DNA of 64,000 bases. It comes from a bacterium SCSIO 12741 (GTDB lineage: Bacteria > Bacteroidota > Bacteroidia > Flavobacteriales_G > Salibacteraceae). A program made the translations under genes and the position numbers. The stretch covers positions 2,604,594-2,668,593 of the forward strand of contig CP073749.1 in assembly GCA_024398055.1 (NCBI GenBank), written 5' to 3'. Shown one piece after another: positions 1 to 64,000 of this stretch. Below the pieces are notes generated by a model that had not been told where the DNA came from, did not search any database, and saw nothing but the letters and a program-made list of their open reading frames with translations. The stretch's first letter is position 1; each line of letters opens with the position of its first letter.

Positions 1-900
1 GGAAAGTTGACCCCGGATGAAAAGACGGATTTAAAACTTCGTATCGGGAAAATTCCAGACATCATGTTGGACAATACCGATCGTAACCGAACTTCTCCTT
101 TTGCATTTACTGGAAATAAATTTGAGTTCCGGGCAGTTGGTTCAGCTTCTAACTGTGCCTCTGCGATGATTGCTTTGAACACGATTATGGCTGAGCAATT
201 GACCCGATTCAAAAAGGATGTTGATGCCCTCGTTAAAAACGAAGGATTGAAGAAAGATGATGCGATTTTTAACGTATTAAAAACCTATATCGTGGAGTCT
301 AAAAAGATTCGTTTCGAAGGAGATGGATACAGCCAGGAGTGGGTTGAAGAAGCGGAGAGTAGAGGGCTATCTAATGTAAAAACAACGCCTTACGCATTGG
401 ATTTCTTAGTTGCTGATGAGGTGAAATCTTTGTTCTCCAACTACAATGTTTTCTCCGAAGTTGAATTGGAAGCTCGTTACGAAATTGCTCAGGAATTCTA
501 CCGCATGAAGATTCAAATTGAGTCTCGTTGTTTGCAGGATATGGTGCTGAATCAGATTATTCCTTCTGCCCTGGAATACCAAAACAAGCTGGTGCAGAAC
601 GTTCAGGGAATGAAAGAAATTTTTGGAAATGATTTCAAGCGGGTAGCCTCAAGTCAAATTGAAACCCTCGAAAAGATTTCTGAAAAAGTAAATATTCTCC
701 AAACCCGAGTAGAAGAAATGCGGTTAGCCCGTAAAGAAGCCAACAAAATCGAAGATGCTGCTGAACAAGCAAAAGCATACTGCGATAATGTGGTGAAGTT
801 CTTTGAGGAAATCAGGTATAATGTGGATAATCTTGAGATTATCGTTGATAATGAGTTGTGGCCGGTACCCAAATACCGGGAGATGTTGTTTACGAAATAG
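1..900 (+). CDS. glnN: Glutamine synthetase type III, C-terminal part (5' end outside window)
   Basis: The reading frame is open from the first base, so this is the last 299 residues of a longer protein; type III enzymes are about 700-730 residues. It makes glutamine from glutamate, ammonia and ATP in the cytoplasm. The segment NRTSPFAFTGNKFEFRAVGS near the start of the fragment is the family's conserved active-site stretch, where Arg and Glu residues contact substrate. The rest is the helical C-terminal region typical of type III enzymes (Lys/Glu-rich, with a coiled coil around residues 200-265 of the fragment). The gene ends just before a strong hairpin terminator, so it is the last gene of its transcript. 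Identification is by motif recall; the alternative symbol glnA is also used for this family. Confidence 0.92.
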   Translation, partial: GKLTPDEKTDLKLRIGKIPDIMLDNTDRNRTSPFAFTGNKFEFRAVGSASNCASAMIALNTIMAEQLTRFKKDVDALVKNEGLKKDDAIFNVLKTYIVESKKIRFEGDGYSQEWVEEAESRGLSNVKTTPYALDFLVADEVKSLFSNYNVFSEVELEARYEIAQEFYRMKIQIESRCLQDMVLNQIIPSALEYQNKLVQNVQGMKEIFGNDFKRVASSQIETLEKISEKVNILQTRVEEMRLARKEANKIEDAAEQAKAYCDNVVKFFEEIRYNVDNLEIIVDNELWPVPKYREMLFTK

Positions 901-962
901 AGAGGGTGAATTTCCTTAATTAATGGGGTGTATATCCTATGAAAATCATATAAAAGTACAGA

Positions 963-998
963 AACAGGGGCCTGCCGCAGCGCCCCTGTTCTGTTTTT
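963..998 (+). terminator. Rho-independent terminator after glutamine synthetase
   Basis: AACAGGGGC (963-971) pairs perfectly with GCCCCTGTT (982-990) around a 10-base loop, and is followed by CTGTTTTT. It separates the glutamine synthetase transcript from the next gene. Confidence 0.88.
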
Positions 999-1093
999 GA
1001 GCCACTTATGCCTTGTATTTTAACTCTTTGAATTCAATAAAATAATTGTTTAATTTGTCCACCATTCGACTCGGATCGATATTATTGGAATCT

Positions 1094-3226
1094 ATGAAAG
1101 GAACTAAAAGCGCTATTTTATTAACGTTCGTTGCTCTGTTGTTTACTACAGGGTTATTTGCCCAAAGAGACTTTACCAACGAAGCCGATGTAGCCTACCA
1201 AAGCGAATCCTACTACGAGGCGGTAGATCTGTACAAGAAAGCCTACTCCAAGGAAAAAGACAAAGCCGAAAAAATTCGGATCGTATACCGCATTGGGGAT
1301 TGCTACCGAAGAATTGAAAATGCAGAATTGGCCGAGGAGTGGTTGAGCAAGGCTGAAAGAGCCAAGTACACAGAGCAGGAAACCAAGGTTTACCTGTACC
1401 TGGCCGATGTGATGCGAATCCAGGGTAAGTATACCGAGGCCAAAGAAAAATACCAGAAATACATGGAGGTTCAACCCGACGACCCGCGCGGTCAGGAAGG
1501 GGTGAGGAGCTGTGAGCTCGCTGAAAAATGGACCGACAACCCATCCACATTCATTGTAGAAAATGTGTCTCAATTGAACTCCAAGCAGTTCGATTATTCC
1601 CCAGTAATTACTGGCCGGAAAAATGATGACATCATCTTCGTATCATCTCGTCCTGATGCATCGGGTAACGAAATTGACATGCGAAGTGGAGAAGGCTTCA
1701 CCGATATTTTTACGGCTGAAATGGACCGTAAGGGTAAGTGGAGTATTCCTAAAGCCATGCCAGAACCTATCAGTACGGAGTACAATGAAGGTCCTGTTAC
1801 GGTTACCAAAAAGGACAAGGAAATGTACTACACCCACTGTCCAATTAACAAGAACAAATACGCCGGATGTAAAATCTGGAAGGCGACAAAAAGAGGAACC
1901 GAGTGGGCTGAACCCGTACAGGTTGACTTTTTTGCCGATACCATTTCTGTAGGTCACCCTTCTATTTCTAAAGACGATCAGATGTTGTTTTTCAGCGCTG
2001 ATGCTCCTGGAGGAAAAGGTGGAAAGGACATTTGGTTTGTCGTTTGGGACAAAACTGAACGTGCTTGGGGTGCTCCTCAAAACGTAGCTGGAATCAATAC
2101 TCCAGATGACGAACTGTTCCCGTTCATTAAAGATGACGGAACGCTTTACTTCTCTTCCAACGGTCACGCTGGTATGGGTGGTATGGATATCTTCAAAGCA
2201 GAGCAAGTAGGTAAAAACGAGTGGGGCAATGTGGAAAACATGCTTCCTCCAATTAACTCAGCAAGCCACGATCACGGAATCTTCTTCTTGGGAAATCAGA
2301 ACAAAGGATACTTTGCTTCTAACCGCCCTGAAGGAAAAGGTGGATCTGATATCTACAGCTTTAAGATGCCTCCGGTGATTTACACCTTGTCTGGTACCGT
2401 TCGCGATGTACAGAAAGATTGTAAGAAGCCGATTGTCGGAGCGGTTGTAAAATTAATTGGTACCGATGGAAGTTCTGTTGAGACCTTGACTAATGAAGCC
2501 GGTGAGTATTTGTTTGACAAAAAGGAAAACGCAGAACGTTACCTTTTGGAAAATACTTCCTACACCATTATCGTATCTAAGTCTTCTTCCGAGAAATTGG
2601 TTGCCCCAGATTGTTCTGCTGGTGATACAGAGTTCAAGAGAAGAGGTTACTTGAGAAGTAAAGGTCAGGAAACCACAGTAGGTGTTGGTAAATCTACTGC
2701 CTTCGTTCATGACTTTGAATTGCAGTGTTTCAACTGTGGTGAGATCAAGTTTAAGACGGTACTTTACAAATTGGGTGATGATCAATTGATGATTACCGAT
2801 CAGGTGAACTCTGCTGATAGTTTGGATGACCTGTATCAAACTTTGGTTGATAACCCGAACATCGTTATTCAGCTTCAAGCCCACACTGACTTCCGTGGAT
2901 CAGCTGAAGCTAACCAAGACCTGTCTGAGCGTCGTGCTCAAACTTGTGTTGACTACTTGATCTCTAAAGGAATTGATGCTGAGAGATTGGAGCCTAAAGG
3001 ATTTGGTGAAGATGTTCCAGTTGAAATTAACGGTCAATCTTACGATGAAGCTTTCATTAATGGCTTAGCCACGAAAGAAGAAAAAGAGGCTGCTCACCAG
3101 GCAAACCGTCGTACAGTATTTATTGTACTACGTGACGACTTTGAACCTAAACCTAAAGAAGAAGGTGAAGGACAAGGTGCTGGTGAAGGAACTGAAGGAG
3201 CCGGTGGTTCTGAAGGTGGTAACTAG
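1094..3226 (+). CDS. PorE-like outer-membrane protein: TPR, beta-propeller, OmpA C-terminal domain
   Basis: This 710-residue exported protein has four recognisable parts: a signal peptide (residues 1-24, ending LFAQ), TPR-like helices (about 27-150), a WD40-like PD40 beta-propeller (about 165-425, with repeated SSxxxGGxGGxDI-type blades such as SNGHAGMGGMDIF), a carboxypeptidase-regulatory-like beta-sandwich (about 427-520) and an OmpA peptidoglycan-binding domain (about 590-680, with HTDFRGSAEANQDLSERRA). The tail is Gly/Glu rich. The same domain order is found in PorE of the type IX secretion system, but this protein has no lipobox cysteine after the signal peptide, so it may be a paralogue. 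I chose ATG 1094 rather than the upstream in-frame TTG at 1046, because only 1094 puts the signal peptide at the N-terminus. Confidence 0.85.
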   Translation: MKGTKSAILLTFVALLFTTGLFAQRDFTNEADVAYQSESYYEAVDLYKKAYSKEKDKAEKIRIVYRIGDCYRRIENAELAEEWLSKAERAKYTEQETKVYLYLADVMRIQGKYTEAKEKYQKYMEVQPDDPRGQEGVRSCELAEKWTDNPSTFIVENVSQLNSKQFDYSPVITGRKNDDIIFVSSRPDASGNEIDMRSGEGFTDIFTAEMDRKGKWSIPKAMPEPISTEYNEGPVTVTKKDKEMYYTHCPINKNKYAGCKIWKATKRGTEWAEPVQVDFFADTISVGHPSISKDDQMLFFSADAPGGKGGKDIWFVVWDKTERAWGAPQNVAGINTPDDELFPFIKDDGTLYFSSNGHAGMGGMDIFKAEQVGKNEWGNVENMLPPINSASHDHGIFFLGNQNKGYFASNRPEGKGGSDIYSFKMPPVIYTLSGTVRDVQKDCKKPIVGAVVKLIGTDGSSVETLTNEAGEYLFDKKENAERYLLENTSYTIIVSKSSSEKLVAPDCSAGDTEFKRRGYLRSKGQETTVGVGKSTAFVHDFELQCFNCGEIKFKTVLYKLGDDQLMITDQVNSADSLDDLYQTLVDNPNIVIQLQAHTDFRGSAEANQDLSERRAQTCVDYLISKGIDAERLEPKGFGEDVPVEINGQSYDEAFINGLATKEEKEAAHQANRRTVFIVLRDDFEPKPKEEGEGQGAGEGTEGAGGSEGGN

Positions 3227-3273
3227 CAAGCCGTTGGGATAGAATTAGAATAAAACAATAACCCATTATAGAC

Positions 3274-3304
3274 AGGCGCTCCATAACAGGGGCGCCTTTT
3301 TTTA
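3274..3304 (+). terminator. Rho-independent terminator before purM
   Basis: AGGCGC (3274-3279) pairs with GCGCCT (3292-3297), extended inward by TCC/GGG, and runs straight into seven T. Only six bases separate it from the purM start codon. Confidence 0.88.
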
Positions 3305-3310
3305 TCTGTC

Positions 3311-4480
3311 ATGAGTACGGAATCAAGATACGATCAAAGAGGGGTGTCTGCAGACAAAACGGATGTTCATGCGGCCATTAAAGATCTGGACAAAGGTCTC
3401 TTTCCAAAAGCCTTTTGCAAAATTGTCCCCGATTACTTAACCGGTGATGAAGACTACTGTGTAGTTATGCATGCCGATGGGGCGGGTACCAAATCATCAT
3501 TGGCCTATGCCTATTGGAAGGAAACGGGAGATTTATCCGTTTGGACGGGTATTGCTCAAGATGCTTTGATTATGAATATCGATGACCTCCTTTGTGTGGG
3601 AGCAACGGATCGAATTTTAGTATCCTCCACCATTGGACGTAACAAAAACAAGATCCCGGGTGAAGTCGTTTCCGCCATTATCAATGGAACCGAAGAAGTC
3701 ATTGAAACCTTGAGAAAAGAAGGGTTCAACATTACTTTGACAGGTGGAGAAACAGCCGATGTCGGCGATTTGGTTCGAACGGTGATTGTGGATTCTACGG
3801 TAGTGGCTCGGATGAAGCGCTCAGAAGTGGTAAGTAACCACAACATTCAATCCGGAGATGTGATCGTTGGATTATCTTCTTTTGGTCAGGCGAACTACGA
3901 AAAGGAGTATAATGGCGGAATGGGAAGCAATGGATTGACCTCAGCTCGTCATGATGTTTTCGGAAAAAGTGTAGCCGAGAAATACCCGGAAACCTTTGAT
4001 CCGGAAGTACCATCTGATTTGGTCTATACCGGAGGTTATCAATTAACGGATGAAGTAGAAGGAGCTCCATTGGATGCCGGTAAATTGGTGCTGTCTCCAA
4101 CCCGGACTTATGCTCCCGTTATTCGTAAAATGCTGGAGAGTCATCGTTCAGCCATTCATGGTATGGTACACTGTAGTGGTGGAGCTCAAACCAAAGTTTT
4201 GCACTTCGTGGATGATGTTCATGTGATTAAAGATAACCTGTTCCCAGTGCCTCCTTTGTTTAAGATGATTCAAGAGCAATCCGGAACCGATTGGAAAGAA
4301 ATGTACAAGGTGTTCAATATGGGGCACCGAATGGAAATATACACGTCTCCTGAACATGCTGATGCCTTGATGGCCATTGCTGAGTCCTTTGGTATTGAGA
4401 GCCAGATTGTAGGCAGGGTAGAAGCGAGTGAAGCTAAAAAGCTTACCATTACTTCTCCTTACGGAACGTTTGAGTATTAA
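3311..4480 (+). CDS. purM: Phosphoribosylformylglycinamidine cyclo-ligase (AIR synthetase)
   Basis: It catalyses ATP-dependent ring closure of FGAM to AIR, the fifth step of purine synthesis. The protein has 389 residues, somewhat longer than the enterobacterial enzyme (about 345), as is usual in Bacteroidota. Visible family motifs are [13 protein letters not shown] (about residues 53-66), the Asp-rich stretch [13 protein letters not shown] and [13 protein letters not shown] (about 142-154), which belong to the AIR synthase N-terminal fold. It starts directly after a terminator and is followed 14 bases later by prfA. No purine-responsive element is evident upstream. Confidence 0.93.
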
Positions 4481-4494
4481 TCGAAAGAAACCCT

Positions 4495-5577
4495 ATGTCA
4501 GGATTATTAAATAAGTTGGAAGGCATTGCGCAGAGGCGAGCCGAAGTGGCCGATTTGATCGTTGACCCAGAGGTGATAGCTGACATGAAGCGTTATGTCA
4601 AGCTCAACAAAGAATACAAAGATTTAGAGCCTTTGGTATTGGCCTATAACGAATACAAAGACATTCTTGGAAATATAGAAACCTCCAAGGAAATTTTGGA
4701 TTCGGATGAGGATGCCGAACTAAAGGATATGGCCAAAGAAGAGTTGGATGAATTGGTTCCTGCCAGAGAGGAATTAGAGGAAAAAATTAAGTTCCTCTTA
4801 ATTCCACGCGATCCGGAAGATTCCAAAAACGTGATCATGGAAATTCGGGCTGGAACCGGAGGAGATGAGGCCAGTATTTTTGCCGGTGACCTGTACCGTA
4901 TGTACACTAAGTATTGTGAACGTATGGGCTGGAAAACCGAAATGATGAACATGAATGAAGGAACCGTTGGAGGTTTTAAAGAGATTTCATTCTCAGTGAT
5001 GGGAGAGGATGTCTTTGGTGCACTCAAGTTTGAACGTGGTGTACATCGGGTTCAACGGGTTCCTGCTACTGAATCACAAGGTCGGGTTCATACATCGGCT
5101 GCCACCGTTGCCGTGCTTCCAGAAGTGGATGACGTGGAAGTGGAACTTCGAATGGATGATGTTAAGGTGGATACCTATCGTTCATCCGGGGCTGGAGGTC
5201 AGCACGTAAACAAAACGGAATCCGCCGTTCGTTTGACGCACATTCCTACGGGTATCGTTGTGGAATGCCAGGATGGTCGTTCTCAGCATAAGAACAAAGA
5301 CAAAGCCTTAAAAGTACTTCGCTCCAGACTCTACGAACAGGAGTTGGAAAAACAAGAGAAGGAAAGAGCAGCAGAAAGAAAATCTCAGGTTTCCACCGGG
5401 GACCGTTCGGCTAAAATCCGGACCTACAATTATCCTCAGGGAAGGGTAACTGATCACCGCATTGGTTTGACTTTGTATAACCTGGACGGTATTATCGGTG
5501 GTGACATGGCCGAGATTGTTGATTCGTTGAGAATGGCTGAGAACACCGAGAAGCTTGAAGCAGGAATGGAGATTTAA
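4495..5577 (+). CDS. prfA: Peptide chain release factor 1
   Basis: RF1 recognises UAA and UAG in the ribosomal A site and triggers peptide release. The 360-residue length is standard. The release motif GGQ is at residues 234-236 ([20 protein letters not shown] context), and the codon-reading tripeptide PAT at 190-192 identifies it as RF1 rather than RF2, which carries SPF. The gene begins 14 bases after purM and is followed by pyrF 46 bases later, so these three are probably co-transcribed. Confidence 0.97.
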
Positions 5578-5623
5578 TTGACGACTCCAGAATAATAGTA
5601 CGAGTAGTTGAAATAGAAGGGGT

Positions 5624-6439
5624 ATGAATAGAGCAGTACTGATTGAGCAGATCAAATCCAAAAAGAGTTTTTTATGCGTTGGCCTGGATCCGGATTTGAA
5701 TAAAATCCCAAAGCACTTGTTGGATTTGGAAGATCCGGTATTTGAATTTGGAAAGGCAATAGTTGATGCTACCAAGGACTACTGTGTGGCCTATAAGCCC
5801 AATTTCGCCTTTTACGAGGCCTTGGGAGAATCCGGCATGGAAAGCCTGCGCAAAACCCTTGAACACATTCCCGAAGAGTGTTTTACTATCGCTGATGCTA
5901 AGCGTGGCGATATTGGGAACACGGCTGCTCAATATGCCCAATCTGTTTTCGATAAGGAGCAATCCGGCTTCGATTTCGATTCCATTACTGTAGCTCCATA
6001 CATGGGTGAAGATTCTGTTACCCCATTTTACACTTATCCTAACAAGTGGGTCGTCATCCTGGGATTAACTTCCAATGCGGGTTCGAACGATTTTCAGCAA
6101 TTGCCTCTGGCTAATGGAAAGCGTTTGTTTGAGCAGGTGATTGAAACCTCTTCTCAATGGGGAACTGCCGATAACACCATGTACGTAGTGGGTGCCACCC
6201 GTGGTGAAGACATCGCTGCAGTTCGAAAACTGGTCCCCAATCACTTTTTCCTCGTTCCCGGAGTAGGGGCTCAAGGGGGGAGTTTGGAAGAAGTAGTAAA
6301 GTATGGGATGAACGAAGATTGTGGATTGTTGATCAATTCATCTCGGGGCATCATCTATGCGGGATCGGATGAAAACTTTGCAGAGGCAAGTCGCCAGGCT
6401 GCAAAAGCGCTTCAGGAAAAAATGGCTGTTTACCTTTAG
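5624..6439 (+). CDS. pyrF: Orotidine 5'-phosphate decarboxylase
   Basis: It decarboxylates OMP to UMP, the last step of pyrimidine synthesis. The catalytic Asp-x-Lys-xx-Asp signature is [10 protein letters not shown], with D91, K93 and D96. At 271 residues it matches the longer type 2 form of the enzyme found in Bacteroidota and mycobacteria rather than the 240-residue E. coli type. A purine-rich AGAAGGGG lies a few bases before the ATG, one of the better ribosome-binding sites in the window. It closes the purM-prfA-pyrF group. Confidence 0.96.
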
Positions 6440-6589
6440 ACAGATTCGAGGTCCGATTGTCATCGGAAGAGAAGTGAGTTTTGAGTTTTTTTCGTTTCTA
6501 TTCGTAGGTAATAGGTTGACCTAAGAGACTCTTTCGATCGTTGTTCAAAATTCAGCATTCGAAATTCAGCATTGAACTTGAAGAGCTGT

Positions 6590-6597
6590 TATCTTTG
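6590..6597 (+). promoter_or_regulatory. Bacteroidota -7 promoter element upstream of DUF2851 gene
   Basis: TATCTTTG matches the TAnnTTTG -7 consensus of Bacteroidota housekeeping promoters and lies 20 bases before the ATG. No TTG is seen at the best -33 spacing; the nearest TTG (6572-6574) is 15 bases upstream. The 177-base gap also holds a short direct repeat, AAATTCAGCATT, at about 6549 and 6562. Confidence 0.5.
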
Positions 6598-6616
6598 AGG
6601 AAACCAACCTTCAAAG

Positions 6617-7825
6617 ATGAAAGAAACCGACCTTTACCGTATTTGGGAATACGGATTGTTGCAGCCCAATCTACAAACCCTTGATCAGAAACAACTACGC
6701 ATTTTTAATCCCGGTACCCGAAATCATCTTTCCGGTCCTGATTACTCCAATGCCCGAATAGCCTTTGATGGCCACACCTGGGCCGGGCAAGTAGAGATTC
6801 ACGTCAAATCCAGTGATTGGTTTAGGCATGGTCACCATCACGATCCATCCTACCAGAGCATCGTACTACATGTAGTATACGATCAGGATAAAACCATTCC
6901 GGAGCTCGAGCAACGAGGTATTCCGACCTTGGAGCTCAAATCTTATTTGCCTGAGCAAAGCCTTTCTGCCCATTCAGCTTTGGATGCCAAGTTGTCCATT
7001 CCCTGCTCCAGGCAGATCGATCAGGTGCCTTCATCCATTTGGGAAGATTGGAAGCTTGACTTGCTCAATCAACGACTAAAACGAAAGTCCGAGCGAATTG
7101 AACGTTGGTTGGTTTCCGGTAATTATGATTGGGGGCAGGTTTTTCATATAGCTATGGCCCGTTCATTGGGGTATTCATCCAATGGGGAGGCCATGGAGCA
7201 ATTGGCCAATCGGGTACCCATTCAATGGATCCGGCGATCGAGAGCTACACTCGAAGAAGTTCAAGCTTGGTTTTTAGGAGCGTCGGGTTGGTTGGATCAT
7301 CTATCCGATTCGCCACAAAAGCAGCGATACATTACCCTGTTTCAATATGCTCAAAGAAAATATTCCATCGTTCCCATAGAGAAGAAGGTATGGAAATCGG
7401 GTGGAGTTCGGCCCGAAAACAGTCCTATACATCGAATTCTTCAATGCGCCGAAATCGCTCATCATTGGTCTGGTAAGCCCTTATTGGACATGAGCTCCGA
7501 GCTCGATTTAGACGATTGGGTGTCCTTCTTTTTAGGTAGTGGGAGCTATTCAAAAAGCCTCAAGAGTCACCTCCTCATTAATGCCTGGGTCCCCATTCTT
7601 TATTGCTTTAGGCTTTATCAACATGGGAAGGTTTCAAATTCCGTATTTCAGGAGTTCTTTCAATTACCGGCAGAGCTCAACCGAATTACCAAAAGATGGA
7701 AGAAGCTCGCTATGCCACTAACTCATGCTGGAGATTCGCAAGCCATACTCGAATTGGAGGAACACTATTGTTCGCAAAAAAAATGCTTATTTTGCAGTTC
7801 AGGAAAATACTTGTTACACAAATGA
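6617..7825 (+). CDS. DUF2851 family protein
   Basis: This 402-residue protein carries the recognisable DUF2851 N-terminus: ERIWEYGLL-like opening (YRIWEYGLLQPN), NPGTRNHLSGPDYSNARI, and GQVEIHVKSSDWFRHGHHHD. The conserved Glu-Ile-His and the His cluster hint at metal binding or an enzymatic role, but the family has no established function and I assign none. There is no signal peptide, so it is probably cytoplasmic. The C-terminus holds three Cys (KKCLFCSSGK). It overlaps the next gene by four bases (ATGA), which suggests translational coupling. Confidence 0.82.
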   Translation: MKETDLYRIWEYGLLQPNLQTLDQKQLRIFNPGTRNHLSGPDYSNARIAFDGHTWAGQVEIHVKSSDWFRHGHHHDPSYQSIVLHVVYDQDKTIPELEQRGIPTLELKSYLPEQSLSAHSALDAKLSIPCSRQIDQVPSSIWEDWKLDLLNQRLKRKSERIERWLVSGNYDWGQVFHIAMARSLGYSSNGEAMEQLANRVPIQWIRRSRATLEEVQAWFLGASGWLDHLSDSPQKQRYITLFQYAQRKYSIVPIEKKVWKSGGVRPENSPIHRILQCAEIAHHWSGKPLLDMSSELDLDDWVSFFLGSGSYSKSLKSHLLINAWVPILYCFRLYQHGKVSNSVFQEFFQLPAELNRITKRWKKLAMPLTHAGDSQAILELEEHYCSQKKCLFCSSGKYLLHK

Positions 7826-8043
7826 TCGATCGTATACAGGCATTCTTCGAAAAACAGGCATTTGGTGTCTGTGAGTATATGGGCGAGAAATTTGGAATCC
7901 GCACTTCGTCGATTCGCAAATTTTTCATCTACAGCTCTTTTATTGCAGTTGGCTCACCGGTCATCATTTACCTCATTCTGGCCTTTTTGCTGGAGAACAA
8001 AAAATATTTTAGGCAAAATCACCATTCCATTTGGGATTTGTAA
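7822..8043 (+). CDS. PspC-domain small membrane protein
   Basis: This 73-residue protein has the PspC pattern: an amphipathic N-terminal region with GVCEYMGEKFGI (the family's GVCxGLAxxxGI equivalent) followed by one hydrophobic helix (about residues 33-57). PspC proteins belong to the envelope-stress system around PspA, but no other psp gene is present here. I start it at ATG 7822, whose ATG overlaps the stop of the DUF2851 gene. The frame is open further upstream to 7696, but that stretch lies inside DUF2851 and shows no family resemblance. Confidence 0.75.
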   Translation: MIDRIQAFFEKQAFGVCEYMGEKFGIRTSSIRKFFIYSSFIAVGSPVIIYLILAFLLENKKYFRQNHHSIWDL

Positions 8044-8052
8044 TCCGGCTCT

Positions 8053-9075
8053 ATGTTTAGGCTTTCCCTGAAGTACTTCCAAGGCCTTTATTTTTCCATC
8101 CTCTTTCTCATAGGCATTTTGCTATTGGGTACTTATGGCTATATGTACCTGGAGCAATACACTTTTGTGGAAGGATTTTACATGACCCTGATCACAGTGA
8201 GTACCGTTGGCTTCGGAGAAGTAAAGAAGCTGAATGCCGATGGAATGATCTTTACCTCTTTTTTGATCCTGAGCAGTTTTGGTACTTTTGCCTACGCAGC
8301 AACCACCATCGCTCGTAACTTCTTAAGTGGTAACTACAGAAACTTTTACAAAAGCTATAAACTCTCTCAAATGATCGCGAACCTAAAAGGACATACCATC
8401 GTCTGTGGATTTGGTAACAACGGAGAAGCAGCGGTAAGCAGTTTGATAAAACACCATGAACGCTTCGTAGTGATTGAACGGGATGAGGAAAAGCTCGAGA
8501 AGATTAAACACATCAAAGGCGCTCTTTATATCGTAGGTGATGCCACCGATGAGAATAATATCGTAGAGGCTGGAATCAACAAGGCCAAGGCTTTGATTAC
8601 TACCCTGCCAAGTGACGCTAATAATGTATTTGTATGCTTAACTGCACGCCAGCTTAATCCCAAGCTAAAGATCATTAGTCGGGCTACTGGACTGAAGGTA
8701 GAGAACAAGCTAAAATTGGCTGGGGCCAATAGTGTAATTATGCCCGACCATGTAGGAGGTAGCCATATGGCCTCTCTGGTAAGTACACCCGATTTGAATG
8801 AGTTTTTGGATCGCCTTTCCATTTACCACAGCGAACATGACGTCAACCTCGATGAGTTTGTGTTTCATGCGGGCAACAAGAATAGCCACACGGTTCAGGA
8901 AATTGAGGAGTTTAGAGGAGGTGTTTTACGCGTCATCGGGATCAAAGGATTGGATCAGGAATACCGCTTAAATCCCGACCAAGAGCAGGTTGTAGAGAAT
9001 GGAGAAAAGATCTTTGTCTTAGGAGATCATCGCTTGGTAGAAGAGCTCAAAAAAGAGTACGCATTAGCCCCTTAA
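8053..9075 (+). CDS. Potassium channel with TrkA-N (RCK) regulatory domain
   Basis: The 340-residue protein has two transmembrane helices (about 10-32 and 73-93) flanking a pore loop with the selectivity-filter sequence TVSTVGFGEV, i.e. TVGFGE in place of the common TVGYGD. It continues into an RCK domain that starts with the nucleotide-binding fold HTIVCGFGNNGEAAVSSL, followed by the acidic VIERDEE, and a TrkA-C-like C-terminal segment (about 260-335). Such channels, like MthK, conduct potassium under the control of ligands bound to the RCK ring. It follows the PspC gene by nine bases and is probably co-transcribed with it. Confidence 0.9.
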   Translation: MFRLSLKYFQGLYFSILFLIGILLLGTYGYMYLEQYTFVEGFYMTLITVSTVGFGEVKKLNADGMIFTSFLILSSFGTFAYAATTIARNFLSGNYRNFYKSYKLSQMIANLKGHTIVCGFGNNGEAAVSSLIKHHERFVVIERDEEKLEKIKHIKGALYIVGDATDENNIVEAGINKAKALITTLPSDANNVFVCLTARQLNPKLKIISRATGLKVENKLKLAGANSVIMPDHVGGSHMASLVSTPDLNEFLDRLSIYHSEHDVNLDEFVFHAGNKNSHTVQEIEEFRGGVLRVIGIKGLDQEYRLNPDQEQVVENGEKIFVLGDHRLVEELKKEYALAP

Positions 9076-9126
9076 AATAGCTGATCCATTCATCCTTACG
9101 TCCGGTGGAGGATATTTCATAATTTC

Positions 9127-9158
9127 TATATTTGAAGCGAACCATAATATTCGCTTCA
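9127..9158 (+). promoter_or_regulatory. -7 element overlapping a perfect 9-bp inverted repeat
   Basis: TATATTTG (9127-9134) fits the TAnnTTTG consensus. It overlaps TGAAGCGAA (9133-9141), which is repeated in perfect inversion as TTCGCTTCA (9150-9158) after an 8-base spacer; the start codon of the symporter follows at 9160. The repeat covers the -7 end and the predicted transcription start, so it looks more like a protein-binding operator than an mRNA hairpin. Confidence 0.55.
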
Positions 9159-9159
9159 C

Positions 9160-10959
9160 ATGGGTTTAAAAAAGAACCTGCTTTTAGTTCTGATCGGGGT
9201 GTTATTCTTAGCTACTCCTTCTTATAGCTTCGCCCAATCTTCTGAAAATGCCACGGCAGCCGATTCAGTTTCTATGGATCAAAAGATCGACGCCTTTTTC
9301 GGGAATTACCTCGTAGCACCTTTAAATGTAGTTCTGTTTTTTGACCCCTTCGACAAATTGGGGATATATGACCCTGTTGTTTACAACGAAGGTGTGCCCG
9401 TAGTTGATTCAGATTTAGGATTTTCCGTTTCAGGTGAAGCAGGAAGTTCTGATCTACAAATTTCACCCAATGGAAAGGCCGGGGTGAGTGCCGGAGATCG
9501 GGTGGTGATTAGCGATCAGGTATATACTGTTGCGGCAGTTAGTGATGGTTCGGTGAAAGTTAAAGAGCCCTTGGCTTCTGCATTGAGCACTGCACCTGTG
9601 AGTTCCCCTGTTCAGAAACCGATTCCTTTTGTGGTGGTTTGGTTGGTATTAGGGGCCATCTTTTTTACCATAAGAATGCGCTTTATCAATTTCCGAGGAT
9701 TTAGACATGCCCTGGATTTGGTTCAGGGAAAATACGATAACCCGAATGACAAAGGAGAAGTATCCCACTTCCAGGCTTTGGCTACGGCTTTGTCTGCTAC
9801 CGTAGGACTCGGAAATATTGCCGGTGTGGCGATCGCTGTAAGTATTGGTGGTGCTGGTGCAACCTTTTGGATGATTACAGCGGGTCTTATCGGAATGGCG
9901 TCCAAGTTTACGGAATGTACTTTGGGTGTAAAGTATCGGATTATTGACTCCAACGGTCACGTTTCCGGTGGGCCGATGTATTACCTGAGTCGTGGTCTGG
10001 CTGCTCAGAATAAAGCAGGTCTTGGAAAAATCCTGGCCATTTTATTTGCTATTCTATGTATCGGAGGATCCTTTGGTGGCGGAAATATGTTCCAGGTTAA
10101 CCAAGCATTTTCTCAAATGTCTGCTGAGTTTCCAGCCCTCCAGGGTAACGGTGTTTACTTTGGAATGGTAATGGCCGTATTGGTTGGTATTGTGATTATC
10201 GGTGGAATCCGAAGCATTGCCAAAGTAACGGATAAGATTGTACCATTTATGGTAGGCCTTTACGTATTGTTTTCGCTCATCATTATTGGTATCAATATCA
10301 CCGAAATCGGCGGCGCCTTTGCGGCTATTTTAAGTGGGGCTTTTTCAGCCAGTGCTTTGAAAGGTGGAGTTATCGGTGTATTGATAGTAGGATTTCAACG
10401 GGCAGCTTTCTCCAACGAAGCTGGAGTTGGATCGGCATCCATTGCTCACTCGGCGTCCAAGACCAACGAACCCGTTAGTGAAGGAATTGTGGCTTTGTTA
10501 GAGCCCTTTATTGACACCGTGGTTGTTTGTACCATGACTGCTTTGGTTTTGATTTTTACGGGATATGCGACCAATACCGAAGGCTTGGAAGGTGCTAACT
10601 TAACTTCTGCCGCTTTCCAGAGTGTTTTCCCTTGGTTTAAGTATGTATTGATGGTAGCCATTTTGCTGTTCGCCTTCTCTACCATGATTTCCTGGTCTTA
10701 CTACGGCCAAAAAGCTTTTACTTATTTGTTCGGTCGCACCAAAACAACTCGTTTGGTCTATAAGCTGATCTTCCTTTTCTTCATCATTGTGGGGGCAGCA
10801 AGCCAGATGAATGCGGTAACCGATTTTAGTGACATGATGATTTTGGGAATGGCCTTCCCGAACATACTCGGTCTCATTTTCCTTTCCAAAGAGGTGAGAG
10901 CCGATATGATCAGTTATTTTAACCGGATTCGAACCGGTGAGATAACGCGCTACAAGTAG
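9160..10959 (+). CDS. Sodium:alanine (AGCS family) symporter
   Basis: This 599-residue inner-membrane transporter belongs to the alanine/glycine:cation symporter family. Family signatures include [41 protein letters not shown] and [14 protein letters not shown], set among about ten hydrophobic helices. The N-terminus is unusual: a signal-like segment (residues 1-25), a short helix (about 44-62) and then about 80 residues of soluble, beta-rich sequence (about 66-150) before the first canonical helix at about 155. An inverted repeat sits one base before the start codon. No neighbouring amino-acid catabolic gene is present to narrow the substrate. Confidence 0.92.
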
Positions 10960-10999
10960 TAGCGCCCCGCCAGCAACCTGTAACAAACCTTAGACTAAT

Positions 11000-12091
11000 A
11001 TGACCGACGGATGGAAGGATTTCCTGTATTTCATTAAAGTTGAACGCAAGGGGATTGGAGGGATGATTATTCTCATTGGCCTCGCTATAGCCGTTCATCA
11101 ATGGGTAGCCAGCCAGGATGTACCACTCACTTACGATACCACCCGATACGAAAAGCTTTTGGCCGAATGGGAAAAGAAGGCAGAGTCCCAGGAAGTAGAG
11201 GGGAGCCCATTTGGAATTAACGAGGCCGATTCGTTGGATTGGCTATCCATTGGGTTGTCGCCTAAACAAACCGCTGTTCTCCTTAAGTACCGAACAAAGG
11301 CTGGAGGTTTTAAGAGCATAGAACAGCTCGACCGCATTTATGTAATTCCTGAGAAGGCCAGAGCATACCTGGATGAATGGGCTTATTTGGATGAGGTTAT
11401 GGAACCAACTATTCCCATTCGATCCCATGAGAAAAAGTCTTTGAAGAAAGATCTCGTTCGATTTGCTTTTGACCCAAATACACTAAGTGCAGATTCATTG
11501 AAACTGCTTGGCCTTTCTGATCGGCAAGTGAAGAATCTGGTTAATTACCGCAAAGCAGGTGGACAATTTTTTCAAGCCAAGGATTTGTCCCGACTGTACA
11601 CCATTAATGAGGAGTTGAGTCAGGAGTTAGAACCATTTGTTGCCATTGAGCTAACTCAGGATACTGCAGATTCCAAAGAGCATAAATTTGAAACCCTGGC
11701 CGAAGTTGAGCTGAATTCAGCAGACAGTATGACCTTGGTTCGGGTTAGGGGAATTGGCCCTTATTATGCCCGATTAATTTTGCGCTATCGAAATCGGTTG
11801 GGAGGTTTTTATTCCGTCGATCAGCTTCAGGAAATTTCTAAAATACCTTCTGAAACCATTGAACAAAACCAGTGGAAAGTGGATTCCACTTTGATTCAAA
11901 AGATGGATTTGAACCAGGTGAGCTTCAAGGAAATGTTAAGACATCCTTATTTTGACTACTATCACGTCGAAAAAATATTCGATTTCAAGCGCAATAACGG
12001 AAAATTCTCATCTTTGCAGGACCTCAAAAAAATCGAGTTTTATGAGCCCGATTTTTACAGTAAGGTTTTTCCTTATTTAACTACTGACTAA
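11000..12091 (+). CDS. Helix-hairpin-helix protein (ComEA-like repeats), membrane anchored
   Basis: The 363-residue protein has one N-terminal membrane helix (about residues 17-33) and four tandem helix-hairpin-helix units of the ComEA type. The units contain LGLSPKQTAVLLKYR, LGLSDRQVKNLVNYR, VRGIGPYYARLILRYR and a final YFDYYHVEKIFDFKR, each followed by a GGxFxxxxxL turn. ComEA-like units bind DNA non-specifically, but the number and spacing here suggest a scaffold; function in DNA uptake is only a possibility, since no other competence gene is nearby. The next gene starts one base after its stop codon, so the two are tightly coupled. Confidence 0.82.
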   Translation: MTDGWKDFLYFIKVERKGIGGMIILIGLAIAVHQWVASQDVPLTYDTTRYEKLLAEWEKKAESQEVEGSPFGINEADSLDWLSIGLSPKQTAVLLKYRTKAGGFKSIEQLDRIYVIPEKARAYLDEWAYLDEVMEPTIPIRSHEKKSLKKDLVRFAFDPNTLSADSLKLLGLSDRQVKNLVNYRKAGGQFFQAKDLSRLYTINEELSQELEPFVAIELTQDTADSKEHKFETLAEVELNSADSMTLVRVRGIGPYYARLILRYRNRLGGFYSVDQLQEISKIPSETIEQNQWKVDSTLIQKMDLNQVSFKEMLRHPYFDYYHVEKIFDFKRNNGKFSSLQDLKKIEFYEPDFYSKVFPYLTTD

Positions 12092-12092
12092 G

Positions 12093-12620
12093 GTGCTTCA
12101 AGAAAGAGTAGACAAAGCCATTCGGAATGTTCCGGATTTTCCAAAGCCTGGAATTAACTTCAAGGATATTACGCCCGTTCTTCACGATCCAAAACTCGTG
12201 GAAGATTTGGTTATTGATATGGCCAATTGGGCCAAAGAAAAACAAATTGATGCCATTGTAGGTGTGGAGAGTAGAGGCTTCCTTTTTGGCGTACTCTTGG
12301 CACAACATTTGAACGTGCCGTTTGTCATGGTTAGAAAGAAGGGGAAACTTCCTTACGAAACCATTTCATACAAATACGATTTGGAATACGGTTCTGCCGA
12401 AATTGAGATGCATGTGGATGCCTTGCTACCCGGTAGTAGGGTTTTGGTGCATGACGATCTTTTGGCTACCGGAGGTACGGCTGTAGCTGCGGCCGAGTTG
12501 ATCCGAATGCAGCAGGCTGAGGTAGCTGGTTTTGCCTTTTTGGTAGAACTTGCTTTTTTAGGAGGAGTAGAGAAACTCAAAACCTATTCCGACAACATTT
12601 ATAATTTAGTTACTTACTGA
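12093..12620 (+). CDS. apt: Adenine phosphoribosyltransferase
   Basis: It converts adenine and PRPP to AMP in purine salvage. The 175-residue length is standard. The family hallmarks are FPKPGINFKDITPVL near the N-terminus, GVESRGFLFG, and the PRPP-binding loop VLVHDDLLATGGTAVAAAEL (about residues 117-136). The start is a GTG at 12093, one base after the preceding stop; the next in-frame Met falls inside the fold, so GTG is the only start giving a complete N-terminus. Confidence 0.95.
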   Translation: MLQERVDKAIRNVPDFPKPGINFKDITPVLHDPKLVEDLVIDMANWAKEKQIDAIVGVESRGFLFGVLLAQHLNVPFVMVRKKGKLPYETISYKYDLEYGSAEIEMHVDALLPGSRVLVHDDLLATGGTAVAAAELIRMQQAEVAGFAFLVELAFLGGVEKLKTYSDNIYNLVTY

Positions 12621-12636
12621 TTAAAACATTTAGACT

Positions 12637-13779
12637 ATGGAATTTGTGGTAGGGGAGAACCAAAAGATGATTCAAGATATGGTTCGCGATTTTTGTGAAA
12701 AAGAGATCCGTCCTCATATTATGGAGTGGGATGAGTCTCAGGAATTTCCTGTTCCGGTTTTCAAGAAATTGGGTGAACTCGGCTTGATGGGCGTTTTGGT
12801 ACCCACTGAGTATGGAGGGTCCGGATTTGGTTACCGGGAATACTACACCGTTGTTTCTGAAATTGGAAAAGTTTGTGGTTCTATTGGGTTGAGCGTTGCT
12901 GCGCACAATTCACTTTGTACTGGACACATTCTTCAGTTTGGTAACGAAGAGCAGAAAAGAAAATATTTGCCCAAGTTGGCTACCGCGGAGTGGATTGGTG
13001 CTTGGGGGTTGACTGAGCAAAACACGGGTTCTGATGCCGGAGGAATGTTGACCACGGCTAAGGAAGACGGAGATCACTATGTACTTAACGGATCCAAAAA
13101 CTTCATTACTCATGGTAAGTCTGGAAACGTAGCTGTGATCATCGCTCGTACTGGTGAAAAAGGAGATTCTCATGGCATGACTGCCTTTATTGTTGAGAAA
13201 GGGACTCCAGGATTTTCGGCCGGTAAGAAAGAAAATAAATTAGGGATGCGTGCCTCAGAAACCACCGAGCTGATTTTTGATAATTGTCGGGTTCCTAAAG
13301 AGAATATGCTTGGAGAAGTTGGTCAGGGATTTATCCAGGCCATGAAAGTGTTGGATGGTGGCCGCATTTCGATTGCCGCTTTGGGTTGTGGAATAGCTAA
13401 AGGAGCCTATGAAGCAGCTGTAAAGTATGCGAAAGAAAGAGAACAGTTCGGAAGACCAATTTCCAGTTTCCAGGCCATTTCCTTCAAATTGGCCGATATG
13501 GCTACTGAGATTGAAGCTGCTGAGTTACTAACACTTCAAGCAGCCGATATGAAGAATAGAGGGGAGAAGATGACCAAGGAATCGGCATTTGCTAAGTACT
13601 ATTCTTCTGAGGTAGCAGTTAGAACTTCCAACGAAGCCGTTCAGATTTTCGGTGGATATGGATACACCAAAGACTTCCCAGTAGAAAAATTCTACCGTGA
13701 TTCTAAATTGTGCACCATCGGAGAAGGAACTTCAGAAATTCAAAAGTTGGTTATCGCACGTGAAATTCTCAGAGACTAA
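12637..13779 (+). CDS. Acyl-CoA dehydrogenase
   Basis: A 380-residue FAD-dependent enzyme that introduces an alpha-beta double bond into acyl-CoA, passing electrons to ETF. Visible signatures are the FAD/substrate stretch [15 protein letters not shown], the central beta domain, ACAD signature [20 protein letters not shown] and the ending [15 protein letters not shown]. The catalytic Glu of the short-chain type is expected in the C-terminal domain just before that ending. It resembles butyryl-CoA or glutaryl-type enzymes; chain length cannot be settled by eye. No other beta-oxidation gene is adjacent. Confidence 0.92.
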
Positions 13780-13806
13780 GGGAATTAAATAAATTGAATA
13801 ACATTG

Positions 13807-13836
13807 TTGGTTAATACAATCTTATTTGTATTTTTG
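13807..13836 (+). promoter_or_regulatory. Promoter of rpsU (TTG-N19-TATTTTTG)
   Basis: TTG at 13807-13809 and TATTTTTG at 13829-13836 are separated by exactly 19 bases, the textbook Bacteroidota -33/-7 arrangement. Transcription would start near 13841, giving a leader of about 20 bases before the rpsU ATG. Confidence 0.75.
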
Positions 13837-13860
13837 CGGCCCAAATAAATTTAGATAGGT

Positions 13861-14052
13861 ATGTTAATTATTCCGGTAAAAGAAGGAGAGAACATCGACA
13901 GAGCGGTAAAGAAGTACAAGAAGAAATTCGAACGTACCGGTGTAATGCGTGAATTGCGCAGCCGCCAGAAATTTACCAAACCCTCTATTAAGAGACGTGA
14001 GGAAATTTTGAAGGCCATCTACAAAGAGCAAATGAAGCAAGCTGAGGAGTAG
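13861..14052 (+). CDS. rpsU: 30S ribosomal protein S21
   Basis: This 63-residue basic protein (MLIIPVKEGENIDRAVKKYK start, KFTKPSIKRREE in the middle) is ribosomal protein S21. In Bacteroidota S21 is linked to mRNA selection because the anti-Shine-Dalgarno end of 16S rRNA is occluded there. It has its own strong promoter and is closed by a strong terminator, so it forms a single-gene transcript ahead of xerC. Confidence 0.96.
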   Translation: MLIIPVKEGENIDRAVKKYKKKFERTGVMRELRSRQKFTKPSIKRREEILKAIYKEQMKQAEE

Positions 14053-14080
14053 GCCCTCACTGTGTTTTAAGATAATTTTT

Positions 14081-14129
14081 AGAGGAAACAGGCTATAAAA
14101 GTTTAACTTTATAGCCTGTTTCTCTTTTT
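14081..14129 (+). terminator. Rho-independent terminator after rpsU, abutting xerC start
   Basis: A long hairpin: GAAACAGGCTATAAA pairs with TTTATAGCCTGTTTC, extended by AGAG/CTCT with one bulged G, followed by five T. The last T at 14129 is directly followed by the ATG of xerC, so no room remains for a separate leader. Confidence 0.92.
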
Positions 14130-15029
14130 ATGCCTATAGAAGAATTTCTTCAATATCTCCAAACCGAAAAACGGGCTTCAAGCCACACCGTAACCGCTTA
14201 CCAAAACGACCTTACCTCCTTTTCTGATTTCCTAATCGAGTTTTATCCGGACACTACTCCTGATCAAGCCAGTCATTCTATGATTCGAACCTGGTTGGTG
14301 AGTTTGGTTCAATCGGGTATATCCAATCGCAGCGTTGGGCGAAAACTATCTGCCTTAAAGTCCTATTACCGATTCTTGCTGAAAAGCGAAGTTATTGAGA
14401 CTAATCCTGCGGCGAAGGTTACCGCTCCTAAAACAGAAAAAAGATTACCAGAATTTCTGGATCAGCAAAAGGTTCGGGAAATTCAAGAAAATCCGGTAGA
14501 AGCTCAGGATGAATCGGCCGAAAGTGAATTTGAGGCGCTCCGAGACCAGTTGATCTTCGATTTGTTTTACCATACCGGCATGCGATTATCTGAATTAATT
14601 GGAATTCAGGTCAATGATGTGGATTTGGTAAGCGGCCAGCTTAAGGTATTGGGAAAACGGAACAAGGAAAGGATACTCCCTATTTCTGCGGCGCTTAAAG
14701 CAAGTATTGTTAAGTATCTAGAAATACGGCCTACTGTAGCCCTGAAAACGGAAAATTCTTTGATTTTGACCGCTCGTGGTAACAAAGTTTATCCTAAATT
14801 AGTATACAGGGTAGTGAGGAGTACCATTGAAAAAGTCTCTTCGAGGGAAAAAAGGAGTCCACACGTACTGAGGCATACGTTTGCCACCCATCTTCTTAAT
14901 AATGGGGCAGACTTAAATGCTGTAAAGGAGTTGTTGGGGCATGCAAATCTGTCGGCAACACAGATCTACACCCACAACACCTTTGAGAAATTAAAATCCA
15001 TTTATAAACAAGCTCACCCCAGAGCGTAA
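14130..15029 (+). CDS. xerC: Tyrosine recombinase XerC
   Basis: The 299-residue site-specific recombinase resolves chromosome dimers at dif. It has the SAM-like core-binding N-terminal domain (EFLQYLQTEKRASSHTVTAY) and the catalytic domain with R152 (YHTGMRLSEL), H245-x-x-R248 (HVLRHTFATHLL), the second His in LLGHANLSATQ, and nucleophile Y280 (IYTHNTFEKL). Length matches XerC/D. The ATG follows the rpsU terminator with no spacing, so its ribosome-binding region lies inside that hairpin. hpf follows; the rpsU-xerC-hpf-tRNA-tuf order is common in Bacteroidota. Confidence 0.93.
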   Translation: MPIEEFLQYLQTEKRASSHTVTAYQNDLTSFSDFLIEFYPDTTPDQASHSMIRTWLVSLVQSGISNRSVGRKLSALKSYYRFLLKSEVIETNPAAKVTAPKTEKRLPEFLDQQKVREIQENPVEAQDESAESEFEALRDQLIFDLFYHTGMRLSELIGIQVNDVDLVSGQLKVLGKRNKERILPISAALKASIVKYLEIRPTVALKTENSLILTARGNKVYPKLVYRVVRSTIEKVSSREKRSPHVLRHTFATHLLNNGADLNAVKELLGHANLSATQIYTHNTFEKLKSIYKQAHPRA

Positions 15030-15044
15030 AAACAAGTGATTGCT

Positions 15045-15344
15045 ATGAGGATTAAAATTCATTCAATTCATTTCGATGCCGACCAAAAGCTGGAAGGATA
15101 CATCAATAGCAAGGTGAATAAACTTGACCAGTTTTTTGACAACATTATTGACGGGGAAGTCTATCTGAAGTTAGATAAGGCTGAGAACAAAGAGAATAAG
15201 GTAGCTGAAATCAAGATCTCGTTACCGGGAAACGAACTGTTTGTTAAGAAGCAGTGCAAGTCCTTTGAGGAGGCCACCGATACGGCGGTAGATGCCCTCA
15301 GGAGGCAGATTAAGAAATACAAGGAGAAATTACGGCAACATTAG
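15045..15344 (+). CDS. hpf: Ribosome hibernation-promoting factor (HPF/YfiA, short form)
   Basis: This 99-residue protein binds the 30S decoding region and promotes ribosome dimerisation or inactivation in stationary phase. The fold is recognised from RIKIHSIHFDADQKLEGYI, the basic helix and the C-terminal TDTAVDALRRQIKKYKEK, typical of short HPF/YfiA proteins. I prefer ATG 15045 over the in-frame GTG at 15036, because the family begins with the beta strand MRIKIHS. Its TAG stop codon lies in the loop of the terminator hairpin. Confidence 0.9.
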   Translation: MRIKIHSIHFDADQKLEGYINSKVNKLDQFFDNIIDGEVYLKLDKAENKENKVAEIKISLPGNELFVKKQCKSFEEATDTAVDALRRQIKKYKEKLRQH

Positions 15345-15359
15345 TTGCCGTTTTTTTTT
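15332..15359 (+). terminator. Terminator overlapping the end of hpf
   Basis: ACGGCAAC (15332-15339) pairs perfectly with GTTGCCGT (15344-15351) around the loop ATTA, followed by a run of T to 15359. The stem begins inside the hpf coding sequence and the stop codon TAG (15342-15344) is at the loop. Confidence 0.9.
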
Positions 15360-15442
15360 GAAATATAACCCTCAAAAAATCAGCCTGATATACAACCAAA
15401 TTTCCGACAATTTTCACACTCAAATTTTTTTTACTCATTTTC

Positions 15443-15475
15443 TTTGGTGGAGAAGGTTTTCTTTGCTTACATTTG
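15443..15475 (+). promoter_or_regulatory. Promoter of the tRNA-tuf transcription unit
   Basis: TACATTTG (15468-15475) matches the -7 consensus, and TTTG at 15443-15446 lies 21 bases upstream as a -33 element. Transcription would start near 15480, about 58 bases before the first tRNA. It is the only good promoter between the hpf terminator and the tRNAs. Confidence 0.65.
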
Positions 15476-15537
15476 CAAACCTTTTTTGAGGGCATCACAA
15501 CAGCCCAGAAAAAGAAGTTCTTTTAAATATTTTCGAT

Positions 15538-15611
15538 GCCGGTGTAGCTCAGTTGGCCAGAGCAGCTGATTTGTAATCAGCGGGTCGGGGGTTCGAATCC
15601 CTCCACCGGCT
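15538..15611 (+). tRNA. tRNA-Thr (anticodon TGT)
   Basis: Acceptor stem GCCGGTG/CACCGGC closes perfectly. The anticodon stem GCTGA/TCAGC encloses loop TTTGTAA with anticodon TGT, and the T arm contains GGTTCGAATCC. CCA is not encoded. It is the first of four clustered tRNAs before tuf. Confidence 0.96.
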
Positions 15612-15621
15612 CCTTTCTTTT

Positions 15622-15704
15622 GGGGAGATTCCAGAGCGGCCAAATGGGGCAGACTGTAAATCTGTTGTCTTTCGACTTCGGAGGTTCGAATCCTCCTCTC
15701 CCCA
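15622..15704 (+). tRNA. tRNA-Tyr (anticodon GTA)
   Basis: Acceptor stem GGGGAGA/TCTCCCC, anticodon loop CTGTAAA with anticodon GTA, and a long variable arm as expected for the class II tRNA-Tyr (83 bases). CCA is not encoded. Confidence 0.96.
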
Positions 15705-15720
15705 CTGGATATTTTGATAA

Positions 15721-15793
15721 GCGGGAGTAGCTCAGTTGGTAGAGCATCAGCCTTCCAAGCTGAGGGTCGCGAGTTCGAATCTCGTCTCCCGCT
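15721..15793 (+). tRNA. tRNA-Gly (anticodon TCC)
   Basis: Acceptor stem GCGGGAG/CTCCCGC and anticodon stem TCAGC/GCTGA around loop CTTCCAA, giving anticodon TCC. Length is 73 bases; CCA is not encoded. Confidence 0.96.
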
Positions 15794-15812
15794 CTAATCA
15801 AAATATTATTAG

Positions 15813-15884
<72 letters not shown>

Positions 15885-15940
15885 CTATTAGTGAGTATAT
15901 AATATAGAACTCAATATACATTTTTGAAAATTAGATAGCT

Positions 15941-17128
15941 ATGGCTAAGGAAACTTTTGATCGTTCCAAACCGCACGTAAATATCGGTACCATCGGTCAC
16001 GTTGACCACGGTAAAACTACTTTGACTGCGGCTATTACGAGAACTCTTGCAGATGCCGGTTTGGCTGAGCAACGCGATTTCGATTCTATCGATAACGCTC
16101 CAGAAGAAAAAGAAAGAGGTATTACTATTAATACTTCACACGTTGAATATCAAACAGCCAACAGACACTACGCACACGTAGATTGTCCTGGTCACGCTGA
16201 CTACGTTAAGAACATGGTAACTGGTGCTGCTCAGATGGACGGCGCTATCTTGGTTGTAGCTTCTACTGATGGTCCTATGCCACAAACTCGTGAGCACATC
16301 CTTTTGGCTCGTCAGGTAGGTGTACCTCGTATCGTTGTATTCATGAACAAAGTGGATATGGTTGACGATGAGGAGCTTCTTGAGCTAGTTGAGATGGAAA
16401 TCCGTGAATTGCTTGACTTCTACGAATACGATGGCGACAACACTCCAGTTGTTCAAGGTTCTGCTTTGGGTGCATTGGAAGGTAAAGCTGAGTGGCAAGA
16501 GAAAGTTATGGAATTGATGGCTGCTGTAGATGAGTTTATTCCACTTCCAGAGCGTGATGTTGACAAAGATTTCTTGATGCCTGTAGAGGATGTATTCTCT
16601 ATTACTGGTCGTGGTACTGTTGCTACCGGTCGTATCGAGACAGGTGTTATCAACTCTGGTGACCCAGTAGACATCATTGGTTTCGGTGCTGAGAAATTGC
16701 AGTCTACCGTAACTGGTGTTGAGATGTTCCGTAAGATTTTGGACCGTGGTGAAGCTGGTGACAACGTTGGTTTGTTGTTGCGTGGTATTGAGAAGACTGA
16801 GATCAGAAGAGGTATGGTAATTGCCAAGCCAGGATCTATCACTCCTCACCTGAAGTTTAAGGCTGAGATCTACGTATTGAAGAAAGAAGAAGGTGGACGT
16901 CACACTCCATTCCACAATAAGTACCGTCCTCAGTTCTACTTGAGAACTACAGACGTTACAGGTGAGATCGTATTGCCAGCAGACCGCGAAATGGTATTGC
17001 CAGGTGATAACCTTACTATTGAAGTACACTTGATTGCTCCAGTAGCTGTTAACAAAGGACTTAAGTTTGCTATCCGTGAAGGTGGTAGAACTGTAGGTGC
17101 TGGACAGATTACTGAGATTGTAGAGTAA
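15941..17128 (+). CDS. tuf: Elongation factor Tu
   Basis: The GTPase that delivers aminoacyl-tRNA to the ribosome. The 395-residue length is standard. G motifs are visible in order: GHVDHGKTT (G1), RGITI (effector), DCPGHADY (G3), NKVD (G4) and GSALGA (G5). Domain III ends with [13 protein letters not shown]. The codon usage is strongly biased and coordinated with the ribosomal-protein genes downstream. It is co-transcribed with the four upstream tRNAs and closed by a terminator. Confidence 0.99.
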
Positions 17129-17151
17129 TCCTCGTTTAGAATAAATCTACT

Positions 17152-17194
17152 AAGGAAGGTGTCCGTCGAAGGCGGGCACCTTTCCTTCGTTTTT
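17152..17194 (+). terminator. Rho-independent terminator after tuf
   Basis: GGTGTCCG (17158-17165) pairs with CGGGCACC (17173-17180), and the stem extends outward as AAGGAA/TTTCCTT with one bulge. TTCGTTTTT follows. Confidence 0.85.
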
Positions 17195-17257
17195 ACAAAA
17201 CGGGTGTTAGATCCCGCTTCAATCTGAAAAGAAAAAAAGGGAAACTAACTACCAAAC

Positions 17258-17330
17258 ACGGGTGTAGCTCAGTCGGTAGAGCAGTGGTCTCCAAAACCAA
17301 AGGTCGTGAGTTCGAATCTTACCACCCGTG
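17258..17330 (+). tRNA. tRNA-Trp (anticodon CCA)
   Basis: Acceptor stem ACGGGTG/CACCCGT, anticodon loop CTCCAAA with anticodon CCA, T loop GTTCGAATC. The top pair of the anticodon stem is a G-A mismatch. Discriminator is G, as usual for tRNA-Trp. It stands 19 bases before secE and probably heads that operon. Confidence 0.95.
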
Positions 17331-17349
17331 CAACTAAGAAAGGAAAACA

Positions 17350-17553
17350 ATGAGTGAAGTAACTAAATACATCAAGGAGTCTTACGACGAGATGGTGCAC
17401 AAAGTGAGCTGGCCAAATTGGAAGAGCTTACAGAATAGTGCGGTGGTTGTGTTGTTCGCTACTTTTCTTTTCGCTGCTGTAATTTATGTCATGGACCTCG
17501 CATTTGGTCAGGCCATGGACTTTTTGTACACCAACATTTTTGGCAACAATTAA
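17350..17553 (+). CDS. secE: Preprotein translocase subunit SecE
   Basis: A 67-residue single-helix SecE, the clamp subunit of SecYEG. It has the amphipathic N-terminal region with the conserved HKVSWPNW motif (SWP is diagnostic) and one membrane helix (about residues 35-55). Position between tRNA-Trp and nusG is the near-universal bacterial arrangement. Confidence 0.96.
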   Translation: MSEVTKYIKESYDEMVHKVSWPNWKSLQNSAVVVLFATFLFAAVIYVMDLAFGQAMDFLYTNIFGNN

Positions 17554-17567
17554 TCCTGTCAATTTTC

Positions 17568-18119
17568 ATGGCTGAAGAAATTAAAAGACGGTGGTATGTA
17601 ATCCGTGCCATTAGCGGAAAGGAAAAGAAGGTGAAGGAGTACATCGAGCTTGAAGCCGATCGTATGAATATGAAAGATTACATCTCTCAAGTCCTGATCC
17701 CAACCGAAAAAGTATTTCAAATCCGCAACGGTAAGAAGGTAAGCAAGGAGCGTAACTTCTTTCCTGGATATGTTTTGGTGGAAGTTGCCTTGATTGGTGA
17801 AGTTCCCCATATTATTAAGAATATTCCCAATGTAATTGGTTTCTTGGGTGCTGAAAAAGGGGGCGATCCAATGCCTCTGCGTCAGTCAGAAGTGAACCGT
17901 ATTTTGGGTAAAGTTGATGAACTTGCTGAAAGCGATGAAGAATTGAACATTCCGTTCATCGTTGGCGAAACCGTTAAAGTTATTGACGGGCCTTTCAACT
18001 CTTTCACCGGTGTGATCGAAGAGATCAACGAAGAGAAGAAGAAGTTGAAGGTAATGGTGAAAATCTTTGGAAGAAAGACACCATTGGAGTTGAGCTACAT
18101 GCAAGTCGAAAAGGAGTAA
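17568..18119 (+). CDS. nusG: Transcription termination/antitermination protein NusG
   Basis: A 183-residue two-domain factor: an N-terminal NGN domain (KRRWYVIRAISGKEKKVKEY, with RNFFPGYVLVE) that binds RNA polymerase, and a C-terminal KOW domain (VIDGPFNSFTGVIEEINEEK) that contacts Rho or S10. Start ATG lies 14 bases after secE. Confidence 0.97.
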   Translation: MAEEIKRRWYVIRAISGKEKKVKEYIELEADRMNMKDYISQVLIPTEKVFQIRNGKKVSKERNFFPGYVLVEVALIGEVPHIIKNIPNVIGFLGAEKGGDPMPLRQSEVNRILGKVDELAESDEELNIPFIVGETVKVIDGPFNSFTGVIEEINEEKKKLKVMVKIFGRKTPLELSYMQVEKE

Positions 18120-18175
18120 TGTCTGCTTCCAAGCATTAATATAAAGTTCGTAAGAACAAGGTTAAATTAAAAACA

Positions 18176-18601
18176 ATGGCAAAAGAAGTAAGTGGTCTGA
18201 TTAAGTTGCAAATCAGAGGAGGTGCTGCAAATCCATCGCCACCCGTAGGTCCCGCACTGGGAGCGAAAGGGGTGAACATTATGGAGTTTTGTAAGCAGTT
18301 TAACGCCAGAACTCAAGACAAAGCCGGTAAAGTATTACCTGTTATTATTACAGTATACGCCGACAAGTCTTTTGATTTTATCGTTAAAACTCCCCCGGTT
18401 GCAGTACAGCTGAAAGAAGCCGCCAAAATCAAGTCTGGTTCTTCGGAATCAAACCGGAAAAAAGTGGCCTCTGTAAGTAGAGACGTAATTAGAAAAATTG
18501 CTGAAGACAAGATGCCTGACCTCAATTGTTTCACCGTAGAATCCGCCATGGAAATGGTGGCCGGTACTGCTCGCAGTATGGGAATTACAGTGAAGGGATA
18601 G
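18176..18601 (+). CDS. rplK: 50S ribosomal protein L11
   Basis: This 141-residue protein of the GTPase-associated centre has typical L11 sequence: [37 protein letters not shown] and the rRNA-binding C-terminal domain ending [15 protein letters not shown]. It lies 56 bases after nusG and 24 bases before rplA. Confidence 0.98.
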
Positions 18602-18625
18602 TCGTCATCTTAAAAAATTAGAATA

Positions 18626-19321
18626 ATGGCTACTTTGACAAAAAAGAGAAAAGAAGCTCTGTCTAAGCTCGACCAGAACAAAAGCTATTCTTTGAAAGAA
18701 GCTGCTGATCTGGTAAAGGAAATCTCCACCACTAAGTTTGATGCTTCTGTTGATGTTGCTGTACGCTTAGGTGTTGATCCCCGTAAAGCGAATCAAATGG
18801 TTCGTGGAACGGTTACTTTGCCTCACGGTACTGGTAAGGACGTAAAAGTTTTGGTACTGTGTACTCCTGACAAGGAGGAAGAAGCAAAGCAAGCCGGTGC
18901 TGACTATGTTGGTCTTGACGAGTACGTTGACAAGATCAAAGGTGGTTGGACCGACGTGGATGTGATCGTCACTATGCCATCTGTGATGGGTAAGGTTGGT
19001 GCATTGGGTCGTATTTTGGGACCTCGTGGATTGATGCCAAACCCTAAAACAGGTACAGTAACGATGGATATCGCCAAAGCGGTAAACGAAGTGAAAGCCG
19101 GTAAAATCGACTTCCGTGTCGACAAATTCGGAATCATTCACGCTGCCGTTGGTAAAGTTTCCTTTGATGCTAATAAGATTTACGATAACGCTTCCGAGTT
19201 GTTGTCTACCATCATCAAATTGAAGCCTGCTGCTGCTAAAGGAACCTATGTGAAAAGCATTTTCCTTTCAAGCACTATGAGCGCTGGTATTCAGGTAGAC
19301 CCTAAATCGGTTCAGTCGTAA
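18626..19321 (+). CDS. rplA: 50S ribosomal protein L1
   Basis: A 231-residue L1 stalk protein with the signature [20 protein letters not shown]. In other bacteria L1 represses translation of the rplK-rplA mRNA by binding its leader; I do not see a confident L1 target here but did not fold the leader. It is followed 25 bases later by rplJ. Confidence 0.98.
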
Positions 19322-19346
19322 GGTATCTCTTAAATGAAGTAAAGCA

Positions 19347-19871
19347 ATGACAAGAGAAGAAAAAAGCAACGTTATACAGGAACTCGCCGATAAACTGGCA
19401 AGTACAGAAGTATTATACCTCACTGACGTGGCCGGCATGAATGCCGAGAACACTGCGAAATTGCGCCGGTTGTGCTTCAACCGCGAAGTGAATTTCAAAG
19501 TGGTTAAGAATACGCTTTTGCGTAAGGCCATGGATCAAGTGGAAGGAAATGACTACAGCGAATTGTACGACGTGTTGAAAGGCAACACATCGATCATGAT
19601 CGCTGAATTCGGTAATACCCCAGCAAAGCTGATTAAGGAATTCAGAGCAAAATCAGAAACTCCGATCCTTAAAGGTGCTTGGGTACAGGAAACCGTATTT
19701 GTAGGTGATGACCAGTTGGAAACTCTGGCCAGCTTGAAGTCTAAAAATGAACTTATCGCTGACGTGGTTGCCCTGTTGCAATCGCCTGCTAAAAACGTTA
19801 TTTCTGCACTTAACTCGGGTGGATCAACCCTGGCTGGTGTAGTTAAAACACTCTCGGAAAGAGCCGAGTAA
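19347..19871 (+). CDS. rplJ: 50S ribosomal protein L10
   Basis: A 174-residue stalk base protein. The N-terminal RNA-binding domain is recognisable (YLTDVAGMNAENTAKLRR, NFKVVKNTLLRKAM), and the C-terminal helix that carries L7/L12 dimers follows. The gene is 25 bases after rplA and 63 bases before rplL. Confidence 0.97.
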   Translation: MTREEKSNVIQELADKLASTEVLYLTDVAGMNAENTAKLRRLCFNREVNFKVVKNTLLRKAMDQVEGNDYSELYDVLKGNTSIMIAEFGNTPAKLIKEFRAKSETPILKGAWVQETVFVGDDQLETLASLKSKNELIADVVALLQSPAKNVISALNSGGSTLAGVVKTLSERAE

Positions 19872-19934
19872 AACAAAGTAATTTGTTTAGTTAATTAATT
19901 CAATTCATTAGTAAAAAATTAAAACTCAATAAAA

Positions 19935-20312
19935 ATGGCTGATTTGAAAGCTTTTGCAGAACAATTGGTAAACCTGACTGTAAAGGAAGTGAACGAACTG
20001 GCAGAAATTCTTAAAGACGAATATGGCATCGAGCCAGCTGCTGCTGCTGTTGCAGTTGCAGGACCTGCTGGTGGTGACGGTGGTGCAGCCGCTGAAGAGA
20101 AAACGGAATTTGACGTTGTCTTGAAAGCTGGTGGACCTAACAAGTTGAAAGTCGTTAAGCTGGTTAAAGAATTGACCGGTCAAGGACTTAAAGAAGCCAA
20201 AGCTATCGTAGACGGAGCTCCTTCTCCATTGAAAGAAGGTGTTGCAAAAGACGAAGCTGAAGCTCTTAAAACTCAGCTCGAAGAAGTTGGAGCTGAAGTT
20301 GAGCTCAAGTAA
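19935..20312 (+). CDS. rplL: 50S ribosomal protein L7/L12
   Basis: A 125-residue stalk protein that recruits translation GTPases. It shows the three classical parts: N-terminal dimerisation helices, an Ala/Gly-rich hinge (about residues 36-54) and the globular C-terminal domain with [20 protein letters not shown] and [13 protein letters not shown]. Confidence 0.98.
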
Positions 20313-20330
20313 TCTTTACATTGATCTTTA

Positions 20331-20374
20331 TTGCGCAAGGTTTAGACCCCAATGTGGGTCTAAACCCTTGTGCG
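20331..20374 (+). promoter_or_regulatory. Large hairpin between rplL and rpoB
   Basis: TTTAGACCC (20341-20349) pairs perfectly with GGGTCTAAA (20356-20364). The stem continues as GCGCAAGG/CCCTTGTGC with one bulged C, about 17 base pairs in all. There is no T run after it, so it is better read as an attenuator or an RNase processing site that sets the ratio of ribosomal to polymerase proteins, as at the same place in E. coli. Confidence 0.75.
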
Positions 20375-20417
20375 TATATAGCTGTGTGATTGTTTAATTA
20401 ATTCCCTCAATTGTTCC

Positions 20418-23400
20418 ATGATTCAGCAGCAGAAATCGAAACGAATCAATTTCGGTACCACCAAAAACCAACTGGAATACCCGGACTTTCTGGATATTCA
20501 GCTGAAGTCTTTTCAGGACTTCTTTCAATTGGAAACGACTCCCGAGAATCGGGAAGACGAAGGGTTATTCCGTGTATTCAGTGAAAACTTTCCAATCACT
20601 GATGCCCGTAACAACTTTGTCTTGGAGTTCTTGGACTACTTTGTAGACCCTCCTCGTTATTCCATCGCAGAAACTATTGATCGCGGTCTTACTTATAGTG
20701 TTCCACTTAAGGCCAAACTAAAACTGTATTGTACGGATCCAGAGCACGAAGATTTCGAAACCATTGTACAGGATGTGTATTTAGGTACTATTCCTTACAT
20801 GACTCCTAAGGGAGCTTTCGTTATTAACGGTGCAGAACGTGTTGTAGTATCTCAGCTTCACCGTTCTCCAGGTGTATTCTTTGGCCATAGCTTCCATGCT
20901 AATGGTACAAAGCTTTACTCAGCTCGTGTTATTCCTTTCAAAGGAAGCTGGATTGAATTTGCTACCGATATTAACTCGGTCATGTATGCGTACATCGACC
21001 GGAAGAAAAAGTTACCTGTAACCACGCTTTTGAGAGCGATCGGTTATGAGAGTGACAAAGATATTTTGGAGATCTTTAACCTGGCCGATGAGGTTAAGGT
21101 AAACAAGACCCAATTGAAAAAAGCGAAAGGCCGTAAGTTGGCTGCTCGTGTATTGAAAACCTGGTTTGAGGACTTCGTGGATGAAGATACTGGTGAGGTA
21201 GTATCCATCGAACGTAACGAGGTTATTGTTGATCGTGAAACCCTTCTGGAAGAGGAACACATTGATCTGATTCTGGATTCTGGTTCAAAATCTATTCTTC
21301 TACACAAAGAAGATACCAATGCTGCTGATTACACGATCATCTACAATACGCTTCAGAAAGACCCTTCAAACTCTGAAATTGAAGCTGTAGAGCACATCTA
21401 CCGGATTCTGCGTAACGCTGAGCCACCAGATGAGGAAACAGCTCGTGGTATTATCGATAAGTTGTTCTTCTCCGACAAGCGTTATGACTTGGGAGAAGTA
21501 GGTCGTTACCGGATCAACAAGAAGTTGGATCTTAACATCGATATCGATACCAAGATTCTGACGAAAGAGGATATCATCGAGATCATCAAATATTTGATTG
21601 AGTTGATCAACTCAAAAGCTGATGTGGATGATATTGACCACTTGTCGAATCGTCGTGTAAGAACGGTTGGTGAGCAGCTGTATAATCAATTTGGAGTTGG
21701 TTTGGCTCGTATGGCCAGAACTATTCGTGAGCGTATGAACGTACGTGACAACGAAGTATTTACTCCAATTGACTTGATCAACGCGAAGACCTTGTCTTCT
21801 GTGATCAATTCCTTCTTTGGAACAAACCAGTTGTCTCAGTTTATGGATCAAACGAATCCACTCTCTGAGGTTACTCACAAACGTAGAATGTCTGCACTGG
21901 GCCCTGGCGGTCTCTCGAGGGAAAGAGCCGGTTTTGAGGTTCGGGACGTTCACTACACCCACTATGGTCGTTTGTGTACCATTGAAACACCGGAAGGACC
22001 AAACATTGGTTTGATCTCTTCTATGTGTGTATATGCTAAGGTAAACAAGCTTGGATTTATCGAAACTCCTTACCGCAAGGTTGAAGAGGGTAAAGTAGAT
22101 CTGAAAGGCGATGTAGTTTACTTAGCTGCTGAAGAAGAAAACGGAATGACCATTGCTCAGGCCAACGCGGTTATTGGAGATAATGGTGCATTCGAATCTG
22201 ATAAAGTAAAAGCCCGATACGAAGGTGACTTCCCGGTTGTGCCACCAGCAGAGGTAAGTTTGATGGACGTTGCACCTAACCAGATTGCCTCTATCGCGGC
22301 ATCCTTGATTCCATTCCTGGAGCACGATGATGCAAACCGTGCTTTGATGGGATCGAACATGCAACGTCAGGCCGTGCCTCTATTGCGTCCGGAATCTCCG
22401 ATTGTGGGTACTGGATTGGAAGAGCCACTGGCCAAAGATTCGCGTGTGTTGATTCAGGCTGAAGGAAACGGTACTGTTGAGTACGTTGACTCTACCAAAG
22501 TAACCATCAAGTACGACCGCGATGAGCAGGACGAGTTGGTGAACTTTGGAGATGCCTTCAAATCATACACACTGACTAAGTTTTCGAAAACAAACCAGGC
22601 TACTACCATTAACCACAAGCCTATCGTAAGAAGAGGCCAACGTGTGGAAAAAGGTGAAGTACTGGTAGAAGGATATGCAACTCAAGACGGTGAATTGGCA
22701 CTGGGACGTAACCTGATGGTGGCATTCATGCCTTGGAAAGGTTACAACTTTGAGGATGCGATCGTTATTTCCGAAAACGTTGTTAAAGACGATATCTACA
22801 CTTCCGTACACGTTGACGAGTACACCTTGGAAGTTAGAGATACTAAGTTAGGTTTGGAAGAGCTTACTGCTGACATCCCGAATGTGAGCGAAGAAGCTAC
22901 TAAAAACCTGGATGAAAACGGATTGATCCGTGTAGGATGTCACGTTTCTGAAGGAGATATTCTTATTGGTAAGATTACTCCTAAAGGGGAAACAGATCCT
23001 ACTCCAGAAGAGAAATTACTCCGTGCCATCTTTGGTGATAAAGCAGGTGATGTAAAAGACGCTTCCTTGAAAGTTCCACCATCAGTAGTTGGTGTGGTAA
23101 CGGATAAGAAGTTGTTCTCTCGCAAGCTTAAAGATCGTAAAGCCAAACTGGAAGAGAAGCAATTGCTCGAAGAGGTAGACGAAGTACACAACAAGAAAAT
23201 GGCCGATTTGAAATCGAGCCTGGTTGAAAAACTGTTTACCATCGTTAGCGGTAAAACTTCTCAAGGTGTGAACAACAACTTCAAAGAAGAAGTTATTCCT
23301 AAGGGAACCAAGTTTACACTTAAGTTGTTGACTTCTGTTGACTATGCAGATATCAGCGCTTCAGGATGGACCACCGATGATGAAAAGAATGGATTGATCA

Positions 23401-24227
23401 AGCGTTTGTTGCACAACTACCACGTAAAAGTGAGTGAGTTGATCGGAGTAATGAAGCGTGAAAAATTCAAAATCTCTATTGGAGATGAATTGCCACCAGG
23501 AATCGTTCAATTGGCTAAGGTTTATGTAGCCAAGAAACGTAAACTGAAAGTGGGTGATAAAATGGCTGGACGTCACGGTAACAAGGGTATTGTAGCCAAG
23601 ATTGTTCGCCAGGAAGACATGCCATTTATGGCAGACGGAACTCCAGTAGACATCGTGTTGAACCCACTTGGGGTACCATCACGTATGAACTTGGGGCAGA
23701 TTTACGAAACCGTATTAGGTTGGGCAGGTTTGAAGTTGGGTAAGAAATTCGCAACTCCAATTTTTGATGGTGCTTCCTTGAAGCAGATCGATGACTACTC
23801 TGAGCAAGCTGATATCCCAAGCATGGGTCGTACTTTCCTTTATGATGGAGGTACCGGTGAAATGTTTGATCAACCTGCTACTGTAGGTGTGATCTACATG
23901 CTTAAACTGCACCACCTGGTTGATGACAAGATGCACGCCAGATCGATTGGACCATACTCCCTCATTACGCAACAGCCATTGGGTGGTAAAGCCCAGTTTG
24001 GAGGTCAGCGTTTTGGTGAGATGGAGGTATGGGCACTCGAGGCCTTTGGAGCATCTAACATCCTGCAGGAAATCCTTACCGTTAAGTCGGATGATGTGAT
24101 CGGTAGAGCTAAGGCTTACGAGAAGATCGTTAAGGGTGAGAACATGCCGACACCGGGTATTCCGGAGTCGTTTAATGTACTCCTGCATGAGATGAGAGGA
24201 CTCTGTCTGAACATCACCCTGGATTAA
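20418..24227 (+). CDS. rpoB: DNA-directed RNA polymerase subunit beta
   Basis: This 1269-residue core subunit has the rifampicin-region sequence ([40 protein letters not shown]), the catalytic region [18 protein letters not shown] and the C-terminal [21 protein letters not shown] see no resistance-type substitution in the conserved rifampicin cluster: the [12 protein letters not shown] and ALGPGGL blocks are intact. Its ATG lies about 105 bases after rplL, beyond the hairpin. Confidence 0.99.
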
Positions 24228-24269
24228 TTTTTGAATTGTCTTATTGACTTTAAATAATTTCTTTCAAAT

Positions 24270-27200
24270 ATGGCTCTTAGGAAAGACAACAAAGTAAACA
24301 GCGACTTTAAGAGAATTACCATTAGCCTGGCTTCTCCAGAAATGATCCTCGAGGGTTCTCGTGGTGAGGTTTTGAAGCCTGAAACCATCAACTACCGGAC
24401 TTATAAGCCGGAACGCGACGGGTTGTTCTGCGAGCGCATTTTCGGTCCTATCAAGGATTTTGAGTGCCACTGTGGAAAATACAAGAGAATCCGCTATAAA
24501 GGAATCATCTGTGACCGTTGTGGTGTTGAGGTAACCGAGAAAAAGGTAAGACGTGAGCGTATGGGACACATCTCTTTGGTGGTTCCAGTTGCACACATCT
24601 GGTACTTCAAGTCACTGCCTAATAAGATCGGATACTTGCTTGGTCTTCCAAGTAAGAAATTGGATTCGATCATTTACTACGAGCGTTATGTTGTCATTCA
24701 ACCAGGTGTAGCTACCAATGCAGAAGGTGAACCATTAAACGTTTCTGAATTTCTGACAGAGGAAGAATACCTGGATATTCTTGACACTCTACCTAAAGAT
24801 AACCAGTATCTGGACGATAATGATCCAAACAAGTTTATCGCCAAAATGGGTGCGGAAGCACTTTACGGATTGTTGGCAAACTTGAAGTTGGACGAATTGT
24901 CCTACGAATTGCGTCACAAAGCAAACACTGAAACCTCTCAGCAACGTAAGAATGAAGCTCTCAAAAGACTTCAGGTAGTGGAGGCTTTCCGTGAGGCCAA
25001 TGGCCGTATGGAAAACCGTCCTGAGTGGATGATCGTGAAGGTAGTACCTGTTATTCCACCAGAATTGCGCCCATTGGTGCCATTGGATGGTGGTCGATTT
25101 GCTACCTCTGACTTGAATGACCTTTACCGTCGTGTGATTATCCGTAACAACCGCTTGAAGCGTTTGTTGGAGATTAAGGCACCAGAGGTTATCCTTCGTA
25201 ACGAGAAGCGTATGCTTCAGGAAGCGGTTGACTCCCTGTTTGACAACTCCAGAAAGTCTTCAGCTGTTAAGACTGAATCAAACCGTGCATTGAAATCCCT
25301 TTCTGATTCCTTGAAAGGTAAGCAAGGTCGTTTCCGTCAAAACTTGTTGGGTAAGCGTGTTGACTACTCCGCTCGTTCGGTAATCGTAGTTGGACCTGAA
25401 TTGAAGCTTCACGAATGTGGTCTTCCAAAAAGTATGGCGGCTGAATTGTACAAGCCTTTCATCATCCGTAAGATGATTGAACGTGGTATTGTAAAGACCG
25501 TTAAATCTGCGAAGAAGATCGTTGACCGGAAAGAACCAGTTGTATGGGATATCCTTGAAAACGTATTGAAAGGACACCCTGTACTACTTAACCGGGCTCC
25601 AACACTGCACCGTTTGGGTATTCAGGCCTTCCAGCCGAAATTGATCGAAGGAAAAGCGATTCAGTTGCACCCACTGGTATGTACTGCATTTAACGCGGAT
25701 TTTGATGGTGACCAGATGGCTGTTCACCTTCCATTGGGTAATGCTGCTATTCTTGAGGCTCAGCTTTTGATGCTTGCTTCTCACAACATTCTGAACCCTG
25801 CAAACGGTGCTCCGATTGCAGTACCTTCTCAGGATATGGTTTTGGGTCTATACTATACGACCAAGCCGAGAGTAACGTCAGAAGACAGAGTAGTGAAAGG
25901 TCAGGGAATGACTTTCTACTCCGCTCAGGAAGTAATTATCGCTTATAACGAGAAAAAATTGGATCTCCACGCTGTGATCAAAGTGAAAGTTCACGATCGC
26001 GTTGACGGAGAGCCTGTATTCCATACAATTGAAACCACTTGTGGTCGCGTACTCTTCAACGAAGTAGTACCGGAAGAAGCTGGTTTTATCAACGAATTGT
26101 TGACCAAGAAATCGCTTAGAGACATTATCGGTCGTGTATTAAAGCAAACTGGTTTTGCTAAAACAGCGAAATTCCTGGATGATATTAAGCAACTTGGGTT
26201 CTACATGGCCTACAAAGGTGGACTATCGTTCAACCTTCAGGACATCGTAATTCCACCCGAGAAAGAAATCCTATTGGACGATGCGAATGCTCAGGTAGAA
26301 GACGTGTTGATGAACTACAACATGGGTCTTATTACCAACAACGAGCGTTACAACCAGATCATTGATATCTGGACGCACACCAACTCCAAGTTGACTCACG
26401 CTTTGATGACCCGTCTGAAAAATGACAACCAAGGTTTCAACTCCATCTTTATGATGTTTGACTCTGGTGCGAGGGGATCTAAAGAGCAGATTCGTCAGCT
26501 AAGCGGTATGCGTGGTTTGATGGCCAAGCCTCGTAAATCCGGATCATCAGGAGGTCAGGAAATTATTGAAAACCCGATTCTCTCTAACTTTAAAGAGGGA
26601 CTTTCGATTCTTGAGTACTTTATCTCTACTCACGGTGCACGTAAAGGTCTTGCGGATACGGCCCTTAAAACGGCGGATGCTGGTTACCTAACTCGTCGTT
26701 TGGTAGATGTATCTCAAGATGTTGTTATTACTGAGCATGACTGTGGAACCTTGAGAGGTTTGACGGCTACGGCTCTTAAAAACAACGAAGAGATCGTTGA
26801 ATCTCTTTACGATCGCATTTTGGGTCGTACTTCTCTTAACGATATCGTTCACCCTGAAAGCGGTGAGGTAATTGCCGAGGCAACTGCTGAGATTACTGAA
26901 GATATCGCCAGAAGAGTGGAAGATGCTGGAATCGAAGAAGTAGAAATTCGTTCGGTATTGACCTGTGAAACCAGACGTGGTGTTTGTGCCAAATGTTATG
27001 GTCGCTCATTGGCCTCTGGTAAGATGGTTCAACGAGGTGAAGCAGTTGGTGTAATTGCTGCACAGTCGATCGGGGAACCAGGAACACAGCTTACACTACG
27101 TACCTTCCACGTAGGGGGTACTGCATCTAACATTGCTGCTGAATCAAGTATTATCGCTAAGAATGCTGGTAAACTCGAAATTGACGAGTTGAGAACCATC

Positions 27201-28574
27201 AAGCGTAAGAACGACGAGGGCAAAGAGGTAGAAGTAGTGATTGGCCGTTCTGCTGAGATGAGAATCATTGATCCTGAAACCGGAAGTGTAACAGCGACTA
27301 ACATTGTACCTTACGGTGCTGAGCTTTACAAGAAGTCTGGTAACAAGGTTAAGAAGGAAGAGCTTATCTGTAAGTGGGATCCATACAACGCCGTTATCCT
27401 GACCGAATTTGATGGTAAAGTAGTTTACGAAAACATCATTAGAGGTATTACTTATAAGGAAGAGTCCGATGAACAAACCGGATTTACGGAAAAAGTAATC
27501 ATCGAAAACCGTGATAAGAAGAAGAACCCTACCATTATTATTCAGAACTCTAAGAACGAGGTATTGCGTTCCTACAACATTCCAGTAGGTGCTCACATTA
27601 TCGTTGAGGAAGGTGATAAGGTAGAAGCAGGTAAGATTCTGGTTAAGATTCCACGTCAGAGTGGTAAGACTGGGGATATTACCGGTGGTCTTCCAAGGGT
27701 AACTGAGCTGTTTGAAGCTCGTAATCCATCTAACCCAGCTGTGGTATCAGCTGTTGACGGTGTGGTTTCATTCGGTAAGATTAAGCGTGGTAACCGTGAG
27801 GTTATCGTAGAGACTCGTACCGGTGATATCAGAAAGTATTTGGTTTCCTTGTCTAAGCATATCCTGGTTCAGGAAAATGACTTTGTGAAGGCTGGTACTC
27901 CACTTTCTGATGGAGCTACCACTCCAACTGATATCTTGAACATTAAAGGCCCTACAGCCGTTCAGGAATACATCGTAAACGAGGTTCAGGAAGTTTACCG
28001 TCTACAGGGTGTAAAAATTAATGATAAGCACTTTGAAGTAATCGTACGTCAGATGATGCGTAAGGTTGAGATCAAGAATTCGGGTGATACTCGATTCCTG
28101 GAAAACCAGATCGTAAACAAGACCGATTTCATCGAAGAAAACGATAAGATTTTCGGAAAGATGCTGGTAGAAGATGCCGGAGATTCTGAAAAGTACGTAG
28201 CTGGTCAAATTATCACTCGTGTGAATTTGAAGGATGAAAACGCGATTTTGACTCGTAAAGAGTTGAAGCCAATCGTGGGACGTGAAGCAAAACCTGCTAT
28301 CGGTCAAACGATTCTTCAAGGTATCACGAAGGCCTCTCTTCAAACAGACAGCTTTATCTCAGCTGCATCCTTCCAGGAAACTACGAAGGTGCTTAACGAG
28401 GCAGCTGTACGTGGAAAGCAAGACTACTTGCTTGGCTTGAAAGAGAACGTAATCGTTGGTCACCGTATCCCAGCCGGTACCGGTTTGAGAGACTACGAAG
28501 ATTACATCGTAGGATCCAAAGAGGAATACGAAAAACTAATGGGTGCAAAAGAAAGCGAAGTGGCCCTGGATTAA
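24270..28574 (+). CDS. rpoC: DNA-directed RNA polymerase subunit beta'
   Basis: The 1434-residue subunit carries the catalytic Asp triad in [14 protein letters not shown], the N-terminal zinc site (CHCGKYKR...CDRCGVEVT), the second zinc site ([14 protein letters not shown]) and the trigger-loop region ([20 protein letters not shown]). It starts 42 bases after rpoB and ends at a terminator, closing the operon that begins at tRNA-Trp or secE. Confidence 0.99.
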
Positions 28575-28599
28575 TTATCCGATAACACTTTACAACAAT

Positions 28600-28638
28600 A
28601 AAAAAAGCCCTTCTGCAAATTGTAGAGGGGCTTTTTCG
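28600..28638 (+). terminator. Rho-independent terminator after rpoC
   Basis: AAAAAGCCCTTCTGCA pairs with TGTAGAGGGGCTTTTT through G-U pairs, with an AAT loop, and the downstream arm ends in five T. Confidence 0.9.
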
Positions 28639-28682
28639 TTATACTTGAGGACAGGATTATTAAACGTATTATTTCCGAAAAA

Positions 28683-29009
28683 ATGAGTGATCAACAGGAA
28701 CAAAAACCAGGACAACTGAATATTGAAATTAGCGAAGAAGTAGCTGAAGGGGTGTATTCAAACCTGGCCATTATAACCCATAGCAATTCTGAGTTTATCG
28801 TGGACTTCATTAATGTAATGCCCGGTACTCCCAAGTCGAAGGTGAAGTCGAGAATTGTTTTGAATCCACACCACGCAAAAAGATTGTACAAGGCGCTTCA
28901 GGATAACCTGGCTAAGTATGAAGAAATGCATGGTGAGATCAAAGACCATGGAAGTCCGGAATTACCTTCTATTCCGCTAAATTTCGGTGGCCCTGCAGGG
29001 GAAGCTTGA
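28683..29009 (+). CDS. DUF3467 domain-containing protein
   Basis: A 108-residue protein recognised by the DUF3467 pattern: EEVAEGVYSNLAIITHSNSE, FIVDFINVMPGTPKSKVKSR and NPHHAKRLYKALQDNLAKYE. The family is small, soluble and of unknown role. It commonly sits next to rpoC in Bacteroidota, which fits here, but a terminator separates the two. The ending is Pro/Gly rich (SIPLNFGGPAGEA). Confidence 0.85.
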   Translation: MSDQQEQKPGQLNIEISEEVAEGVYSNLAIITHSNSEFIVDFINVMPGTPKSKVKSRIVLNPHHAKRLYKALQDNLAKYEEMHGEIKDHGSPELPSIPLNFGGPAGEA

Positions 29010-29012
29010 TGA

Positions 29013-29096
29013 ATATTGAATTTCGAATTCTGAATTCCGAGGTTCGCTGGACGGCAGAACCTTCAAGATTGGAAATTCAAATTTCAGGATTCAGAA
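29013..29096. other. AT-rich imperfect palindrome between convergent genes
   Basis: The gap between the convergent DUF3467 and patatin genes holds GAATTCTGAATTCC-like sequence on one side and its rough inverse (AATTTCAGGATTCAGAATT) on the other. In the centre, AGGTTC (29040-29045) pairs with GAACCT (29057-29062). It could act as a bidirectional terminator; no clear T run follows on either strand. Confidence 0.45.
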
Positions 29097-31409
29097 TTAA
29101 TAAAGCGCTTTGCGATTAAAGATGATGTAGCCGAAGTGGAAGAGAAAGGTGATAGGAAATTCATCTTCAGGCACCACTTCAGGCACATTGTAATAGTAGT
29201 TGAGCCCAGCACTTACCGGTCCGAAAGGTGAGTTGTATACGGCTGTAGCGGTGGCCAGGGAGAATATGGATTCAAACCCTTCCTTGTAGGTCTGAGTCCC
29301 ATCTTCATTTCGAATTACCTTGGCATAAGGAGCAAAGATGTATCCCTCTAAACGAATGTCGAAATTCTTGATGGGAGATAGAATGAACTTATGTCCTGCA
29401 CTGGCAAATTGATAAGCCCGAAAAGACTCCAAAAACAGCGTTTGACTCTCTGGGGTAGGTTGGAATGCCGGTGACCGCAAAATACTCGCTGTATAGTTCG
29501 AAAATAGGCCCATACTGGAATAAGCAACGTCGCCATACACTCCCAACCGTAAACGACCTTTGGATTTGTAGTAATAATCCATAATTCCACGTACATATAC
29601 CCATTCATGAGACTTGTAGGAAGGACTAAAATCAGGTGAAGTAGTGCCTGGAAGCGATTCTTCATTACCTACTGAATATCGTGTCTTAAGCGTGAGGTAT
29701 GCACCTGAGCTTGCATAAATGGGGCGATTTAGGGTGTTATACTCATAGTAGACCCCAGCTGTGTTTGGATGAATTGTGGTTTGATCCGGAATATCCTTGC
29801 TGTTGAAATCTCGGGTTTGGTAGTATTCATCCACCAATTCAGAATAGGAATACGTGGCCGCTAATTTTCCCGAGTAGCCAATCGGAACGCCTACCCTAAA
29901 TGAGGCATAGTTCTCATTCTGGATCAAGTAGGAAGGAATCTCATCTTCAAAAAAGAAACTTTTACTCTTGAAATAGTTCCAACTGTTTTGCACATAATCG
30001 GCTTCAAAGTAGAAGGGAACCTTACCTGGAATATCCCATTTTAATCCGGCAAGAATGGAACCATAGAACCGGCCGAAATAGGTATTGGCTTTGAGCTTTA
30101 AGGCTGTTTTACCCATGAGGTTGTATTCTACACCAACAAATCCTGTGGATATTGGTCGGTTGGAAACATTACCACCAAATTCGACTACAAGCGGATTTTC
30201 GCGGATCACATCTACATGGAGATTGTACATGCTCGTTGATGAATCATATTGGGCTGTGGGGTAGAGGGTATTGATCCGAGAATCGCTAATGGTTCGGTAG
30301 AAGGAGCGATTGAAGGTGTTGACATCCATCGACCGCTTGTTTCTCCACAATAGCTTTCTCACATATACTTTCTGCTTGGGCTTAACCCCGTTTATTTCTA
30401 CTTCATTAAATCGCAGGTCGGATTCGGAGCCTCGAAATTGGGTCCGTTCATATTGAACCTTTTCAGCAGGATTTACGCGATTTACCTGAGTTTTGATACT
30501 GTCCAGATAGCGGATAGTAGTTGAATAACCTGAATCTATAACCGCTTTCAAATCCTTAAACTCAAAGGTGCCATTGTTGGTTTGAGGTTCGAGAATCATT
30601 CCAGGCGATTTCAAATCGAAATCGGTTTTACTCACCAACATCGATCTAATTTGACTGATCAAATCGTCGCGAGTAGGGGGAGGCTCGTTGGCCGTAACTT
30701 TTACCCCAATGATAAAGTCAGGGGCAAAGGTGTCGGTCATGAGTTGATGAGGGAAGTTGTTGTACAGTCCACCATCATAAAGCAACTTGTTACCCACCTT
30801 GATGGGTTTGATGTAAAACGGATAAGTAAAAGAGGCTCGTACGGCGGTGCTTAAGTTTCCATCTGAAAAGATGTATTCCTTCTTGTCTTCAATGTCCGCA
30901 GCCACGCACCGGAAAGGGACAAATAGTTTGTCAAAATCATAACTCGAAGCGGCTGATGCCTGCGTAAAAAGAGTCATCATTTCAAAATCGACCGGAGCCG
31001 GAGAAATAAGGGTGGTGGGAAGAGAGTTGGAGAGTGAAAATTCCTTAGATATTTTCAAGGTGAGCATGGATGCGTTGGGATCGCTGCTTTTGAAATAAAA
31101 CTGTTCCCTGGCTTCGATTTCACCATGTACCAATTTTTGAAATTTGTCGGAAAGAAAGTAGGCTTCAATTTCCTCTACCGAATACCCGGACGCATACATC
31201 GCTCCAACAAAGGCACCTGAACTTGTTCCCGTAATGTAGTCAATTGGAATTCCATTTTCTTCCAGTGCCTTAATCACTCCGATATGAGCCAAACCGTTGG
31301 CACCACCTCCACTTAAAACCAACCCAACACGCTGAGCTCTTAACTCAACGGATTGTCCCAACAAGATAAGGGCCAAAATGAGGACGTTTATGTAGGTTTT
31401 TAGAGGCAA
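29097..31409 (-). CDS. Patatin-like phospholipase fused to a surface-antigen beta-barrel
   Basis: The 770-residue protein starts with a signal peptide (residues 1-25, ending LRAQ), then a patatin domain: oxyanion loop SGGGANGLAHIGVI (33-46), nucleophile elbow GTSSG with Ser63, and the catalytic Asp in LLYDGGLYNNFP (about 212). The second half is a short POTRA-like segment (about 330-400) followed by a beta-rich Omp85-type barrel ending in FNRKALY. This is the layout of PlpD/FplA-type type V-d autotransporters, though here the patatin domain may face the periplasm. It is the last gene of a minus-strand run, 13 bases after the metal-receptor gene. Confidence 0.88.
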   Translation of the reverse strand: MPLKTYINVLILALILLGQSVELRAQRVGLVLSGGGANGLAHIGVIKALEENGIPIDYITGTSSGAFVGAMYASGYSVEEIEAYFLSDKFQKLVHGEIEAREQFYFKSSDPNASMLTLKISKEFSLSNSLPTTLISPAPVDFEMMTLFTQASAASSYDFDKLFVPFRCVAADIEDKKEYIFSDGNLSTAVRASFTYPFYIKPIKVGNKLLYDGGLYNNFPHQLMTDTFAPDFIIGVKVTANEPPPTRDDLISQIRSMLVSKTDFDLKSPGMILEPQTNNGTFEFKDLKAVIDSGYSTTIRYLDSIKTQVNRVNPAEKVQYERTQFRGSESDLRFNEVEINGVKPKQKVYVRKLLWRNKRSMDVNTFNRSFYRTISDSRINTLYPTAQYDSSTSMYNLHVDVIRENPLVVEFGGNVSNRPISTGFVGVEYNLMGKTALKLKANTYFGRFYGSILAGLKWDIPGKVPFYFEADYVQNSWNYFKSKSFFFEDEIPSYLIQNENYASFRVGVPIGYSGKLAATYSYSELVDEYYQTRDFNSKDIPDQTTIHPNTAGVYYEYNTLNRPIYASSGAYLTLKTRYSVGNEESLPGTTSPDFSPSYKSHEWVYVRGIMDYYYKSKGRLRLGVYGDVAYSSMGLFSNYTASILRSPAFQPTPESQTLFLESFRAYQFASAGHKFILSPIKNFDIRLEGYIFAPYAKVIRNEDGTQTYKEGFESIFSLATATAVYNSPFGPVSAGLNYYYNVPEVVPEDEFPITFLFHFGYIIFNRKALY

Positions 31410-31422
31410 GGTTTCAAAAGTA

Positions 31423-32208
31423 TTACATTAGGCTGCTGTGGATTTCTCTAATGTGAGCAGTGGTTTCCATCAGTGCCGATCCATACCAAGAGAACAACCG
31501 ACCATCCACCTGGATGACTTTAGCCTCAGGAAACTCTTCTTCCATTTCGCGTAGATTTCGACTTCCAAAAGGGTAGGGCTCAGTAGATAACATGATGACT
31601 TCCGGTTGGAGCAGTTTCACTTCATCCAGGGTAACCATGGGGTATCTTTCCTTACTTGTCCCATAAATATTGGTGAATCCAGCTCGCTCAATCAGGAAAG
31701 ATATAAAGTTTTCTGATCCACAGACCATCCAGGGCTCCTTCCAAATGAAGTAGGCTGCCCGTTTGGGCGAGGTGATTTTATCGAGGTTATCGAAGTTGTT
31801 ACGAACGGTTTTTACAAGCGTTGTTGCCTGTTCCATGGTACCGGTCATTTTACCGATTTCACGGAATAACTCAAAACTGTCCTCCAAAGTATACACATCG
31901 CTCACCCAAACCGAAAATTCTTGAGCAAGTTCCTCCACATGTTCACGCAGATTCTCTTCCTTGTTGGCTAAAATCAGGTCTGGAGCCAATTCTCGAATCT
32001 TGTCGATATCGGGATCCTTGGTACCACCAACAACCGCTTTCTCCTTCCTACAAGAAGATGGATGGGTGCAAAATCGAGTTACCCCGACTACATGGGCGCC
32101 AAGACCCAGCCAAAACAAATACTCCGTAATCGACGGAACGAGGGAAACAATACGTTTGGGAACAGAAGTTAGATCCAATTCTCTACCGACCTGATCCCGG
32201 AAGTGCAT
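31423..32208 (-). CDS. Helical-backbone metal receptor (BtuF/periplasmic-binding-like) protein
   Basis: The 261-residue protein resembles BtuF-type class III substrate-binding proteins of cobalamin/siderophore ABC importers: PKRIVSLVPSITEYLFWLGL near the start, VVGGTKDPDIDKIRELAPDLIL, and a C-terminal lobe with LLQPEVIMLSTEPYPF. It begins at residue 1 of the fold and has no signal peptide, so it may be cytoplasmic, an uncommon but recurrent feature of this subfamily in Bacteroidota. No permease or ATPase gene lies beside it. Its ATG overlaps the stop of the preceding gene by one base (TAATG), which suggests coupled translation. Confidence 0.78.
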   Translation of the reverse strand: MHFRDQVGRELDLTSVPKRIVSLVPSITEYLFWLGLGAHVVGVTRFCTHPSSCRKEKAVVGGTKDPDIDKIRELAPDLILANKEENLREHVEELAQEFSVWVSDVYTLEDSFELFREIGKMTGTMEQATTLVKTVRNNFDNLDKITSPKRAAYFIWKEPWMVCGSENFISFLIERAGFTNIYGTSKERYPMVTLDEVKLLQPEVIMLSTEPYPFGSRNLREMEEEFPEAKVIQVDGRLFSWYGSALMETTAHIREIHSSLM

Positions 32209-33566
32209 TACTGCATGGCGTCTATAAGATCATACTTGGTGATGATGTGAATCCGATCTTCGGCATCCTTCATCAGTACAGCAGGATTGGAGCGACTGAT
32301 CAACTTGGAAACTTCTTTCAAGCTGTCATTGGCCTCCACGAATGGGAACGGGTCCTGCATCACTTCTTCCACCGGCTTTTGTCTTAGGTTTCCATCGTTC
32401 ATCATCTCGTTAAACAAGAAGTGGTCGGATAGAGATCCTACAAACTTGTCTCCATCGCGTACTGGAATTTGGGAGATGTGGAATTGCTTCATTTTGAGCA
32501 AGGCATCTTCCACCTTATCCGTGGTACGAACAGTGATCAGATTTTTATCCTTGTGGCTTTCGATAAGTGCCATGGCATTGGATTCTTTTTCCAGGAATCC
32601 GCGATCGCGCATCCAATCATCGTTAAAGATCTTTCCAACATATCTACTTCCATGATCATGGAAAAGAACCACCACCACATCATCCGGCTTAAAGCGATCT
32701 TTCATTTGAACGATACCAGCCATTGCAGCACCGGCAGAGTTTCCTACAAAGATTCCTTCTTCGCGGGCCAGGTGACGGGTATACAAAGCAGCATCCTTAT
32801 CATTTACCTTTTCGAAGTGATCGATTACATCGAAGTTCACATTCTTGGGTAGAATGTCTTCACCAATTCCTTCTGTGATATAGGGGTAGATTTCGCTTTC
32901 GTCGAAGATGCCAGTTTCGTGGTACTTCTTGAAAACCGATCCGTAGGTATCAATTCCGATAACCTGAACATCCGGATTTTGCTCCTTGAGGTATTTTCCA
33001 ACACCAGAAATAGTTCCCCCGGTTCCAACACCTACAATGAAGTGGGTGATTTTACCTTCCGTTTGTTCCCAGATTTCGGGACCAGTAGTTAGGTAATGAG
33101 CCTTAGTGTTAGATGGATTATCGTATTGATTTACGTAAAGTGAATTCGGTGTTTCTTCCGCCATTTTTTTGGCCACGGAGTAATAAGAACGTGGATCTTC
33201 CGGCGAAACATTGGTCGGGCAAACAATTACTTCAGCACCCATGGCACGGAGAATGTCCATTTTTTCTTTACTCTGCTTATCAGCCAGAGTACAAACCAAT
33301 TTGTAGCCTCTCGAAATACAAGCCAGGGCCAATCCCATTCCGGTGTTTCCACTGGTACCTTCAATAACAGTACCTCCGGGCTTGATCAACCCTTCTTTTT
33401 CCGCATCTTCAATCATCTGAAGAGCCATTCGGTCTTTTACCGAGTTTCCAGGGTTGCTGGTTTCTACTTTGGCCAGAACCATGGCAGGCACAGATTGAGC
33501 CAGTTTGTTGATCTTAACCAGTGGAGTATCTCCAATGGTTTCCAATATATTGTTGTAGTATTTCAT
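32208..33566 (-). CDS. Cystathionine beta-synthase-like PLP enzyme with C-terminal CBS pair
   Basis: A 452-residue fold-type II PLP enzyme. The N-terminal catalytic domain (about 1-320) has IGDTPLVKIN, the PLP lysine K44 in NSVKDRMALQ, the phosphate loop GTSGNTGMGLALA and GVGTGGTISGVGKYLKE. It ends with two CBS modules (about 335-452), which often bind adenosyl ligands. The combination is typical of cystathionine beta-synthase, which condenses serine and homocysteine, though a cysteine-synthase role with O-acetylserine cannot be excluded. It lies upstream of the metal-receptor gene in the same run. Confidence 0.88.
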   Translation of the reverse strand: MKYYNNILETIGDTPLVKINKLAQSVPAMVLAKVETSNPGNSVKDRMALQMIEDAEKEGLIKPGGTVIEGTSGNTGMGLALACISRGYKLVCTLADKQSKEKMDILRAMGAEVIVCPTNVSPEDPRSYYSVAKKMAEETPNSLYVNQYDNPSNTKAHYLTTGPEIWEQTEGKITHFIVGVGTGGTISGVGKYLKEQNPDVQVIGIDTYGSVFKKYHETGIFDESEIYPYITEGIGEDILPKNVNFDVIDHFEKVNDKDAALYTRHLAREEGIFVGNSAGAAMAGIVQMKDRFKPDDVVVVLFHDHGSRYVGKIFNDDWMRDRGFLEKESNAMALIESHKDKNLITVRTTDKVEDALLKMKQFHISQIPVRDGDKFVGSLSDHFLFNEMMNDGNLRQKPVEEVMQDPFPFVEANDSLKEVSKLISRSNPAVLMKDAEDRIHIITKYDLIDAMQ

Positions 33567-33583
33567 GGTCTTGTTTTACCCTG

Positions 33584-33591
33584 CAAAGGTA
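33584..33591 (-). promoter_or_regulatory. -7 promoter element upstream of the CBS-type enzyme gene
   Basis: On the minus strand this reads TACCTTTG, a TAnnTTTG match, 18 bases before the start codon. It suggests that the enzyme, metal receptor and patatin genes can be transcribed separately from the permease gene upstream. No good -33 TTG is present. Confidence 0.45.
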
Positions 33592-33598
33592 TTGGGTC

Positions 33599-34834
33599 CT
33601 AATTGAATTTTATAGACTTTACGGGAGAAATATTTGAAATTACAATGGATGGTAATATGAGCATAATCAAGCACAGAATCAGCGTGCCGATATTGAGCAA
33701 AATGAAGGCCGGTATATCCATATTTACCGATACGTGATCAATGTAATAAGATTCTTGAGGAAGCTTCACCAAATGAAATTGATCCTGCAACACGAGTAAG
33801 CCGATCCCCAGTACATTCCCAACGATCAATCCTCGGGAGATGAGTAAGCCAGCCATGTAAAGGAATATTTTTCTAATGCTCCAGTTTTCAGCACCCAGAG
33901 CTTTGAGAACCCCAATCATGTTGGTTTTTTCCAGGATGAGGATAAGTAAAGCGGTAATCATGTTGATGCCACACACCAGAATCATAAGTACTACAATTAC
34001 GACAATGTTCATGTCCTGAAGCTCCAGCCAGCCAAATATTTCCGGGTATTGGGTCGTAATAGGAGTCGCATTGAGATGAGGAGGAATGGTTTCATAAACC
34101 TCTTTGTTGGCGGCTAACAGATCTTCGTAATCGTTTAGCAAAACTTCAAATCCACTCACTTTATCCGCTTCCCAACCATTTATTTTTTGAATGTGTTTGA
34201 TGTCCATCAAGACATAATTCTTGTCAAATTGCTGCAATCCGGTATTGAAAATGCCTACCACTTCCATCTTTCGCGGCCTTGATTTTCCATTTTGAATAAA
34301 GAAGATAACCACCTTGTCGTGAAGGTGGATTTGCATTTTCTTCGAAATCGTTGAAGAGATCATCAGCTGGTTGGTTTTGGCTGAATCGTTAATCTCAAGT
34401 AGGCTCCCTTCTTTCAGGTGTTGCTGAAAAAAAGACCAGTCAAAATCGGTATCTACCCCTTTGGCCAAAACGCCTTGAATCTCTTCCGTGGTTTTGATAA
34501 TGCCTTCCTTCAGGGCATAAACCTGAATCTTTTTGACTTGCGGCAAATCTTCCAGAGAAGGGTAAAAGGACTGGTTTTTGGATATGGGTTTAAAGTTGAG
34601 TGGATTCTCGTAGTTGAATTCCGTGATTTGTACATGGGAGCCGAAGCCAACAACCTTGTTTCGAATTTCGCTTTGAAATCCGGTTACAATGCTGTAAGCT
34701 ATGATCATAGCTGAGAGGCCCAGGGCAATACCCATCACGGCGAACCACAGGATGATTCGAGTGCCTTTGCTAAAAGTTGTACCGGAGCTGTCGGGGCGGA
34801 ACACCCGTTGAGCTATGAACAATTCGTAGTTCAC
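33599..34834 (-). CDS. LolC/LolE-like (FtsX family) ABC transporter permease
   Basis: The 411-residue permease has a cytoplasmic N-terminus (NYELFIAQRVFRP), a first membrane helix (about 25-50), a large periplasmic domain (about 55-265) and three C-terminal helices (about 270-400), the FtsX/MacB topology. The closest known role is lipoprotein release (LolCDE) in the inner membrane; no ATPase gene is adjacent. I take GTG at 34834 as start: it gives the family N-terminus, while the open frame further upstream to 34987 runs into the divergent NamZ gene. Confidence 0.83.
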   Translation of the reverse strand: MNYELFIAQRVFRPDSSGTTFSKGTRIILWFAVMGIALGLSAMIIAYSIVTGFQSEIRNKVVGFGSHVQITEFNYENPLNFKPISKNQSFYPSLEDLPQVKKIQVYALKEGIIKTTEEIQGVLAKGVDTDFDWSFFQQHLKEGSLLEINDSAKTNQLMISSTISKKMQIHLHDKVVIFFIQNGKSRPRKMEVVGIFNTGLQQFDKNYVLMDIKHIQKINGWEADKVSGFEVLLNDYEDLLAANKEVYETIPPHLNATPITTQYPEIFGWLELQDMNIVVIVVLMILVCGINMITALLILILEKTNMIGVLKALGAENWSIRKIFLYMAGLLISRGLIVGNVLGIGLLVLQDQFHLVKLPQESYYIDHVSVNMDIPAFILLNIGTLILCLIMLILPSIVISNISPVKSIKFN

Positions 34835-34894
34835 AGAAATTAGGGGCTTTGCCTGCAAAGGAAAGCAAAAAGGATTAAAATTTGATGTTGCTTT

Positions 34895-36094
34895 ATGATG
34901 AGACGAATTATAGGCCTGATAGTGGTATCTCTCAACCTGATCTTTTGCAGTCAGGCTGTGGCTCAGGTGCCCTATAAGACCGTACAAACTGTAGTGGTAG
35001 GAGCAGAGCAGTTTACGCAGTATAGCGACCTACTCGAAGAAGCCCGGGTGGCTGTTGTGGCCAACCACAGCTCCTATGTGGGTGAGGTTCACCTGGTGGA
35101 TTTTCTACTGGAACAGGAAGTTGAATTGGTCAAAGTATTTTCTCCAGAGCATGGTTTTAGAGGAACCGCCGACGCTGGAGAAATGGTTAAAAACAAAAAG
35201 GATCCAACTACTGGAGTGAGAATTGTGTCGCTCTATGGATCCCAGAAAAAACCAACTTTCGACCATCTGGCCGATGTAGATGTGGTCATTTTTGATATTC
35301 AGGATGTAGGCGTTAGATACTATACTTACATCTCTACTATGCACTATGTGATGCAGGCTTGTGCCGAAATGGACAAGGCTTTCATTGTTTTGGATCGCCC
35401 TAACCCCAATGGATTTTACGTGGATGGTCCGGTGCTTCAAGAGAAGTTTTCTTCGTTTGTAGGTATTCATCCCATTCCACTGGTTCACGGCCTAACGGTA
35501 GGCGAGTTGGCTCAAATGATTAATGGAGAAGGCTGGTTGGGCGAGGATCTAAAATGTGACTTAACGGTTATTCCTTGCATCAATTACGACCACAACGATT
35601 ATTACAAATTACCGATTAAACCTTCTCCAAATTTGCCCAATATGGCATCCATCTATCTTTATCCATCCCTGGGACTTTTTGAAGGAACGGTGGTGAGTGT
35701 TGGGAGGGGAACTGAAAAACCTTTCCAAATGATCGGTCATCCGGAAATTGGGACAGGGGATATTCAATTTACACCGGAGAGTGGACCTGGAGCCAAGTAT
35801 CCCAAGTTGATGGGTGAGGAGTGCAAGGGCTACGATTTGGTGAACTTTGGACTAAACGATATGCCGAAAAGAAAAAGCCTTTACCTGTTTTGGGTTATTA
35901 ACCTAAAAAAGGAAATCGAAGGCCCCTACTTTTTGGAAAACCACTTTTTCGATTTGCTCGCAGGAACCGATGAATTGCGCAACCAGATTATGGAGGGCAA
36001 AAAGGAAGATGAAATCCGACAGAGTTGGCAGCCTGAATTGGATGCCTTCAAGGAAATCAGGAAAAAATACCTGTTGTACGAAGATTTCGAATGA
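34895..36094 (+). CDS. DUF1343 / NamZ-type exo-beta-N-acetylmuramidase
   Basis: A 399-residue exported protein: signal peptide 1-24 (ending AVAQ), then the DUF1343 fold with FSPEHGFRGTADAGE, DIQDVGVRYYTYISTMHY, DRPNPNG and the strongly conserved SVGRGTEKPFQMIGHP. Members of this family (NamZ) remove terminal N-acetylmuramic acid from peptidoglycan fragments, so a role in cell-wall recycling or scavenging is likely. Two ATG codons (34895 and 34898) start the frame; either is possible. It is divergent from the permease gene and convergent with the next one. Confidence 0.87.
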   Translation: MMRRIIGLIVVSLNLIFCSQAVAQVPYKTVQTVVVGAEQFTQYSDLLEEARVAVVANHSSYVGEVHLVDFLLEQEVELVKVFSPEHGFRGTADAGEMVKNKKDPTTGVRIVSLYGSQKKPTFDHLADVDVVIFDIQDVGVRYYTYISTMHYVMQACAEMDKAFIVLDRPNPNGFYVDGPVLQEKFSSFVGIHPIPLVHGLTVGELAQMINGEGWLGEDLKCDLTVIPCINYDHNDYYKLPIKPSPNLPNMASIYLYPSLGLFEGTVVSVGRGTEKPFQMIGHPEIGTGDIQFTPESGPGAKYPKLMGEECKGYDLVNFGLNDMPKRKSLYLFWVINLKKEIEGPYFLENHFFDLLAGTDELRNQIMEGKKEDEIRQSWQPELDAFKEIRKKYLLYEDFE

Positions 36095-36101
36095 TTACCT
36101 C

Positions 36102-36485
36102 TTAAGGATATCGAATCGCTAACTCGTCTTCGTAATACCGAATGACGTTGTTTTTGCGATAATAAATTACGGCCTTAAGGTTACCCTCATTGTCGTAAAA
36201 CTTCCACATTCCATCGCGGCGATCGTTGTTGTAGAAGGCTTTGGTGTTTGTGGCACCATTGCGATGAAAGTTTTGCCAAATTCCATGGCGCTTTCCCCGG
36301 TAATACTGGCCTACTTCCTTTACCTCGCCGTTGCGATAAAAGGAGGTGACTTGTACCATTTGACGGGGAAGTTCCTTAACTTCATGACGAGCATTACCAT
36401 TAGAAAAGTAGTCTGTTCTGTTTTGGCCTTGAACAGTCCCGAACCCGATGATTAGGGATAATACTATGAGGTAAAATGCTTTCAA
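36102..36485 (-). CDS. MORN-like repeat (YwqK-type) exported protein
   Basis: A 127-residue protein with a signal peptide (residues 1-20, ending TVQG) followed by three or four MORN/YwqK-like repeats of the form YxNGxxxxxxxYxxxxRxGxW, for example YYRGKRHGIWQNFHRNG and YNNDRRDGMWKFYDNEG. Such repeats make flat beta sheets. Annotation pipelines sometimes call this type an antitoxin, but nothing here supports a toxin partner and the export signal argues against it. It has a near-perfect promoter of its own. Confidence 0.75.
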   Translation of the reverse strand: MKAFYLIVLSLIIGFGTVQGQNRTDYFSNGNARHEVKELPRQMVQVTSFYRNGEVKEVGQYYRGKRHGIWQNFHRNGATNTKAFYNNDRRDGMWKFYDNEGNLKAVIYYRKNNVIRYYEDELAIRYP

Positions 36486-36504
36486 TGTTAACTTAATGTT
36501 AAGG

Positions 36505-36535
36505 CAAAGTTAATCTAATAAAAATAAGTTCCAAA
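36505..36535 (-). promoter_or_regulatory. Promoter of the MORN-like gene (TTG-N19-TAACTTTG)
   Basis: On the minus strand TTTG (36535-36532) and TAACTTTG (36512-36505) are at the consensus 19-base spacing when measured from the TTG core. Transcription would begin near 36500, about 15 bases before the start codon. Confidence 0.72.
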
Positions 36536-36639
36536 ATTAAATTTTGTGAACGGCGATCAATCCGTGTATTTTCCCCAAATAACTCCTCTTTAATAAGTAT
36601 TTTTGGAGCCATAAATCTGTCCGTTAAAACCCTACGGTT

Positions 36640-38424
36640 ATGAAATCTGATCTGAATGCTCGAATAAAAGCATGCCTCCAAGAGGAGAATTTTGGTTCCG
36701 TTAAGGACGAAATCGAAAAAATCATCCTTGAGTTCAAAGAACTGGCATCCAATGAAAAGAAGGAAAAACTTGAAGCCTTTGTTGCCGACGGTGATAGTCC
36801 CGAAGATTTTGTGATGCCCCAAGATCCAGCAGACCTGGAATTTGAGGCACTGGAACAAACCTTTCGAGACAGACTGAAAAAGCACAAAGAGTCTGAAAGA
36901 AGAAACGAACTCGAGAATTACGAGGTTAAAAAGGAATTACTCAAAGAGTTGCGTAATCTCATCGACAACGAAGAGGTGATCGGAAAAGCCTTTGCCAACT
37001 TCAAGTCTATTCAAGAGCGTTGGAATTCGGTAGGTAAGATGGCTGCTATACCCTATAAAGAGGTGCAGCATGATTATCGCCTTATGGTGGAGGAATTTTA
37101 CTACAAAATTCACATCTACAAAGAGCTTAAGATAAACGACCTGAAAAAGAACCTCGAACTCAAGAAGGACTTGATTGCCCGAATGGTTAAACTCAAAGAT
37201 GAAACCAGTATTAAGGAAATCGAGATTCTTCAAAAGGCTTACCAGCTGGAGTGGGACAACATTGGTCCTACCTTTAAAGAGGAATGGGAAGGAATTAAAC
37301 AAGAATTTATTGCCGCCTCCCGGGCGCTTAATGATAAAATTAAGAATCACTATCGGGGCATTCGTGATCGTCAACGCGAAAACCTGGATTTGAAAACGGC
37401 CTTGGTTGAGGAAGTTGAAGCCCTTCTGGTCAAATTTCCAGACTCTTCGAAAGATTGGCAAAATGGCGCCAACAAAATCCGGGAGATTCAGGAAAAATGG
37501 CGCAAAATTGGTTTTGCCACAAAATCTCAAAATGAAATCATTTGGGAACGATTCAAGGCGGCCTGTAATCAATATTTTGAGCAAAAAAGAGAATACTTCA
37601 AAGGGTTAAAATCTACCCAAAAAGGTGCCGGTGAAGAAAAACGCAAGCTGATTGAAGAAGCTGAGCGCTTAAAAATTCTCCCCGAGAACCTGGACGATTT
37701 TGATTGGGGAAGACGTACCAATGATTTTATCCGTATTCAAAAGAAGTGGAAGCAACTGGGCTCATCTTTACGTCATGAAGAGCAAAAGCTCTGGAAGAAG
37801 TTTCGTGCGGCTTGCGACGAATTTTTCGAAAGCAAGTCGTCCTACTATAATGGTAAGGACGATCGGTTGAAAGAAAACCAGAGTAAGAAAGAGGCCATAA
37901 TTGCTGAGCTTCAAAAATGGACTCCTGAAGGAGCGAAGGAAGAGGTTCAGGAAAAGTTAAAGGCCTTTTCCGCCCAGTGGTCTGGGATTGGTTACGTCCC
38001 ATCCAAAGAGAAAAGAAGACTTCAGGACGCATTTTCTGAAGCCATGGATTCGGTACTCGACAAATTGGGCTTGAACGCAGAAGAGAAAACAGAGTTGTTG
38101 TTTGGTCAGCGTTTGAGTGAAATTAAGAACAACGACGATCCGATCCAATCGCTTAAGTCAGAACGTAAACGTTTGGCTGAGCGCCTGAATAAAATGCGTG
38201 AGAAGCAATTGCAATATGAAAATAACCTCAGCTTCTTTTCAGACAAAAGTGGAAATAACCCACTCTTGAAAGAGGTGAAAGAGAAAGCGGAAGAGGTTGT
38301 TGCACAAATGGACGATATTCGCAAACTGCAAAAGCGGTTGAATATTGAAATCCACGCACTGGAAAAGAAAGCCACGGAAGAGGCTGAAGCCAGTTCTTCT
38401 TCGGAAGAAAGTCCTGAAGCATAA
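36640..38424 (+). CDS. DUF349 domain-containing coiled-coil protein
   Basis: The 594-residue, highly charged protein is built of repeated DUF349 units of about 70 residues, each a helical hairpin with a central W (for example IQERWNSVGKM, IQEKWRKIGFA, IQKKWKQLGSS and FSAQWSGIGYV). The C-terminal 100 residues form a long coiled coil. No signal peptide or membrane helix is present. The function of DUF349 proteins is not established. A TATTTTTG element (36598-36605) lies upstream at a plausible promoter position. Confidence 0.85.
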   Translation: MKSDLNARIKACLQEENFGSVKDEIEKIILEFKELASNEKKEKLEAFVADGDSPEDFVMPQDPADLEFEALEQTFRDRLKKHKESERRNELENYEVKKELLKELRNLIDNEEVIGKAFANFKSIQERWNSVGKMAAIPYKEVQHDYRLMVEEFYYKIHIYKELKINDLKKNLELKKDLIARMVKLKDETSIKEIEILQKAYQLEWDNIGPTFKEEWEGIKQEFIAASRALNDKIKNHYRGIRDRQRENLDLKTALVEEVEALLVKFPDSSKDWQNGANKIREIQEKWRKIGFATKSQNEIIWERFKAACNQYFEQKREYFKGLKSTQKGAGEEKRKLIEEAERLKILPENLDDFDWGRRTNDFIRIQKKWKQLGSSLRHEEQKLWKKFRAACDEFFESKSSYYNGKDDRLKENQSKKEAIIAELQKWTPEGAKEEVQEKLKAFSAQWSGIGYVPSKEKRRLQDAFSEAMDSVLDKLGLNAEEKTELLFGQRLSEIKNNDDPIQSLKSERKRLAERLNKMREKQLQYENNLSFFSDKSGNNPLLKEVKEKAEEVVAQMDDIRKLQKRLNIEIHALEKKATEEAEASSSSEESPEA

Positions 38425-38467
38425 GGACGAAGGCAATTAATTCGACAATTAGATCAAGGAGATAAGT

Positions 38468-40555
38468 ATGGCAGAAGAGGCAGTAATGGAAGCCCGGGGA
38501 ATGGTAGATGATAAAACAATGATGAAGGCCTTTCGGTTAATGAGCACCGCCAGAGCCCTCAGTGATAAATACGAAGAGAACGCTAAAGAAACAGCCAAGT
38601 ATGTACATGCTACCTCTCGAGGACATGAGGCTATTCAGCTGGCTCTTGGATTACAGCTTAAACCCCAGGATTTTGTAGCTCCTTATTACCGCGATGATTC
38701 CATCCTATTGGGAATTGGAATGCGTCCCTATGAATTGATGCTTCAGCTTTTTGCCAAAAGGGAAGATCCTTTTTCAGGTGGCCGTACCTATTATTCGCAC
38801 CCGAGTTTGAATCGGGATAATATGCCCAAAATTCCCCACCAGTCCAGTGCGACAGGTATGCAAGCCATTCCAATTACGGGTGTGGCTATGGGGATGCAAT
38901 ACAAAGAAAAGGTAGGATTAACTGATCCTAAGACAAAAGACCTTCCTATCGCGGTTTGCTCCATTGGAGATGCGGCAACTACGGAAGGTGAATATTCCGA
39001 GGCCTTGCAAATGGCAGCCTTGAAGCAGTTCCCCATTTTGTACCTGGTTCAAGACAACGAATGGGATATTTCTGCCAATGCAGAAGAAACCCGTGCTCAG
39101 AATGCAGCGGAGTATGCCCAGGGGTTCAAGGGAATTGAAGTAAGATCGATTGATGGCAATGATTTTACAACAGCCTACCAGACGCTGGAAGAGGTTATTC
39201 ATTTGATGCGTACAGAACGTAGGCCTTTTTTGGTTCACGCCAAAGTTCCATTGCTCGGGCACCATACATCAGGTGTAAGAAGAGAATGGTATCGCGATGA
39301 TCTGGAAGAGCATAAAACACGTGATCCATTGCCGATTTTGTGGAAGCAAATGCTCGATTTGGGTAAGACCGAAAAAGAGTTGGAAAAAATCCAAGATGAG
39401 GTTCGCAAGCTGGTAGACGAGGAATACGAACAAGCTCGTTCCGCTGAAGATCCAAGGCCTGAAGATCTTTTTGATTACGATTTAGCTCCAACACCTATTA
39501 CCGAAGAAAAAGGAGTTCGAGAGCCAGCGGGTAAAGAATCTACCGTGATGGTGGATTGTGCCTTGTTTGCGGTTCAAGAATTAATGCAAGCCAACAAAGA
39601 GTGCTTGCTCTATGGACAAGACGTTGGTGGCCGATTGGGAGGAGTATTCCGTGAAGCGGCTACCCTGGCTCAAAAGTTTGGCGATGATCGGGTATTTAAT
39701 ACTCCGATTCAAGAAGCCTTCATTATAGGAAGTACCGTAGGTATGTCTGCTGTAGGCTTGAAGCCCATCGTTGAGGTTCAATTCGCTGACTATATTTGGC
39801 CCGGGTTGAACCAGTTGTTCACCGAGTTGAGCAGATCCTACTACTTGTCGAATGGAAAATGGCCTGCTTCGGCTATTATCCGGGTTCCTATTGGAGCCTA
39901 TGGAAGTGGTGGCCCCTATCACTCGTCCTCGGTGGAATCCATTTTGACCAGTATTCGGGGAATCAAGATTGCATACCCTTCTACGGGAGCAGATTTGAAG
40001 GGATTGATGAAATCCGCCTACCACGATCCTAATCCAGTAGTAATGTTGGAACACAAAGGATTGTATTGGTCCAAAATAAAAGGTACCGAAGGTGCCAAGA
40101 CCATTGAGCCCGATGAGGAATATGTGGTTCCTTTTGGTAAGGGAAGAGTGGTTTTGGAAGCGGATTCCAGTTACTCAGAAACAGGTGAGTCTATTTGCAT
40201 CGTTACTTATGGTATGGGTGTGTATTGGTCTTTGGAGGCAGCTAAATCTTATCCAGGCCAAGTAGAGATCATCGATCTTAGAACCCTTTATCCAATGGAT
40301 GAAGAGTTGGTGATGGAAACGGTGAAAAAACATGGACGTTGTTTGGTGGTAACCGAAGAGCCCTTGTTGAACAGCTTTGCCATGAGTATTGTTGGAGATG
40401 TTCAGCGCAAATGTTTTGAAAACCTGGATGCGCCTGTCATGGCGATAGGTTCGGAGAATATGCCGGCCATTCCATTGAACAGTACCCTCGAGTTTACTAT
40501 GATTCCAAATGCCGATAAGGTTAGAGCCAAAATGGAAGAGCTCATGACTTACTAA
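38468..40555 (+). CDS. 2-oxo acid dehydrogenase E1, alpha and beta subunits fused
   Basis: This 695-residue protein joins an E1-alpha half (about 1-330) to an E1-beta half (about 345-695). The ThDP-binding motif of the alpha part is CSIGDAATTEGEYSEALQMA...VQDNEWDIS, and the beta part has VNIGGxxLG-like QDVGGRLGGVFREAATLAQKFG and TPIQEAFIIG. The sequence is closest to branched-chain 2-oxo acid (or pyruvate) E1 components, and one-chain E1 forms are common in Bacteroidota. E2 and E3 genes are not in the window. The start has a clear AAGGAG seven bases upstream. Confidence 0.9.
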   Translation: MAEEAVMEARGMVDDKTMMKAFRLMSTARALSDKYEENAKETAKYVHATSRGHEAIQLALGLQLKPQDFVAPYYRDDSILLGIGMRPYELMLQLFAKREDPFSGGRTYYSHPSLNRDNMPKIPHQSSATGMQAIPITGVAMGMQYKEKVGLTDPKTKDLPIAVCSIGDAATTEGEYSEALQMAALKQFPILYLVQDNEWDISANAEETRAQNAAEYAQGFKGIEVRSIDGNDFTTAYQTLEEVIHLMRTERRPFLVHAKVPLLGHHTSGVRREWYRDDLEEHKTRDPLPILWKQMLDLGKTEKELEKIQDEVRKLVDEEYEQARSAEDPRPEDLFDYDLAPTPITEEKGVREPAGKESTVMVDCALFAVQELMQANKECLLYGQDVGGRLGGVFREAATLAQKFGDDRVFNTPIQEAFIIGSTVGMSAVGLKPIVEVQFADYIWPGLNQLFTELSRSYYLSNGKWPASAIIRVPIGAYGSGGPYHSSSVESILTSIRGIKIAYPSTGADLKGLMKSAYHDPNPVVMLEHKGLYWSKIKGTEGAKTIEPDEEYVVPFGKGRVVLEADSSYSETGESICIVTYGMGVYWSLEAAKSYPGQVEIIDLRTLYPMDEELVMETVKKHGRCLVVTEEPLLNSFAMSIVGDVQRKCFENLDAPVMAIGSENMPAIPLNSTLEFTMIPNADKVRAKMEELMTY

Positions 40556-40564
40556 TTCCCTATT

Positions 40565-41290
40565 TTGAATCGAGCCCGGATCCATATCAGATGGCTGTGC
40601 TTCACCCGAAGTCGAGTCCTTCTGTTGTTGATTCTTTTCTTTACTTCCTTTTCCCTTCAAGCTCAGTGGGTGAAAGAGGACGATACGAGCCGGGTATGGA
40701 TGAAAGATGGGATTTACCTCAATGCCGAGGAATTCTACACCAATTCACCTTCAGCCGAATGGGTTTTGATTTCAGATAAGGAATGGAGGTACAGGGATTC
40801 CATTCAGCGGAAAGGAGTTTTGGTAGAAATTACTTCCCGGGAAATCGTAAGAAGCAACATTGATATTCGAAGTCACCGGGTACTTTGCGACACCGGTACA
40901 GGAAGGGTGACTATTGATGTCAAAGAGATTTGGGGGCTTTGTATTCATGGAACTCCTTATCAGCATATCCAATTTGAAAGTCGTGAAAATTTTATTCGGG
41001 TAAAGTTGCTTGGGAGGGTTAGTTTTTTGAGCTATACCCGGGAGTTTGATGACAACTTTAACATGGTTCCCAACCTGATGAATGAGGATCGGCAAATGCA
41101 ATCGGAAGTCATTGATTTGATTGTGGATTTTGATGAGCAGCGAATGATTCGAAATCGTCGTGCCAATCTTGAAGATATACTCCAAAGAGACCCAGAGATG
41201 TATCAATCCTATTTATTGGAAAAGAAGAAGTCCAGGGCGATAGGAGAGTACATCGAACAATACAACCGGAAATACCCGCTCGATTTTTAA
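40565..41290 (+). CDS. Hypothetical exported protein
   Basis: I do not recognise this 241-residue protein. It has a basic N-terminus followed by a hydrophobic stretch ending LQAQ at about residue 33, consistent with a signal peptide, then a mixed alpha/beta soluble domain with no repeated motif. It starts on a TTG nine bases after the E1 gene, so it is probably co-transcribed with it. No better start is visible before the hydrophobic segment. It ends 219 bases before the first lanthipeptide precursor, and nothing links it to that cluster. Confidence 0.65.
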   Translation: MNRARIHIRWLCFTRSRVLLLLILFFTSFSLQAQWVKEDDTSRVWMKDGIYLNAEEFYTNSPSAEWVLISDKEWRYRDSIQRKGVLVEITSREIVRSNIDIRSHRVLCDTGTGRVTIDVKEIWGLCIHGTPYQHIQFESRENFIRVKLLGRVSFLSYTREFDDNFNMVPNLMNEDRQMQSEVIDLIVDFDEQRMIRNRRANLEDILQRDPEMYQSYLLEKKKSRAIGEYIEQYNRKYPLDF

Positions 41291-41375
41291 GAATTTAGAA
41301 ACCCACCTGGAATCTGACCCCAATACTTTATTAGGCATCTATTTTTTTTCGTGATGCTCAAAATGATTTGGTTTA

Positions 41376-41392
41376 GTGCGGGAAAACTGCAC
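41376..41392 (+). promoter_or_regulatory. 17-bp imperfect palindrome upstream of precursor 1
   Basis: GTGCGG-GAAAA-CTGCAC is an inverted repeat with one mismatch in each arm (ideal GTGCGG-N5-CCGCAC). The same 17-bp element occurs 134 bases before precursor 1 and 131 bases before precursor 2. It is a candidate operator, possibly for the helix-turn-helix protein encoded between them. Confidence 0.55.
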
Positions 41393-41509
41393 TGCATTCG
41401 ATTCTATTTACCCTGCAATTTTTGACCTCTGGCCGGATCGAATTGTAAGTGGAAGCCGAAAACCTTTTAAAAGAGTAGGCGGAAAAATTTGATTCTTAAA
41501 AAGATTAGC

Positions 41510-41722
41510 ATGAAAAAGTTAAAGCTAAAAAAGGAAACGATTGCGACTTTAAGCAACCATCAAATGGAGGTGGTTCATGGCGGATTATTCAAATCTCGTT
41601 TTTTGTGTCGCAAGAAACAAACGATGCCTCCCGGATGTCCTTCCGAGAGAACTTGCTTCTGTGGAATTACGCCATCTGAAGATCATTCTTCCGACCAGTC
41701 CATGGGAGATGGTCCAATCTAA
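41510..41722 (+). CDS. Class I lanthipeptide precursor 1
   Basis: This 70-residue peptide has the Bacteroidota lanthipeptide leader KKLKLKKETIATL (residues 2-14) and a double-glycine cleavage site at 24-25. The 45-residue core contains Cys at core positions 8, 18, 24 and 26 and Ser/Thr at 4, 13, 20 and 23 to pair with them. The tail after Cys26 is acidic and Ser/Asp rich. I start it at ATG 41510, where the leader begins; an upstream in-frame TTG (41489) is open but adds no family sequence. It is a lone gene, closed by its own terminator, and lies 1.4 kb before its paralogue. The core has no obvious match to described lanthipeptides that I can recall. Confidence 0.88.
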   Translation: MKKLKLKKETIATLSNHQMEVVHGGLFKSRFLCRKKQTMPPGCPSERTCFCGITPSEDHSSDQSMGDGPI

Positions 41723-41738
41723 GATATTGCATGAAAAT

Positions 41739-41774
41739 TATAGGGTTTGGTTCAGCCAATCCCTATAGTTTTTT
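41739..41774 (+). terminator. Rho-independent terminator after precursor 1
   Basis: TATAGGGTTTGG (41739-41750) pairs with CCAATCCCTATA (41756-41767) with one mismatch across a TTCAG loop, followed by GTTTTTT. It isolates precursor 1 from the antisense thioesterase. Confidence 0.88.
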
Positions 41775-41878
41775 ACCGGACCAAAACGTTCGATTGGACT
41801 TTGAAAAATGAATGAAATGGTCTTTTTGTTCCTGAAACAAGCCTAAATGTGAGGTTAATTAGCCAAAATCCTGGGAAT

Positions 41879-42319
41879 TTATCGAGCCGGATATACGTTA
41901 AAAGTTCCCATAGCCTTCGCAATGATCAGGTCACCCACTTTGATCTCACCTTCCACTACTTGCAATCTTTTTCCTTGACGAATTACCTGACCTTTTCCCT
42001 CCAGTATAGAACCCGTTTTTGCTGGATTGAGGTAGTTAATCTTAAATTCAACAGTACTCACTAAGCAGCCCGCATCAGCTACTGCAGAAAGAGCCGTAAC
42101 TCCCAATAAGCCATCCATTAATGCGGCAATAAGCCCTCCATGAGTTGTTCCAGGAAGAGCTTCAAATTCCGGTTTTAAAGGCAACGAGTAGTTTACCTGA
42201 CCCGGTGCAACAAGAGTGAAATCCATTCCCAAAAAATCTCCAAAGCGATTGGAGGCTTTGTATTGTTCAATGATGCGTTTCGCTGTATCCATAGTGCGAA
42301 GGTAATCAGGAGATAACAT
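41879..42319 (-). CDS. PaaI-type hotdog thioesterase
   Basis: The 146-residue protein has the hotdog-fold pattern of PaaI-like acyl-CoA thioesterases: FGDFLGMDFTLVAPGQ, the central LPGTTHGGLIAALMDG (with the His-Gly-Gly that opens the active-site helix) and VEFKINYLNPAKTG. The exact acyl substrate is unknown. It is transcribed opposite to the surrounding lanthipeptide genes and is probably a bystander. A second in-frame ATG at 42292 would remove nine residues and also matches family starts. Confidence 0.88.
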   Translation of the reverse strand: MLSPDYLRTMDTAKRIIEQYKASNRFGDFLGMDFTLVAPGQVNYSLPLKPEFEALPGTTHGGLIAALMDGLLGVTALSAVADAGCLVSTVEFKINYLNPAKTGSILEGKGQVIRQGKRLQVVEGEIKVGDLIIAKAMGTFNVYPAR

Positions 42320-42373
42320 TCGTTAACCCCCTATTTCAGTGTTTGTACAACAATATCGCGTTTACAATGATCG

Positions 42374-42402
42374 TTGATATCAGGCAACATTTGTTAATTT
42401 TG
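42374..42402 (+). promoter_or_regulatory. Promoter upstream of the helix-turn-helix gene
   Basis: TTG (42374-42376) and TAATTTTG (42395-42402) are separated by 18 bases, close to the consensus. Transcription would start near 42407, giving a leader of about 105 bases before the ATG at 42514; the leader contains the direct repeat AATTAAACT, at about 42480 and 42490. Confidence 0.5.
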
Positions 42403-42513
42403 TCAGGAGTTACCGGTCTTCCTTAAAATGCAGTATCAATTCCTCAACCGAGTTGTCTGTCTGGATTGTGCCGGGCCCAATTAAACTTTAATTAAACTAC
42501 TTTACCCTTAAGT

Positions 42514-42897
42514 ATGAACCTTAGAAAAACCTTAATCCGGTTGCATCGGATCGATGATCTGATTGCACGTCGAGCGACCGGAAACCCCGAGGAGTTTGCT
42601 CAAAAGTTGGGCGTGTCGAAGCGCCGCCTTTTTGAATTGCTGAATGAGATTAAAGGATATGGTGTGGAGATTGAATACAATCCCATGCGCGAATCCTACA
42701 TATACTCGGAGGGAGGGCCTTTGTTTGAAGGCGATAGTTTAAACATGAACCGAATCGTTGGCGGCAAAGCAGATTCGGATTTTCACAAATATTTTCATGT
42801 ATTTGGTAGATTGCCTTGGTTCAGTGCGGAAAAATCGCGCTCCAATGCATTCTCTTTACGTTGCAATTTTGATTTTCTGGCCAGAGCAAATTTGTAA
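42514..42897 (+). CDS. Small helix-turn-helix protein, probable regulator of the lanthipeptide cluster
   Basis: The first 65 residues form a compact HTH domain: HRIDDLIARRATGNPEEFAQ followed by the recognition unit KLGVSKRRLFELLNEIKGYG and a beta turn ending in ESYIYSEGG. Small HTH proteins of this type are frequent in Bacteroidota. The C-terminal third (about residues 95-127) is encoded by the same sequence that, in the other copy, is untranslated leader of precursor 1, so this tail is probably not a conserved domain. The gene is co-oriented with and just upstream of precursor 2. A regulatory role is inferred from the fold and position only. Confidence 0.7.
   Translation: MNLRKTLIRLHRIDDLIARRATGNPEEFAQKLGVSKRRLFELLNEIKGYGVEIEYNPMRESYIYSEGGPLFEGDSLNMNRIVGGKADSDFHKYFHVFGRLPWFSAEKSRSNAFSLRCNFDFLARANL
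42824..42840 (+). promoter_or_regulatory. 17-bp imperfect palindrome upstream of precursor 2 (second copy)
   Basis: GTGCGG-AAAAA-TCGCGC occupies the same position relative to precursor 2 as the element at 41376-41392 does to precursor 1. The arms have two mismatches. It lies inside the coding sequence of the helix-turn-helix gene. Confidence 0.5.
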
Positions 42898-42954
42898 GCG
42901 TATGCCGAAAAGCTTGTGAAAAGAGTAGGCGACTAATTAGACTTTTAAACTATC

Positions 42955-43167
42955 ATGAAAAAGTTAAAGCTTAACAAAGAGACGATCGCAACGTTGAACA
43001 ACAACCAAATGGAAGAAATTCAAGGAGGACTTTTCAAGTCTCGCTGGTTGTGCGGAAAGAAAACCTCTAAAACTTACGAGTGTAGCTCAGAAAGAACTTG
43101 CTTCTGCCACAGTACTGCTCCATCGGACGAAGCTCCAGGAGAAGTTAACGAGCAAGGTCCAATGTAA
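42955..43167 (+). CDS. Class I lanthipeptide precursor 2
   Basis: This 70-residue paralogue of precursor 1 has leader KKLKLNKETIATL, a Gly-Gly site at 24-25 and a 45-residue core. Cys at core positions 8, 18, 24 and 26 and Ser/Thr at 4, 13, 20 and 23 are identical in position to precursor 1, and the blocks LFKSR and SERTCFC are identical in sequence. The core tail (residues 27-45) is diverged. It is the copy nearest the modification genes and is closed by a terminator, with the enzyme genes starting about 100 bases further on. The identical positions across diverged sequence argue that the ring pattern is under selection. Confidence 0.9.
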   Translation: MKKLKLNKETIATLNNNQMEEIQGGLFKSRWLCGKKTSKTYECSSERTCFCHSTAPSDEAPGEVNEQGPM

Positions 43168-43190
43168 GAAGAGACCACGTAAATTTTACA

Positions 43191-43222
43191 GGGAGCAGCT
43201 TGCCTGCTCCCTTCCTTTTGTT
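43191..43222 (+). terminator. Hairpin terminator or attenuator after precursor 2
   Basis: GGGAGCAG (43191-43198) pairs with CTGCTCCC (43204-43211) around CTTGC, followed by TTCCTTTTGTTTT. Partial read-through here would give much more precursor than enzyme mRNA, a usual arrangement in lanthipeptide clusters. Confidence 0.85.
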
Positions 43223-43315
43223 TTAACCTCGTTGCTGGATTTTCCTGTTAACGCTATTTGTCAACGCCTACAACCTTAAATGTAAAATGCAACCTTAAAT
43301 AGTTACGAATAATCC

Positions 43316-44452
43316 ATGATGCTTCGCCCAACTAAGGACGTCAACCGTACTCTCCAAAAAGTCCTCGTTGAACCCAAGAGCTACCTGTTACCCAAGGTTT
43401 TCTTGACTTGGGTGCTTGGTGTATTAATTTTCGTGATATGCTCTTTTTCCGACCAGCTTACTAAACCCCAAACCGTTTCGTACTCATTTATTGATTCGCT
43501 TGCCCAAGAGGCTCAGGTCCTTTGCTTGGGAGAACAGTGGCATCGCTTCGAGACTTACAATTCCTTCAAATCGGGATTAATCCCCTATTTAATGGAAGAG
43601 CATGGCTACTCGGTGGTGGTCTTTGAATCGTCGATCTACGGAGCACTTATTGCCGATCGCGAAAAATATACAGGAAGGGAAAGGTTGTTTCAAACTCTAC
43701 CCACGATCTGGAGAACGCCGGATCTTTTAAACCTCTTTCACTTTCTTGATGAGAGTTCAACACAGCCGCAACTATATGGGGTGGATCCGAATGGGCCTTA
43801 TGACTTAGGGTTTTCCCGTTTTCTACGGAAGCAATTACAAGCCGCTGATTTTGAACAAGCGGATGAACTGTTCGCTTTAGACAGTGTATTGTGGAATGTT
43901 TGGCTCAATCAACACCAGCAATATGGAAAGCACCAGGCCGATGATAAGATCCACTTAAATGATACTGCGCTGTACCACCAATCGTTAGTTTTATTTCCTG
44001 CCCAATCTTGGGAGCGTCAATGCCTGCAAAATCGCATTTACCTCATTCAGAAAATGCAACTTCAAGGAAGAGAGGCAGTTCTGTTTAGAGACAGCATTAT
44101 GGCCCTGAATGCTGAATGGGTACTCAACCAATTGGAGCCAAATACCAAAGTCATTTTATGGGCAGCAGATATGCACTTATCCTATGATTGGAAAGCGGTA
44201 GACAAAAAACTTACCGGCAAATCCATGATGATGCATTTGAAAGAAAGGAGTGAACGAACTATTCGAACCCTTTCCCTTCAGGATTTTGATCAACTAAAAA
44301 AGTCGGAGCGAAAGCTCTATCCCGAATTTGAGGGGGGACATTTATTCGTTGATCGCATTCCGGAACCAGACTCCCGATCCGATCAGTTTGATGCCATTCT
44401 CTTTTTTAAAAATGTTCAACCCGAAAAAAACTATTTAAAGAATGAACCTTAA
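43316..44452 (+). CDS. Erythromycin-esterase-like protein of the lanthipeptide cluster
   Basis: The 378-residue protein has one membrane helix near the N-terminus (about residues 29-45) and then a domain resembling erythromycin-esterase-like hydrolases: LCLGEQWHRFETYNSFK (the family's GExxH region), YSVVVFESSIYGALIADRE and, near the end, KVILWAADMHLSYDW (counterpart of the WAHNxHI motif). The catalytic His and Glu are therefore plausible but two positions differ from the antibiotic-inactivating enzymes. Its substrate is unknown: removal of an ester or lactone, or immunity, are only guesses. It overlaps lanC by 11 bases, so it belongs to the cluster operon. Confidence 0.65.
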   Translation: MMLRPTKDVNRTLQKVLVEPKSYLLPKVFLTWVLGVLIFVICSFSDQLTKPQTVSYSFIDSLAQEAQVLCLGEQWHRFETYNSFKSGLIPYLMEEHGYSVVVFESSIYGALIADREKYTGRERLFQTLPTIWRTPDLLNLFHFLDESSTQPQLYGVDPNGPYDLGFSRFLRKQLQAADFEQADELFALDSVLWNVWLNQHQQYGKHQADDKIHLNDTALYHQSLVLFPAQSWERQCLQNRIYLIQKMQLQGREAVLFRDSIMALNAEWVLNQLEPNTKVILWAADMHLSYDWKAVDKKLTGKSMMMHLKERSERTIRTLSLQDFDQLKKSERKLYPEFEGGHLFVDRIPEPDSRSDQFDAILFFKNVQPEKNYLKNEP

Positions 44453-45665
44453 ATCTCCAACCGCCAAAGAGGTAACCGATTCGTCGGTGCCTCATGTACC
44501 TGAATTTATACTGTCTGCTATTTACCAGCAATTGAGCCAAGTCGTACCCACTTGGTCTGAGCTTGGATTGATGGGAGGGATTAGCGGAATAGGTCTGTTT
44601 TTGAAGGAATACGAAAGGGCTTTTCCGGGTCAAAGCCAAAACCTAACTCAGTTGGTGAAAGAGCGATTGATAGAGGAGGTCAATAGCATTGGCAGTTTGG
44701 ATTTGAGTGATGGCCTTATGGGAGTTACCTGGGCACTGAATCATTTGTTTGATCCATCCGAAAAAGATGAGGACTGGAAAGATTTTGAAAGAGAGGTGAT
44801 TGAATTGGCAATTTCCAATTTCGAACAGAATTGTCAGGAACGAAATACGGACTATCTCTATGGAGCTGGAGGAGATCTCTTCTTTTTAATTGAGTCAGGA
44901 GCCTTAGATTTCGAGGAATACGAAAATCGGATTCGAGCCACTCTTGCCTTGCTCATTGAGCAGATGCAAGGGGAGGAGGGAAAGGCCTACTTCCTAAGTC
45001 CACCTAAACATGGCGTGGCGCCATTGATCAACCTGGGAATTGCTCATGGAATGCCGGCATATGTCGCCCTTTTTTCAAGAATTAGCTCATGGAAGAATTG
45101 GTCCGAAGTGGATCACGCATTAACCGGGATGAAAGGGTTCATGCAGTCTATCGCACGCTTCGATCAACCGAGTTGTTTTCCCTATTCGATAGAACCGGAC
45201 AATCCGGAGAAAACCTCCTATGACAGTCGATTAGCCTGGTGTTATGGAGATCCAGGAATTGCTTTGCAGTGGATTAGACAGGCCGAGTTGACCCAGGATA
45301 CTGACACTTACGATTGGGCCCTCAACATTGCTCTACATGCTTCTTTAAGAAGAGACAAACAAAAAAATGGCCTCGTTGATCCCGCATTTTGCCATGGTAC
45401 AGTTGGAATGGCTCATCTGTTTCAATTATTGGCCAAGCAAACAGATCGGGAGGAATTTTTGGAAGCCAGTAATCATTGGATTCAACATACCGTAAAGGAC
45501 ATTCAGACCGGTGAACTTTTACAGCGATTTACCATTACGCATAACGGAGAGACGATGGAGGATTATGGAATACTCACTGGAATTGCTGGAATAGGAATGA
45601 CTTTACTTGGGCAAAACCACTCTATCCAAGTGCCCTGGGACCATCCTTTTCTAATTAACTACTAA
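44442..45665 (+). CDS. lanC: Lanthionine synthetase C family protein (LanC cyclase)
   Basis: This 407-residue enzyme catalyses addition of cysteine thiols to dehydrated Ser/Thr, forming (methyl)lanthionine rings. It has the alpha-toroid repeats with the conserved LSDGLMGVTWAL, YLYGAGGDLFFL and the His of GIAHGMPAYVALF (H202), and the zinc site: C267 in WCYGDPG and C317-H318 in AFCHGTVG. All key residues of NisC-type cyclases are present. Length is typical (about 410). It precedes lanB with three bases between stop and ATG, so the two are translationally linked. Confidence 0.94.
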   Translation: MNLKSPTAKEVTDSSVPHVPEFILSAIYQQLSQVVPTWSELGLMGGISGIGLFLKEYERAFPGQSQNLTQLVKERLIEEVNSIGSLDLSDGLMGVTWALNHLFDPSEKDEDWKDFEREVIELAISNFEQNCQERNTDYLYGAGGDLFFLIESGALDFEEYENRIRATLALLIEQMQGEEGKAYFLSPPKHGVAPLINLGIAHGMPAYVALFSRISSWKNWSEVDHALTGMKGFMQSIARFDQPSCFPYSIEPDNPEKTSYDSRLAWCYGDPGIALQWIRQAELTQDTDTYDWALNIALHASLRRDKQKNGLVDPAFCHGTVGMAHLFQLLAKQTDREEFLEASNHWIQHTVKDIQTGELLQRFTITHNGETMEDYGILTGIAGIGMTLLGQNHSIQVPWDHPFLINY

Positions 45666-45668
45666 ACC

Positions 45669-48600
45669 ATGAACAAAACTTACGACATATACCCGATTTC
45701 CTTATTACGGAGTCCGGCTCAGCCCTATCAACCTGGACTTAGTTATGAAGAGTTGGCCGAAGCAGTCAAGGACACCTACTTTTTAAACGCTTTGCAGCTC
45801 GCTTCCAGCAACCTACATAGAAAGGTGAGGCAGGCACTTCTGGAGCACGGCGAACTTCCCAAGAATGACCCTAAGCTTTTAACCACCCTTTACAAGTACC
45901 TGGTCAGGATGAAAACCAGGTGTACGCCCTTTGGTCTGTTTGCAGGGACCTCTCTTCTGACCTTCGGTACCGAAACTCATCTGGTTTCCCAAAATAGGGA
46001 TCAATGGGAGGTTAAGGCCAAGCTGGATATGACCATTGCCGCCGAGGTGATCAACCAATTGAAACAACAACCTGGGTGGAGTGAACGCGAATACTTTGTG
46101 CCTAACGAAACGATCATTGAGTTTCAAGGAAAACTTAGGTATTTGATGCGCGTTCCGGGAACCGATCGTATGAAGTTTGAATTGTGCACGGTGGATACCA
46201 ACGATTATTTGACCGCCTTGCTGCCGACTGCATCCGGAGGGATGAGAAAGATTGAAATGATCAGGTGGTTCCAAATGTTGGACGAGGAACTTACCGAGGA
46301 AGAGATTAGGGAATTTTTGGATGAGTTGATCCAGGAACAGGTACTCGTTCCACAGCTTAATTTGACCGCTGCAGGTAAGGAGCCTTTGGAAAATGTGTTG
46401 TCGCTTCTTCAAAAATCAAAGAGCTGGTCGGCCGAAAAGTCCTTTGCATCCACCCTCGCCGGACTCAGTGAAACCCTGAAAGAAGGAAATACCCAAGGAA
46501 GATTTGGGAATGAGCTTCTTGGTCGGTTGACGGAGAGGGTAAAAGAACTTCTCCCGGAATATGACCGTTCACCGGTAGCCACAGATCTCTATAAACCCTT
46601 GAAAGAGGCCCAACTGGATGAAAAGGTGGGATACGAGTTAAAGGAGATGGTTGCTTTTTTGGCCTCCATCGATTTGCCCAACGACTCAGCCCATGACCGA
46701 TTGGAAACTTTCAAACAGCAATTTTCCAGGAGGTATGAAAACCGGGAAGTATCCTTGGTTGAGGTTTTGGATCTGGAACTCGGCATTGGTTATGCCGGCT
46801 CCGGAATGGGAGATTTGGCTCCTTTTCTAAAAGACGTCTCTCCCGGACAACAAAGCGGAGGGTCGGTTAAAATGACGACCAATCAGTTTCGTCTGTTCCA
46901 GCAGTTGGTCGGACATCCCATGGATACTCCGATGGATCTAAAGAAAATGGCTTTCGTTAAAACTCCAACTCCTACGGAATGGCCGGATAGCTTAGCTGCT
47001 ATGTACAGCGTTCGGATGGGTAAGGATGGGCAAGTGAGCTTGGAATTTGATGGGGCCACGGGGCCAAGCGCATTAAACGTTTTGGGACGATTTGCCTCCA
47101 CCAGCGATTCTATGAAGGAACTTTGTGATGACCTGGTTGAAAGAGAAAAGTCCAAATACCCTGAAGATACGGTTTTGGCCGAAGTCGTCCACCTCCCAGG
47201 GCCGAAACAAGGAAACATTGTTTTTAGACCCAGTTTTAGGGATTACGAAATACCGATTGGTGCACCCTCGGAACGACCAGTGGAAAATCAGATCTTAATT
47301 GGAGACTTGATGGTTTCCGTTCAGAACAATGAGGTCGTTTTGCGCTCCAAAAGGCTCAACAAAAGAGTAGTTCCCAGAAAAGCCAATGCCCAGTCGTTTC
47401 GACAAAGCGCCCTGCCGATTTATCAATTTCTATGTGACCTGCAGTTTCAATCAGGTATCACAGGGGTGTATTTCAAATGGGAAAATATGCCCTATCGATT
47501 AAAGCGCTATCCAGCTCTATACTATGGCGTGCATCAGGTTAGCCCTGCCACCTGGTGCCTGGCGAAAAGCGATTTTGAAGAGCTATTGAAGAATGATCTG
47601 ACTCTTGAAACAATCAGGTCGTGGAGAGCTCGCTGGCAAGTTCCTTCCGAGTTTTTACTCGCCGATGGAGATTTGGAGCTGTTAATTGATTTAGAAACGG
47701 AGGCTGGTCTTGCCGTTTTTCAGCATGCTGCTAAGAACGAATCCCAGATTGTGCTGAAAGAGTTTACGGCTGCTCAAGATGAAATGATTTTGCACGATGC
47801 CCTTGGAGAGGGCTATCACCATAAACTCATTTCCTTTTTGACCTTGAACAAAAAGCACCAACCGTTTTCCTTTCAATTGCCGAAGACCGGTAAAGTGCAG
47901 CGTAGGTTTTCATTGGGATCGGAGTGGATGTTCGTGAAAATCTACGGGAGTACCCAAACGGCTGATTCGGTGCTGGTCCGAAACATTTACCCGCTCATTA
48001 ATAAGTGGTCAAACGAAGGGTTGATGAAGCAATGGTTCTTTATTCGCTATGCGGATCCGGACCCTCACCTTCGGCTTCGATTGAGGCTTGTGGAATCATC
48101 CGACTATCCGAAGCTTCTTCAGGAGCTCAATCACGAATTAGAGGAATTACGTGAGTCAGGTAAGGTTCAAGCACTCTTGCCAGATGATTATATAAGAGAG
48201 TTGGAACGATATGGCCCTGAATCGATGGAGGATATTGAGCATTTCTTCCATGCAGATAGCGAAGCCACGGTTCACTTTTTATCACAATTGCCCAGCCTCA
48301 GTGGCGATCGCGAAAGGTGGTCCTTCTTTGTGCACTCCATTGACGATATGTTCAACCAACTGGAATTCGACCTAAACCAGAAATTGGATTTGATGGGAAT
48401 CCTGAAACAATCTTTCGATCGGGAGTTTAAGGCTGGAAGAATCCAAAAGATTCAAATGGATAAGAAGTTTAGAGCTACCCGTAAAACACTCGAAGAAGTG
48501 TTGAATCCGAAGATGGATTCCGATGCCTCACTGGCTGATTATGTACTCAAGCATCGAAGCGAAATTATGGGAGACCATTGGAATCGTATCAGGCAGCAAA

Positions 48601-48779
48601 TAGAAGCCGGGGATGCTGAATGGAAAAACCGGTTGGCCAGTATGGTTCACATGATAGGAAACCGCATTTTTTGTGACCGTCAGCGTCTTTATGAGTTTGT
48701 AATCTACAACCTCATGCACAAGTTTTACATCTCTCTGAAAGCTCGAAAAGCAAAAGCTGAAGTAGCTCTTGAGCAATAG
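45669..48779 (+). CDS. lanB: Lantibiotic dehydratase LanB (full length)
   Basis: The 1036-residue enzyme uses glutamyl-tRNA to glutamylate and then dehydrate Ser/Thr of the precursor core. The N-terminal Lant_dehydr_N region is recognised from LYKYLVRMKTRCTPFGLFAG (about 73-92), and the C-terminal elimination domain (SpaB_C-like, about 754-1025) from WMFVKIYGS and FFIRYADPDPHLRLRLRL. Both domains are in one chain, unlike the split dehydratases reported for some Bacteroidota lanthipeptides such as pinensin. It lies between lanC and the exporter gene, 35 bases before the latter. Confidence 0.94.
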   Translation: MNKTYDIYPISLLRSPAQPYQPGLSYEELAEAVKDTYFLNALQLASSNLHRKVRQALLEHGELPKNDPKLLTTLYKYLVRMKTRCTPFGLFAGTSLLTFGTETHLVSQNRDQWEVKAKLDMTIAAEVINQLKQQPGWSEREYFVPNETIIEFQGKLRYLMRVPGTDRMKFELCTVDTNDYLTALLPTASGGMRKIEMIRWFQMLDEELTEEEIREFLDELIQEQVLVPQLNLTAAGKEPLENVLSLLQKSKSWSAEKSFASTLAGLSETLKEGNTQGRFGNELLGRLTERVKELLPEYDRSPVATDLYKPLKEAQLDEKVGYELKEMVAFLASIDLPNDSAHDRLETFKQQFSRRYENREVSLVEVLDLELGIGYAGSGMGDLAPFLKDVSPGQQSGGSVKMTTNQFRLFQQLVGHPMDTPMDLKKMAFVKTPTPTEWPDSLAAMYSVRMGKDGQVSLEFDGATGPSALNVLGRFASTSDSMKELCDDLVEREKSKYPEDTVLAEVVHLPGPKQGNIVFRPSFRDYEIPIGAPSERPVENQILIGDLMVSVQNNEVVLRSKRLNKRVVPRKANAQSFRQSALPIYQFLCDLQFQSGITGVYFKWENMPYRLKRYPALYYGVHQVSPATWCLAKSDFEELLKNDLTLETIRSWRARWQVPSEFLLADGDLELLIDLETEAGLAVFQHAAKNESQIVLKEFTAAQDEMILHDALGEGYHHKLISFLTLNKKHQPFSFQLPKTGKVQRRFSLGSEWMFVKIYGSTQTADSVLVRNIYPLINKWSNEGLMKQWFFIRYADPDPHLRLRLRLVESSDYPKLLQELNHELEELRESGKVQALLPDDYIRELERYGPESMEDIEHFFHADSEATVHFLSQLPSLSGDRERWSFFVHSIDDMFNQLEFDLNQKLDLMGILKQSFDREFKAGRIQKIQMDKKFRATRKTLEEVLNPKMDSDASLADYVLKHRSEIMGDHWNRIRQQIEAGDAEWKNRLASMVHMIGNRIFCDRQRLYEFVIYNLMHKFYISLKARKAKAEVALEQ

Positions 48780-48814
48780 CCCCACATGAATATGAACGAA
48801 TCCATATACCCTAT

Positions 48815-51013
48815 ATGAGTTTTCCGTTTTATAAACAACCCGATACCATGGACTGTGGTCCAACTTGCCTTCGGATGATTTCTAAATTTTACGGGAGAAG
48901 TATATCGCTCGAAAAATTGAGGAGGCTGGCTGAGGCTACCCGTGAAGGAGTATCGCTAAAGAATCTGGCGGACGCAGCAGAGAAGGTCGGTTTCAGAACC
49001 CTGGGTGTGCGCTTAACCTACGACCAGCTCAAAGATGATGTGCCGTTGCCATGCATCGTTTTCTGGAGACAAGAACATTTTGTGGTCGTTCATAAAGTAA
49101 AAGGAAACAAAGTATTTGTTGCCGATCCCGCTTATTCCATGATGGAATTTTCGCGTGAAGAATTTATGAAGAGCTGGGTTGGAGATAATGCTGGTCCCGA
49201 TGGAACCGGTATTGCTCTTTTGCTGGAACCAACTCCCAAACTGAATCAGACTGAAGACGACGACCATACTGAAGTAAAGGGATTTGCCTTTATTTATCGC
49301 TACCTGTTCCGATACAAGAAATTTTTGGTTCAGCTCGGCATTGGGCTGCTCGCAGGAAGTTTGCTGCAACTCATTTTCCCTTTTCTTACCCAAAGTGTGG
49401 TAGACATTGGAATTCAAAACCAGGATATCCATTTCATCTTTTTGATCCTCATCGCTCAACTGTTTTTGTTTTTGGGCAAAACGGGAATCGAGCTCATTCG
49501 AGGTTGGATTTTGCTTCACTTGAGCACGAGGATCAACATATCTCTAATCTCGGATTTCTTCATCAAGCTAATGAACTTGCCTATCTCCTTCTTCGATGTT
49601 AAAATGACGGGAGATATTATGCAGCGGGTAAGTGATCATCAGCGGATTGAAAACCTATTGACCAATACCACGCTCGACGTGCTCTTTTCTTTGTTCAATT
49701 TGGTGGTTTTCGGGGCAATACTTGCCTGGTATGACTGGCGAATTTTTGGCATTTTCCTGCTGGGGAGCGGGCTCTACATAGGTTGGATTGTCATCTTTTT
49801 GAAAAAGCGAAAAGACTTGGATTACAAGCGATTCAATCAACTGAGTAATGAGCAGAGTATGGTCATTGAATTGATCAACGGTATGCAGGAAATTAAACTG
49901 CACAATGCTGAAAAACAAAAGCGTTGGCGGTGGGAATTCCTTCAGGCCCGGTTGTTTAAGATTTCCACCAAAAGCCTGGTGTTGGAGCAGACCCAGAGTA
50001 TTGGTTCAGGATTTATCAATGAACTCAAGAATATTTTGATCAGCATTTTCGCCGCCAAATTGGTTATCGAGGGCCAGATAACCCTGGGTATGATGATGTC
50101 GATCTCCTACATTCTTGGGCAGCTAAATAGCCCTATCCAGCAGCTGATTGGTTTTGTTTACTCGGTTCAAAATGCAAAGATTGCTTTAGAACGCCTATCC
50201 GAAATTCACGGGCGACCGGATGAAGAGCCTGCGGATGAAGAACGGATTAGCGATGTGCCCCTGGAATCCGGATTTTCACTGGATGGTGTCCATTTTCGAT
50301 ATCCGGGAACTTCCACAGATGTTATTGCAGGATTGGATATGCAAATTCCAGCCAATGGAATAACTGCCATAGTTGGTGCAAGTGGAAGTGGAAAAACAAC
50401 CTTGATGAAAATGCTGCTCAAATTTTACGATGCGGCAGAAGGGCAAATTAGCATTGGCAACTATCCTTTAAGTCAAGTTTCTCAGAAGGCTTGGAGGGCA
50501 CAATGCGGAGTGGTTATGCAGGAAGGTTATTTGTTTAATGACACCATTGCCCACAACATCGCTTTGGGCGAAGAAATCGTAGACCGTGAACGCTTACTCA
50601 GAGCGGTTGATATAGCGAATATCCGGGAATACGTCGAGTCGCTGCCCTTAGGATACAATACCCGGGTTGGCTTGGAAGGTGTTGGGTTAAGTACTGGGCA
50701 AAAGCAACGATTGTTGATTGCCCGGGCCGTGTACAAGGATCCCAAGTTCATTTTTTTCGATGAGGCTACCAGTGCCTTGGATGCTCGGAATGAGCGAATA
50801 ATTATGGAAAACCTAAATCGATTTTTTCAAGGAAGAACCGCGGTTGTCATAGCTCACCGCCTGAGCACGGTGCGCAATGCTGATCAGATCGTGGTTTTGG
50901 ACAAGGGAAAGATCATTGAAAAAGGAAGTCACGAAGACTTAATTGCCTTAAAAGGAAGCTACTACAGTTTGGTGAAAAACCAGCTGGAATTGGAACGTTT
51001 ACAACAAGTGTGA
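48815..51013 (+). CDS. lanT: Peptidase-containing ABC exporter (C39 type, LanT)
   Basis: The 732-residue exporter cleaves double-glycine leaders and secretes the peptide. The N-terminal C39 peptidase has catalytic C14 (PDTMDCGPTCLRMI), H88 (QEHFVVVHKV) and D104 (VFVADPA). Six membrane helices follow (about 160-435), then the ATPase with Walker A GASGSGKTT (521-529), a variant signature LSTGQKQRL (normally LSGGQ) and Walker B FIFFDEATSALD. The Gly-Gly site in both precursors is its expected substrate. Its presence confirms export with leader removal. Confidence 0.93.
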   Translation: MSFPFYKQPDTMDCGPTCLRMISKFYGRSISLEKLRRLAEATREGVSLKNLADAAEKVGFRTLGVRLTYDQLKDDVPLPCIVFWRQEHFVVVHKVKGNKVFVADPAYSMMEFSREEFMKSWVGDNAGPDGTGIALLLEPTPKLNQTEDDDHTEVKGFAFIYRYLFRYKKFLVQLGIGLLAGSLLQLIFPFLTQSVVDIGIQNQDIHFIFLILIAQLFLFLGKTGIELIRGWILLHLSTRINISLISDFFIKLMNLPISFFDVKMTGDIMQRVSDHQRIENLLTNTTLDVLFSLFNLVVFGAILAWYDWRIFGIFLLGSGLYIGWIVIFLKKRKDLDYKRFNQLSNEQSMVIELINGMQEIKLHNAEKQKRWRWEFLQARLFKISTKSLVLEQTQSIGSGFINELKNILISIFAAKLVIEGQITLGMMMSISYILGQLNSPIQQLIGFVYSVQNAKIALERLSEIHGRPDEEPADEERISDVPLESGFSLDGVHFRYPGTSTDVIAGLDMQIPANGITAIVGASGSGKTTLMKMLLKFYDAAEGQISIGNYPLSQVSQKAWRAQCGVVMQEGYLFNDTIAHNIALGEEIVDRERLLRAVDIANIREYVESLPLGYNTRVGLEGVGLSTGQKQRLLIARAVYKDPKFIFFDEATSALDARNERIIMENLNRFFQGRTAVVIAHRLSTVRNADQIVVLDKGKIIEKGSHEDLIALKGSYYSLVKNQLELERLQQV

Positions 51014-51033
51014 TTGGCAAATAGGGGGAAACT

Positions 51034-52395
51034 ATGCCTGAAACTAAAACAGTAAATACTCGGGTGGAGCGTAGTCAACGGCCACCTGAACGAGATCGGA
51101 CTGAAGAAATTCGATCTGAAGAAGTCCAGGAAATCCTGGGCCATACACCCAGGTGGATCATCCGGCAGGGAATAACTTTAATTTTTGGTTTAATCGTCCT
51201 GCTTTTGGTTCTGGCCTGGCTGGTGGAGTACCCGGAAATCATTTCTGGAGAAATGCATTTAAATACGGAGGTGCCCACCAGCAAATTGTCTTCCAATATC
51301 AATGGCAAACTCACCCAGATTTTGGTTCAGGATGGAGAGGAGGTTAAACCAGGTCAAGCCATTGCCTTTTTAGAAAATCCGATGGATATCTCTGGGGTCG
51401 TTTACCTGGAGAAATACCTCATTCAGGTAGAGTCTATGTTGGCCGGGCGATCCGTAGAACTTCCACCTGTGGATACGAGTCTGGTCTTTGCCAGCGTTCA
51501 GGCCGAATTAACCCGACTTCAGGAAAACTGTTTGGAGTATCAGCATTTTTATCAGGACCCTTATCCGGATGAGGAAAAACGAAACATTCAAAACCGAATT
51601 GATCATTACCGGGAGCTGCTGGCTATAAACCAGGAACAGGTAAATCTATCCCAGCGGGATTTAGAAAATGCCAAAACAAACTTTGAGGCGGATGAAGATT
51701 TGCTCAAACAAGGGGTTATCGCTCCCATGACTTATTTAGAGGAGGAGGCTCGCTTCAATGAAAAGAATCAGGCCGTTCAAGGATTTCTTCAAATGGAGGT
51801 TCAGAATCGGATTACCCTGGCTAATCTTGAAAAAAGGTTGCTCGAAGTAGAGCATGGTTATTCAGAAAAGATGAGGAACCTTACTACCGAAATTCAGTTG
51901 TCTCTTGGTGAAATCAGAAATGAACTAAGTATGTGGGATCAGGACTATGTGATTCGGTCTACCTATACAGGACAACTGGTGTGGTTGGATGACTACGAAT
52001 CCGACCCCTTTGTAGGTGCCGGCCAGGCCTTATTTGCGGTAGTTCCTCCTGAAGGTGAAATCGAAGGAATCATTAAGTTGAGCACCTCCGGATTTGGAAA
52101 GGTGAAAATTGGGCAGAAGGTACGTTTACAGATGGACAATTATCCTCATCAGGAATATGGCATTCTTCAAGGAGAAGTGAAAACCGTCGCTTCTATTCCT
52201 CATAAAAATCAATACCGGGTTACAGTGGCCCTAAATCAAGATCTCCAGACTAACTATGGTTATGAACTCCAATACCTTCCTGAGATGGCTGGTAGAGCAG
52301 AGATTGTGACCGAAAACCTAACCGTGTTGCAGCGAATTCTTTATCAATTGCGGAAGGTAATGGATCGGGATAAACGAAAAAATGCGTCATCCTAG
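51034..52395 (+). CDS. HlyD-family secretion adaptor
   Basis: A 453-residue membrane-fusion protein: short cytoplasmic N-terminus, one membrane helix (about 47-67), a biotinyl-lipoyl-like segment (LTQILVQDGEEVKPGQAIAF), a long coiled-coil hairpin (about 150-290) and a beta-barrel domain (about 320-420). Such adaptors link type I ABC exporters to an outer-membrane channel, which fits the exporter encoded 20 bases upstream. A TolC-like protein is not in the window. Confidence 0.9.
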   Translation: MPETKTVNTRVERSQRPPERDRTEEIRSEEVQEILGHTPRWIIRQGITLIFGLIVLLLVLAWLVEYPEIISGEMHLNTEVPTSKLSSNINGKLTQILVQDGEEVKPGQAIAFLENPMDISGVVYLEKYLIQVESMLAGRSVELPPVDTSLVFASVQAELTRLQENCLEYQHFYQDPYPDEEKRNIQNRIDHYRELLAINQEQVNLSQRDLENAKTNFEADEDLLKQGVIAPMTYLEEEARFNEKNQAVQGFLQMEVQNRITLANLEKRLLEVEHGYSEKMRNLTTEIQLSLGEIRNELSMWDQDYVIRSTYTGQLVWLDDYESDPFVGAGQALFAVVPPEGEIEGIIKLSTSGFGKVKIGQKVRLQMDNYPHQEYGILQGEVKTVASIPHKNQYRVTVALNQDLQTNYGYELQYLPEMAGRAEIVTENLTVLQRILYQLRKVMDRDKRKNASS

Positions 52396-52427
52396 GCTTG
52401 GAATTACCCCCGACTGTGGCAAATTTT

Positions 52428-52435
52428 TAGCTTTG
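52428..52435 (+). promoter_or_regulatory. -7 promoter element directly before the YihY start codon
   Basis: TAGCTTTG matches TAnnTTTG and ends four bases before the ATG at 52440. If active, transcription would begin at or next to the start codon, giving a leaderless or nearly leaderless mRNA. There is no clear -33 element. Confidence 0.35.
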
Positions 52436-52439
52436 AGAC

Positions 52440-53738
52440 ATGATCCAAGACTGGTTGAAGAAAGTGGATGGCCTTTTATGGCACTCCAGCGGTGGCCCCA
52501 AAGTGGTTCGAATACTTATTCAGGCTGCCCGAATTACCTATGTTGCCGGGAGGGAGTTTGTAGCCGATAAATGCGGATTGCGTGCTTCTGCATTAACTTA
52601 TTACAGTACCCTTTCACTGGTGCCCATTTTGGCCCTGCTTTTCGGTATTGCCAAAGGTTTTGGTTTTCAGGATAGCCTGCGACAGAATATTCTGGACAAC
52701 GTCAATCAAAACCAGGAAATCTACCTCTACCTTTTCGATTTTGCGGAAAATACCCTGCGTAATGCGAGAGGGGGAGTAGTAGCTGGTATTGGTATTGTCC
52801 TGTTGTTTTACACCTTGCTGCGAACCATTTCACTGGTGGAAACATCCTTCAACGACATTTGGAAAATAAAGACGCCTCGTTCCTGGATTAGAAAGTTTAC
52901 CGACTATCTATCCATTACACTTTTGGCTCCGTTTGCCCTTATTATTTCAAGTAGTGCTACCGTTTTCATTTCAACCAATGTTAGATCGCTTTCTGAGCGC
53001 AACGAGGTTGTTGAGGTGATTGGGCCGGTCCTTCAGTTGAGCCTGGAGTTCGTGCCTTATTTGATGATTTGGATTTTGTTTTTGGCCATTTACATGATCA
53101 TGCCAAATCGGAGAATCCAATTTTCCAGTGCTTTAATTGGTGCAATTATAGCAGGAACCGGTTACCAACTGGTGGAGTGGGCTTACATTACCTTTCAGGT
53201 AGGGGTTTCTAAATACAACGGTATCTACGGTAGTTTTGCGGCCCTTCCTTTGTTTTTGATCTGGGTGCAAACGAGTTGGAATATTGTGCTTCTTGGTGCT
53301 GAATTGGCCTACGCCCACCAGAATATTGATGAACTTACCGAGCTGAAACACAAACGAGAATTTTCTACGCTTGAAACGCTCAAAGTAGCGGTGATGACCA
53401 TGCATGTATTGGCTCGCCACTACGACGATGATAAGCCTTTTTTAACCCTTAAGGAGATCGCTAAAGAAGTTGGGGTACCTCAGGAAAGTTTGCTTCAACT
53501 CCTCGATGATATGGAGGATAAGAACCTGGTTGTTCATGTAGAACGCATGGACGAGGTGTCTTACCAACCGGCAAGAGATCGGGATCAATTGTCCTTATCC
53601 TTTATCATCAAAACCATGCTGGGCAAAGACGAAGGTCCTGCATCAGAAAATCATGCCGATGTAGAGGCAGCCTTAAAAAAGCTATTTGAGGGAATGGAAA
53701 ACGGCCCAAACGACCGCTTGCTCAAGTCTTTTAACTAA
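52440..53738 (+). CDS. YihY/BrkB family membrane protein
   Basis: The 432-residue inner-membrane protein has the YihY signature ALTYYSTLSLVPILALLF near residue 50 and about six membrane helices up to residue 300, the last with YGSFAALPLFLIWVQTSWNIVLLGAEL. A C-terminal soluble extension (about 315-432) contains a winged-helix-like unit (LTLKEIAKEVGVPQESLLQL). The old label ribonuclease BN is wrong for this family. It follows HlyD by 44 bases, but carries its own TAGCTTTG element five bases before the ATG. A link with the lanthipeptide cluster is not shown. Confidence 0.87.
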   Translation: MIQDWLKKVDGLLWHSSGGPKVVRILIQAARITYVAGREFVADKCGLRASALTYYSTLSLVPILALLFGIAKGFGFQDSLRQNILDNVNQNQEIYLYLFDFAENTLRNARGGVVAGIGIVLLFYTLLRTISLVETSFNDIWKIKTPRSWIRKFTDYLSITLLAPFALIISSSATVFISTNVRSLSERNEVVEVIGPVLQLSLEFVPYLMIWILFLAIYMIMPNRRIQFSSALIGAIIAGTGYQLVEWAYITFQVGVSKYNGIYGSFAALPLFLIWVQTSWNIVLLGAELAYAHQNIDELTELKHKREFSTLETLKVAVMTMHVLARHYDDDKPFLTLKEIAKEVGVPQESLLQLLDDMEDKNLVVHVERMDEVSYQPARDRDQLSLSFIIKTMLGKDEGPASENHADVEAALKKLFEGMENGPNDRLLKSFN

Positions 53739-53747
53739 TCCGAGGAT

Positions 53748-54599
53748 CTAAGCAACCTTCTTGGTCTGCTTAACTTTCTCCGTTTTAGTTTCGGATTTGT
53801 CCACGGTAAGTGTGGCTTTATCCTTGTTTTTGTACTTGAAGAAAGGCTCAACCTTTTTCAACTTGATAATTCCTACGGCGTGGAATAAACGGATCAAAAT
53901 GTACATAGGATCCAATTCATGCCAACGGAATCCACCGAAGTTTGCACTTCCACCATGTTTGTGGTGATTGTTGTGGTAGCTTTCTCCCCACATCAAAAAG
54001 TCAAATGGAAGTAGGTTCATCGAAGTATCATTTACATCGAAATTCCGGTATCCGTAGATATGAGCGTACCAGTTAATAATGGCTCCGTGAACGGGAGACA
54101 TCAATAGATTGATAGGAAGCAAAGCCCACAGGTACCACATTCCTTCCGGAACAAAGGTCCAGTAAACCCAAATGTAGAAAGCACTCCAAGCCAATCTTGA
54201 AGGCCAGCTTCTTGCCATTTTATCAAACCATATCCACTGAGGTACATTAGCCGTAAGACTGCTGTCCACTTCAGTTTCGTAGTTAGCATAACCTGAATAG
54301 GTCTTCTTGGTCCGCCACATCATGGCGAAAAGGTTCTTGTCGTATTTTGGAGAATGTGGATCCTTTTCGGTATCTGCGTATTTGTGGTGCAGACGGTGCA
54401 TAATACCATATCCGTAAGGGCTTAGGTAGTTAGGCCCTTGAAATAACCAGGTAAGGAAGTAAAAAAATCGCTCAGTAAACTTGCTCATTCTGAATTGTGC
54501 ATGAGCGGCATAACGGTGGTGGAAAAATGATTGGGTGAACAAGGATAGATACCAGCTACCCAAGAAAAAAGCGATAATAATGATGGCTCCAATTTCCAT
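53748..54599 (-). CDS. Membrane fatty-acid desaturase (acyl-CoA desaturase type)
   Basis: The 283-residue membrane di-iron enzyme has the three histidine clusters HHRYAAH, HRLHHKYAD and HNNHHKHGG, which hold the iron atoms, between four membrane helices. It introduces a cis double bond (usually delta-9) into saturated acyl chains, helping adjust membrane fluidity. The C-terminal tail is Lys/Thr rich. I start at ATG 54599 (MEIGAI), because the open frame upstream to 54656 gives no family sequence. A TATTTTTG element on the minus strand (54626-54619) precedes it. Confidence 0.9.
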   Translation of the reverse strand: MEIGAIIIIAFFLGSWYLSLFTQSFFHHRYAAHAQFRMSKFTERFFYFLTWLFQGPNYLSPYGYGIMHRLHHKYADTEKDPHSPKYDKNLFAMMWRTKKTYSGYANYETEVDSSLTANVPQWIWFDKMARSWPSRLAWSAFYIWVYWTFVPEGMWYLWALLPINLLMSPVHGAIINWYAHIYGYRNFDVNDTSMNLLPFDFLMWGESYHNNHHKHGGSANFGGFRWHELDPMYILIRLFHAVGIIKLKKVEPFFKYKNKDKATLTVDKSETKTEKVKQTKKVA

Positions 54600-54618
54600 A
54601 TAATCAATTTTAAGTGCA

Positions 54619-54626
54619 CAAAAATA
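54619..54626 (-). promoter_or_regulatory. -7 promoter element of the desaturase gene
   Basis: On the minus strand this reads TATTTTTG, a consensus -7 hexamer-plus, 20 bases before the ATG at 54599. The closest TTG is 27 bases upstream, too far for a standard -33. Confidence 0.45.
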
Positions 54627-54676
54627 CGGTAAAATACATCTGGGTGAATTGACCAATGTCAGCTTCTTGTAAAAAG

Positions 54677-54820
54677 ATGAAAATGACCGTTCGTTTATTG
54701 AAAAGTGCCGTTCACGTTTTCCGGAAAAAAAATCCGATGTACGGAGCCAACTATCTGGAGGATTTGCTGTTTATATTATCAGAAGAGCAATCCAAACATG
54801 GAACTTCAAAAACTAAATAG
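54677..54820 (+). CDS. Possible small protein A (47 aa), uncertain
   Basis: A 47-residue frame starting MKMTVRLLKSAVHVFRK and ending in a basic tail. It overlaps the next small frame by 23 bases in another register. No family is recognised. It is listed because the region between the desaturase and OstA genes would otherwise be empty and the composition is protein-like; it may be non-coding. Confidence 0.3.
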   Translation: MKMTVRLLKSAVHVFRKKNPMYGANYLEDLLFILSEEQSKHGTSKTK

Positions 54821-54935
54821 AGCCAAAAAGATATTCAGAATCAAGCTGGATTACCGGACATTCATCACCGTCCGATCCATGGTAAAGGTTGATTACTGGT
54901 TAAAGAAATACCCCGATGCTAAATTGGTAGGATAG
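54798..54935 (+). CDS. Possible small basic protein B (45 aa), uncertain
   Basis: A 45-residue frame starting MELQKLNRAKKIFRIKLDY and containing the aromatic/basic stretch YRTFITVRSMVKVDYWLKKY. No domain is recognised. It ends 11 bases before the convergent OstA gene. It looks slightly more like a real protein than the frame before it, but evidence is only composition and position. Confidence 0.4.
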   Translation: MELQKLNRAKKIFRIKLDYRTFITVRSMVKVDYWLKKYPDAKLVG

Positions 54936-54946
54936 AGGAGTAGAGA

Positions 54947-58312
<3,366 letters not shown>

Positions 58313-58333
58313 GTGCTCAATTAACCTTCTTGG

Positions 58334-58361
58334 GCACCTCAAATAGCTAAAAAAGAGGTGC
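58334..58361. repeat. 7-bp inverted repeat upstream of the Fur-family gene
   Basis: GCACCTC (58334-58340) and GAGGTGC (58355-58361) form a perfect inverted repeat around 14 AT-rich bases. It lies 22 bases before the regulator's start codon and could be an operator or an mRNA hairpin. Confidence 0.45.
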
Positions 58362-58440
58362 TAAAAATTAGAGTGTAAAAGTAATCTTTTTTCGTTTTGG
58401 CAATAGGGCGCTATGGCCGGTCTTTACCGAGTTTTTAACA

Positions 58441-60645
58441 TTAATTGGAGGCGTCGATCCGAACAACGGTTTCAATGCCCTTCACTCGCCCGATTTTCTT
58501 AATCAAAGCGTTGAGGTGATTTGTGTCCGTTACATAGGCTCTGATTTCCCCGGTAAACACACCATCCACCGATTCAAAATTGATGGAACGCATGTTCACA
58601 TTCATGTCTTGAGATACAATGCTGGTGATGTAGTGTACAATACCCACCCGGTCTATACCGGTCATGTTAATTCCCACCAAAAAGGCTATATCCTTTTGGC
58701 TTGTCCATTTGGCTTCAATTACCCGGTAATGCTTGTGACTCTGCATTTCCACTGCCTTCGGACAATTGGTGCGGTGAATAGTAATTCGTCCGGTTTCGCC
58801 GATAAATCCAAAAACTTTATCTCCAGGAATAGGGTTGCAGCAGGGAGCCAGTTTATACTCCACATTCTGCACTTTGTCGTTGCTGGATTCGTATTCCGCT
58901 TTACCTCCCACATTAGTAATAATGGTGTTTTTGGTCTTTCGGAATTTGTCCTTGATCTGGCCTTTGTCAATGTTGAGCTTGTCCAAGTTCTTCCACTTCA
59001 GCTTCCCCGCTTTGGCCTGAAAAAACAATTCATCCAAGGTGGGAAGGTTGTAGAAATAGGCAATCTTGTAGAGGTTGTTGTTGGTGTTTTTTATACCTCG
59101 CTCTCTTAATTCTCGTCGAACAATGGAACGTCCAACACCTGCCAGTTTTTTCTTTTCGGCTTTTAAGAAGTCCTTTACCTTAGACTTGGCTTTGGCCGTT
59201 CTCACAAATTTGAGCCAGTTTTCTTCCGGATGCCCTTTTTCAGAAGTGATGATCTCCACCTGATCTCCCGACTTTAGCGGTTTACTCAATCGCACCAAAC
59301 GGTTATTCACCTTAGCTCCAATACAGGTATTTCCTACCTGGGTATGAATCTCAAAGGCAAAGTCAACCGGGGTCGATTTTGCGGGTAACGAAATAACATC
59401 TCCTTTTGGGGTAAAGACCAAAATTTCGTCTTCAAACAGATGGAGGCGGAATTCATTTAGGAAGTCTTCAGAATCCGATTCGGTGTTTTCAATAGATTCC
59501 CGAATCCGACCGATCCACTTATCAATGATATGTTCCTCTTCTTCACCCTTGTATTTCCAGTGAGCCGCGTATCCGTTTTCGGCAATTTCGTCCATCCGCT
59601 CACTCCGAATCTGTACTTCTACCCATTTTCCAGTCGGGCTCATTACGGTAATATGAAGGGACTCATACATGGTAGCCTTGGGTGTGGAAATCCAGTCTCT
59701 CAATCGATCTGGGTTGGGCTTGTAGAAGTCCGTTACCACCGAATAGGTTTTCCAGCAATCGGCTTTTTCCTGTTCCCGGGGAGAGTCCAGAATAATGCGA
59801 ACGGCAAGAATGTCAAAAACCTCCTCGAAAGGAACATTTTGACGTTTCATTTTCTGGTAAATTGAATGGATGGATTTGGTTCGGCCAACAATCTTATACT
59901 TCAATCCCGCCCGGGTTAGCTCTCTTTCGATAGGAAGAACGAACTGATTCAGGAAACGGGTCCGAACAGCCTTCGATTTTTGAAGCTTGTATTTAATCTC
60001 TTCGTAGGCTTCTGGCTCAATGTACTTCAGGCTCAAGTCCTCCATTTCAGACTTGATGTTGTACAAGCCCAAGCGGTGTGCTAAAGGCGCATAGAGGTAC
60101 ATCGTTTCTGAAGCAATTTTTCGCCGTTTATCTTCCCGCATCGACTCCAGGGTACGCATGTTGTGAAGGCGGTCGGCGAGTTTTATCAAAATAACTCGAA
60201 CGTCCTGAGAGAGGGTAAGGATTAACTTCTTGAAGTTTTCAGCTTGGAGGTTGGTGTTTTGATCAAAGATCTCTGAGATCTTGGTAAGGCCATCAATAAT
60301 GGAAGCGACCTTTTTTCCGAATAGTTGGTGGATGTCCCCAACGGTAAGGTTAGAATCTTCTACCACATCATGAAGTAAGGCGCAGACAATTCCGGTCGTG
60401 TCCAGACCAATGTCTTCTTTCACAATTTTGGCCACTTCCAAAGGGTGGTAGATGTAGGGCTCACCTGATTTTCTCCGAACTCCCGAATGGGCTTCCAAGG
60501 CCACATCAAATGCCTTGCGAAGTTCCTCGCTATCTTCTTCCGAAACGGGAACCTTCCCAGGTTTTAAGAGGGATCTATAGGCTCGGAGTATGGCCGTTTT
60601 TTCCTTTCGCTCCAATTCCTGCCAATATTCTTCGGTCATTTCCAT
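58441..60645 (-). CDS. Bifunctional (p)ppGpp synthetase/hydrolase (RelA/SpoT)
   Basis: The 734-residue enzyme has the HD hydrolase domain (ALLHDVVEDSNLTVGDI and RLHNMRTLESM), the synthetase domain (RTKSIHSIYQKMKRQNVPF, VQIRSERMDEIAENGYAAHW), the TGS domain (VFTPKGDVISLPAKSTPVDF) and a C-terminal ACT domain (about 655-734). Both catalytic domains look intact, so it should make and degrade the stringent alarmone. Its -7 element (TAACTTTG on the minus strand, 60657-60650) lies five bases from the ATG. Confidence 0.95.
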   Translation of the reverse strand: MEMTEEYWQELERKEKTAILRAYRSLLKPGKVPVSEEDSEELRKAFDVALEAHSGVRRKSGEPYIYHPLEVAKIVKEDIGLDTTGIVCALLHDVVEDSNLTVGDIHQLFGKKVASIIDGLTKISEIFDQNTNLQAENFKKLILTLSQDVRVILIKLADRLHNMRTLESMREDKRRKIASETMYLYAPLAHRLGLYNIKSEMEDLSLKYIEPEAYEEIKYKLQKSKAVRTRFLNQFVLPIERELTRAGLKYKIVGRTKSIHSIYQKMKRQNVPFEEVFDILAVRIILDSPREQEKADCWKTYSVVTDFYKPNPDRLRDWISTPKATMYESLHITVMSPTGKWVEVQIRSERMDEIAENGYAAHWKYKGEEEEHIIDKWIGRIRESIENTESDSEDFLNEFRLHLFEDEILVFTPKGDVISLPAKSTPVDFAFEIHTQVGNTCIGAKVNNRLVRLSKPLKSGDQVEIITSEKGHPEENWLKFVRTAKAKSKVKDFLKAEKKKLAGVGRSIVRRELRERGIKNTNNNLYKIAYFYNLPTLDELFFQAKAGKLKWKNLDKLNIDKGQIKDKFRKTKNTIITNVGGKAEYESSNDKVQNVEYKLAPCCNPIPGDKVFGFIGETGRITIHRTNCPKAVEMQSHKHYRVIEAKWTSQKDIAFLVGINMTGIDRVGIVHYITSIVSQDMNVNMRSINFESVDGVFTGEIRAYVTDTNHLNALIKKIGRVKGIETVVRIDASN

Positions 60646-60649
60646 AATG

Positions 60650-60657
60650 CAAAGTTA
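60650..60657 (-). promoter_or_regulatory. -7 promoter element directly before the RelA/SpoT start codon
   Basis: The minus strand reads TAACTTTG (TAnnTTTG) and ends about five bases before the ATG at 60645, so transcription would start at or within a few bases of the start codon. No -33 TTG at the standard spacing. Confidence 0.35.
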
Positions 60658-60705
60658 AAAAATGGAGCGGCCCCGGTGGTTTGAAGCAATCCGAATCAAG
60701 GTGTT

Positions 60706-61668
60706 TTAAGCAGTTTTTTCGGTGGCCGGAATTTTTCCTGGTGCAGGAGGTCCGCCAAATCGGGGAATAAATCGAGGAACTCTTTTGATGTAATCGGCAT
60801 ACTTGGGGTACTTGCCCGAGCTGATTTTTTCGCTCATATCTGAACTGCCCATAAAAAGAAGCATCAAAAGTATAACCCCTGCCAGTGACCAATTGACCCA
60901 CCGTCCCGTGGCTACTACGCTGAAGAAATACAGGAAAAACCACACCGATTGTTCGGCGGTATAATTTGGATGCCTTACCCATTTCCAGAGCCCACGCTGG
61001 CAGAAACCATCTTCTAAATCACCGGTAAGGGGAAGGTTTTGATTGATACGGTCAAATTTTTCTGTTTGAAAGTCGTACTGCTGTTGGTCTGCGATGAATT
61101 CAATCGTAACGGCGGTTAGAATTAATCCGGCGAGGATAAAATCCCCGGCACCTAATGCGGTATCTGCTCCTTGCCAGGCCACCAGAGCCGGAAGGGTGAT
61201 GAGTAGGAGCAAGGAATTTTGGTAGAGGGAAATGAAAAACAGATTGAAAATCGCCCAAATGAATCGGTTGTTAAATCCGGGCTTTTGACGAAGAACCGCC
61301 CATCGGTAATCCTCTTCGCCCTTCCAGGGAATCCAATGATAGCCCCCACGACGAGCAAAGTTATAGGTAAGCCGAATGGCCCAAATGGTAATGACCACCG
61401 CCATAAGAATGATTCTGGGATTCCATTCACTTTTCCAGGCAAATATCCAGAGGTACACGGCCGGAATAATGCTCCAGATCTTATCCACCTGACTGGTGTT
61501 GCCAGTGATTTCACCCAGAAGAAAACAAGTGAGTGCCACGCCCAACATTACCTTGGCAGCAAAGTAAAGAGCATTTAAAATTTCCGGGCTAAGAGGTGTG
61601 TCATAGTAGAAGGCCACCACCGGTAGGATGATCAAGGTGAGAATAAGAAATAGAATGGTTTTTAGCAT
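60706..61668 (-). CDS. DUF1295 membrane protein (steroid reductase-like)
   Basis: The 320-residue membrane protein has about seven hydrophobic helices and the DUF1295 pattern: RRGGYHWIPWKGEEDYRW, RLTYNFARRGG and, near the C-terminus, RHPNYTAEQSVWFFLYFF, which is the substrate- or cofactor-binding region of the steroid 5-alpha reductase/isoprenylcysteine methyltransferase superfamily. The true reaction is not known. I use ATG 61668; an ATG at 61692 is also in frame and adds eight residues. Confidence 0.82.
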   Translation of the reverse strand: MLKTILFLILTLIILPVVAFYYDTPLSPEILNALYFAAKVMLGVALTCFLLGEITGNTSQVDKIWSIIPAVYLWIFAWKSEWNPRIILMAVVITIWAIRLTYNFARRGGYHWIPWKGEEDYRWAVLRQKPGFNNRFIWAIFNLFFISLYQNSLLLLITLPALVAWQGADTALGAGDFILAGLILTAVTIEFIADQQQYDFQTEKFDRINQNLPLTGDLEDGFCQRGLWKWVRHPNYTAEQSVWFFLYFFSVVATGRWVNWSLAGVILLMLLFMGSSDMSEKISSGKYPKYADYIKRVPRFIPRFGGPPAPGKIPATEKTA

Positions 61669-61771
61669 GATACGCGATATGTCAAAGTTCAATTTTAAGG
61701 TTTAATGGTCAATTATCAAACCCTGAAAATTGACAATTGACCCTAAAAATTGAAAATTCGTTCTGTCTTTT

Positions 61772-61839
61772 TGTCACAAAAACTGTCAGAATTGGACTCG
61801 TTTTGCCGCTAAGTCTGACAATACGTTTCCTGTCATGAC
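61772..61839 (+). promoter_or_regulatory. Cluster of TGTCA/TGACA motifs upstream of dnaK
   Basis: Within 68 bases there are TGTCA at 61772 and 61784, TGACA at 61816 and TGTCA at 61831; the last is part of the 8-bp palindrome GTCATGAC. TGTCAGA (61784-61790) and TCTGACA (61814-61820) form a 7-bp inverted repeat. It may be the binding region of a heat-shock regulator; no CIRCE element (TTAGCACTC-N9-GAGTGCTAA) is seen. Confidence 0.5.
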
Positions 61840-61910
61840 TTGCTTGGCTCGTGGCACACGATTTGACTTAGGGTTTTCAAATTCGAAAAAAGTAAATTAA
61901 CATTTCAGAT

Positions 61911-63824
61911 ATGAGCAAGATTATTGGAATAGATTTAGGCACCACGAATTCATGCGTTTCCGTCATGGAGGGTAATGAGCCGGTAGTAATTCCAAACAAT
62001 GAAGGTAAAAGAACAACCCCTTCGATTGTCGCTTTTATTCAGGGCGGAGAGAGAAAAGTCGGAGATCCTGCCAAGAGACAAGCAATTACGAATCCGGAAA
62101 AGACCATTTACTCGATCAAGAGATTTATGGGGCATACCTTCAATGAAGTTGCTAATGAAATTCAACGTGTTTCCTACAAAGTAGAAAACGCTGACAACCT
62201 ACCTAAGGTAAAGATCGATGACCGTTTGTTCACTCCACAGGAGATTTCGGCCATGGTTCTTCAGAAAATGAAAAAAACAGCGGAAGACTACCTGGGACAA
62301 GAAGTAACTGAAGCAGTAATTACTGTTCCTGCTTACTTTAATGACTCTCAGCGTCAAGCTACCAAAGAAGCTGGTGAAATCGCCGGACTTACTGTAAAGC
62401 GTATTATCAATGAGCCTACCGCTGCCTCTCTGGCCTACGGAATGGACAAGAAAAACGAAGAAGTAAAAATCGTTGTTTTTGACTGTGGTGGTGGTACTCA
62501 CGACGTTTCCGTTCTCGAATTGGGTGACGGTGTGTTTGAAGTGAAATCAACTGACGGTGATACTCACCTGGGTGGAGATGACTTCGATAAAGTGATCATT
62601 GACTGGTTGGCAGAAGAATTTATTGCTGACGAAAACATCGATCTAAGAAAAGACCCAATGGCTCTTCAGCGTTTGAAAGAAGCTGCTGAGAAAGCCAAGA
62701 TTGAGTTGTCAAGCACAACCAGTTCTGAAATTAACTTGCCTTACATCATGCCAGTTGATGGTGTACCTAAGCACTTGGTAAGAACATTGACTCGTGCCAA
62801 ATTTGAACAATTGGCTGATAGCTTGATCAAAAGAACCATCGAGCCATGTGTATCTGCTTTGAAAAACGCAGACATGACTCCTTCAGATATTGACGAAGTA
62901 ATTTTGGTTGGTGGATCTACACGTATCCCGGCCATTCAAGAAGCAGTAAAGAGCTACTTCGGCAAAGAGCCTGGTAAAGGCGTTAACCCAGATGAGGTTG
63001 TAGCCCTTGGTGCTGCCATCCAGGGTGGTGTATTGACCGGAGAAGTAAAAGACGTACTTCTTTTGGACGTAACTCCACTTTCCTTGGGTATTGAAACTTT
63101 GGGTGGTGTATTCACTCGTTTGATTGATGCGAATACTACTATCCCGACTAAAAAATCAGAAACTTTCTCTACCGCTGCTGACAATCAGCCGGAAGTAGAG
63201 ATTCACGTATTGCAAGGTGAGCGTCCAATGGCGAAGGACAACAGAACCGTTGGCCGATTCAAGTTGGATGGTATTCCACCAGCTCCACGTGGGGTTCCTC
63301 AAATTGAAGTAACCTTCGATATCGATGCAAACGGTATTTTGAATGTATCGGCTAAGGATAAAGCTTCTGGAAAAGAGCAGTCTATCCGTATCGAAGCTTC
63401 TACCGGACTTTCTGATAGCGAAATCGATAAAATGAAGAAAGAGGCTGAAGCGAATGCAGAAGAGGACAAAAAAGTTCGCGAAAATGCAGACAAGCTGAAT
63501 GCTGCTGATAACTTGGTTTTCCAAACAGAAAAGAATCTGAAAGAATTCGGAGATAAGATTTCTGCAGATAAGAAGCAGCCTATCGAAGATGCTTTGAAGG
63601 AGCTTAAAGAAGCTCACGGAGCAAAAGACTATGCACGTATTGACACGGCCATGGAAACGTTGAACACAGCTTTCCAAGCTGCATCTCAAGAGATGTATGC
63701 AGCTCAGCAAGAAGCTGGCGGTGCTCAGGAAGGCGCTCCACAAGGTGAACCTCAAGGTGCCGGAGCTAAGGCTTCTGGAGCCGATGACGAAGTGACCGAT
63801 GTGGACTTCGAAGAGGTGAAATAA
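61911..63824 (+). CDS. dnaK: Chaperone protein DnaK (Hsp70)
   Basis: The 637-residue chaperone has the Hsp70 signatures [17 protein letters not shown] (start), [17 protein letters not shown] and [17 protein letters not shown], a substrate-binding domain and a lid; the tail is Gly/Ala-rich with acidic [12 protein letters not shown], as is typical. In motif 2 the His replaces the Phe of most bacteria (GGGTFD), as is normal in Bacteroidota. No dnaJ or grpE is next to it. It is closed by a strong terminator. Confidence 0.98.
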
Positions 63825-63852
63825 TTTCACCCATTACATATAGTTGAATGGC

Positions 63853-63888
63853 AACGCCGGAGAGCTTTCTTTCCGGCGTTGTTATTTT
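63853..63888 (+). terminator. Rho-independent terminator after dnaK
   Basis: AACGCCGGA (63853-63861) pairs perfectly with TCCGGCGTT (63872-63880), followed by GTTATTTT. Confidence 0.9.
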
Positions 63889-63927
63889 AATAGACTATGG
63901 TATTACTTTTGCCGTTCTTCTAAAGGT

Positions 63928-64000
63928 TTGAAAAACTGGATATTCATATTGTTGCTGCTCGTAGCATTTAACCTTCACGGTAAGAAGAGGGACAGCACTT
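63928..64000 (+). CDS. Start of an exported protein, cut by the window edge
   Basis: From TTG 63928 the frame encodes KNWIFILLLLVAFNLHG-like sequence, a convincing signal-peptide start, and runs open to the end of the window. AAAGG lies just before the start codon. The protein itself cannot be identified from 24 residues. Confidence 0.5.
   Translation, partial: MKNWIFILLLLVAFNLHGKKRDST

What the first reader, a model, noticed from the sequence alone, without database searches (positions are those of the whole stretch)
41510..43167. Two precursors conserve four Cys and four Ser/Thr at identical core positions: a predicted four-ring scaffold
Both cores have Cys at 8, 18, 24 and 26 and Ser/Thr at 4, 13, 20 and 23, although the tails have diverged. 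Simple pairing gives rings 4-8, 13-18, 20-24 and 23-26, the last two overlapping as in interlocked rings of nisin-type peptides. The block SERTCFC is invariant. Diverged sequence with fixed ring positions suggests selection on structure, and perhaps a two-component or two-variant product.
Basis: partly seen in the sequence, partly recalled or inferred. Interest (0 to 1): 0.8.

Follow-up and report, generated by a model that had tools for sequence, protein, structure and literature searches.

The report
Lanthipeptide pair behind RNA pseudoknots
A bacterium of the Bacteroidota kind carries two sister genes for ring-containing peptides, and each gene sits just behind the same small knotted RNA element, which also precedes such peptide genes in several other bacteria and may control when they are made.

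Summary
They are anciently duplicated class I lanthipeptide precursors of a known Bacteroidetes type, beside LanC, full-length LanB, a C39-peptidase exporter, HlyD and an erythromycin-esterase-like protein. Four rings are possible but untested. No precursor with the whole scaffold was found elsewhere; in a few related precursors only the first ring position (Ser/Thr-x-x-Leu/Ile-Cys) recurs. The pair looks like two variants, not a two-component system, and lacks nisin's CTPGC. The unexpected part is upstream: each precursor is its own unit, with an Rfam DUF805b RNA 24-29 nt before the start codon and a strong terminator after the stop. Across 60 distinct sites DUF805b shows two interleaved covarying helices (an H-type pseudoknot). 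It precedes lanthipeptide precursors in nine genomes (six by Rfam, three more by my own model or descriptor); outside this genome, 8 of 79 precursor-like ORFs against 5 of 2616 other ORFs carry it. I found no report of this link in the searches of the held library.

The parts
41510..41722 (+). precursor 1 (70 aa; leader 1-25 ending GG, core 45 aa)
   Evidence: NF038153 leader 34.5 bits, cut-off 22
42955..43167 (+). precursor 2 (70 aa)
   Evidence: NF038153 leader 39.5 bits, cut-off 22
41446..41481 (+). DUF805b RNA (RF02914) before precursor 1
   Evidence: 37.3 bits, gathering 35.6
42895..42931 (+). DUF805b RNA (RF02914) before precursor 2
   Evidence: 43.9 bits, gathering 35.6
41368..41444 (+). 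further conserved upstream block of precursor 1 (74% to the other copy)
   Evidence: a search of this genome with the 142 nt upstream of precursor 2 finds this part only before the two precursors
42816..42892 (+). further conserved upstream block of precursor 2 (overlaps the end of the 42514-42897 ORF)
41733..41773 (+). terminator-like hairpin after precursor 1, its 3' arm running into a T run
   Evidence: -20.5 kcal/mol, z -4.95; not listed by the consensus scan
43190..43212 (+). terminator-like hairpin after precursor 2
   Evidence: listed by the scan; -15.9 kcal/mol, z -3.86
43316..44452 (+). erythromycin-esterase-like protein (role in the cluster unknown)
   Evidence: PF05139 44.3 bits, cut-off 26.4; homologues in 4 of 42 loci searched
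44442..45665 (+). LanC cyclase
   Evidence: PF05147 134.9 bits, cut-off 23.2; NisC 2g02 E 7e-7
45669..48779 (+). full-length LanB dehydratase (N-terminal and C-terminal domains)
   Evidence: PF04738 359.4 bits and PF14028 199.5 bits; 9g04, 5ehk, NisB 4wd9
48815..51013 (+). ABC exporter with C39 peptidase domain (leader removal at GG and export, inferred)
   Evidence: PF03412, PF00664, PF00005
51034..52395 (+). HlyD-type adaptor
   Evidence: PF13437; TIGR01843 below cut-off
42514..42897 (+). small ORF with an HTH-like N-terminus between the precursors; possible regulator
   Evidence: no Pfam or NCBIfam match at E 0.1; weak WYL match E 0.0024; one clear paralogue in the genome, 51% over 70 aa

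Best explanation
This is a Bacteroidota-type class I lanthipeptide locus that makes two variants of one scaffold. Each precursor gene is a separate unit with its own DUF805b pseudoknot RNA in the 5' leader and its own terminator. LanB dehydrates core Ser/Thr, LanC joins them to the four Cys (up to four thioether rings, the last two probably overlapping), and the C39-ABC exporter with the HlyD adaptor removes the leader after GG and exports the product. The DUF805b RNA, 24-29 nt before the start codon, most likely gates translation or stability of the precursor mRNA, placing the peptides in a regulon of about 17 sites in this genome. Shown: genes, families, leader type, terminator hairpins, the RNA elements, their covariation and their association with precursors. 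Inferred: ring topology, activity, that the element acts as RNA in the cell, and what signal it senses.
For: Leader family above cut-off in both precursors. LanB, LanC, C39-ABC and HlyD domains. Purifying selection on the leader and core 1-26. DUF805b above gathering before both precursors. Hairpins after both. Pseudoknot: in 60 distinct sites 95.7% of 420 cells pair, 90 cells changed on both sides, 0/500 shuffles as high; the second helix, absent from the structure line of the Rfam model and from my model, pairs in 97.2% of 180 cells, 25 changed on both sides, 0/500 for these two measures. The same element lies 16-28 nt before precursors in G242, G325, G061, G209, G364, G001, G239 and G223; Rfam itself lists it at E<=0.1 in G242, G325, G061, G209 and G364. 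In fetched loci of other genomes a descriptor is found before 8 of 79 precursor-like ORFs (7 genomes) and 5 of 2616 other ORFs, Fisher p 4e-10; one of the 5 is the G364 precursor that my pattern missed.
Against: No mass spectrum or expression data. Folding without pseudoknots gives no signal for either leader RNA (z about 0.7). The precursor 1 element has 3 of 4 pairs in helix 1. Rfam at E<=0.1 did not list the G001, G239 and G223 sites although their loci were scanned. Most precursor-like ORFs in the sample (71 of 79) lack the descriptor, so the RNA is not part of the lanthipeptide system as such. Sixteen of the 18 sites that trained my model came from a pattern that required pairing, and the G242, G325 and G223 sites are among them. 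DUF805b targets are diverse, unusual for a metabolite riboswitch. At E<=1 the Rfam family rang in 14 of 14 control genomes, none above cut-off; at 1e-4 in 0 of 14.
Confidence: 0.72

Rival explanations
1. The DUF805b element works as DNA: a promoter or regulator-binding site of a Bacteroidota regulon, with no role of the RNA fold.
For: Place 16-29 nt before start codons of unrelated genes; GAAAA and GAGTA blocks invariant in the 18 training sites and nearly so in the larger set; no folding signal without the pseudoknot.
Against: Two interleaved helices covary in 60 distinct sites; 2 to 25 bases lie between helix 1 and GAGTA, which a promoter would hardly allow.
Confidence: 0.22
2. The two precursors form a two-component lanthipeptide that needs both peptides for activity.
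For: Two precursors near one set of modifying enzymes; diverged tails.
Against: Both share one scaffold (same Cys positions, 21 of 45 core residues identical) and are separate units; two-component systems normally have distinct partners (general knowledge).
Confidence: 0.1
3. The product is a lanthipeptide but not an antibiotic, for example a signal or surface-active peptide, or has fewer than four rings in one or both variants.
For: I recognised no self-protection gene (LanI or LanFEG type) among the genes read in 40565-53738; in related precursors only the first ring position recurs; Thr29 and extra Ser/Thr allow other patterns.
Against: All four Cys and a Ser/Thr before each are kept in the pair through saturated synonymous divergence.
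Confidence: 0.3
4. The precursors belong to the rSAM-modified RiPP family TIGR04149.
For: Weak leader match, 22.6 and 19.5 bits.
Against: Below the cut-off of 25; NF038153 scores higher; LanB and LanC are adjacent. I did not scan every ORF of the window for an rSAM enzyme.
Confidence: 0.02

Closest known systems
Class I lanthipeptides of Bacteroidetes with LxLxKx5L...GG leaders and C39 peptidases (PMC7268733, passages seen)
   Same: Leader motif, GG cleavage site, C39 exporter, LanB and LanC
   Different: Core scaffold not met elsewhere in the loci read; DUF805b RNA before each precursor; erythromycin-esterase-like gene in the run
DUF805b RNA, Rfam RF02914
   Same: Both elements above gathering score, upstream of genes
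   Different: Targets here are lanthipeptide precursors; a second helix (pseudoknot) covaries but is not in the structure line of the Rfam scan; whether its first description had it I could not read
Nisin/gallidermin/subtilin group (core patterns recalled; CTPGC from passages of PMC12506125)
   Same: Ser-x-x-Leu-Cys near the N-terminus and a Thr-Cys-x-Cys end with possible overlapping rings
   Different: No CTPGC lipid II motif; other leader; C39 instead of LanP; SxxTCxC instead of TxTCxC
Pinensins (named in PMC7268733 passages as the only lanthipeptides isolated from Bacteroidetes at that date)
   Same: Bacteroidetes class I lanthipeptides
   Different: No sequence comparison made here

Membership tests
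Class I lanthipeptide | LanB dehydratase with N- and C-terminal domains | tested here: met
   PF04738 359.4 bits, PF14028 199.5 bits
Class I lanthipeptide | LanC cyclase | tested here: met
   PF05147; WCYG, FCHG and AHG motifs read in the sequence (motif roles recalled)
Class I lanthipeptide | precursor with leader of a class I family and Ser/Thr before each Cys | tested here: met
   NF038153 above cut-off; positions
Class I lanthipeptide | thioether rings in the product | not testable with these tools
   needs mass spectrometry
Nisin group | CTPGC lipid II motif in the core | tested here: not met
   absent from both cores; motif from PMC12506125 passages, which also name rare CTAGC, absent too
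Nisin group | FxLD leader and LanP-type cleavage | tested here: not met
   leader is LxLxKx5L with GG, and the exporter has a C39 domain; FxLD from PMC7268733 passages
Nisin group | interlocked C-terminal rings | tested here: inconclusive
   residue spacing allows it; no topology data
Two-component lantibiotic | two distinct partner scaffolds | tested here: not met
   both cores share one scaffold
TIGR04149 rSAM-modified RiPP | leader above curated cut-off | tested here: not met
   22.6 and 19.5 bits, cut-off 25
DUF805b RNA | covariance-model score above gathering | tested here: met
   37.3 and 43.9 bits, gathering 35.6
DUF805b RNA | cis-regulatory function | not testable with these tools
   position upstream of genes only
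Pinensin family | precursor similarity | not tested
   no pinensin sequence was fetched

The most novel reading that the evidence does not exclude
DUF805b is a compact pseudoknot switch used across Bacteroidota to control a regulon of exported and orphan products, and lanthipeptide precursors have joined it repeatedly in different families. It would be a post-transcriptional control of lanthipeptide production that acts on the precursor mRNA alone and not on the enzymes.
Probability: 0.4. Interest if true: 0.75.

Novelty: new variant of a known kind. Interest (0 to 1): 0.5.

Why it matters
The lanthipeptide cluster is a normal member of a large, little explored Bacteroidetes group, though its four-Cys scaffold was not met elsewhere. 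The link to DUF805b matters more: an RNA family for which I found no function in the searches made gains a defined target class, a second helix with covariation support and an easy assay, a small peptide gene with its own terminator. It also gives a handle for finding lanthipeptide and other small exported-product genes in these bacteria.

Tried and rejected
Core homologues: the ERTCFC DNA pattern occurs in 32 of 395 class genomes (33 places). I read 31 places in 30 loci; only this genome's two lie in precursors, and the other 29 lie in frames of 8 to 346 aa without a precursor look. The two places in G378 and G050 had no locus and were not read. I read 9 foreign places (best E 0.0037): none follows a lanthipeptide leader. 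Whole-precursor search of 149 relatives: 4 foreign genomes, 6 foreign places at E<=1e-3, matching leader and core start; 5 cores were printed. I first overlooked the sixth (G073, L005/L077) because my pattern left out long frames. On checking, it holds SKFLCG and a Cys-x-Cys at the end of a 301-aa frame. The single scan of the GTDB collection used leader stretches and found 2 loci with other cores. Plasmids and phages gave only matches with E of 7-8 under 60% identity; solved structures gave none.

Regulator search: a pattern for HTH ORFs beside other precursors printed nothing and cannot match even this locus, so it was discarded. Sigma-70 promoter scan: 5 sites against 3.7 (sd 2.2) in shuffles. 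Pfam found no family at E 0.01 for the 10 own-genome DUF805b targets tried, one of them only its first 260 residues.

Literature, listings only: DUF805 8 papers, none on the RNA by title and abstract; lanthipeptide with erythromycin esterase 3 papers; lanthipeptide with structured RNA 1 paper; others. Passages seen: PMC12506125, PMC7268733.

Full report
The observation. Cores are 45 aa with Cys at 8, 18, 24 and 26 and shared Ser/Thr at 4, 13, 20, 23 and 29; the last was overlooked. They are duplicates, so shared positions follow from descent. What speaks for selection is that synonymous sites are saturated (pS 0.78) while dN is 0.10 in the leader, 0.29 in core 1-26 and 0.82 in core 27-45. The ring-forming part is held, the tail is nearly free.

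What it is. Both leaders match the class I lanthipeptide leader family NF038153 above its cut-off (34.5 and 39.5 bits against 22), and only weakly the rSAM-related TIGR04149 (22.6 and 19.5 against 25). Downstream, in one tight run, lie an erythromycin-esterase-like gene, LanC, a full-length LanB, an ABC exporter with a C39 peptidase and an HlyD adaptor. LanB aligns over most of its length with 9g04 (E 1e-49) and over its first 870-880 residues with 5ehk and NisB; LanC matches 8byk and NisC. A LanB relative was found in 39 of 395 class genomes at 1e-30, this one included. PMC7268733 (passages) describes this kind in Bacteroidetes: LxLxKx5L leaders, many ending in GG, with a C39 peptidase often in the cluster.

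The core. The whole scaffold was seen in no other precursor: not at the 29 foreign ERTCFC places read (of 31 foreign ones), not at the 9 foreign places read of the core search in 345 genomes, and not among the precursor-like ORFs of the fetched loci (82 distinct). The nearest relatives keep the start only. In G073 a 301-aa frame ends in a leader-like stretch followed by SKFLCG and, later, a Cys-x-Cys without a Thr before it (59% identity over 32 residues). G388 has a sister frame with TRLLC, G001 has SDRLC and one G239 precursor has SQNIC. Among 82 distinct precursor-like ORFs only 2 have Ser/Thr-x-x-hydrophobic-Cys in core 1-14; the two long frames are not in that count. So the first ring position recurs in a few relatives, and the other three are private to this pair. 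Spacing makes 4-8, 13-18, 20-24 and 23-26 a fair guess, but the second core offers other donors (12, 15, 19). The start and the Thr-Cys-x-Cys end recall the nisin and gallidermin group (recalled), but the CTPGC lipid II motif (PMC12506125 passages) and that leader type are absent. The same passages report single nisin-like clusters in two Bacteroidota species, so such peptides in the phylum are not excluded.

The upstream RNA. About 140 nt upstream are shared by both genes (74-76%) although synonymous sites are saturated. Rfam finds DUF805b RNA (RF02914) at 41446-41481 and 42895-42931, 37.3 and 43.9 bits against a gathering score of 35.6. Each precursor is followed by a stable hairpin (z -4.95 and -3.86), so each looks like its own unit. 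This genome has 28 matches at E<=1 among the 150 candidates scored, of which 17 lie at E<=1.5e-4 and 11 above gathering; in that lenient search all 14 control genomes also rang, none above the cut-off. Of the 19 best own-genome loci, 16 have an ORF of at least 30 aa that starts 16-29 nt after the element; L151, L167 and L169 have none at that distance. The 10 targets tried had no Pfam family.

Structure. An alignment of 18 sites gave 97.6% paired cells of 126, but 16 of them were picked by a pairing pattern. A wider set from a model with helix 1 only, trained on those 18 (66 matches, 60 distinct), gave 95.7% of 420 cells paired, 90 cells changed on both sides and 0 of 500 shuffles as high; slid registers fall below 50%. 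Helix 2 alone, not part of the model, gave 97.2% of 180 cells and 25 cells changed on both sides, 0 of 500 each; 14 of 500 shuffles reached its number of pairs with such a change and 18 of 500 its number of further pair types. Plain folding without pseudoknots shows nothing (z about 0.7).

Association with lanthipeptides. Of 25 genomes with leader matches, nine have the element 16-29 nt before at least one precursor: this one, G242, G325, G061, G209, G364, G001, G239 and G223. Rfam alone, over 34 loci centred on leader matches or taken around them, lists 7 DUF805b matches at E<=0.1; all 7 lie before precursors, in 6 genomes (this one, G242, G061, G325, G209, G364). It does not list the G001, G239 and G223 sites, whose loci were among those scanned; these rest on my model and on intact pairing. 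With my model over 42 loci (40 LanB loci, L009, L010), 7 of 11 matches at E<=1 and 9 of 24 at E<=10 lie directly before precursors; the G242 and G325 sites helped to train it. With a descriptor in fetched loci of other genomes, 8 of 79 precursor-like ORFs (7 genomes) against 5 of 2616 other ORFs carry it (Fisher p 4e-10; against ORFs of at least 100 aa 3 of 705, p 1e-6; of at least 150 aa 1 of 532, p 5e-7). One of the 5 is the G364 precursor that my pattern missed. The precursors are not all independent (two of G239 are close relatives) and the loci were chosen by LanB or leader matches. Most (71 of 79) lack the element. DUF805b itself is common: 165 of 295 class genomes at E<=1e-4, 118 above cut-off, 0 of 14 controls. 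In the 30 loci read there it stands before rhodopsin genes in three (one tested by Pfam), and otherwise before small proteins and, by my reading, lipoproteins and exported proteins.

Reading. The enzymes and exporter are shared, while each precursor mRNA has its own RNA element and terminator. The simplest mechanism is control of precursor translation or mRNA stability by the pseudoknot, in step with a wider regulon of exported or orphan products. A DNA-level site is the main rival; interleaved covarying helices and a spacing of 2 to 25 bases between helix 1 and GAGTA speak against it. The signal is unknown. The paper that I believe first described the RNA was not held, and the library search for DUF805 gave 8 papers, none on the RNA by title and abstract, so I cannot say whether helix 2 or the link to lanthipeptides was noted there.

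The erythromycin-esterase-like gene overlaps the LanC start by 11 bases. Homologues were found in 4 of 42 loci (Flammeovirga sp. OC4, G001, G388, G239), next to LanC in three. It is weakly similar to 2rad and EreC (E about 1e-4 to 2e-4). Its role, tailoring or self-protection, is open.

Noticed in passing
L077:2773-3663 (G073) and L078:7263-8171, - strand (G388): Lanthipeptide-like leader and core fused to the end of a protein domain of about 225 aa (61% identical between the two genomes); the domain is distantly related (25% over 220 aa, E 1e-10) to the DUF805b target in L192. No DUF805b match was listed directly upstream of these two.
   Followed up: partly
L209-L212 (genome G091), upstream of precursor start codons: A different conserved element (about GGGCAACAGCA..CTGAA) precedes 16 of 18 lanthipeptide precursor-like ORFs; in the G091 loci scanned (L116, L138, L211, L212) Rfam listed only tRNAs.
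   Followed up: partly
L186, L187, L203: DUF805b RNA 19-21 nt before rhodopsin genes in three genomes (Bac_rhodopsin by Pfam for L186, the other two nearly identical by eye).
   Followed up: partly
own genome, L151, L160, L166 (contig 4044041-4045547): Three DUF805b elements within 1.5 kb, two of them directly before small orphan genes: possibly an array of units each with its own RNA.
   Followed up: no
window 43316-44452; L074, L078, L103, L010: Erythromycin-esterase-like protein recurring beside or near LanC in class I lanthipeptide clusters.
   Followed up: partly
window 42514-42897; L230: HTH-like small ORF between the precursors, with one clear paralogue elsewhere in the genome.
   Followed up: partly
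L200 (genome G149): 48-aa ORF with a GG motif and two Cys directly behind a DUF805b RNA: possible further RiPP precursor; no Pfam match.
   Followed up: no
window 41368-41444 and 42816-42892: Conserved block upstream of the RNA element, found only before the two precursors in this genome: candidate site for a pathway regulator.
   Followed up: no
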